Positions 1-32,379 of a stretch of 32,379 nt of DNA are shown here, in pieces; the first letter of the stretch is position 1; each line of letters begins with the position of its first letter. A program made the translations under genes and the position numbers. Source of the stretch: a virus. A model generated the notes under the pieces. It worked only from the letters and a program-made list of their open reading frames with translations, ran no database searches and had not been told where the DNA came from. The stretch lies in the IMG/VR virus record IMGVR_UViG_3300046170_000051, positions 1 through 32,379 of that record; one strand, given 5' to 3'.

Positions 1-297
1 GCATAAATTGGCTTTGCGGTCAAACTTATAAATAAGAATAGGTATAAAGTCTTGACCAGAACTTTTAATAACCTGATCCCACCATTCTTGCCTATACATA
101 TTAGTATTGCTCTTGCCATATCTCTTACATTCAATAGCAAAGTTTCTAAAGTAAATATCTGCTAAACCAGCTTTCCATGATTGGTCAAAGTTTCTTGATA
201 CTCTATCTTCTAACCCTTCTTTGGCTAAACAGTCATTGATCTTATTAACAATAAGACGTTCAAATGCAGCACCCTTAGTTCTTGAATTGATGGGCAT
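1..297 (-). CDS. Hjc-like PD-(D/E)XK resolvase/nuclease, C-terminus cut by window edge
   Basis: Ninety-nine codons are open from an ATG at 297 to the window edge, so the C-terminus is missing. The layout matches phage and archaeal Holliday-junction-resolvase-like PD-(D/E)XK nucleases: a KGAAFER helix with E13, then LAD with D47, then the IECKR motif with E56 and K58, followed by a WWDQ segment. Proteins of this type cleave branched DNA during replication or before packaging. The start overlaps the TAA of the upstream 33-aa gene (TAATG), implying translational coupling. The nuclease fold is well supported. The exact substrate is inferred, and a VRR-type nuclease remains possible. Confidence 0.7.
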   Translation of the reverse strand, partial: MPINSRTKGAAFERLIVNKINDCLAKEGLEDRVSRNFDQSWKAGLADIYFRNFAIECKRYGKSNTNMYRQEWWDQVIKSSGQDFIPILIYKFDRKANLC

Positions 298-398
298 TAG
301 TCTTTGTATAAATAATAGAGTCCAGTAATCATTAATACTGCTATGACTCCTATTGTTGAAAAAATTACACTTAGCACTTGTTGTATAAAATCAATCAT
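297..398 (-). CDS. 33-aa single-pass membrane peptide
   Basis: A very short frame starting with ATG at 398 and ending in TAA that overlaps the next ATG. The product begins MIDFIQQVLS, continues with about 18 uncharged hydrophobic residues (roughly 9-28) and ends YLYKD, so it looks like one transmembrane helix with a short charged tail. It shares a TGATTGA-type overlap with the gene upstream and a TAATG overlap with the nuclease downstream, which supports real translation. No family is recognised. A holin or antiholin-like role is possible but nothing shows it. Confidence 0.55.
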   Translation of the reverse strand: MIDFIQQVLSVIFSTIGVIAVLMITGLYYLYKD

Positions 399-558
399 CT
401 TTTAAGTTAATTAATTCTTCTCTACCACTTTCATACTTGATGTATTTGTAATGCTCACCAGCACCTTTTTGGTAGTAGTAGACTGCTATGTTCTTATCAG
501 CCTTTTCTCTGGCTAATCGTTGTCTTTGCTCTTCTACAGTTGTAAAAAACTCAGTCAT
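391..558 (-). CDS. Small hypothetical protein, 55 aa
   Basis: Starts at ATG 558 inside the end of the previous gene (8-nt overlap) and stops at 391 just past the next ATG. The product is charged, with a predicted helix rich in E, Q, R and K (residues 8-25), a tyrosine cluster YYYQKGAGEHYKYIKY and an acidic end LKDD. No family is recognised. The chain of tight overlaps with both neighbours is the main evidence that it is expressed as part of one operon. Confidence 0.55.
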   Translation of the reverse strand: MTEFFTTVEEQRQRLAREKADKNIAVYYYQKGAGEHYKYIKYESGREELINLKDD

Positions 559-715
559 TTGTCTTTGCTTCTTTATGTGAACAAATGCCTAACTTGATTA
601 AGAACTCACCAGCTCCTTCAAGTTTCATGTAGTTCTTATCTGCAAATTCTTTTAATGCAGCGTGCATATCTGGTGTCAACCAAAGTGCCTTCTTTTCTTT
701 AATATCTTTATTCAT
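551..715 (-). CDS. Small hypothetical protein, 54 aa (possible small DNA-binding type)
   Basis: First gene of the leftmost operon; the ATG at 715 lies about 59 nt downstream of a TATAAATATCAAAC motif and a GGAGAG sequence precedes it. The product reads MNKDIKEKKALWLTP at its start, followed by two predicted amphipathic helices (MHAALKEFADKN and GAGEFLIKLGI). The sequence after KALWLTPDMH resembles the short ribbon-helix-helix proteins of phages, but the match is weak. The function is unknown; the best guess is a small DNA-binding or accessory protein. Confidence 0.55.
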   Translation of the reverse strand: MNKDIKEKKALWLTPDMHAALKEFADKNYMKLEGAGEFLIKLGICSHKEAKTND

Positions 716-749
716 ATTTATTTATACTCTCCATTTTTTATTTTATACA

Positions 750-787
750 TTTTTATAACTATTACAATTACAAGTTTGATATTTATA
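750..787 (-). promoter_or_regulatory. Promoter-like element, copy 1 (TATAAATATCAAAC plus 3' extension)
   Basis: On the minus strand this reads TATAAATATCAAAC followed by a segment ending TAATAGTTATAAAAA. It is nearly identical over about 37 bp to the element at 1445-1481 (two substitutions and one indel). It overlaps the stop codon of the C5 methyltransferase gene and lies 35-72 nt upstream of the ATG at 715. The core resembles the T4 late promoter box TATAAATA. Promoter function is inferred from position and recurrence. Confidence 0.55.
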
Positions 788-1433
788 TATCATTGTTAAT
801 TTTTTTTATATCGTTAAATATGTCAATAAACAATTCTGCTGGTATTTGACTTCTTAAATAGTCTCCTTTTAATCCTTGAGTTCCTGTTTGTGAACCTCTT
901 GGTGCTGGTTCGTGATGGCAATTTTTGTTGCCATTAAAACACATTTCTCTAGGTTTCCACCCAACCCACAAATCAGGGTGATATAAAAAGTTAGTCCAAA
1001 TATCAGTAGGTTTCATTCTTGTATCACCATATTTACAATAACAAACTGTAGCTCTATTAAAATCTTGCATGAAATCTAGCTTTCTTAATTTACCTCTTGG
1101 GTTTTCTATAAACCAATATTTAGGTTTTAAATAATTAATTATTTCAATTGTCTTTTTAACTATTGCTACACCTAATTCAGCTTTTTCTGTTTTTGGAGTA
1201 TGGTCTTTATTCCAATGTCTACCAATAGATGCAACAGAAAAACTTGTACAAGGTGGACTTGCCCAAATTATGTCAGGCTCGTAAGGTATTTTATTTATGT
1301 CAAAATCAAATATATCGCATACTTGATCTATAGCTTCAAAATCTTGGTTATCAGTTGTATAAACTTTATGACCTAAAGTTTCAGCTACTTTACTAAAACT
1401 TCTACTACCAGCAAATAATTCTAATACCTTCAT
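783..1433 (-). CDS. Small DNA (cytosine-5) methyltransferase-like protein
   Basis: The 216-aa product carries C5-MTase hallmarks: the SAM-binding start LELFAGS (5-10), the catalytic Pro-Cys of motif IV in SPPCTSFS (Cys62) and a motif-VI-like ENPRGKLR (Glu110) where classical enzymes have ENV. It is much shorter than typical restriction-linked enzymes (over 300 aa) and has little room for a target-recognition domain. This compact form is common in phages. It probably modifies phage DNA to evade host restriction. AAGGAA precedes the ATG. A promoter-like repeat lies on each side, so it may be a self-contained moron-type module. Activity and target site are unknown. Confidence 0.85.
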   Translation of the reverse strand: MKVLELFAGSRSFSKVAETLGHKVYTTDNQDFEAIDQVCDIFDFDINKIPYEPDIIWASPPCTSFSVASIGRHWNKDHTPKTEKAELGVAIVKKTIEIINYLKPKYWFIENPRGKLRKLDFMQDFNRATVCYCKYGDTRMKPTDIWTNFLYHPDLWVGWKPREMCFNGNKNCHHEPAPRGSQTGTQGLKGDYLRSQIPAELFIDIFNDIKKINNDI

Positions 1434-1444
1434 TTATTTTTCCT

Positions 1445-1481
1445 TTTTTATATCTATTACACTTACAGTTTGATATTTATA
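1445..1481 (-). promoter_or_regulatory. Promoter-like element, copy 2, upstream of the C5 methyltransferase
   Basis: On the minus strand this starts TATAAATATCAAAC and ends in TATAAAAA just before the AAGGAA ribosome site of the methyltransferase. It is a near-copy of the 750-787 element. The start codon at 1433 lies 35 nt beyond the core, the right distance for a promoter with a short leader. Confidence 0.6.
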
Positions 1482-1497
1482 ATTTATAATCAAAAGT

Positions 1498-1557
1498 GAA
1501 GGGCAAATGCTAAACTCTCCATATATCTAATACTCTCTATTTAGCTACTTGCCCTTC
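1498..1557 (-). terminator. Long imperfect stem-loop between exonuclease and methyltransferase genes
   Basis: Arms GAAGGGCAA (1498-1506) and TTGCCCTTC (1549-1557) are perfect inverted repeats. A second nested pair, GCTAAA with TTTAGC, extends the stem inward. It begins right after the exonuclease stop and just before promoter copy 2. On the minus strand the second arm is followed by ACTTTTGATT, a weak U-tract. It may terminate or process the upstream transcript. The large loop is unusual for a rho-independent terminator. Confidence 0.45.
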
Positions 1558-1559
1558 TC

Positions 1560-2501
1560 TTAACCAACCCTCTTAATCTTTACATAACCAGCTCTACGTT
1601 CAGGTGCTGCTTTGTATTGCACCTCTTTAACTTGAGCTTCTTTAGCTGGCAATGTTTTCCATTCCAGAACATACTCTGCTGCTCTAGCTTTACTATGATT
1701 ACCCATAGCCATCATAAGATCAGTCATTAACTCATCATGCTTTTGTTTAGCTATTTTCTGAGTTTCTTTTAATGCTTCAATCGTATCTATAATATCTACT
1801 GTATCTGCATCTAAGATCTTTTCATTTTCATCATCACCATCACTAAAAATACTTGCTGCGTGTTCTGGGGTTTCTGGCGGATAGTAGTCCTCTTCTTCTA
1901 CCCTTCTATCAAAGTCCAATACAACCCTTGCCAGCTCACCTTTAAACGCTTCATCTTTTTTGTATATGTATATGCGTAAATCAGTTGAACTAAAAAGTAC
2001 AACTAGTATTCCATAATCTGCATTAAGTATATCCATGCTCGCGTGTAATTGATCTACACCTAAATACTTTGGCGGTTCGTCTACTGAAGGAAAGTCTGAG
2101 CTGCATTTACATTCAATAGGTATGTCTCCATTTAAAATTAAATCCTTATGTCCAACTATATAAATACCATTATCAGGATCATGACTTACTTTTAAATTGA
2201 CTGTTTTACATCTTCCATCTAGTGATGCTTGCAGTGGTAATTCAGGGTGATCTATTTTGTAATCCACTTCAGCTTCAAGTTCAGTAATACCTAAACGCCT
2301 TGCTGCTTCTTTTATTAATACAGGTTCTAATAAGTCTCCTGTTGCCTGTCTATTAGTTTGATTCCATGTATCTTCTAAAGTTCCATGCTTTTCTGCAATA
2401 GCCTTTTTAAGACATCCATGCTTATCAAAAAATCTAGCTCTATCAAATAACGCACAAGTTATTGATGATGTTGCTCTAAACCAAGTTAATTTACCTACCA
2501 T
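1560..2501 (-). CDS. YqaJ/lambda-exonuclease-type viral recombinase nuclease
   Basis: The 313-aa product fits the YqaJ family of PD-(D/E)XK 5'-3' exonucleases: an N-terminal helical region with GDLLEP (Glu60), then ASLDG (Asp95), then PIECKCS (Glu130, Lys132), followed by YLGVDQLHASMDI, the QLH-like helix typical of the family. The C-terminal third is acidic, then basic and coiled-coil-like, ending VKIKRVG. Such enzymes resect DNA ends for single-strand annealing. No Erf, RecT or Redbeta partner is visible nearby; the unknown genes just upstream are the obvious places to look. Confidence 0.85.
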   Translation of the reverse strand: MVGKLTWFRATSSITCALFDRARFFDKHGCLKKAIAEKHGTLEDTWNQTNRQATGDLLEPVLIKEAARRLGITELEAEVDYKIDHPELPLQASLDGRCKTVNLKVSHDPDNGIYIVGHKDLILNGDIPIECKCSSDFPSVDEPPKYLGVDQLHASMDILNADYGILVVLFSSTDLRIYIYKKDEAFKGELARVVLDFDRRVEEEDYYPPETPEHAASIFSDGDDENEKILDADTVDIIDTIEALKETQKIAKQKHDELMTDLMMAMGNHSKARAAEYVLEWKTLPAKEAQVKEVQYKAAPERRAGYVKIKRVG

Positions 2502-2502
2502 T

Positions 2503-2832
2503 TTATAGCTCCTTATTTATCATTCTGTTTATTTCGTAAATAGAATCACGCACTGCTATTGGCTGATTAACACCAACTACTTCAATGTATGTTCCTGATT
2601 CATCTTTGTAGAAAGATTTGAGATTTGTGAGTGAAATAGTTAAACTATCTAAACAACCTAACTTGTTAAATCTAACAGTTCTCTTAGGTTGATTGGATTT
2701 ATGTAACCTTTTAGATCTTTTACCTAATTCAGATAAATATATATTATGCGAAGTAATATCTGCCAAAAAATTAAGCTCTAGCTGTTTTGTCCCACTGCTA
2801 CGCTGTTTGTATTTGACTGCTGTTCTGCACAT
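2503..2832 (-). CDS. Hypothetical protein, about 109 aa
   Basis: The frame opens at a GTG (2874) that overlaps the upstream gene, but the ATG at 2832 is preferred because AGGA lies ten bases before it. The product is basic in its first half (KYKQRSSG, GKRSKRLHKSNQPKRT) and beta-rich afterwards, ending in the acidic and basic helix YEINRMINKEL. It sits directly before the exonuclease gene, with one base between stop and start. No family is recognised. Its position suggests a role with the exonuclease, which is inference only. Confidence 0.5.
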   Translation of the reverse strand: MCRTAVKYKQRSSGTKQLELNFLADITSHNIYLSELGKRSKRLHKSNQPKRTVRFNKLGCLDSLTISLTNLKSFYKDESGTYIEVVGVNQPIAVRDSIYEINRMINKEL

Positions 2833-2863
2833 ATTATTTTTATCCTTTATAACTAACATAGTA

Positions 2864-3103
2864 TTACGTTGCACCTTTATAGTATGAGCTGAATGGTTTG
2901 TCGTTTGCTTTACTCTTCAACTCTGTATTGGTACACATAACTTCGTATTGTGCTATGTGTAATTTATTACGTTCTGAATTAGGAGATCTTTGTATCTTAG
3001 CTAGAGTATTAACTAGTTGCTGTAATAGATCTTTTGCATCTATTATGTTCTGGTTTGATTCCAGTGGAATCGTTAGTCTTTTTACTCTATCTTGATAACT
3101 CAT
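2864..3103 (-). CDS. Hypothetical protein, 79 aa
   Basis: Starts at ATG 3103 with TTTGGAGAG as a good ribosome site. The product has a long predicted helix (DAKDLLQQLVNTLAKIQRSPNSERNKLHIAQYEVM) and a polar end SSYYKGAT. It is the first gene of a short run leading into the exonuclease gene. An 87-bp AT-rich gap separates it from the winged-helix gene upstream and could contain a promoter. No family is recognised. Confidence 0.5.
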   Translation of the reverse strand: MSYQDRVKRLTIPLESNQNIIDAKDLLQQLVNTLAKIQRSPNSERNKLHIAQYEVMCTNTELKSKANDKPFSSYYKGAT

Positions 3104-3190
3104 TTATCTCTCCAAAATTTCTAACTTTTAAAATATATAAAATTATTTATTTAAATACAAGTTTTTTTTACACATATTACCCTCAAACAT

Positions 3191-3724
3191 TTAGCCTAAT
3201 TTTTTGTGGGTATTTTTATATCTATTTTTTATACCTAAATATGTTTCGTTGTATTTACTATGTGCTTCATCATTTGTAAATGAATCAAATTCTTCAACTT
3301 CAAATTGTTTATATAGTTCTGCAAAGACTGTTCCAAATGTTTCCATAAATACAGGTGCAACTTCTGTCAGCGTTTTAAGTTTAGTCGTTGCATCTATAAT
3401 CATAAGACGATTTAGCAACTTTGTAGGTAGAATTTTTCTTGTTCTACCATCACAGCCACAACGACAAATTTCTATAAACTTATGTTTTGTTAACTTTTTA
3501 AGTTTAGTTCTTATTGTATTTTCATTAGTCATTAAGGTATTACTTAATATAGTTATAGTTACTGGTCTATTATGAAAGTTCTCTGAATAAACAAATTTAA
3601 GTATAAAGTCAGTCATCTTGTCTATTTTCAAACCTGTTTGTTGTTCAAATGTTAAATGACCTTTTGCTACTAACACTTCATATTCCGCTAATGCACCTAC
3701 TGTATTAATAGCTGTAAATTCCAT
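3191..3724 (-). CDS. Winged-helix transcriptional regulator-like protein (MarR-like)
   Basis: The 177-aa product contains a likely winged helix-turn-helix at about residues 30-105: a helix FILKFVYSENF, then TITILSNTLMTNENTIRTKLKKLTKHKFI (positioning and recognition helices), and a wing ending DGRTRKILPTKLLNRL. This resembles MarR-type domains. The C-terminal part is helical and charged. The ATG follows GGGGAT and lies just downstream of the recombinase-like gene. Being next to a duplicated upstream element suggests it regulates this early region, perhaps its own operon. The fold call is moderate and its targets are unknown. Confidence 0.6.
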   Translation of the reverse strand: MEFTAINTVGALAEYEVLVAKGHLTFEQQTGLKIDKMTDFILKFVYSENFHNRPVTITILSNTLMTNENTIRTKLKKLTKHKFIEICRCGCDGRTRKILPTKLLNRLMIIDATTKLKTLTEVAPVFMETFGTVFAELYKQFEVEEFDSFTNDEAHSKYNETYLGIKNRYKNTHKKLG

Positions 3725-3726
3725 AT

Positions 3727-4410
3727 TTATATCCCCAAGCTCCCTGCTTTCTTTAATAAATTACGAACACCCATTGGTGTCCATGTATCTTTCCCTCTTC
3801 GTGTTTTTATATTTCTTGCCATAAGTGCATCAGCAATACCTTGAAGTGTTACCTTGCCATATCTTTGGATTTCTCTTATAACTGGCATGATTTCATTACA
3901 GTAATCATCTGCTAGTTGCTGTCTTGCTTTACTGGCATTAATAGTTGCTATATCTAAATTAACAGGATTGCCAGCCTTCCAACCTGTAGCTCTTTTTTTG
4001 TCCAAGGCTGTTCTTGCAACCTTTTTATTTATCTGAATTTGATCTACGCACTGTAAAAGCATTTGCGTTGTATGATATTTATAAACAGCAACATGACCAT
4101 CTGTTTCTCTAATTGCACATACATAAGGATCATCACCCTCTAATTTTGAAACACTATTACAAAATGCCAAACTTCTGGGCAAGTGTCCTATGTTTGGTAT
4201 GATTAATTTTGCAGATCTTGCATTGCATTTTTTAATAGCTTTTTCTAATTCAGGTTTATAGTTTTTACGAACACTCGTTTCAATAAACCTATCAATAATA
4301 GTAGATCTTCCTGTTAAGGCTCTCCCTAATAATGCATCACCCCTAGCCTTGTCTTTTGTTGATTTTATATACACAACAAATTTACCTATAGCACTATAAT
4401 TACTTCTCAT
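3727..4410 (-). CDS. Serine-recombinase (resolvase) family-like protein with degenerate active site
   Basis: The 227-aa product follows the resolvase layout: an N-terminal VVYIKSTKD where active enzymes have YxRVST, a core with KPELEKAI and the hydrophobic strand AKLIIPNIGHLPRSLAF, then a GNP linker (147-149) and a C-terminal recombinase-type HTH (175-225: VTLQGIADALMARNIKTRRGKDTWTP, split by short gaps in family alignments). Ser17 could be the nucleophile. The usual DRLxR motif reads GHLPR (75-79), so the Asp and first Arg are missing. CAGGAG precedes the ATG. It may be a DNA-binding regulator derived from a recombinase, or a divergent integrase. The family call is moderate to good; activity is doubtful. 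Confidence 0.65.
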   Translation of the reverse strand: MRSNYSAIGKFVVYIKSTKDKARGDALLGRALTGRSTIIDRFIETSVRKNYKPELEKAIKKCNARSAKLIIPNIGHLPRSLAFCNSVSKLEGDDPYVCAIRETDGHVAVYKYHTTQMLLQCVDQIQINKKVARTALDKKRATGWKAGNPVNLDIATINASKARQQLADDYCNEIMPVIREIQRYGKVTLQGIADALMARNIKTRRGKDTWTPMGVRNLLKKAGSLGI

Positions 4411-4443
4411 TCTTTTACTCCTGCTACCTACCTTTTTTGTAGC

Positions 4444-4464
4444 TTTATAATTAACATTCCCTAA
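4444..4464 (-). repeat. Conserved upstream element, copy B
   Basis: On the minus strand it reads TTAGGGAATGTTAATTATAA and one further A. It matches the 5097-5117 copy at 20 of 21 positions. It lies 34 nt upstream of the recombinase-like gene and is preceded by a long AT-only stretch containing two TATAAATA-like boxes (4470-4515). Probably an operator or promoter part shared by two operons. Confidence 0.5.
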
Positions 4465-4522
4465 ATATATATGAAAATATATTTATATACAAATATCTAA
4501 CCTGTATATTTATAAGGCAATA

Positions 4523-4687
4523 TTACCTAACTAGTCTCTTGTCATACTTCAATCTGCTATTAAAATTAGGTTTTACCCAAATATTGCGTCTTTTTCTAAA
4601 TGCCAGATAAAGCATTGTTTTTATATATATTGATTTTAGGATCTTGAAACTTATAAATCCTAGTGTAAAAAATAATAGATTTTCCAT
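4523..4687 (-). CDS. Small basic membrane protein, 54 aa
   Basis: ATG at 4687 lies two bases after the previous gene's stop. The product starts MENLLFFTLGFISF, a probable short transmembrane or membrane-associated helix, and continues with a strongly basic tail (AFRKRRNIWVKP, KYDKRLVR). It is the third gene of a three-gene run that begins at 5080. The stop is followed directly by the AT-rich control region of the next operon. No family is recognised. Confidence 0.5.
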   Translation of the reverse strand: MENLLFFTLGFISFKILKSIYIKTMLYLAFRKRRNIWVKPNFNSRLKYDKRLVR

Positions 4688-4688
4688 G

Positions 4689-4856
4689 TTATTTACTCTC
4701 CTCTCTTAGCTTAGCTTTTTCAATAGCGATTCTTTGCCACATAAAGCTAGCATCTCTATCTTGTTTAGCTCTTAGCTTGTCCATCTTCTTTTCATACTCA
4801 GCATTGATGTTATCAAGTTGACTGAATAGGTTTTCTAGGTTCTCGTATCTAGTCAT
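4689..4856 (-). CDS. Small coiled-coil-like protein, 55 aa
   Basis: Starts with a TAATG overlap at the end of the gene upstream. The product is highly charged and probably one long helix or coiled coil: ENLENLFSQLDNINAEYEKK, then KLRAKQDRDASFMWQRIAIEKAKLREESK. No cysteine, no signal sequence, no recognised family. Overlap with its neighbour supports translation as part of the 5080-4523 operon. Confidence 0.5.
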   Translation of the reverse strand: MTRYENLENLFSQLDNINAEYEKKMDKLRAKQDRDASFMWQRIAIEKAKLREESK

Positions 4857-5080
4857 TATGCGACCTCCTGATTATCAAGATAGTTGTCTATCTTTTCTTG
4901 CACATCTTTTATAGTATGACCCCAACCGCCAAATCTTATTACTGGGTCGATGCTAACCTTTGAACCAGTCCAGTGATTTCTACCACAATCCCAATGTGAG
5001 TCTATTTTAAATCCTCTATACTTATAAACCGCTGGTTGATATTTAGTAGCCTTTTTATATATTTCTTTTTTATGTTTCAT
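4856..5080 (-). CDS. Hypothetical protein, 74 aa
   Basis: The frame is open from 5110, but the ATG at 5080 is chosen because GGAG lies nine bases before it. The product starts MKHKKEIYKKATKY and contains an aromatic, glycine-rich middle (YRGFKIDSHWDCGRNHW, then RFGGWGHTIKDVQEKID) and a helix at the end. The pattern resembles small phage proteins with a fold rich in Trp and Gly, but no family is recognised. It is the first gene downstream of control-element copy A. Confidence 0.55.
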   Translation of the reverse strand: MKHKKEIYKKATKYQPAVYKYRGFKIDSHWDCGRNHWTGSKVSIDPVIRFGGWGHTIKDVQEKIDNYLDNQEVA

Positions 5081-5096
5081 GTTATTTAACTCCATA

Positions 5097-5117
5097 TTTA
5101 TAATTAACATACCCTAA
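5097..5117 (-). repeat. Conserved upstream element, copy A
   Basis: On the minus strand it reads TTAGGGTATGTTAATTATAA and one further A, differing from copy B (4444-4464) at one base. It lies 17 nt before the chosen start at 5080 and overlaps that gene's leader. A long AT-only stretch with TATATA repeats joins it to the TATAAATATC motif at 5153-5166, mirroring the arrangement around copy B. Confidence 0.5.
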
Positions 5118-5152
5118 GTATATATAAATATATATAAATGTATAGTTTTTGG

Positions 5153-5166
5153 GTTAGATATTTATA
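5153..5166 (-). promoter_or_regulatory. TATAAATATC promoter-like motif upstream of the 5080 operon
   Basis: The minus strand reads TATAAATATCTAAC, one mismatch to the TATAAATATCAAAC core. It lies 73 nt before the start at 5080 and just beyond the stop of the nuclease gene. It is followed by CCAAAAAC, similar to the CCCAAGAG that follows the motif at 6890 and 24415. Confidence 0.45.
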
Positions 5167-5168
5167 AA

Positions 5169-5612
5169 TTATTTTACTAAGGGATTTAGTACAGGAATTT
5201 CAGATAATTGATTTAAAGTTTCTTGAAAAGAATCTATCTCTATTGTTGGTGTTAATACATCAGCATCAAATGTGTAATAGTTTTGGCTATCAGTTGCTGG
5301 TTTAAATATCACCCTCTTCTCTGGCATAAAGACCATTGCAAGTATGTCTACGTTATATCTTTTATAAGTATCAGATAACTTTCTACCATTTTCAGATGCA
5401 AAAACATATTTACCCTTAGTCGTAATATTTCTTGCTTTAACTTGAACTGAATATCTTGCTGATCCTAATTCACATATAAGATCTGCTGGATGTTTGCTTT
5501 GGGTATCGTATGCAAAATCACAATATTCAAGCAGAAAGGTTTTAACCAGTGATTCTGAATAAGCTCCAAGTCTGGAGTTGTTTAGATGGTCTTGGGCTGT
5601 CTTTGTTGGCAT
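5169..5612 (-). CDS. PD-(D/E)XK-type nuclease-like protein, 147 aa
   Basis: The product shows the order expected for a small PD-(D/E)XK nuclease: a helix with GAYSE (Glu20), then HPADLI (Asp44) and a strand YSVQVKAR with Lys59; the usual Glu/Asp of the last motif is Gln57. The remaining sequence is beta-rich. It resembles the group-I-intron-associated or PDDEXK_5-type hypothetical nucleases. The start overlaps the end of the lysozyme gene by 31 bp and lacks a clear ribosome site. Substrate and role are unknown. If the Gln is real, catalysis may depend on a neighbouring acidic residue. Confidence 0.6.
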   Translation of the reverse strand: MPTKTAQDHLNNSRLGAYSESLVKTFLLEYCDFAYDTQSKHPADLICELGSARYSVQVKARNITTKGKYVFASENGRKLSDTYKRYNVDILAMVFMPEKRVIFKPATDSQNYYTFDADVLTPTIEIDSFQETLNQLSEIPVLNPLVK

Positions 5613-6014
5613 AAGGCAAGCTGGCGTGAGTTATAAGCTGCTCTATTGGGTGTTTGTGTTGCATACTTGCTTCTAAGAAGCTCCTCAGATGCTTCTAACC
5701 AACAACCCATCTCCATCAATGCTCTTGTTTGTCTAAAGTTCATAAATCCTGTAATTCCCAATTGAAATGACATATCTATACATACTAATCTTGCACGTTC
5801 TGGCATGACTCTCCAAGCGTGCCATATTTTATCTAAGTTCTTTACTACTCTACTTAAATCATTTTCTAGCAAATACATAGCTTCTTCTTCGCTAATACCA
5901 TTAGTCTCTAATTCAACGCCCTATGCCTATAGTTAATTTATCCTCAGAACATTTATAAGGATAAGTACGCAACCCTTCATGCCTTAACAGCATTTCTTTT
6001 GCTTTATCTAACAT
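5582..6014 (-). CDS. GH24 phage lysozyme (endolysin), frame broken by one excess base
   Basis: Read with one base removed, this encodes about 143 aa, normal for glycoside hydrolase family 24. The N-terminal part from ATG 6014 holds the catalytic pattern Glu-8aa-Cys-5aa-Thr (Glu13, Cys22, Thr28 in RHEGLR to KCSEDKLTIGIGR), as in P1 Lyz rather than the Asp of T4. The frame then hits TGA at 5913-5915. Continuing one base later gives LETNGISEEEAMYLLENDL and the rest of a normal GH24 fold (SFQLGITGFMNFRQTRAL). It degrades peptidoglycan at lysis. The start lies one base after the holin stop. A sequence error is the simplest explanation for the break. Confidence 0.85.
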
Positions 6015-6015
6015 T

Positions 6016-6408
6016 TTATTTTGAGTGAACACCTTTGACTTTCTCAAATGTTCTAAGTGATGACATCCCAAGTAGGGATAAAAGAATTGTAGTAAGTTGC
6101 GTGAAATCAAACTCTAAGGATTCTAGTTGTAGATCTACACCATTAACAACAGCTATCCAAGTTGCTGTAGGCAATACAATGTAGTGTACGCACAAAGCAA
6201 TACCGCAAGTATATCCAATGAATGGTCTCCACCCTGATACAAACCAGTTCCCGTTTTTCGCTTCTTCAGCATTGAGACTAATTTGTGCTTTATCCAAAGA
6301 TATAAATTCTTTTTGTAAGTCATGTGATAATTGTTCTTTTAAATCCTTATCCTGAACAAATTTGTCCAGAACATTATTTGCTACTTCAGCAATTTTGTTA
6401 ATACTCAT
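6016..6408 (-). CDS. Holin of the GTA/3TM type
   Basis: The 130-aa product has an amphipathic N-terminal half and hydrophobic segments at about 62-88 (RPFIGYTCGIALCVHYIVLP and following) and 102-118 (FTQLTTILLSLLGMSSLRT), with the NGNWFVSGWRPFIGY signature of the family of holins with three transmembrane segments used for gene-transfer-agent and phage release. The tail is basic. It makes holes in the inner membrane so the lysozyme can reach the wall. It sits directly before the lysozyme and after an XhlA-like gene, forming the lysis cassette. Confidence 0.8.
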   Translation of the reverse strand: MSINKIAEVANNVLDKFVQDKDLKEQLSHDLQKEFISLDKAQISLNAEEAKNGNWFVSGWRPFIGYTCGIALCVHYIVLPTATWIAVVNGVDLQLESLEFDFTQLTTILLSLLGMSSLRTFEKVKGVHSK

Positions 6409-6418
6409 ATATTAGTTG

Positions 6419-6619
6419 TTAAATTAAACCTCTAAGAACTAAGGTAAACATACTAATTAGTATTGTTGTAAGACCAGCCAATAACCAGCCTTTCATACTA
6501 TTAACTGATGCTTGTAGATCATCAGTTTTTCTATAGATAGTTTTCCAACGTTCTTGGCAGACCGCATCATGTTTTGCTAGATCAGCAGCGACATCATTTG
6601 CAGTCTTACGAGCTGGCAT
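6419..6619 (-). CDS. XhlA-like lysis-accessory membrane protein, 66 aa
   Basis: The short product has a soluble helical N-terminus (NDVAADLAKHDAVCQERWKT), a coiled-coil-like middle (YRKTDDLQASVNSMK) and one C-terminal transmembrane helix at about 44-64. This matches the layout of haemolysin XhlA-like and similar phage proteins that accompany holins. The start overlaps the upstream stop (TAATG). It may assist or modulate the holin. Family membership is a pattern call, not a motif match. Confidence 0.55.
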   Translation of the reverse strand: MPARKTANDVAADLAKHDAVCQERWKTIYRKTDDLQASVNSMKGWLLAGLTTILISMFTLVLRGLI

Positions 6620-6870
6620 TATTTCTCTTCCACTACTTCTGCTTCAGCGTTAATAGCTCTGTCAAATGATTGAATACAAAGATTCTTGTATTCACTTGTA
6701 ATGACATAATCATCGTATGCTTCTTGTAGCCTAGATAATTTTCTACCAACTACATTAAGTTTTGCAGCTATTGCCATTTGATCCTCATTAAGATCTGCAG
6801 CTCTATACTCTTTATCATTAAAAGTAATAATGACCTGATCTTCTGGTTTTTTAGTTTCTACGTTTTCCAT
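6619..6870 (-). CDS. Small phage protein, DUF6447-like, 83 aa
   Basis: The product starts MENVETKKPEDQVIITFNDKEYRAADLNEDQ, a strand-turn pattern often seen in short phage and host proteins of the DUF6447 type, followed by a helical region with AIAAKLNVVGRKLSRLQEAYDDY, and an acidic end. The function is unknown. It is the first gene of the lysis cassette and has its own TATAAATA-like motif 20 nt upstream and GAGAGGAAC as ribosome site. Confidence 0.5.
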   Translation of the reverse strand: MENVETKKPEDQVIITFNDKEYRAADLNEDQMAIAAKLNVVGRKLSRLQEAYDDYVITSEYKNLCIQSFDRAINAEAEVVEEK

Positions 6871-6889
6871 ATATAAGTTCCTCTCTTGG

Positions 6890-6903
6890 GTTTGTTATTT
6901 ATA
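6890..6903 (-). promoter_or_regulatory. TATAAATA promoter-like motif before the lysis cassette
   Basis: The minus strand reads TATAAATAACAAAC, one mismatch to the core, followed by CCAAGAG. It lies in the only gap of the tail-to-lysis region, 20 nt before the ATG at 6870, so it could give the lysis genes an independent start. Confidence 0.45.
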
Positions 6904-6916
6904 AATTAATTATATA

Positions 6917-7228
6917 CTAAGATTCTAAAGTTTTTGTTAATGAAGTTGGGTTTTTTTGACTTTCAATTTGTAAATCTAAATTTGCTTCTAAATTAGCAAC
7001 TTTTTCTTCACCCATAGCATTAATTACCCAGCCTTTTACCATAGATGATGTTAATTCATCAAAAGGTTTAAAGTTAGATAAATCAGATGTATCTAACGAC
7101 TGAGTACCATAAGATGATGCAGTAAATTCTCCATCTTCTTTATTTACACGCCAATGCACGTTATAGATAACATTATCATGCCCTTCTTCTTTTGGGTGTA
7201 CGTCAACTGTATTTACATTCCATTCCAT
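6917..7228 (-). CDS. DUF7936-like small phage protein, 103 aa
   Basis: The pattern MEWNVNTVDVHPKEEGHDNVIYNVHWRV, then a glycine or serine turn and a helix with VKGWVINAMGEEKVANLEANLDLQIE and NPTS, matches a small protein that often follows tail-fibre genes in cyanophages and other marine phages (annotated DUF7936). Its role is not known. Good ribosome site AAGGAGAAT. It starts immediately after the tail-fibre stop. Confidence 0.6.
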   Translation of the reverse strand: MEWNVNTVDVHPKEEGHDNVIYNVHWRVNKEDGEFTASSYGTQSLDTSDLSNFKPFDELTSSMVKGWVINAMGEEKVANLEANLDLQIESQKNPTSLTKTLES

Positions 7229-7229
7229 A

Positions 7230-10200
7230 TTATTCTCCTTTTAAAGTTTGTATTTCAGCTTTTAATTCATCTACTGTTGTAGATAGTTCTTGTACTGCTT
7301 TTATTAAGTAAGGAGTTAGTTTTCCATAATCCACTCCATAAGGATTTTTTGTTTCATCATCCCCACCCTCTGAGACAACATTAGGAATAATATCTTTTAT
7401 TTCTTGTGCAATTAATCCTAACTCATGGTGGTTATTTCTTTTCCAATCAAATTCACGAACTTTTACACTTTTAATTACATCTAGTTGTGGTGAAGCATTT
7501 ACAATATTTTTCTTTAGTCTTTCATCTGAAGTAGTGTTAAAACTTACACTTGTTCCTGAAGATGCTTGTATAGAACCGATTGCTCCATTTCCATCTGTCA
7601 TATAAACAAAATAACCATTTGTAGCATCAGAATCATTTGGGAATGCTAATCCTAAACAAGCATTTCCAAGTGAAATTGAACCATCAATATCTTCAATCCT
7701 AACAACTCCATCAATGTTTGCATTACCACTAAAATGTGCTTTATGAACATAAGTTGCATTTGTAGAAGTACCAACCATTAGCGTTCCATTTTGATTAATT
7801 CGCATGGCTTCATTACCTAAAGACGTTCCAGTGCGGAACGTAAAAGCACCACCAGTATAAAAATCTGTTGCGCCGTTTGAAACACCTATCCCAGCTATCC
7901 AAGAACCATCTTCTTGTAATACTATTTTATTTGGTCCTCGTTGGGTATCTGAATAGTCATTACCAAAACCTATTCTACCAGTCATTGATGCATAAGCTGT
8001 TGCACTATTGGCACCAATACCACCGCCTACATGAAGTTTAAAACTTGGACTAGTCGTTGAAATTCCGACATTGCCCCCATTAGGCTGTAGATTCAGAGCG
8101 TAATTAGTTGCTAAATTAGATTTGTTAGTAGATTGTATCCACGCAGTTCCATTTGAGCTTGCATAAAAGCCCATGTCAAGGACACCATTACCTAAAGTTT
8201 GAGATACTCTTAAACTACCAGTCTGTGCAGTTCCCGATGTAGCAGGGGCATCAGCAGAACCTTGTACATCTAGTTTTACTAATGGATTTGTTTCTCCAAT
8301 TCCAACACTGCCTGTATCAGTAAATCTTACCCTCTCACTTCCTGACCAACCAAAAGTTAAATCATTATCACCATGTACATGCTGAACATCCCAATAATGA
8401 GTTGCACTTAAACTACCTCTTAATCTTAAAGATGAATTATTTGTACTTGATGCAACTGATTCTAATACTGGTGAAGAACTTGAATGAACTTCTAATGCTC
8501 TAGCAGGACTACTCGTTGAAATACCAACCAGTCCTGCTTCAGTAATTTTCATTTTTTCTGATGATGCAGTTTGAAATACAATATCATTTCTAGCACCTGA
8601 TGTTGATGAATTGGTTATTAAAGCTAAACCAGCAGTATCTTGATGTATAACAGATGAAACTGTATCGTTTGCTGAAAATAACTGTATTGCACCTGCTTTA
8701 CCATTTTTATCAGATTGTATTGCAAGAGTATTAACATCTGTTGCGTGTTGAGTAATACTTGTTCTATTGATGCCTACATTTTTTCCATCAAATATAAAGT
8801 TTGCTTCGCCCTCTAGGGTATTAGCAGTACCACTACCTGTAATGACTCTATTATCAGCATTGTTGTTAATAGTAGTACCTGATGCAGTTGTAAATGATAA
8901 ATTACCAGCACCATCAGTTGTAAGAACTTGACCGCTAGTACCATCTGAGACATTAATTTCTGATATGCCAACTGTATTTGCATCAATAGAAGCTGATAAA
9001 GCTACATTACCAGTTCCATCAAAAGAAACCCCTGAAGCTGTTATATCTCCTGTAATACTAAAATCTCTTGCAGTTGCTAAAGCTGTTGCTGTTGCTGCAT
9101 TACCTGTAGCTGAAGCTGCAACTATATTTAAAGCATCTACAAATGATTTGGTTACTCTTGCATCTATAGCACTATTAGCTCTTGCATCAGTGTAATAAAG
9201 GTTATTAGTACCCTCGCTGACTGTATCAGTATCGCCCTGCGTATAAGTTAAAACACCTGTTGTTGAGTTATAGGATAATTGTGTTGAATTTTCGCTTATA
9301 GCAGCTCTTGATCTTGCATCTGTATAATAAAGGTTAGATCCTTCACTGAGGTTTGAAGTAGATTTAGAGCTTAAATCTAAATTAGCTCCTGTTTGTAAAT
9401 TAATTCTAGTATCTGCCCTTGCATTGGTGAAATAAACATTGGTTGAACCCTCACCAATATCATCAGTATCTAATACAACAGAACCAGTTAGTGCATTTAC
9501 ACTTGTTACTGGAGATGTAGATTGAGTAAAGCTAATAACACCAGTTGAACTATTATAAGAAATATCACCAGTTGCAGATATAGCAGCTCTTGACCTTGCA
9601 TCAGTATAATAAAGGTTAGTATTTTCAGTTAAATTTGCAGTTGTAAAATTAGATATGCTAGATACTTGTCCAGTAACATTACCTTCAAGATTTGCTACTA
9701 AAGTACCTAAAGAACTTAACGTAATATTACCTGTAGCACTTCCATCAGCAGTTGTTAATCCTAATGTAAATTTGTCTGCTGATTCATCCCAAATAAATAC
9801 AGCGTTATTTTGATTACCTCTATTAATTAACATACCTGAATCATTTACAGGTGATCCTGTAAGACCTGCATTAAGCTGGAATAAGTTATCTTCTATATCA
9901 AGATTCGTTGTATCTAATGATGTTAAAGTTCCATTTACAGTTAAATTACCTGCTACTGTTAGATCTGAAGCAATTTGCACATCATCTGGCAAAGTAATTG
10001 TTACATCTGCTGATTCACTACCGCTTCCAGATACAGTAATCTTATTAGCTGTTCCTGTAATTGTTTGTATATAGTTGCCTGTAGTGTCATTGCCTAAAAC
10101 AACTGAGTTATCTGCAACACTAGCAGCCTGTATTCCAAGAGCATCAACAAATGCTTTTGTAACTCTAGCATCAATAGCTGAATTAGCTCTTGTATCTGTA

Positions 10201-11382
10201 TAGTATAAATTGGTGTTTTCAGTTAGATCAGCAGTTGTCTTATTACCAAATGCAGAATTAAATCTTGACTGTGTGTAATATAAATTATTAGTTCCCTTCA
10301 CTTAAAGAATCTGTATCTTTAGATGTAAAAGCAGAATCAAATCTAGTTGTTGTGTAATATAGGTTAGTGCCTTCTGCTAAATTAGTTGTAGACTTAGTTG
10401 CAAGTCTAGTATCAAAATCTGTATTTGCTCTAGCACTTGTATAATAAAGATTACCTGATTCAGATAGCTGAGAAGTGTTAAATGGTGATAAAGATATAGT
10501 TGGTGTAAAAGTTCCAGCAGTATCATCATAAGACCAACTAATACCAGTACCATTTTGGATTAATGTAGATACCCTATCGTCTACCCTTTCATTTGTATAA
10601 TAAAGATTAGTATTTTCTGTAATCTCGCTTGTATCTAAATCCAATGAACCGCCTAAAGCTAAAGATTGTGAGTTAATAGTTACGCTTGAATTAGCGAGCT
10701 TAGAGTTAGCAATAGAACCAGCAAGCATTGTATTTGTGATTCCAGATGCTTTTACTCTTAGTGCATCACTATCTATTTCAATAGAAGAATCATCTACTGC
10801 AACATTTAAAGTAACACTACCAGAAGTGCCACCACCTGTTAAACCATTGCCTGCAACAACGCCTGTAATATCCGCATCATTTGTATTTGCTATTGTTAAA
10901 GTTCCAGCAGTATCATCATAAGTAAGCTGTATGCCTGTTCCTGCTTGTAATAAAGCATTAACCTGATCGTCCACTCTTTCATTAGTAAAATATAAATTAG
11001 ATGATCCTTCTGCTACTGAATCTGTATTGAATGAGATGTTTGCAGATCCATTAAAGCTAACGCCATTAATTGTTCTTGCGGTTGCTAATGTTGTAGCTGT
11101 ATCTGCATTTCCTGTTAAGTCTCCAGTAACATTACCAGTTAAATTCCCTGCAAATGTATTAGATGCTGTAATGCTTACACCTGTAGTAATAAAAGCTGAG
11201 TTAGCAGCATTTCTGATCTTTAATACATTATTAGATGTATCAACCCATAATTGATGTGCGAATGTAGTTGAAGGCTCACTAGCTCCACTATTAACTGTTG
11301 CAATAGCAGATAAAGCATTGTTTAGATCAGATCTAAAGTCTGCTCCTGACTGGTTCGCTATGTTGTAATCATGTTGTGCCAT
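7230..11382 (-). CDS. Tail fibre with S74 self-cleaving chaperone, frame broken by one excess base
   Basis: With one G removed from the GGG at 10294-10296 this is one 1383-aa fibre. The broken frame ends DSLSEGN and resumes TNNLYYTQSRF, both parts of the same repeat. About ten copies of an EGTNLYYT(D/N)xR repeat run along the shaft, separated by beta-rich segments. The C-terminus carries an S74 intramolecular chaperone beginning SDERLKKNI; the Ser and Lys give autocleavage, releasing 99 residues (Ser encoded at 7527-7529). The chaperone helps the fibre trimerise and then leaves. The fibre likely binds the host receptor. AGGA precedes the ATG and a TATAAATATCAAAC motif precedes that. Confidence 0.85.
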
Positions 11383-11415
11383 ATTAAAATCCTATTTTAT
11401 TAATTTTATACCTAT

Positions 11416-11429
11416 GTTTGATATTTATA
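11416..11429 (-). promoter_or_regulatory. TATAAATATCAAAC promoter-like motif before the fibre gene
   Basis: Exact copy of the 14-bp core on the minus strand, in the 77-bp gap between the J-like gene and the fibre gene, 34 nt before the fibre ATG at 11382. The distance is the same as at the C5 methyltransferase (35 nt). Confidence 0.55.
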
Positions 11430-11459
11430 AATCTTAAAACATATAAAAATCATATTTGT

Positions 11460-14400
11460 TTACCATGAACTTAATGATGCTCTTTTCCATGTATTAGTTG
11501 CTATACAAACATAGATATAGAATGCATCGTATTTAATTTGCCCTGCTGTTCCTGTAGCAGTTGATGAAGATGGTGCGCCAACACCTATTCTTAATGTAGG
11601 TGCATAAACTTGACCTGTAAAATCTGCATTTTGTGATGAGTCAAAAGTTAATGCTAATGAACCATCTGCATTTATTCTAAACTCGCCACTTGCACCACCA
11701 TCTGCTGATAAAGTTGTGCCACCAAGAGCATCGTAAGCTAACTTAACTTTTGCAGTAGTTCCTGCTTGTATTTCAAAGCTGCCACTTCCTGATCCACTTC
11801 TAAGAATTGCATTTGCTTGTATTGTGTTAGAGGAATCAGTAGTAATTTTACCTATTATTAAATCAGGTTGAGCGCCTGTTGCTTCAAAATTACCATTGAC
11901 AACAAAATCACCATCTATATTTGCATTTTCAGCAAGACTTAGTAATCCAATACCTTCAGTTTCAGAATAACTTAAAACATTATCTAATGGCTCACCATTT
12001 AAAGAAACATTACCAGCACTTATGCTACCTGTTACTGTTGCACCTGTAACATTTAAAGATGAAGCTGTTAAATTTCCTGATATTGTTGCACCAGTTGCAG
12101 TCATTACTCCTGATGAAGATACAGTAAAATTTCCTGAACCTATATTCATATCACCTGCTGTAATAGAACCTAAATTAGCAGAAATAGCAGCCAAATTAGT
12201 AACACTTATTTTATCTGCACCTATAGTGCCTGAAGTTATATTATCTGCATCTAAATTAGTAACTGTAATAACTGAAGCATCTATAGTTCCTGCTGTAATT
12301 TTGTTTGCAGATAATGAATTTATCTTTGCATTAGTAACAGCATCATTTAATATTTTAGGAGTAGTTATAGCATCATTTATTATTTTATCTGTTATTACTG
12401 CATCATCTTTAATGTCAGCACTTCCTGTAGGAGCATTGCCTATAGTAAAAGTTAAAGTAGCTGGATCTGATTCACTGCCTAATGTATTTAATGAGCTAAC
12501 ACTTGCAACATAATTAGCATCAACTGGTAAAAAGTTTAGATCTGAATTAGTTACATCAACAATAGTATTTTTAACTTGATTTCCAGAACTATCAACAACA
12601 TTAACTCTATATTGATAATCAGGAAAATCTGTTGGTGTATTCCAAGATAAAAAAGGTCTACCTGTAGAACTAGAATCAGTGTCGGTAAATGCTAATCCTG
12701 TTGGAGCTTTTACTGCATAAGCAGAAGGTAAGTTAGCTAGTTCTTCTACTGGCTCTTGCGGTGGTACTTCCCATGTATAAACATCAAAGTATTCTATTAA
12801 ACTAACTGCAACTAATCCATTGGATTGCAATTCTAATGCTTCAACTCTACAAACTTTACCTGAGAATCCTAAACCTGCATAAGTAAGAGTAACTATATCT
12901 CCTACGTTCAGTTTATACATCTCAGGAGTTCCTAAGAACTGCATAGTTGTTTGATTTCTACTTCTAGTTAGGATTGCCTTACCCATGTTATAAGCTATAT
13001 AAGGGTCGCTTACATAAGGGAACTCAGCTTTAATTTCTAATATTTCATCTCCATCATCAGAATAATAATGTGGATTTGCATTATGTAAAACTGTAGCTGT
13101 ATCTAATTCATATCCTTTATTTGCATTAAAAAATTCAACAATAACTTTATTTGCTTTTTTGTCTTTATTACCATAATCAACTGATATACCAGCATCAGAA
13201 ATAATATGATTATCAGTAATACTAAATGTAGAAGAACCTGTATCTTCTATTGATAGTTCATATTTACCATCTATATATAAAAAGATACCACGCATATTTG
13301 CAAGTAATTCTTTTGCATTATCCATTACATTTTTATTTGTATCTAAATAACCATTGCAATGAAATCTTTTAACTTTTAATAACGAAGTTCCTGTTTGTGA
13401 TGAATAACTGCTACCGAAATAATTATTAATAAAAATAATGTATTCTTCATTTGAATCAAAGAATTGACTTCTTCGTATATCTATAATTTCATTTTTATCT
13501 AAAACACCATTACCATTAGAATCAAATAAATCTATCAATTCACCTATTTTATTTTGCCACCAATCTTCATTAGCATCAGCACCAGCTATTGTGAAAAAGT
13601 TATCACCGCTGTTTGCACTCCAAGTAAGTGATTGAGCTGTACCATTAAAATAGGGCTGGTCAACCTGAGTATCACAAACATTAGCAGCAGAGCTAAATGT
13701 AGCCATATTAATTTGTGATGCTGTTAAACCTTTACCATACTCATTGTTGGTTATGTAATCTAAGAAAGTTAGAGCTGGATTATCAGAATGTTTATAAGTA
13801 GTTGGAGTTCCAAATTGTTGATTTGTATCTCTTGGGTCATAAACTTTTTTACCTCTTACTTGAACTGTTAATTGTGGCACCCCTGACCACATACCGTGGT
13901 TGTCAAAGTTATAATGAGCAGCTATATAACAAACACCATTTAGTTTATGTGCAGAAGTCCAGTTAGGCATAGATGCAACAAGCATAGGGTCTGCTGTTTG
14001 TGTTGCAGCTCCATGATGTAGATTCATAACATATCTATATTTTGCAGTAGGGTCTGTGCCAAAACTTCCAGCAGTTAGCTCTAATCCAGCACCATTTTGT
14101 GAAACTGTATTTAATGAGCCTGAACCTGAAGATATCTTATCTGAACCAATATAACCGCCATCTCTAAATCTTGCTGAATTAGTTAAAGGATTGCCATCAA
14201 GCTCAATACTTCTTCCTAGTATTTCATCACATTCGCCAACTGATAAAGCATAGACTACATATAAATCTCTTGAATTATTGCTTGATACATCCATATAAAT
14301 AATCTGAGCACCAACTCTTCTAGTTCCATATATAACAGGAATCTTACCGCCAGCAGAAGTTTTATTAGCCATAATGACTTGAGCTCGAGCTTGCATATCT

Positions 14401-14534
14401 CTAGCTTGTTTATAACCCTTGACACCAACTGACAAAGTAGCAAGTGCTACAGTCCAAGAAACTACAGTAGCTATTGTTGCTGCTGTACCAGCTCCAACTC
14501 CTAAAAATGTTAATATTGCAGCTATAACAGCCAT
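11460..14534 (-). CDS. J-like tail tip attachment protein with EF-hand insertion
   Basis: The 1024-aa product is the lambda gpJ-like central tip protein. It begins with a hydrophobic N-terminus (about 1-36), then hub domains with the signature KIPVIYGTRRVG (64-75). A canonical EF-hand loop, DSNGNGVLDKNE, occupies 338-349. A fibronectin-III-like domain follows at about 610-705, and the C-terminal third has repeats of the type ITAGTIDASVITVTNLDADN and then beta-rich segments. It caps the tail and contacts the host. It sits between the tail-hub genes and the fibre gene, as in lambda-like phages. The Ca2+ loop suggests calcium-dependent structure or adsorption (inference). Confidence 0.85.
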   Translation of the reverse strand: MAVIAAILTFLGVGAGTAATIATVVSWTVALATLSVGVKGYKQARDMQARAQVIMANKTSAGGKIPVIYGTRRVGAQIIYMDVSSNNSRDLYVVYALSVGECDEILGRSIELDGNPLTNSARFRDGGYIGSDKISSGSGSLNTVSQNGAGLELTAGSFGTDPTAKYRYVMNLHHGAATQTADPMLVASMPNWTSAHKLNGVCYIAAHYNFDNHGMWSGVPQLTVQVRGKKVYDPRDTNQQFGTPTTYKHSDNPALTFLDYITNNEYGKGLTASQINMATFSSAANVCDTQVDQPYFNGTAQSLTWSANSGDNFFTIAGADANEDWWQNKIGELIDLFDSNGNGVLDKNEIIDIRRSQFFDSNEEYIIFINNYFGSSYSSQTGTSLLKVKRFHCNGYLDTNKNVMDNAKELLANMRGIFLYIDGKYELSIEDTGSSTFSITDNHIISDAGISVDYGNKDKKANKVIVEFFNANKGYELDTATVLHNANPHYYSDDGDEILEIKAEFPYVSDPYIAYNMGKAILTRSRNQTTMQFLGTPEMYKLNVGDIVTLTYAGLGFSGKVCRVEALELQSNGLVAVSLIEYFDVYTWEVPPQEPVEELANLPSAYAVKAPTGLAFTDTDSSSTGRPFLSWNTPTDFPDYQYRVNVVDSSGNQVKNTIVDVTNSDLNFLPVDANYVASVSSLNTLGSESDPATLTFTIGNAPTGSADIKDDAVITDKIINDAITTPKILNDAVTNAKINSLSANKITAGTIDASVITVTNLDADNITSGTIGADKISVTNLAAISANLGSITAGDMNIGSGNFTVSSSGVMTATGATISGNLTASSLNVTGATVTGSISAGNVSLNGEPLDNVLSYSETEGIGLLSLAENANIDGDFVVNGNFEATGAQPDLIIGKITTDSSNTIQANAILRSGSGSGSFEIQAGTTAKVKLAYDALGGTTLSADGGASGEFRINADGSLALTFDSSQNADFTGQVYAPTLRIGVGAPSSSTATGTAGQIKYDAFYIYVCIATNTWKRASLSSW

Positions 14535-15083
14535 TTATTTACCCCACCGAACATCATCTTTAGTTTGTGTAGCAAATTCCATGCCTTTATCACCTGAACT
14601 AAATGATTGTTGAGATTCATCAGAAAAATGTCTGCCTTTAGTTAAGTTCCAATTTGCCCAATGTGAAGCAACAGTAAGATTTATTATTGAATCATTTATG
14701 GTTTCATTTATACCAACATTTCTTATTTGTCCTTTAAAAAAAGGTATAGCACCAACTATAGTTTCATCATTATTGAAGTAAGCTAAATATATCTCTACTT
14801 CTTTATCAGTAAATTCACCATCTTCTACTAAACTTCTTATTTGATTTGTTACATTAGATAATCTAATACCAATTTCATTTACTTGTAATTGACCAGTCTC
14901 AGTTGTGGAATCAACTTGTAAAAAAGAACCACCAGCTTCATAGCTATTAGAATCATAAGTTACATTAGAATACCAATCAGTCAATCTAACAGTAGTTGAT
15001 AAATTAAGCTCAACCAGAAAAGCTGTTTTAGTTGCTGTTGATGATACTTGGGTTTGTAAATCAGTAGATAGACTTCTTGGCAT
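14535..15083 (-). CDS. Tail tip/hub protein (gpL-like, DUF2163-type)
   Basis: The 182-aa beta-rich product has features of phage tail-hub proteins of the DUF2163/DUF1833 type: an early LVELNLSTTVRLTDWYSNVTYDS segment, a middle EIGIRLSNVTNQIRSLV and a C-terminal SHWANWNLTKGRHFSDESQQSFSSGDKGMEF. In related phages it lies between the distal tail protein and the J-like protein, as here, and probably joins the tube to the tip. Its stop abuts the J-like start. No catalytic motif is seen. Confidence 0.6.
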   Translation of the reverse strand: MPRSLSTDLQTQVSSTATKTAFLVELNLSTTVRLTDWYSNVTYDSNSYEAGGSFLQVDSTTETGQLQVNEIGIRLSNVTNQIRSLVEDGEFTDKEVEIYLAYFNNDETIVGAIPFFKGQIRNVGINETINDSIINLTVASHWANWNLTKGRHFSDESQQSFSSGDKGMEFATQTKDDVRWGK

Positions 15084-15688
15084 TAGGTAATAACCTCTCT
15101 AACATCAAATGAAATACTGCTAAAACCACCAATAGTATCTGATCTTATAATTTCATCGCTTTCCAGATAAACAGTAAAACTTGGTTTATTTACAGTAACA
15201 GCTTCATTATCTGCAAGAGTTGTTACTAAGTTTGGTGATATAAGAACAGTTAATTGACCAGAACTATTAGCATCAATATCTGATTGCACCATGTAGACCT
15301 TAGAGTGATTAGCAAATTTAATTAAATCACCAGCTTTTAAAGCACCTGTTTGGTTAGCTGTAAATCCATCTATTGCTATAGAAGCATCACCAGATACATG
15401 ACTTCCAACAACTTGAATATCTGTTTCTGATTTACCAGCACCTAAGTTATCTAATGGTGCGACTATAGTAAAGTCCTCAAAAGAACCTTTTTGTTTTTGT
15501 AAAAATGCAAATACTTCTTGAGCCTTTTCTTGTTGTAAAGGTGGCATTTGCACTGTAAAAGAAAAATATTGAGATCCTATTTGTCTGACTTGTTTTCTAC
15601 CAGATAAAGTTTGGTTTACTAAAGTAGGTCTATTATCTTTAAAATTTAAAGATCTGAAATTTGGATTAGTAGGAAATTGACCAGACAT
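15083..15688 (-). CDS. Distal tail / minor tail protein (gpM-like)
   Basis: The 201-aa product starts with a conserved beta region (FRSLNFKDNRPTLVNQTLSGRKQVRQIGSQYF) followed by MPPLQQEKAQEVFAFLQKQKGSFEDFTI, a helix-strand pattern seen in distal tail and minor tail proteins of siphoviruses. It lies directly after the tape measure, where lambda has gpM. It probably forms a ring at the tail end and recruits the tip. Start and stop share a base with each neighbour. Confidence 0.6.
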   Translation of the reverse strand: MSGQFPTNPNFRSLNFKDNRPTLVNQTLSGRKQVRQIGSQYFSFTVQMPPLQQEKAQEVFAFLQKQKGSFEDFTIVAPLDNLGAGKSETDIQVVGSHVSGDASIAIDGFTANQTGALKAGDLIKFANHSKVYMVQSDIDANSSGQLTVLISPNLVTTLADNEAVTVNKPSFTVYLESDEIIRSDTIGGFSSISFDVREVIT

Positions 15689-17202
15689 TACACTACTCCC
15701 ATTTTGCCTTGATTATTCATGGCATTGTTTATGATTGCTGTTATTAATCCTTTTCTTGATGCTAGTAATTGGTCAAATCCAGCAGCATCTACTGTTGATA
15801 TATTGAAGTTGACTGTAGGAGCAGCTTGCATACCCTGACCTTTTGTATGGTCAATAACTGTTTCGTTAGGATGAACCATAGCCATAAAACCACCCTTGCC
15901 ATCCATTCCACCTGCTCTTATTCCTTGCCCTGTATATCCACCACCATCAAAGTCAGACATTCCATCTACTGCATTACCAAAATCACCATTAAATAAACTG
16001 CCAAAATCACCTATAGCACCCTTGACCATACCAACTAAATTTTGTACTAAATATACCTGTATCAATTCATTAATTACTGCTCTAGCAACTGAAGTAGCTA
16101 AATCTTTAAAATCTCCAAATTGCTTACTTGTAATATCAAAAAAATCTGTAAATGCTTTTGTAAGCTGACCATCAACTGTATCTGCAAAACTTTTAGTAAT
16201 AACAATGCTATCTTTTATTGTATTATTTAAATTATTTGTAGAATCATTATTTTCATCTGTTGATGTTTTAAGTTTATTTTGTATATCAATTTGTTTTTGT
16301 TTTTTGTCAATAAAATCTTCTGTTATTGCTACATTATCTTTAGCTACTTGCAGTGCTACTTTATTAGATTCACTAAATGGGTCTTGTTCGTACATTTTCT
16401 GCAATTTAGCAACTGTTTCTTCTTGTTTTTCTAATATGGTATTTAATTCTTCCATATCTTTAGTAAACAAGTCAGGTTTTATTAAACCCATAGCTTCTGC
16501 AAAATCAAGAATAGCCTTAGATGTATTAACAAATGCACTTTGTAATGGAACTAAAACTTGTCGTTTTAATCTATTCATAGTGTCATTAAATGCTTCAGCA
16601 TTTCTTATTGTTTCTTCATCTATAATGCCAGTAGCAGATTCAGCTAAGTCATCCATAGCCACAGCACCACTTTTAACGAGATTAGCCATTTGAATACCAA
16701 CTCTTGAGCCAAAGACTTGAGCTAACAAACCGCTTCTTTTTAGTGGGTCTTCTATAGCTTCTAAGCTATGGAAAAATTCTTTAAATAAATCCTCAGTATT
16801 CTTAGTCTCGCCATTAACATCTTCTAAAGAAATGCCCATCTCTTCAAAAGCTCTTTTAGCTAGACCAGTACCCATAGTAGCTTCACCAACACCTTTAGCA
16901 AAAAATCTAAGTGCCTTAGTAAATCCCTCTGTACTTATTCCTGATTGTTCAGCAGCAAATTGATATTGCTGCAAGAATGTTGTGCTTACATTTACAGAAT
17001 CAGCAAGTTTACCAATATCATCAGCTACTTGTAATGCTTGATTTCCAAATTGCACAATTTGTCTAACAGCAAAAACACCAGCAAAAGCACCAGCTAATTT
17101 TTTCATAGCTGATTGGGTGCTGTTAATATTTTTATTAACTGAATTAAAACCCTTTTTAGACTGGTCTTGAGCTTTAATTCTTAATTTATAATCAGTTGCC
17201 AT
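15688..17202 (-). CDS. Tape measure protein (gpH-like)
   Basis: The 504-aa product has the pattern of lambda-type tape measures: an N-terminal helix-rich region starting KLRIKAQDQSKKGFNSVNKN, hydrophobic patches (LAGAFAGVFAVRQ), repeated coiled-coil stretches (EELNTILEKQEETVAKLQKM), and the C-terminal glycine-rich segment FDGGGYTGQG with MAMVHPNETVIDH, which is typical of the family. Its length sets tail length; at about 0.15 nm per residue, 504 residues suggests a tail of about 75 nm. It overlaps the end of the GT frame by 11 nt. Confidence 0.85.
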   Translation of the reverse strand: MATDYKLRIKAQDQSKKGFNSVNKNINSTQSAMKKLAGAFAGVFAVRQIVQFGNQALQVADDIGKLADSVNVSTTFLQQYQFAAEQSGISTEGFTKALRFFAKGVGEATMGTGLAKRAFEEMGISLEDVNGETKNTEDLFKEFFHSLEAIEDPLKRSGLLAQVFGSRVGIQMANLVKSGAVAMDDLAESATGIIDEETIRNAEAFNDTMNRLKRQVLVPLQSAFVNTSKAILDFAEAMGLIKPDLFTKDMEELNTILEKQEETVAKLQKMYEQDPFSESNKVALQVAKDNVAITEDFIDKKQKQIDIQNKLKTSTDENNDSTNNLNNTIKDSIVITKSFADTVDGQLTKAFTDFFDITSKQFGDFKDLATSVARAVINELIQVYLVQNLVGMVKGAIGDFGSLFNGDFGNAVDGMSDFDGGGYTGQGIRAGGMDGKGGFMAMVHPNETVIDHTKGQGMQAAPTVNFNISTVDAAGFDQLLASRKGLITAIINNAMNNQGKMGVV

Positions 17203-17679
17203 TTTTTATTTGCCTATTTTTTTCCTCTAAATATGCCATCCATCCTGTAAACTCGGATAAGGTCATCTTTTCTTCTAGTTCCTGAAGTGTGCAATGCAAC
17301 ATTTCAGCTAGATAATATTTAGCAAATAAGTCCTTATCCTCTACTACTTTTTTGCTTGTTCTTCTACGCTTGGTGATGACATGATTTCAGTTGCAACTCT
17401 TGCAAGCACATCTTTATCTACACCATTCATAAGCGTATTCTTGTCTGATAGATCAAATACTTTTTCACCATCAGAATCTAAGGCTTTATGTATTAAGCAA
17501 TAAGCCATTAACGCCACATCATCATCTTTTGCATATCGTTGCAATTTAGACATTTCTGCAAGTGTTAATGGCTTTGCATATACTTTAAGAACCTCATCTC
17601 CTTCACTCCATTCAGGTATCTCAATCTCTTTGATTTCTAATGAATCAAAATGAGCTTTAGCCTTATCTATTATTTTCAT
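17192..17679 (-). CDS. Tail assembly chaperone GT fusion, made by -1 frameshift
   Basis: A -1 slip at A AAA AAG (17347-17353) joins G to a 54-codon extension that is open to TGA at 17192-17194, giving about 162 aa. The extension has a helix-rich YLAEMLHCTLQELEEKMTLSEF and WMAYLEEKN pattern, typical of GT tails. In lambda the fused GT works with G to guide tube polymerisation around the tape measure and is absent from the finished tail. The slippery heptamer is the canonical one and the zero-frame stop (TAGTAG) follows at once. Confidence 0.85.
17344..17679 (-). CDS. Tail assembly chaperone G (zero-frame product)
   Basis: The 111-aa product is helical and acidic (KVYAKPLTLAEMSKLQRYAKDDDVALMAYCLIHKALDSDG), the pattern of gpG-type chaperones, and lies between tail tube and tape measure as in lambda. 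Translation normally stops at TAG 17344-17346. A fraction of ribosomes shift at the preceding A AAA AAG to give GT. The ATG lies three bases after the tail-tube stop and has no clear ribosome site, so coupling is likely. Confidence 0.85.
   Translation of the reverse strand: MKIIDKAKAHFDSLEIKEIEIPEWSEGDEVLKVYAKPLTLAEMSKLQRYAKDDDVALMAYCLIHKALDSDGEKVFDLSDKNTLMNGVDKDVLARVATEIMSSPSVEEQAKK
17347..17353 (-). promoter_or_regulatory. Slippery heptamer A AAA AAG for G/GT frameshift
   Basis: The minus strand reads GC A AAA AAG TAG TAG in the zero frame. This is the most efficient known -1 slip site in E. coli. It directly precedes two stop codons. The -1 frame continues for 54 more codons. Confidence 0.85.
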
Positions 17680-17683
17680 AGTT

Positions 17684-18070
17684 CTATGCTGTTGCTAGTG
17701 TTAAAGCACCTGTTCCTTGAACAGAAATACTAGCTTCAACCAATCCATCAAATGATGCACTTCTTGAAACACCAGTAACAATAGCTGTACCTGAATAGTA
17801 TTTTGCAGAACTAGCTGTACCCTCTGGATAGAACTTAATAGTTACGCTTGATCCAACAGTTAAAGCTATTTGAGCTGTATCTGCTTCATCCCAATACACA
17901 TCTAAACTTCCTGAGAAGGATGTTAATGATGCTAAATGAGTTCTAGCAGCATCACCCATAGATGTTGTTTCAAGAGTATCAGCAGTCTCTTCAACAGAAT
18001 AAGACCTAATTTCAGCTACAGCATCAGTTCCAACGTGGACTGTACCTTCACTTCCTTTATGTATCGCCAT
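17684..18070 (-). CDS. Major tail tube protein
   Basis: The 128-aa beta-rich product (MAIHKGSEGTVHVGTDAVAEIRSYSVEETADTLETT is its first part, in strands and turns) carries the recognisable pattern of siphovirus tail tube proteins: a short N-arm, ISVQG near the end and an FSGSLDVYWDE segment. It forms the hollow tail tube through stacked hexamers. It lies before G/GT and after the tail terminator, as in lambda (gpV). The name fits order and sequence. AAAGAAAATGG gives a weak ribosome site. Confidence 0.75.
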   Translation of the reverse strand: MAIHKGSEGTVHVGTDAVAEIRSYSVEETADTLETTSMGDAARTHLASLTSFSGSLDVYWDEADTAQIALTVGSSVTIKFYPEGTASSAKYYSGTAIVTGVSRSASFDGLVEASISVQGTGALTLATA

Positions 18071-18215
18071 TTTCTTTTACCTCGTTTTTAGTTTTTTTTG
18101 AAGAAGATTTAATTGTTTGGGCTGCTTCTTCTTTCCAACCCATATTCAAATATGACTCAACCTTTGACGGATGAGCATCTATAGAAATATTGCCATCTGG
18201 ACTAATCATTTTCAT
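18057..18215 (-). CDS. Small basic protein before the tail tube gene, 52 aa
   Basis: ATG at 18215 has an excellent ribosome site, GAGGAGA. The product starts MKMISPDGNISIDAHPSKVESYLNMGWKEE and ends in a lysine-rich tail that overlaps the tail-tube ATG by 14 bp. The pattern (short ordered head, GW motif, flexible charged tail) is common for small proteins near head-tail genes in phages, but no family name is claimed. Probably a structural accessory or chaperone. Confidence 0.6.
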   Translation of the reverse strand: MKMISPDGNISIDAHPSKVESYLNMGWKEEAAQTIKSSSKKTKNEVKENGDT

Positions 18216-18227
18216 AATTTGTCTCCT

Positions 18228-18668
18228 CTATAATGCTACGTCAGGATTTTTTTCCTTGACATAGTAGTTAGTTAGAAAGGTCATTGAGACATACCCAAGT
18301 GGTTTCTCACCTTCCGCGTTAAATTCAATTTCAGTAGATTCCAGATAAGTATCTTTTGCTAATCCACCTAATGTTCTATCAGCAGCAATAGCTTCTTCAA
18401 CCTCTTTACTTATCGTGTCTATAGTATCGTCAAAATTGCTTACAGCTTTTGCATAGCCTTCTACAACAACACTTAGATCTCTACTCATTAATCTATCAGT
18501 GCCTATTACTATTGGCTCAGATGTTTCGGACTTTGTATAAATAACTAAAGCTGGAACTGTCTCTAATGGATAAACTCTGGACTCATACACTCTTGATCCA
18601 GTAGTTGTTAAGTTGTTTAAAGTAGTACCAAAGTATTCACGCACTTGTTGTCTTACATGATTTGCCAC
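18228..18668 (-). CDS. Tail terminator (gpU-like)
   Basis: The 146-aa product starts at a GTG (18668) overlapping the TAG of the gene upstream (TAGTG). It contains VREYFGTTLNNLTTTGSRVYESRVYPLETVPALVIYTKSE, then the beta strands RDLSVVVEGYA and a helix (DDTIDTISKEVEEAIAAD), and ends MTFLTNYYVKEKNP; this is the fold pattern of lambda gpU-like terminators. It caps the tail tube and joins it to the head. The start is chosen by the overlap. The position between attachment proteins and tail tube supports the call. Confidence 0.7.
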   Translation of the reverse strand: MANHVRQQVREYFGTTLNNLTTTGSRVYESRVYPLETVPALVIYTKSETSEPIVIGTDRLMSRDLSVVVEGYAKAVSNFDDTIDTISKEVEEAIAADRTLGGLAKDTYLESTEIEFNAEGEKPLGYVSMTFLTNYYVKEKNPDVAL

Positions 18669-19022
18669 TATATTTTCTCCAACATCAATGCTGAAAAACC
18701 AGTTCTATCTGACTGGATATTAACAACAGTATAATTTTGTGCTGCTTTCAAAATGTTTCCATCAACATCTTTAATTGCAGATACATTTAAAGTATTACCA
18801 AATGCAATACTAGGAACATCTACAGTTCTGCAATAGGCTATTGGCTTTAATGCTTCAACACCTATTCCTTCTTCTTGTTCAACATATTCATTATTTAAAA
18901 TGACATTAATTGTTGAAGCAGTGCCACTTGCTATTTGTGTAAACAGCAGAAACACCATGTCCATATTCAATATCAAGATAAGCAGACATATCTTCTTCAG
19001 TCTCTAATCTATATTCAGACAT
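18668..19022 (-). CDS. Head-tail attachment protein-like, second tandem copy, frame broken by one excess base
   Basis: With one base removed (between 18934 and 18946) this gives about 117 aa, paralogous to the gene just upstream. The first part starts MSEYRLETEEDMSAYLDIEYGHGVSAV and the second resumes ASGTASTINVILNNEYVEQEEG, then VDVPSIAFGNTLNVSAIKDVDGN and TGFSALMLEKI. The paralogue has GHGVTAT, STNINIIIDQEYF, SSDVP and TGFVSLVLEEQ at the same places. The ATG at 19022 overlaps the upstream stop (TAATG). It probably forms or stabilises a head-tail ring (gpFII type). Confidence 0.65.
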
Positions 19023-19426
19023 TATTGTTCCTCTAATACCAGTGAAACAAAACCTGTATTATCAGGTTCAACAGTTCTTACAAGAAAAGTAGTTTCTGGT
19101 TTTAATATGCTTCCTTTATTAGTTGTTATTGCGTTGACAACTAATCTATCTAATTGGGATATGTAAGGTACATCACTTGATTTAACAATTGCTCTTGGCT
19201 GATAGCCAGCAACAGGAACAGTACCACCTTCAATATTAAAATATTCTTGATCTATAATAATATTGATATTTGTAGATGCACCAGAGTCTATATCGAACCA
19301 AGTATCAATTAATGATGTTCTTGAATCCCAAAGATTGTTTTGTACTTCAAAAAATGTAGCAGTAACCCCATGACCAGTATTAATGTCAACGTAAGAGTTA
19401 AAATCTGCTGCACTTTCTAAAGGCAT
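19022..19426 (-). CDS. Head-tail attachment protein-like (gpFII type), first tandem copy
   Basis: The 134-aa product has an N-terminal region with GHGVTATFFEV and then strands (STNINIIIDQEYF, then SSDVPYISQLDRLVVNAI) ending TTFLVRTVEPDNTGFVSLVLEEQ. This is the layout of head-tail attachment proteins of lambda-like phages, located between the capsid gene and the tail terminator. A second copy follows directly. The start and stop spacing with neighbours is tight. The functional name rests mainly on position, with moderate sequence support. Confidence 0.6.
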   Translation of the reverse strand: MPLESAADFNSYVDINTGHGVTATFFEVQNNLWDSRTSLIDTWFDIDSGASTNINIIIDQEYFNIEGGTVPVAGYQPRAIVKSSDVPYISQLDRLVVNAITTNKGSILKPETTFLVRTVEPDNTGFVSLVLEEQ

Positions 19427-19428
19427 AA

Positions 19429-19644
19429 TTACTTCTTAGCTCTAGTTTTAGGAGCTTTTACTTCTGAAGTTTCTAAACCAACACTTCTGTCAGCTTTTTT
19501 TGTTTTTGATTTTTTTGTAGTTTCTTCGGCTTTAAAATAACCAACTAATTGATTGCCAACATCTACATCTAGTTCAACTATGTCTCCAGCAGAAACTCTT
19601 TTACCTGCTGCCATAGTGTCTTTTAAAATTAAGTAATTTTTCAT
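19429..19644 (-). CDS. Small head protein, 71 aa (stabilisation or joining)
   Basis: The frame can start at 19686, but that would place the GGTGG hairpin inside the gene; the ATG at 19644 is preferred. The product starts MKNYLILKDTMAAGKRVSAGDIVELDVDVGNQLVGYFKAEE, a small beta fold with a lysine-rich tail (KKSKTKKADRS and KAPKTRAKK). Small proteins of this type commonly follow the capsid gene in phages; some stabilise capsids or join the head. No family is claimed. Confidence 0.5.
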   Translation of the reverse strand: MKNYLILKDTMAAGKRVSAGDIVELDVDVGNQLVGYFKAEETTKKSKTKKADRSVGLETSEVKAPKTRAKK

Positions 19645-19651
19645 ATTTAAG

Positions 19652-19673
19652 ATGGTGGAGTTTCCCCCACCAT
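19652..19673 (-). terminator. Hairpin after the capsid gene
   Basis: Seven-base perfect arms (ATGGTGG and CCACCAT) around an 8-base loop, 21-42 nt after the capsid stop. No U-tract follows, so it is more likely an attenuator or RNA-processing or stability element than a strong terminator. This would leave capsid mRNA in excess over downstream genes. Confidence 0.5.
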
Positions 19674-19693
19674 TCCATTTAAGCATTAACTAA

Positions 19694-22258
19694 TTAGTCG
19701 CTTGATTTACAGAAACTTACTGCATGTCTTACAGCTACATCGCAAGTCTGAAGAGCAACCACTCTGATTGTTCCAGATTTTGAATGAGTATAAGGATCAA
19801 CAGTAATATCAAGAGATCCATAAAGACCAATTAATAAGTCTGCAAAGTTACCAAAGTAGTAATCACCAGCAGTAACTTGGTTAGATCTGACAACGTCATA
19901 GCCATTAATTTGACCATCTGAGCCAACGATCATTTGACCAAAGCCACTAGCCTTATCTACAGATTTAAGAGTTCCCCAATCTGAAGGTTTAGCAATATAC
20001 TTTAAAGAACCTTGTAAAGCATTATCAGCACTTACAGCACTTTCCATAGCTACTAATTCAGCAAAAGTAGGTGTTGCAGCAGCAAATGTTGTTGTGTTAA
20101 TACCTGAAGTTGCAGAAATACCTGTAGGCTGTCCTGAAGAACCAGAACCAGCTAAAGCACCTAAATCAATTGCAAGAGCAATAGCTTCAGATAAGTCATT
20201 TCTTACTAGGTTTTCAACATCTAAACTTGACTGTTGAAGCATAAGTCTAGTCATTTCAGTATGTCCACCAATTACTTTTGGAGACATTGTTACTGAACCA
20301 ACTGTAAACTCACTCTCACCACTATTTCCGCCTTCAGTTGCTATCCAAGCAGCAGCAGAAGCAGCAGTTTTCTTAGGTATTACAACATTTCCTTGTAATC
20401 CTCTAAGCATAGTAGCTCCAGCGTTCATTACTGAAGATTTGTTTCTTAATACGTCTATGAAGTCTCCACCTCTGTAATCTTGAGCGATTAGAGTTGCATC
20501 ATCAGAAGTATTTAAGTCTCTTTGTCCCCAAGATCTTAATAGATCTGCTGGCATCATAATACCTTGTGCAGATTTGCCTTGTATTCTTGCAGCTTCGTTT
20601 GAACATTCAAATTCAAATGCAGCAGCTTCTTGAGCTCTTCTATCTGTTGGGTTTGCTAAAGCATTGATTGCTCTCACTAATGAGAACTCTCTTACTTCTT
20701 CTTTAGTCATACCAATTTCTGAAGGAGTTTCTAAAGGAGTGTCGTTAGAAATATTTTCTAATAATACACCTCTAAATTCTTCAACAGAAATGCCATCACC
20801 GATTGCTTTATCAGCTAGATCTCTTTTGTTGTGCTTAACAGCTAAGTCTATGATTTCTTTAGAATTTCTTTTGAATTCAGCTTTAGCTTCAGCAACAGTT
20901 TGTGATCTAACTTCATCAAGATTAATTTCTTGTTTTTCGTTTTCCATTATTTTCACCTTTGTTGTTTGTGTTTTTTGTTTATCTTTAGAACGACCAACTC
21001 CGACTAACCTACTCTGATCTGCTGGCACTGATACAGAAGATACTTCCATAGGAGTCCATTCAGCTTTGTAATAAGTTTCATCGTCTTTGTTCATTCTTGT
21101 TAATTTATCGACTCTGTAACCAACAGATATATTCATACGAATACCATCAGCTACATCCTCAAAAACTTCGCGAGCTAAAGCAGATTTACCAAATCTAACT
21201 ACTGCTATTGTCCTTTTAGCAGTCTCATCAAGTTTAAATTCTTCTATCACACCAATTTGCTTGTTCATATCATGATCCAAGAGTAATGGTGCTCTTCCAG
21301 ATGAAATAAACTCCATGTTTATATCATCAGCAGAATGTCCTAGCACTTCCATGCCAAAACTTCTTTCAACAGGCTCTTCAGAAGAGACTCCAACGCGTAC
21401 CATTCTTTTTTCTTCATCAATGTATTCAGAACGAGATAAATCAATAGTTCTATATTTCATAGGCATATCAATTACATTTCTTTCTTCTTCATTTGAATCA
21501 GACATAGATACTTCATCAGTTATCTCTACTTCTTCACCTTCATGTTCTACATCCTCATGCTTTGCAAACTCAACAACAACAGTGTTGTCAGTTTCACTAA
21601 CATTAAGGATATGTCTATCTTCTTTATTCATAGATTTCTCCTCACTATTTAGTGGATGTTTTTCCAATTCATTAGAATTGAAATCGTTAAAATCCCTTAT
21701 AGGATTAATTTTTGTTAAAGTGCTGAACTTATGTCCTACTTCAATATCTGTAGGCTCACCACTTCTATAAACTTGTATTAAGGCTGCTGGATCATCTTCA
21801 GTTCCAGTAATAGTTAATTCACTATTAGGAATGTTTATTTTTCCATCCCTTTCAATCTTAATTATTCTTCCTCTAGCTCTACCACCAGCACTATTCCAGC
21901 TTACAAAATCGCCTATCTTTAATGCATCAGGCATAGCTCTATCTTCATCTTTTTTCATTTGTTCAACCAATCTTTTTGACCAGCTATATCCAGCATCTCC
22001 ACCCCATAACGCCCAAGCTATTCTTCCATTAGAGGGATAACCATCTTCACCAGAACTAAATCCTTCTGCCTGCTTATCAACTTGATGTCTGCTGAAATAG
22101 CTATACATTCTTTTTATGGTTTCATCAGATAGATTTTCATTTGCTACTATTTGTCTTGCTCTTACAGCTCCAACTCTAGTGCCACCTCTACCAAATTCTT
22201 CACGCCAATCTAAACCTTTTTGTGCTTCAGCTCTCATGCTTTGATTAGGTTTACTCAT
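19694..22258 (-). CDS. Fused TUDOR-like, prohead protease and HK97-fold major capsid protein
   Basis: An 854-aa polyprotein (ATG 22258; GGAG six bases upstream selects the third of three ATGs). Residue numbers count from 22264. A conserved phage domain (18-105: LDWREEFGRGGTRVG to GRIAWALWGGDAGYSW) comes first. A TUDOR-like DUF2945 domain (115-187: KIGDFVSWNSAGGRARGRI) follows. The prohead protease lies at about 270-425, with His331 in LLLDHD and Ser380 in NISVGY. A helical scaffold-like segment (440-520) precedes the HK97-fold capsid (520-856, ending VRHAVSFCKSSD). The protease matures the fusion during assembly. The three-part fusion is unusual. Confidence 0.85.
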   Translation of the reverse strand: MSKPNQSMRAEAQKGLDWREEFGRGGTRVGAVRARQIVANENLSDETIKRMYSYFSRHQVDKQAEGFSSGEDGYPSNGRIAWALWGGDAGYSWSKRLVEQMKKDEDRAMPDALKIGDFVSWNSAGGRARGRIIKIERDGKINIPNSELTITGTEDDPAALIQVYRSGEPTDIEVGHKFSTLTKINPIRDFNDFNSNELEKHPLNSEEKSMNKEDRHILNVSETDNTVVVEFAKHEDVEHEGEEVEITDEVSMSDSNEEERNVIDMPMKYRTIDLSRSEYIDEEKRMVRVGVSSEEPVERSFGMEVLGHSADDINMEFISSGRAPLLLDHDMNKQIGVIEEFKLDETAKRTIAVVRFGKSALAREVFEDVADGIRMNISVGYRVDKLTRMNKDDETYYKAEWTPMEVSSVSVPADQSRLVGVGRSKDKQKTQTTKVKIMENEKQEINLDEVRSQTVAEAKAEFKRNSKEIIDLAVKHNKRDLADKAIGDGISVEEFRGVLLENISNDTPLETPSEIGMTKEEVREFSLVRAINALANPTDRRAQEAAAFEFECSNEAARIQGKSAQGIMMPADLLRSWGQRDLNTSDDATLIAQDYRGGDFIDVLRNKSSVMNAGATMLRGLQGNVVIPKKTAASAAAWIATEGGNSGESEFTVGSVTMSPKVIGGHTEMTRLMLQQSSLDVENLVRNDLSEAIALAIDLGALAGSGSSGQPTGISATSGINTTTFAAATPTFAELVAMESAVSADNALQGSLKYIAKPSDWGTLKSVDKASGFGQMIVGSDGQINGYDVVRSNQVTAGDYYFGNFADLLIGLYGSLDITVDPYTHSKSGTIRVVALQTCDVAVRHAVSFCKSSD

Positions 22259-23742
22259 CATCATCTCCGCCCTGTATCTTTGCTTCTACAGGTAGTTTCT
22301 GACCAAATGGCTGATAAGCTATTTCAATATCGTATTGTTTTCGCTAGTTCTATTTCTTTTTGATGTTGTTCAAATAATTCTTCTGTATCTCTTCCATAAG
22401 AAGCAGATATGTCTGCATAAGTTAAAGTTCCATTTTGTAAACCAACAACATTGGCTTGCATTTCTTTTAATGGATCTATCCAAGAGAATGATCTAGGTAT
22501 AAAGTTTACTGAATTAGCAAATTTATCAAACTTACCTATTGGTAGGTTGATATAGCCTGTTGATATAGCCATTTCTAACCATGATTGAAATACAGGGTTA
22601 ATAAAATGCTCAACTACAAACTGCTGATAAATCATATACATAGATCTATCTTCTAAAGCACCTTGCCTTATTGAACTGTAATTAACTGAAGTTAAATCAT
22701 TAGATAATGAGTGATAAGAAATATTTAAACCAGAAGCTATGCTTCTTAATACGCTAGTTGTAAAAGAATCAAATGCAGATGTAGGATGTGTAGGATCAAA
22801 TGCTTTAAAATCCATACCTGCTGGTAATTGTTCAAAAACACCAGCTTGTGCATTAGTTGTAGGATTAAATCCATCTTCAAATTCACCATCACCAACATAA
22901 CCATCACCATCTGGCGAAGTAAAGAATCCCATTTTAGAAGCTCCAACTCTTGCAGCTACTATTTCAGCTTCCAAATAGCCATTTAACATCTTTACATTAG
23001 CCATAGCAGTTGCAACTAAAGATATACCTCTAGTTTGTTCTGCTCTTTGTGGTAAGTAAGCATGAATTATTTCATCTGCTGGCACTCTAATGTGTTCTAT
23101 GTTGCCCATGTATGATCTGTCATAAGGATGTTCTTTAAATAAGTGGTAAGCTACTGGTTTGTCGTACTTATTTACCTCAACACCCATCTTTATTCTATTG
23201 CCAGTGCCTTTGTAATAGTCATTTTTAGTTTCATCTAAATGATCTGATTCTAAAAACTGTAATGTGAATCCAAAAGGTGATTCATTAGACTTTATCTTCC
23301 TAATTAATACCTCACCATCTCTGCATAAAGATTCAATAAAGATTTTTTGGCAGTCTAAAAAACTTAATCTGCCATTAGCAGTACAATTACCAACCTTAGA
23401 CCATTCCTTCCATGCACGTTCAATAAGTACGTTTGCACCTATATCCAGTGATCCATCATCATTTCTTGCTTTTGAAGATACTCTTATGCCGTGTTTACCA
23501 ATAACATTAGATACCATTAAGTTAAGATATCTTGATATATATGAGTCATTACGTGCTAATTCTCTTGCTCTGTCTCTTAATATTCTTATATTGTCTTTAA
23601 TTTCTGCATCAGCACTTGTAGATGATGTAATAAAGTCAGCAAATAGCCTTCCAGTGTTAGCACCAGAGTAACTTCTTTTAAATGTTTGTTTTTTTTGTAT
23701 TTTAGGATTATCTAAACCTAAAATTCTGCTATACCATGCCAT
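22251..23742 (-). CDS. Portal protein (lambda type), frame broken by one excess base
   Basis: A portal of the lambda B family: SYSGANTGRLFADFITSSTSAD near the start, DRARELARNDSYISRYLNLMVSNVIG, and later FLESDHLDE, GISLVATAM and a C-terminal FIPRSFSWIDPLKEMQ. With one A removed from the AAAA at 22338-22341 the end reads LAKQYDIEIAYQPFGQKLP and runs to a stop at 22251, for 496 aa. As given, the frame ends at 22324 with KTIRY. Twelve copies form the channel that lets DNA in and out of the head. It follows the gpW-like gene directly. Confidence 0.85.
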
Positions 23743-24338
23743 TATTTAGTAAACCTCACCTTGGGTGTATTTCCTGTACCCTGTCCGTTTCTAATTCTTG
23801 CTAGTTTTATTTCTTTTAAGTATTCAGCCTTATATCTATCTCTAAATGTCATAAGTTCATCTATAGACATTCTGGATAGTGATCTACCAGCAATAGACAT
23901 TGAGCTTTGATCCATTGATGCTCTGTTTTCAATAACAGCTTCTATTGCATCTACTACTTTTTTAGCATGACTTCTAAGATCAGCATTTGTATTAGCTAAA
24001 TTTTCGGTAATTGATGTTCTACCTGAGTCCACCATGATTCTATTAGAATCAGAAGTCTTGGTTATATATGCTTCCCAGATATAATCACCAACTGAATAGC
24101 CAGTTGTAGATGATGATGCTGCTTCTATGTAATAAGTAGAATTAGCTTCTACAGCAGTAAGTGTAAATTTATGTATTCCACCACCACCTGAGTCGTTATG
24201 GAACTCAAAAGTAAGTGAATATGATGCTATGGGATAGATTTCAGCTAAATCATCACGTTTCCATGCCCAAAAATCACCCAATACAAGTGTACTAGGTTCT
24301 TTTGTTGGGTAGTTTTCTCTATCAAATGCGTTAGACAA
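23742..24338 (-). CDS. Head-tail connector-like protein with gpW-like C-terminus
   Basis: Starts at a TTG (24338) with GAGG seven bases upstream; no ATG is available. The 198-aa product has a beta-rich N-terminal domain (GDFWAWKRDDLAEIYPIASYSLTFEF and following) seen in phage proteins near portals, and a helical C-terminal part (IENRASMDQSSMSIAGRSLSRMSIDELMTFRDRYKAEYL) that matches gpW-type connectors. It probably sits in the neck between portal and tail. The next gene is the portal with a shared base. Confidence 0.6.
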   Translation of the reverse strand: MSNAFDRENYPTKEPSTLVLGDFWAWKRDDLAEIYPIASYSLTFEFHNDSGGGGIHKFTLTAVEANSTYYIEAASSSTTGYSVGDYIWEAYITKTSDSNRIMVDSGRTSITENLANTNADLRSHAKKVVDAIEAVIENRASMDQSSMSIAGRSLSRMSIDELMTFRDRYKAEYLKEIKLARIRNGQGTGNTPKVRFTK

Positions 24339-24354
24339 GCAAAAACCTCGTTAA

Positions 24355-24380
24355 TTATTATTAGATTAATCTACTAATAA
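24355..24380 (-). promoter_or_regulatory. Palindrome between terminase and gpW-like gene
   Basis: Contains the perfect 12-bp palindrome TAGATTAATCTA (24362-24373) with outer matching arms TTATTAG and CTAATAA. It lies downstream of the 24415-24428 motif and 17 nt before the TTG start. Operator or short hairpin; a TTGACA box (24402-24407) lies just upstream, without a strong -10. Confidence 0.4.
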
Positions 24381-24414
24381 CACTAAGGTGCATAACCTAA
24401 TTGTCAACTCTTGG

Positions 24415-24428
24415 GTATGATATTTATA
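24415..24428 (-). promoter_or_regulatory. TATAAATATC promoter-like motif before head genes
   Basis: The minus strand reads TATAAATATCATAC, one mismatch to the core, followed by CCAAGAG. It lies just inside and beyond the terminase stop region, 77 nt before the TTG start of the gpW-like gene. Confidence 0.45.
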
Positions 24429-24431
24429 TAT

Positions 24432-26254
24432 TTATTTCCAAGAAGTAGCAAAATTACCTCTATTTATGCCTTTTTGAGGTGAATTTTGTGATTTTTGTTG
24501 AGGTTTAGACTCCTGAGTTAGTATTTTATGCTCAATACTATCAAAATTAGGATTTAAGATGTAAATAGCTGCAAAATTGTAGACTAAAGTATCTAATGCT
24601 TCATTTCTTGGTCTTATCTGCTTCCAAGCAAGGGTTTTTCTTCCTCTAACAAACTTAGTGATTCTTTTCTCTGCTGTAAGCTGTTTAAAGTATTCCTCAT
24701 CAAGGTCTGAGCAGAAATGTAGAGTAGTTTGATCAGGATCAGTTGCTAATCTAGCAAAAACAGCTTCTTTTGCACTATCAGTACCAACACCATAAAGAAC
24801 AGCCTTGTTTTTACCAACAAATGTAGGTCTATTAGCTATAGGCTTAGCCAGCAGTAGATAAACCTTTAATTGCAAAGACTCTTCTACCTTGTCTTGGCTT
24901 AGTAAATTGATAAACCATGTTGGTATGGTGTCCACCTGAGTCAATAGTGGTGCAAGATATAGGGTATGATTCTATCTGAATCTGTTTTAAATCTTTTCTT
25001 TAGGTAAGCATCTAAGTCTGACCAGACATTCTGACTATTGGGATCTCCCCAAAATATCTTGTAATCACAAACATAGGCTAAATAATCTTTACCCCATCCC
25101 ACCAATTGCAGCTCTATCCTATCCTTCTGGACATCACATCCAGCAGTTAGAACTAATACTTCTTCTGGAATGTTAGTAAAGTCATAGTTTAATCTGCGTT
25201 CAAGTAGTGTTTCATATTCAACAGCATCACCCTGTTCTTCCCAGCTTTCGCCAAGACTTGTATTTATAAATGTTTTTAATGTTTCTGGATTCTTTTTAGC
25301 TTCTAAGAAGTTCTTTGCCATATCAGCCCATGTAGACCAAACACTATATAACTCTGAGATATGAAATCCTGCTACTTTGTTTGTTGGTTTAGTTGCTATC
25401 CATTCGCCATTTTTAATCATCCACTGTTTTTTAGATTCGCTAATAACTGCACCACATCCATCACATGCGTAATTAGCTGTTTCTGGTTTTTCATCATCCC
25501 AAACTACGTTTTTCCATTTTAAAACCTGTTTATGATTACACTCTGGACAAGGTACATGGTAATAACGCTGATCTGATTCTTCAAAAGCATCTTCAATTGC
25601 AGATATACCTTTTACAGTAGGAGTGCTACACATAAAGATCTTCCTATTCCAGAATGTTTTGGTTCTTGCTATTGCGAGTGATATTGGAGATCCCTCAGAG
25701 CCAGCACTTGTTTCATATCTATCAACTTCATCCATTAATAGGATTCTGATTGGTCTTGAAGCAAGTCCACTAGCACTGTTGCTACCAACTATAGAGATAT
25801 GACCACCAGCAAATGCTTTGTGCATAGTTGTATTACCACTATCTCTGCTTCTAGCATCTTTTACAGAATCTTTTAACTTATCACTATCTCTTATCATGGC
25901 TGCAAGTCTATCTTTACTAAATGCTTGTCCCATTGCTAATGTTGGCTGTACGCAAAGCATTGGGGATGGGTTTTGGTCAATGTAATAACCAATAGCATTA
26001 AGTAAAATTTCGGTCTTACCAACCTGAGAACTAGTCATTACAACTATACGTTCTATGTTTGGATTGTTAAAGGCATCTAAAATACCACGCTGGTATTCAG
26101 CTCTATCAGTTCTCCACTGACCAGCTTCAGCAGAAGATTCAGGTGATAGTCTGCGGTACTTATCCGCCCACTCTGATATTTTAAGTGTTGGTGGAGCTTT
26201 CCAAATCTGATTGGTCTTGCTCACTACTTTGTCTATATTTTTTAGGTATTCCAT
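24432..26254 (-). CDS. terL: Terminase large subunit (lambda GpA type), two excess bases
   Basis: Read with two bases removed this gives 606 aa. ATPase motifs: Walker A SSQVGKTE (75-82), Walker B LLMDEVDRY (172-180). A CPEC and CDGC zinc-finger-like pair lies at 236-239 and 264-267. The nuclease domain starts GCDVQKDRIELQLVGWG and continues IDSGGHHTNMVYQF and RRVFAIKGLSTAGKPIANRP. Frame breaks occur at GGG 24962-24964 (+ strand) and near 24844-24850. It cuts concatemers and drives DNA into the head. The start overlaps the small subunit by 74 bp; a GTG ten codons in (SKTNQIWKA) is an alternative. Confidence 0.9.
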
Positions 26255-26699
26255 GTTGTGCTAATTCATCTAATGCTTCATGCACTTGATCTTTTATTAA
26301 TTCCTCTGCTTCTGAGTATGTATCTATTGTAATAACTTGATGTGCAACTCTTGATGGTAGTGCTAATAGCTTTGCTCTAGCATTAGCTACATAATCAACC
26401 CAAGTATCTTCAACCAATTGTGATGGTATTAAACTACCTTCCAACTCTTCTACTTCTAATTCTGCTTTTCTAGCTTGAGCAGCAGTTAGTTTAGTTTTTT
26501 CTTCAGCAATATCACCTGATCCGCTTCGTTTATGATAGCCACCAAGTTTTCTTAGGTATGAGATATATGCAACTCTGCAAACATCTATATTTAAAGGGCT
26601 TCTACCTTGTTTTGAAGGTAAGATACCATCTCTAATCAATTCTGAGACTCTTTTAACTGATAAATCCAAATGGTCTGCAACCTCTCTTTGTGTAGCCAT
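26181..26699 (-). CDS. terS: Terminase small subunit (Nu1-like)
   Basis: The 172-aa product has an N-terminal winged HTH (MATQREVADHLDLSVKRVSELIRDGILPSK, split by short gaps in the family), a conserved YLRKLGGY, then a helical, acidic multimerisation region (EEKTKLTAAQARKAELEVEELEG). This is the Nu1 / small-terminase pattern. It recognises phage DNA at the packaging site and recruits the large subunit, whose gene overlaps its end by 74 bp. The likely packaging site lies in the gap just upstream. Confidence 0.8.
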   Translation of the reverse strand: MATQREVADHLDLSVKRVSELIRDGILPSKQGRSPLNIDVCRVAYISYLRKLGGYHKRSGSGDIAEEKTKLTAAQARKAELEVEELEGSLIPSQLVEDTWVDYVANARAKLLALPSRVAHQVITIDTYSEAEELIKDQVHEALDELAQHGIPKKYRQSSEQDQSDLESSTNT

Positions 26700-26806
26700 A
26701 CAGTGCGTTTATTACCCTATTAGATCTAGGCTGACGCTAGAAAAAAAGTGTGGTCGACATAAACCCATGATATTTGCTGTAGAAGAACCTAGTAATGGGG
26801 GGTGTA
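26700..26806. other. Gap before terS, candidate cos/pac region
   Basis: 107 bp without a gene, with a G6 tract (26793-26800 area, GGGGGGTG), palindromes TAGATCTA (26721-26728) and GTCGAC (26753-26758), and an A7 run. It lies immediately upstream of terS, the usual place of cos or pac sites in lambda-like phages. No terminator-like hairpin is clear. The assignment is inference from position. Confidence 0.35.
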
Positions 26807-27457
26807 TCATCTTCTTAATATCCTTCTCATTTCTTTATCTAAAGCTTTAGCCATGTTATTTTTTACAACACCACTAACAGTCTTAAAAAAATCAAATCTT
26901 TTTCTAAAGTTTTGTTGTTTAGATAGATTAACCATCATTCTTATTTTAGCTCCAGCAGATGAACCTGTAGCGTTTCTTCCATATCTCTCCCAGACACCAT
27001 AACCTGCATTAGAAAAACCTTTTGGGACTCCAACAAAATATTTATTATCATTACTAAAATATTTATTCCTGTTGCCTGCTGTTATGTTTCCATATTGATT
27101 GGTCTTAGTATTCTTTGTTGGAATTATTACATTGCTCTTTTGTGGTGTCTTAGGCTTACCACTAAGGAATGGTTCTAAATATTCTGAAGGCGGTTTACCA
27201 TAGCCACCTTTATTTCTTATGAACACTAATGCAGATAAGTCTTTAGGTTTAGCTGCAAACACTAAAACACTCTTCACTGTTTTAGATACAGGCTTATCAA
27301 AACTTTTAGCAAACTGACTTCTCATTGCATTTGCTGATTTAGCTGCTACAACATTTATACCATCTGCAACTATCTCAGGCATGTGCTTCTTTTGAAACAT
27401 ACCTAACTTTTTATTCAGCTCTTTAACATTAGATTCAATCTTTATACTTACAGTCAT
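26807..27457 (-). CDS. gpZ-like minor tail/neck protein
   Basis: ATG at 27457 is chosen over 27472 because GGAGGA lies four bases before it. The 216-aa basic product resembles prophage minor tail protein Z: VKELNKKLGMFQKKHMPEIVADGINVVAAKSANAMRSQF, then KPVSKTVKSVLVFAAKPKDLSALVFIRNKGGYGKPPSEYLEPFL, and a helical end. In lambda, gpZ lies between gpFII and gpU and helps join head and tail. Here it is upstream of terS, which is an unusual place. Moderate sequence similarity; could also be a DNA-end-binding protein. Confidence 0.6.
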   Translation of the reverse strand: MTVSIKIESNVKELNKKLGMFQKKHMPEIVADGINVVAAKSANAMRSQFAKSFDKPVSKTVKSVLVFAAKPKDLSALVFIRNKGGYGKPPSEYLEPFLSGKPKTPQKSNVIIPTKNTKTNQYGNITAGNRNKYFSNDNKYFVGVPKGFSNAGYGVWERYGRNATGSSAGAKIRMMVNLSKQQNFRKRFDFFKTVSGVVKNNMAKALDKEMRRILRR

Positions 27458-27612
27458 TTCTTCCTCCACCATGTTTGAGTCTCAAACTTAAGTCCTAATT
27501 CTTTTGCCTTACGTCTTACTGTTGATGGGTGAACATCATAAGACATAGCTATATCATGGCTGGACTTACCCTGTTTAATCTTCTCTTTTAATTTATCTTT
27601 ATTTATTTTCAC
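27454..27612 (-). CDS. Small helix-turn-helix protein, 52 aa
   Basis: Starts at a GTG (27612); the stop overlaps the ATG of the gpZ-like gene (ATGA). After a basic start (KINKDKLKEKIKQGKSS) the sequence HDIAMSYDVHPSTVRRKAKELGL forms a typical HTH of the kind found in resolvase or sigma region 4 folds. TATAATTATC lies just upstream. It may regulate the head genes downstream, or bind near the packaging site. No family is named. Confidence 0.6.
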   Translation of the reverse strand: MKINKDKLKEKIKQGKSSHDIAMSYDVHPSTVRRKAKELGLKFETQTWWRKK

Positions 27613-27620
27613 TATGATAA

Positions 27621-27845
27621 TTATAAATTTTTGCGGTAATCAATCAACTTTTTTAAGTACCATTCTGCCTTTTCTAAATCTTGTATATTCTCGTCTTTAA
27701 GTCTATTTCTGTGCATATAACGAAGTATTTGCCCCTCCAAATAGGCTTCAAATCCTTTAGTACCTAACTGTTGTTTAATGTAATCAATACACTCAACGCC
27801 ACCCTTGTTGTAGTGCGGTGGTTTGTTTACTAAATCTGCTTTCAT
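27621..27845 (-). CDS. DUF3310 protein (SaV/nucleotide-kinase-like), 74 aa
   Basis: The product matches the DUF3310 signature: VNKPPHYNKGGVECIDYI, then a helix GFEAYLEGQILRYMHRNRLKDENIQDLEKAEWYLKKLIDY. This domain is widespread in phage genomes, often near replication genes, and its biochemical role is not settled. ATGA overlap with the gene before it supports translation as part of an operon. Confidence 0.85.
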   Translation of the reverse strand: MKADLVNKPPHYNKGGVECIDYIKQQLGTKGFEAYLEGQILRYMHRNRLKDENIQDLEKAEWYLKKLIDYRKNL

Positions 27846-28159
27846 TTGCTTCTCCAGTAACCTTTATAACCAATTAAATATTTTAAAGCTGCAATTACAT
27901 TTGCTATATCATCTGCTGTAATCCAAGGCTTAGATTCTAAACCCATAACGCAATGCCAAGTTTCTTTATGTGATGTGCATCTCTCTAAATCTATTTCTGT
28001 TTTCCAATCACCATCTATTAATAATTCTAAAACCTGATGCTCTTTGTCTAATTTCCAATTACCCCATGATGTGATTTCAGGTGCTGGCGGTTCTGCTAAA
28101 ATCTCTTTTAAAGATCTAAAACCTAATTTATTAATTCTAGTTGTTTTTTGTTTATTCAT
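27842..28159 (-). CDS. Hypothetical protein, 105 aa
   Basis: AAGGAG precedes the ATG and both ends overlap neighbours (ATGA). The product begins with a basic tail (MNKQKTTRINKLGFRSLKEIL), contains a PPAPEITSWGNWKLDKEHQVLELLIDGDWKTEIDLERC strand-rich part with two conserved-looking cysteines (ERCTSHKETWHC), and ends in a helix with WITADDIANVIAALKYLIGY. No family is recognised. Its position suggests an early accessory or replication-linked role. Confidence 0.55.
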   Translation of the reverse strand: MNKQKTTRINKLGFRSLKEILAEPPAPEITSWGNWKLDKEHQVLELLIDGDWKTEIDLERCTSHKETWHCVMGLESKPWITADDIANVIAALKYLIGYKGYWRSK

Positions 28160-28341
28160 TTTTTTCTCCTTTTAGTTAATTCGTTTCTACATTTCTGTAT
28201 GACCTTCTTCTTTGCACTAGATGATTCAATGTAATCATTTAAATCTTTAATCGTCATACTCTTTAGATAGTAATGCTCAGTAGTTGTCTTGCCTGTAGCT
28301 CTATCCCTTATCTTCTGGCTTGCCTTTAGTTTCATTGGCAT
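28156..28341 (-). CDS. Small basic protein, 61 aa
   Basis: ATG at 28341 is chosen because AAGGAG lies seven bases upstream, although the frame stays open to 28380. The product is strongly basic: MPMKLKASQKIRDRATGKTTTEHYYLKSMTIKDLNDYIESSS, ending KVIQKCRNELTKRRKK. The start lies inside the end of the previous small gene. Similar short basic proteins are common in phage early regions; none of their functions is claimed here. Confidence 0.55.
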   Translation of the reverse strand: MPMKLKASQKIRDRATGKTTTEHYYLKSMTIKDLNDYIESSSAKKKVIQKCRNELTKRRKK

Positions 28342-28450
28342 CTGCTTTCTCCTTCTTTTTGCTTCCAAATATCTTGTCAAAGTTCTTATTAAATTTATCT
28401 TTATCGTATGGCTTTACTGAACTACCTTTACCGCCATGCCATTTGCTCAT
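28301..28450 (-). CDS. Small basic protein, 49 aa (SKWHGGKGS start)
   Basis: ATGA overlap with the methyltransferase stop. The product is flexible and basic: SKWHGGKGSSVKPYDKDKF, NKNFDKIFGSKKKEKADANE, ending KPEDKG. The NFDKIFG motif with a basic G/S-rich head recurs in short phage proteins that I know from early regions. Function unknown. It is one of a chain of overlapping small genes. Confidence 0.55.
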   Translation of the reverse strand: MSKWHGGKGSSVKPYDKDKFNKNFDKIFGSKKKEKADANETKGKPEDKG

Positions 28451-28977
28451 ACTTCATTGCCCCAAACATCCCATCCATTTTTTTTATCTCTAGCAAACAT
28501 TTCTAAATAATTATCAGGAGACATTTCTTCTACCAAATCATAAAATTCTTTAGGTTTTGTCGAGTGCTTTCTAGGTGCGTTAGTGTTTATCCAATTTAAC
28601 TTTCCGCATCTTTTAAATTTTTGCATTGGTTTTTTATAAAATCCCAGCAAACAAAATTCAGTAGCAAACTTGTAAGCAAAGTTTGGAGTCATGCCATTAT
28701 GTTTGTTCCAAACTAAAGTTAAGTGATAATTAACATCCCATGCTTTAAGAACATCAAAAGTATATGGAAGCATTTTGTTAGTAGTCCATGTATATACATG
28801 ACATCCTAAATTAGCAACATCTCCTATTGGTAATGACTTTATTTCATCCATAGTCATTGTTGGATAATCTAATTTGTTTGCTTGTTTTTTTCTTCTGATA
28901 TTTTTACCAGACATACTTATATTCCAAGGCGGATCAAGAACTATGGTGTTATATTTTTTGTTTGGAAATTTAAACAA
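28447..28977 (-). CDS. MT-A70-family adenine-N6 DNA methyltransferase
   Basis: The 176-aa product has the catalytic DPPW motif (15-18, in TIVLDPPWNI), a MTMDEIKSLPIGDVAN segment and YTWTTNKMLPYTFDVLKAWD, followed by LTLVWNKHNGM, all typical of phage MT-A70 enzymes that methylate adenine N6. The C-terminal part has KHSTKPKEFYDLVEEMSP and ends NGWDVWGNEV. It starts at a TTG (28977), since no ATG precedes the DPPW motif. It probably protects phage DNA from restriction or marks it for regulation. The second methyltransferase, C5 type, lies at 783. Confidence 0.9.
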   Translation of the reverse strand: MFKFPNKKYNTIVLDPPWNISMSGKNIRRKKQANKLDYPTMTMDEIKSLPIGDVANLGCHVYTWTTNKMLPYTFDVLKAWDVNYHLTLVWNKHNGMTPNFAYKFATEFCLLGFYKKPMQKFKRCGKLNWINTNAPRKHSTKPKEFYDLVEEMSPDNYLEMFARDKKNGWDVWGNEV

Positions 28978-29476
28978 AACTCACTCGCTTAAACATAATG
29001 TCCAGATTCTTTTTCTTAAATGTTTCTTTGGCTGATAGATAATCTGGGTGCATAAACCTAAACAACTCTTCAACACTAAAAAGCACTACATCTTTATCAG
29101 ATCCATGCAATTCTTTTAATCTAGGTATTTGTGTATCTGTATCACAAACAATAGCGATCTTGTTGTCTCTGTATTTGTAGCATCTAAAATCATCTTCTAA
29201 TTTGCTGTAGCCATTATCAGCAGCTTTATCTACCAATGCAGAATATGCTCTATACATCATTTCAATCATCTCAATCTTTTTCTTTACAGGTGATTCAATT
29301 AAAGATTCATCAAATAACATTTGTGCTTTACAGAACTTAATCTCTAACTGAGCATCAACACATTTAAATAATCTCTTCTTACCACCCCATTCACGTTCTA
29401 TAGAAGTTTCATAAGATCTAAAATCTTTTAATTGTTTTTCTAATGTTTCTTGTAAATAATTTTTCATAGGGATCAT
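28970..29476 (-). CDS. Hypothetical protein, 168 aa
   Basis: Helical, charged product (ETLEKQLKDFRSYETSIEREWGGKKR, ALVDKAADNGYSK) with a beta-rich middle (KIAIVCDTDTQIPRLKELHG and KDVVLFSVEELFRF). The first ATG is followed by another three codons later; neither has a clear ribosome site. It is the first gene downstream of the palindrome and repeat array that follow the primase-helicase gene, and overlaps the methyltransferase gene by 8 bp. No family is recognised. Confidence 0.5.
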   Translation of the reverse strand: MIPMKNYLQETLEKQLKDFRSYETSIEREWGGKKRLFKCVDAQLEIKFCKAQMLFDESLIESPVKKKIEMIEMMYRAYSALVDKAADNGYSKLEDDFRCYKYRDNKIAIVCDTDTQIPRLKELHGSDKDVVLFSVEELFRFMHPDYLSAKETFKKKNLDIMFKRVSFV

Positions 29477-29478
29477 TT

Positions 29479-29526
29479 ACAGGGAACAGGGATATACCTA
29501 TAGGTATATATCCCTTCCCTCCCTGT
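29479..29526. repeat. Long imperfect palindrome with perfect core
   Basis: Core ATATACCTATAGGTATAT (29492-29509) is a perfect 18-bp palindrome. Outer arms extend the symmetry, ACAGGGA with TCCCTGT-like sequence on the other side, to about 48 bp. It lies just before the start at 29476. Operator, hairpin or part of a replication origin. Confidence 0.6.
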
Positions 29527-29588
29527 TAATTGTTGATTTTGGTATAAAACTTCCCTCATTCTTCCCTCTAACTTCCCTCTACTTCCCT
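29514..29588. repeat. CTTCCCT repeat array with helical spacing
   Basis: Five copies of CTTCCCT on the plus strand start at 29514, 29550, 29561, 29572 and 29582. The last four are 11, 11 and 10 bp apart, about one helical turn. The last overlaps the primase-helicase end. Iteron-like protein-binding array, possibly part of an origin with the palindrome. Confidence 0.6.
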
Positions 29589-29589
29589 G

Positions 29590-31475
29590 CTATTCAAACT
29601 TAGGAGCTAATTTATGGTACTCAGCAGATTGATATCCAACTGTTTCCAGATACTTAACTTCCTCTAATTCAACTAATTTTTTTAATAATTTCTTAATACT
29701 TTCAACTGACATGATGTTTCCATTGGAATCTCTTACCTTGTCTTTTAGATCTTTTGGGAAAAAGTAATGATCTTCAGGGTGGTCTTTATCAGCAAAAATA
29801 GACTCACGTTCTAATGCTTCTAATACTAATTTTTGTTTATATGTCAGCTTATCTTTAGACTTAAAATCTATGTCAGTAAGCTCTAAGAACCCACTGGTTA
29901 GTTCCTAATCCTTCACCTATTAGATCTACTTCTTTAAATACAAAGTTCTTCTCAGACATTCCCTGACCATCTTTATTGAGTGTTTGTTGAAAAGATACAA
30001 ACATCTCTTCACTCTTATCTGTTCTTTGCACTTTAAATTCATAATCCTAATGAAGCACCAATAACACTTGATCCTCTTGCTCTATTACCTTCATGCCCAG
30101 AATGATGAACAATACATACGTTGCAGCCATATACAGATATAAGACCATCTAATTGATGGATAAAATTACCTACATCTTCTGCTGAATTCTCATTACCACC
30201 ACCAAAGTTTCTCTGGAATGTATCTACTACTATCATTCCTATATCACCCTCAATAGCTTTAATTGCTTCTATCTCTTGGGTTAATCTCTCAAAATCATCT
30301 TTATCACCAATTCTTACAGCTCTATCTGATAGGTATAAAGGTATCGCCTTCAAGCTGTATTGTGCTTGTTGCCAAGCTGATAGCCTTCTCTTAACACCTC
30401 TTTGCCCTTCTCCACATATATATAGCACTGGCTTTTTGAATGATTTATTCCCATAAAAGTCTTGACCAGATGCAATAGCACAACTCATAGCAATAGCTAC
30501 AAATGACTTACCGCTTTTAGGAGCACCATATATCTGCATTAAAGACTCAGTTTCTACAACATCTTTAATTAACCAATTAGGATTAGTTACCTGACTTAAT
30601 ACTTCATCTGCTCTGGTAAAGGTTATAGATCCCTTTTCCTTCTTTTCTTGTACTGTTTCTATGTATTTAGTTAATGAATCATGCGTAAAATCACCACGTT
30701 CAGCAGCATCCCATAAATCATCTTTATCATTAAATGTTTCAGGTGGCTGTATAACCTTAACTTTAGATCCATTTGCCTTTAGTTCTTTAGCTATTTCATT
30801 AGCACACTTAATACCAGCTTCATCATTATCAGCCCAGACATAAACATCTCTACCATAAATACCTGACCAATCTGTTTTATTCCATCCTGTAGCACCACCA
30901 TGCCAACAACAAACGTCATAATCCCAGATACGTTCTGCTCCACGCATTGCTTTCTCACCCTCATTAACTATTACAGGTTTCTCTGGATGTTTGTTTGTTA
31001 TATATAGTGGTAATAAACCTTCTGGTCTTTTCATTGACCAAGTGCCATTAGGATTTAAGCTAAAAGGTGCATACTTCATAGGCAAAGCTGAGTGCCTTAA
31101 CACCATAAAGTTATCTGCATATTTAACTTTAACTTCTGATTGTCTATATAGATCAACCATTTGCTCCCTAGAGAATGATCTTACTTTACTGGCAATAGGG
31201 GTACTGCCATTTACAGTGGAGCTAGGGGTTTGTAAAGTAAGATCATGACCAAACTGTTTTAAAACTTCTGAGACATCTTTTCCATACCTTTCGATTAGCC
31301 ATTTAACACCACCGCCTTGACCTTCTTCAAAGTCATAGAACTGACCAGTCTCAAGGGTAAATACTAATGAACCTTTATTACCCCATCGCCATTCATCTGA
31401 CTTCTGGACTTTTGGTTCACCTAGTATTTGCCTTGCTACATCAGGTGCTATTTTTTGCCAATCGTAATCTTGCAT
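29590..31475 (-). CDS. Toprim primase - RecA-like helicase fusion, two excess bases
   Basis: Read with two bases removed this is 627 aa. N-terminal part has a primase-like fold with Toprim motifs (VNEGEKA at 170-176 and WADNDEAG at 214-221). A RepA/DnaB-type helicase follows with Walker A GAPKSGKS (317-324), Walker B-like MIVVDTFQRN and the HHSGHEGNRARGSS sensor region. After the breaks the frame resumes YEFKVQRTDKSEEMFVSFQQ and then ELTDIDFKSKDKLTYKQKLVL, with a C-terminal DNA-binding-like end (SVESIKKLLKKLVELEEVKYLETVG). Breaks lie at CC 30046-30047 and CCC 29890-29892. It primes and unwinds phage DNA; the SSB-like gene precedes it. Confidence 0.85.
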
Positions 31476-32075
31476 TTAGAATGGAATATCATCGTCAGTT
31501 AGTTCTTGTCTATCTATCTGAGCTTGCGTTGCTGCTGCAACCTTTTCACTCATACTAACTTCACCATCTGCTATCATTGGCTCTTCCCATACAGGAACAA
31601 CAAAATCTGCTGGTCTATCCTTCCATCCTAAAAATGTAAATAAAGGTACATTAATATTTAATGCCTTTAACTCAATAACTTCATGGGTATTTGTGTATGC
31701 AAATACTGGCACTTTGCCTTTATTAGTTTCTATGTCCTTGTAGAACTCTACTGCTAACTTTTTAAATGCTTGATACTCACCAAAACTAAACCTAGACCAT
31801 AAATATTGCTTATTATCATTAGTATAAATATTCATACTAAATGCTTCTTTAAAACCTTCTTCTGGTTTAGGTATTTTTACAAAAGGCACATCAGAGTATT
31901 TAGTTTCATAAGTACCATTCCACATACCCCAACCAGTTTTAATAGTATCTGGGCATATCATTATCTTATCTAAACCAACTACCTCACCGCCTGCGTTCCA
32001 AGTCTTATCAGCATTTTTGTGCATAATAAAACTAGTTCCAGTTTCACTTACATCATTTTCAAATATCGTACTCAT
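31476..32075 (-). CDS. SSB-like single-strand DNA-binding protein
   Basis: The 199-aa product begins with a beta-rich region (GTSFIMHKNADKTWNAGGEVVGLDKIMICP and following), has aromatic and basic segments (QYLWSRFSFGEYQAFKKL) and ends in an acidic tail, DDDIPF. That tail is the hallmark of bacterial SSB proteins and is used to recruit partners. The gene directly precedes the primase-helicase gene (TAAATG). AAGGAG lies before the start. An OB fold is inferred from the tail and the place; other phage DNA-binding proteins remain possible. Confidence 0.6.
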   Translation of the reverse strand: MSTIFENDVSETGTSFIMHKNADKTWNAGGEVVGLDKIMICPDTIKTGWGMWNGTYETKYSDVPFVKIPKPEEGFKEAFSMNIYTNDNKQYLWSRFSFGEYQAFKKLAVEFYKDIETNKGKVPVFAYTNTHEVIELKALNINVPLFTFLGWKDRPADFVVPVWEEPMIADGEVSMSEKVAAATQAQIDRQELTDDDIPF

Positions 32076-32092
32076 TCTTCATTCTCTCCTTC

Positions 32093-32269
32093 TTAATGTA
32101 TAGTTCTATCGCCTATACTGTTTATATAAATGCGTTCAAGATATTCATAATTGGACATCTTGTAGCTCTCGTAACTCTCTTCATTAATGATTCCTAAAAT
32201 TTCACATGCCTTATTAATCTTTTCGTATCTATCCCTGCAAAACCTTTCAAATTCATCATCTTGATACAT
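32093..32269 (-). CDS. Hypothetical protein, 58 aa
   Basis: ATG at 32269 with AGGA seven bases upstream. The product starts MYQDDEFERFCRDRYEKIN, is helical and charged (KACEILGIINEESYESYKM, NYEYLERIYINSIGDRTIH), and the start overlaps the end of the partial gene upstream by 14 bp. The stop lies 18 bp before the SSB-like start, in an SD-rich leader. No family is recognised. Confidence 0.5.
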   Translation of the reverse strand: MYQDDEFERFCRDRYEKINKACEILGIINEESYESYKMSNYEYLERIYINSIGDRTIH

Positions 32270-32378
32270 TGCTTTTTCCTAATACTTTAGTAATTTTTTG
32301 GCATACCTCTTCCAGAGGACACATATATACAACTTGATTATTCTTTGGTGCAGAAGATATTAGCCAAGCTGGTACAAC
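32256..32378 (-). CDS. C-terminal end of an unidentified gene
   Basis: Forty codons are open from the window edge to TGA 32256-32258. The product end reads VVPAWLISSAPKNNQVVYMCPLEEVCQKITKVLGKSNVSR, a strand-helix pattern. The start lies outside the window. Overlap with the next gene by 14 bp suggests an operon. No family is recognised from the end alone. Confidence 0.4.
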   Translation of the reverse strand, partial: VVPAWLISSAPKNNQVVYMCPLEEVCQKITKVLGKSNVSR

Positions 32379-32379
32379 T

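Follow-up and report, generated by a model that had tools for sequence, protein, structure and literature searches.

What is the function of a short stretch of phased repeats and palindromic DNA lying between the primase-helicase gene and the next conserved gene of a marine phage, and which protein reads it? The stretch was found in the IMG/VR virus record IMGVR_UViG_3300046170_000051, the whole of which (32,379 nt) was analysed and is called the window here. The phage genes of the window are on the minus strand, and the element, which runs from 29588 to 29479, is described on that coding strand.

Anatomy of the element and its neighbouring genes

The primase-helicase gene ends at 29590 and is followed, after one base, by four copies of AGGGAAG, of which the first (29582–29588), also kept in relatives, lies 10 bp from the second (29572–29578), and the third (29561–29567) and fourth (29550–29556) follow at steps of 11 bp. 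Next come TTTTATACCAAAATCAACAATTA, in the AT-rich spacer (29527–29549) that contains the word-independent AAATCA(AC)AATTA and is a candidate unwinding element, and then ACAGGGAGGGAAGGG, the inner hairpin ATATACC-TATA-GGTATAT (29492–29509; stem ATATACC, loop TATA) and CCCTGTTCCCTGT, before ORF168 starts at 29476. From ACAGGGAGGGAAGGG to CCCTGTTCCCTGT, sequence and DNA folding define a region (29479–29526) that is both the proximal word block and an imperfect palindrome of 48 bp; it holds a fifth iteron (29514–29520) and inverted AGGGA copies, the inverted copies being in the 3' arm of the hairpin. The preliminary description of this DNA had already recognized the 18-bp perfect palindrome, ATATACCTATAGGTATAT (29492–29509), within the 48-bp imperfect one, and had counted five repeats; CTTCCCT indeed occurs exactly five times in the window, always at the element, starting at 29514, 29550, 29561, 29572 and 29582 (spacings of 36, 11, 11 and 10), with four copies at 10–11 bp steps. 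The same description had the primase-helicase stop codon overlapping the last repeat, and this was not borne out: the stop (29590–29592) is 1 bp past it.

The position of the element behind the primase-helicase gene (29590–31475, minus strand) also stood, provided that two frame breaks in the window's copy of the gene, near 30040 and about 29910, are sequence errors, as only then is this stop that of the helicase. The gene is an intact 627-aa open reading frame in 99%-identical relatives, and the helicase and terminase genes are both unbroken in relatives that are 96–99% identical (L003, L004, L006); since the genes are intact in such close relatives, the breaks point to errors in the window. 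In the window, frame breaks likewise interrupt the terminase large subunit gene (24432–26254). The helicase protein matched the Toprim family weakly and AAA_25 strongly, its Foldseek matches were Twinkle, T7 gp4 and RSF1010 RepA, and a profile search related its core to RSF1010 RepA (E 5.8e-10). In the AlphaFold model (mean pLDDT 84), where domain names were assigned from secondary structure and family matches, a Toprim half is followed by a RecA-like core, then by a beta-rich part, and lastly by the C-terminal winged helix (residues 536–627; 29593–29868, minus strand), which is also marked out by covariation. No HUH or Rep_trans nicking domain, such as the initiator of a rolling-circle origin would have, was found in the primase-helicase or in ORF168.

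Five copies of the word alone are not rare, being reached in 24 of 100 shuffles of the window; their clustering is. We defined a composite signature as a hairpin with at least four direct copies of a word within 150 bp and an inverted copy in its 3' arm. It occurs once in the window, compared with a mean of 0.013 per dinucleotide-shuffled window, and in its stricter form with at least five copies it was found in none of 150 shuffles, confirming that the clustered repeats and palindrome are real and far above chance. The signature detector gave 16 scattered matches in 724 kb of background loci (80 loci from a pattern scan of viral contigs for a triple CTTCCCT). It flagged the element in most loci of the core family, about 90 bp past the helicase stop, and overlooks elements that are visible by eye in four loci (L017, L134, L149 and L172). 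A terminator scan of the element, in which a T-tract was sought after the hairpin, returned no terminator-like match, and a DNA similarity search against cultured phages returned no match.

Layout and word of the element in relatives

Relatives were collected via ORF168 and via the helicase, and the DNA past the helicase stop was compared. The same layout was detected in nearly all core-family loci, either about 90 bp past the helicase stop or past one inserted gene, and the preliminary description's proposed check, conservation of the repeat spacing, thereby came out in its favour: the layout is kept with about ten words, at steps of 10–12 bp for most of them, but the word itself differs. It is AGGGAAG (word A, as in the window), GTGTGTA (B), TTTTGGTTTGG (C), TTGGGTGT (D), TGTCTAT (E), TGTACCT (F), GTGTATGT (G), CTGCATA or CCGCATA (H), GGATTGG (I) or GGTTC (J). 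AAATCA precedes the proximal block in elements with words A, C, D, F and G, and in looser forms in others, and ATGAT follows the hairpin in those with words A, D, F and G. A methyltransferase gene and other small genes are inserted on one flank or the other in some loci (L006, L015, L017, L110, L111, L114), so that the element has an insertion slot on either side. In L120 and L164 the helicase frame (653 aa) extends through the iterons, and there the repeats are therefore also coding.

The hairpins of class A exist in eight stem variants, each of which has Watson-Crick pairs at 7 of 7 positions, and every pair is represented by at least two pair types; these were counted on hairpins anchored by hand because the MAFFT alignment misplaces some class A apexes. 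As all stem variants compensate, it is the pairing rather than the sequence that is conserved. The apex is closed by C-G in 30 of 39 hand-listed combinations of word and apex, against 17 of 97 background hairpins of core-family loci, a rough comparison in that the hand-made list draws many of its words from phages of higher GC content. Common loops are TATA, TTTA, GTA, TTA, TAA and TAAA; loops of the T..A and GNA types favour DNA hairpins.

The word follows the C-terminal part of the helicase. Among 34 non-redundant helicases, sequence identity predicted a shared word with an AUC of 0.986 for the core, 0.983 for the beta part and 0.974 for the winged helix, while the primase part (0.806) and ORF168 (0.808) were weaker predictors. 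The pattern is also seen in natural swaps, pairs of phages that have exchanged words. Between L120 and L130 (words A and B), identity is 100% in ORF168 and 91% in the primase part, but 44% in the core and 8% in the winged helix; between L121 and L128 (A and D) it is 98% in ORF168, 84% in the primase part and 37% in the core; and between L108 and L126 (A and B) the corresponding values are 99%, 86% and 49%. Similar swaps separate L106 from L007, L113 from L020 and L118 from L152. The exchanged block begins near helicase residue 240 and reaches as far as the end of the element, and on these sequence comparisons helicase and element look like a lock and key swapped as a unit.

The word and the helicase C-terminus adjoin each other, and their association is therefore partly one of linkage. 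Linkage alone is disfavoured, however, because the match between word and helicase is kept in two situations: L126 and L013 share a word and have cores that are 100% identical despite an intervening winged helix that is just 31% identical, and in L006 and L017–L019 inserted genes part the helicase from the element with the match intact. Given that winged helices associated with the same word can be as little as 31% identical, the core, beta part and winged helix are not cleanly separable as the determinant. Within the winged-helix domain, the largest contrast between same-word and different-word pairs is at residue 595 (codon 29689–29691, minus strand), inside the predicted recognition helix (590–602). 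Among pairs with winged helices 20–50% identical, 41 pairs share a word and 93% of them also share this residue, against 11% of the 127 pairs that differ in word; the contrast is a lead only, since these pairs are interdependent and come mainly from words A and B. It is K with word A, N with B, S or G with C, D with D and E, K with F, Q or E with G and T with H, and may be a residue that reads the word.

ORF168 (28970–29476, minus strand) is the next conserved gene after the element, a position that it keeps in nearly every relative, even where identity falls to about 20%. It belongs to a conserved phage family whose relatives are unnamed phage proteins only; its model is confident (pLDDT 90), and its fold had no match in the PDB. 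The preliminary description had listed the ORF168 protein among the candidate binders. It is ruled out as the iteron binder, being 94–100% identical between phages with different words, and a protein that is near-identical alongside different words cannot set word specificity; perhaps it is a replication accessory protein. The SSB-like protein, another of the candidates listed, was not linked to the element, and no separate iteron binder was seen among the neighbouring genes; the primase is fused to the helicase.

The element as a probable replication origin

Phased direct repeats of one word, together with a neighbouring gene that covaries with them, characterize iteron origins, and both were observed here. 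Layout and phasing are conserved over many words, and a change of word goes with a change of helicase, so the 'origin or control locus' of the preliminary description is well supported by comparison with relatives; its proposal of a loader or a repressor as the binder is not. We consider it probable (roughly three chances in four), from sequence comparison, that the element is the replication origin of the phage and that its iterons are the binding sites of the primase-helicase that the phage itself encodes, with the C-terminal winged helix as the likeliest means of contact. The winged helix would contact the four phased iterons that follow its gene, the primase-helicase would form hexamers at the AT-rich spacer and at the inverted words, and opening of the DNA would follow helicase loading. 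The hairpin, either single-stranded or extruded, may mark the site of first assembly or loading, or of priming. No separate loader would be needed in this scheme, because one chain would bind the iterons, be loaded and open the DNA. GC skew, which had been suggested as a check on the origin, was uninformative: no clear switch was detected at the element in the window, where genes all on one strand deprive the measure of its value, or in the cultured phages CRP-406 and RHph_Y3_1, and in XX1924 there was only a minimum 2.5 kb from the element.

The alternative that survives best, although we regard it as improbable, is that the element is not an origin but an operator or autoregulatory site, through which the helicase or another regulator controls ORF168 and the following genes or confers superinfection immunity. 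In most relatives, and in the window too, the palindrome stops just ahead of the start of ORF168, as an operator might, and words that differ among close relatives resemble immunity operators. Yet inserted genes separate ORF168 from the element in L114/L115 and L120/L164, scanning the element revealed no promoter-like site, and no repressor gene was found adjoining it. Moreover, a compensated hairpin with a short loop exceeds the need of an operator in double-stranded DNA, and the word tracks a replication helicase.

It is considerably less likely that the element acts as RNA within the helicase-ORF168 mRNA, as a hairpin that regulates the translation or the stability of the message, the AGGGA copies being ribosome-binding or anti-ribosome sites. 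A location between two genes, where it would be transcribed, and beside a start codon is what such an element would have, and the AGGGA repeats are purine-rich; however, TGTACCT, CTGCATA and GTGTGTA do not resemble ribosome-binding sites, and the helical phasing of the repeats in double-stranded DNA would be left unexplained. Folded as RNA the element was no better than its shuffles (z -0.70, 49/200), whereas folded as DNA it was somewhat better (z -1.92, 7/200), which weakly favours a DNA hairpin, and the element had no match in Rfam.

Equally slight is the chance that the element serves partition, incompatibility, packaging or some other aspect of maintenance. Iterons occur in partition and incompatibility loci too, and the element is present in a single copy per genome, but no par genes were found adjoining it, the terminase genes are located elsewhere, and the block that is swapped consists of helicase and element, not terminase and element. 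Finally, the possibility that the repeats arose by chance or in assembly, for which the apparent frame errors in other genes of the contig could be cited, is already refuted by conservation, as the element is identical in independent contigs (L002–L005) and a composite signature of such strength is absent from shuffles.

Known systems, distant relatives and hosts

Iteron origins adjoining an initiator gene are a known kind of system, of which the element would be a variant. The lambda ori resembles it in having four iterons, an AT-rich part and an inverted repeat, but is located inside the O gene, and O is an initiator that requires P and DnaB. The alpha helicase of phage P4 belongs to SF3 and is not RepA/RecA-like, unlike the AAA_25/RepA-like core found here, and P4 has two separate repeat regions. 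P4 alpha is nevertheless similar in that a Toprim-type primase, a helicase and an origin-binding domain are joined in one protein that is used with short repeats (in part PMC4234260); in the present phage, a weak Toprim match, the AAA_25 match and the AlphaFold model indicate that a single chain combines a primase with a helicase and a winged helix. RSF1010 (IncQ) initiates at iterons and short priming hairpins (PMC4234260), and its oriV is comparable in its iterons, its small hairpins (ssiA/ssiB) and the hexameric helicase core of the RepA family; unlike here, RSF1010 uses separate RepA, RepB' and RepC proteins for unwinding, priming and iteron binding, and its origin is not placed behind a primase-helicase gene. 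In the pRN1 plasmid and the BIP-1 phage, a primase-helicase-winged-helix gene precedes a structured origin whose sequence diverges with its fold kept (PMC4234260), but the primase is archaeo-eukaryotic, the helicase is SF3, the stem-loop is long and there are no iterons. SaPI Rep and SCC Cch2 use a C-terminal domain to bind iterons that immediately follow the genes encoding them (PMC7581432), an order of initiator helicase gene and iterons that is also seen here; these helicases are not Toprim/RepA-type fusions, the inverted repeats flanking the Cch2 site are dispensable for binding, and a hairpin with inverted iterons is not described in the text consulted.

A parallel for the swaps is the Vibrio PLE RepA/ori, in which close relatives have exchanged the iterons along with the DNA-binding domain of the initiator (PMC8263062), although the RepA_N initiator has neither helicase nor primase and two replicon types among five PLEs contrast with about ten or more words here. 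PLE modules of origin and initiator domain swap under attack by an origin-cutting nuclease (PMC8263062), and by analogy such pressure is a plausible reason for the word changes in these phages. Cassette swaps between near-identical phages would plausibly serve as escape from co-infecting rivals, satellites or origin-targeting nucleases. Tentatively, and with somewhat less than even confidence, we propose that these phages represent an undescribed, widespread class of self-contained origins, in which a genome-specific word is read by the fused Toprim primase, RepA helicase and winged helix, largely through a few recognition-helix residues, priming takes place at a hairpin with a conserved apex, and the helicase end and origin are swapped as a cassette; the searches made of open-access literature showed no description of such a class. 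If the origin reading is correct, a sequence pattern alone would locate the origin in many uncultured marine phages, possibly including SAR86 phages. The natural swaps of word and helicase would provide a ready-made experiment on how initiators evolve DNA recognition and on what causes origin specificity to change, and the arrangement of element and helicase suggests origin firing by one protein without a loader.

A comparable anatomy was observed behind the distant Toprim/RepA helicase genes of the cultured phages Roseobacter CRP-406, Alteromonas XX1924, Salicola CGphi29, Burkholderia BcepGomr and Rhizobium RHph_Y3_1. In the cultured Verrucomicrobia phage P8625 repeats lie behind the helicase gene, and the record ends within them, before any hairpin could be seen. 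An origin in CRP-406 and its relatives receives no mention in the text consulted of PMC12629253. Many contigs resembling XX1924 and RHph carry the element, with words such as GGTACA, GGTAAC, GGGTCA, CGCACC, AGGGGC and TTCCCA; it is absent behind the helicase in three further relatives examined (L175, L179 and L181), and the composite signature was almost never found with distant helicase relatives in contigs of bacterial genomes. A freshwater clade of XX1924-helicase relatives (L189–L198, L203, L216 and L230) has helicases that end in a different C-terminus, and the flanking DNA retrieved contains no element, so that the origin of these phages, if any, must be elsewhere. Across 32 C-terminal types of the XX1924 family, the element was present in 17 and absent in 3 with one type, compared with 2 and 10 with the other (Fisher p 0.0002), where the types were split by a simple regular expression picked after the sequences had been viewed.

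A close relative of the phage, with a helicase 85% identical, was also detected in the SAR86 single-cell genome AG-390-L11 (L284, L365 and L367). Its contig of 72,734 bases holds the phage relative together with the SAR86 chromosomal genes fab, his and mfd, which suggests a SAR86 host for this relative, and perhaps integration, with a chimeric assembly as a possible alternative. For a phage family that may be the same one, PMC12629253 reports almost no integrases and predicts SAR86 hosts for low-GC members.
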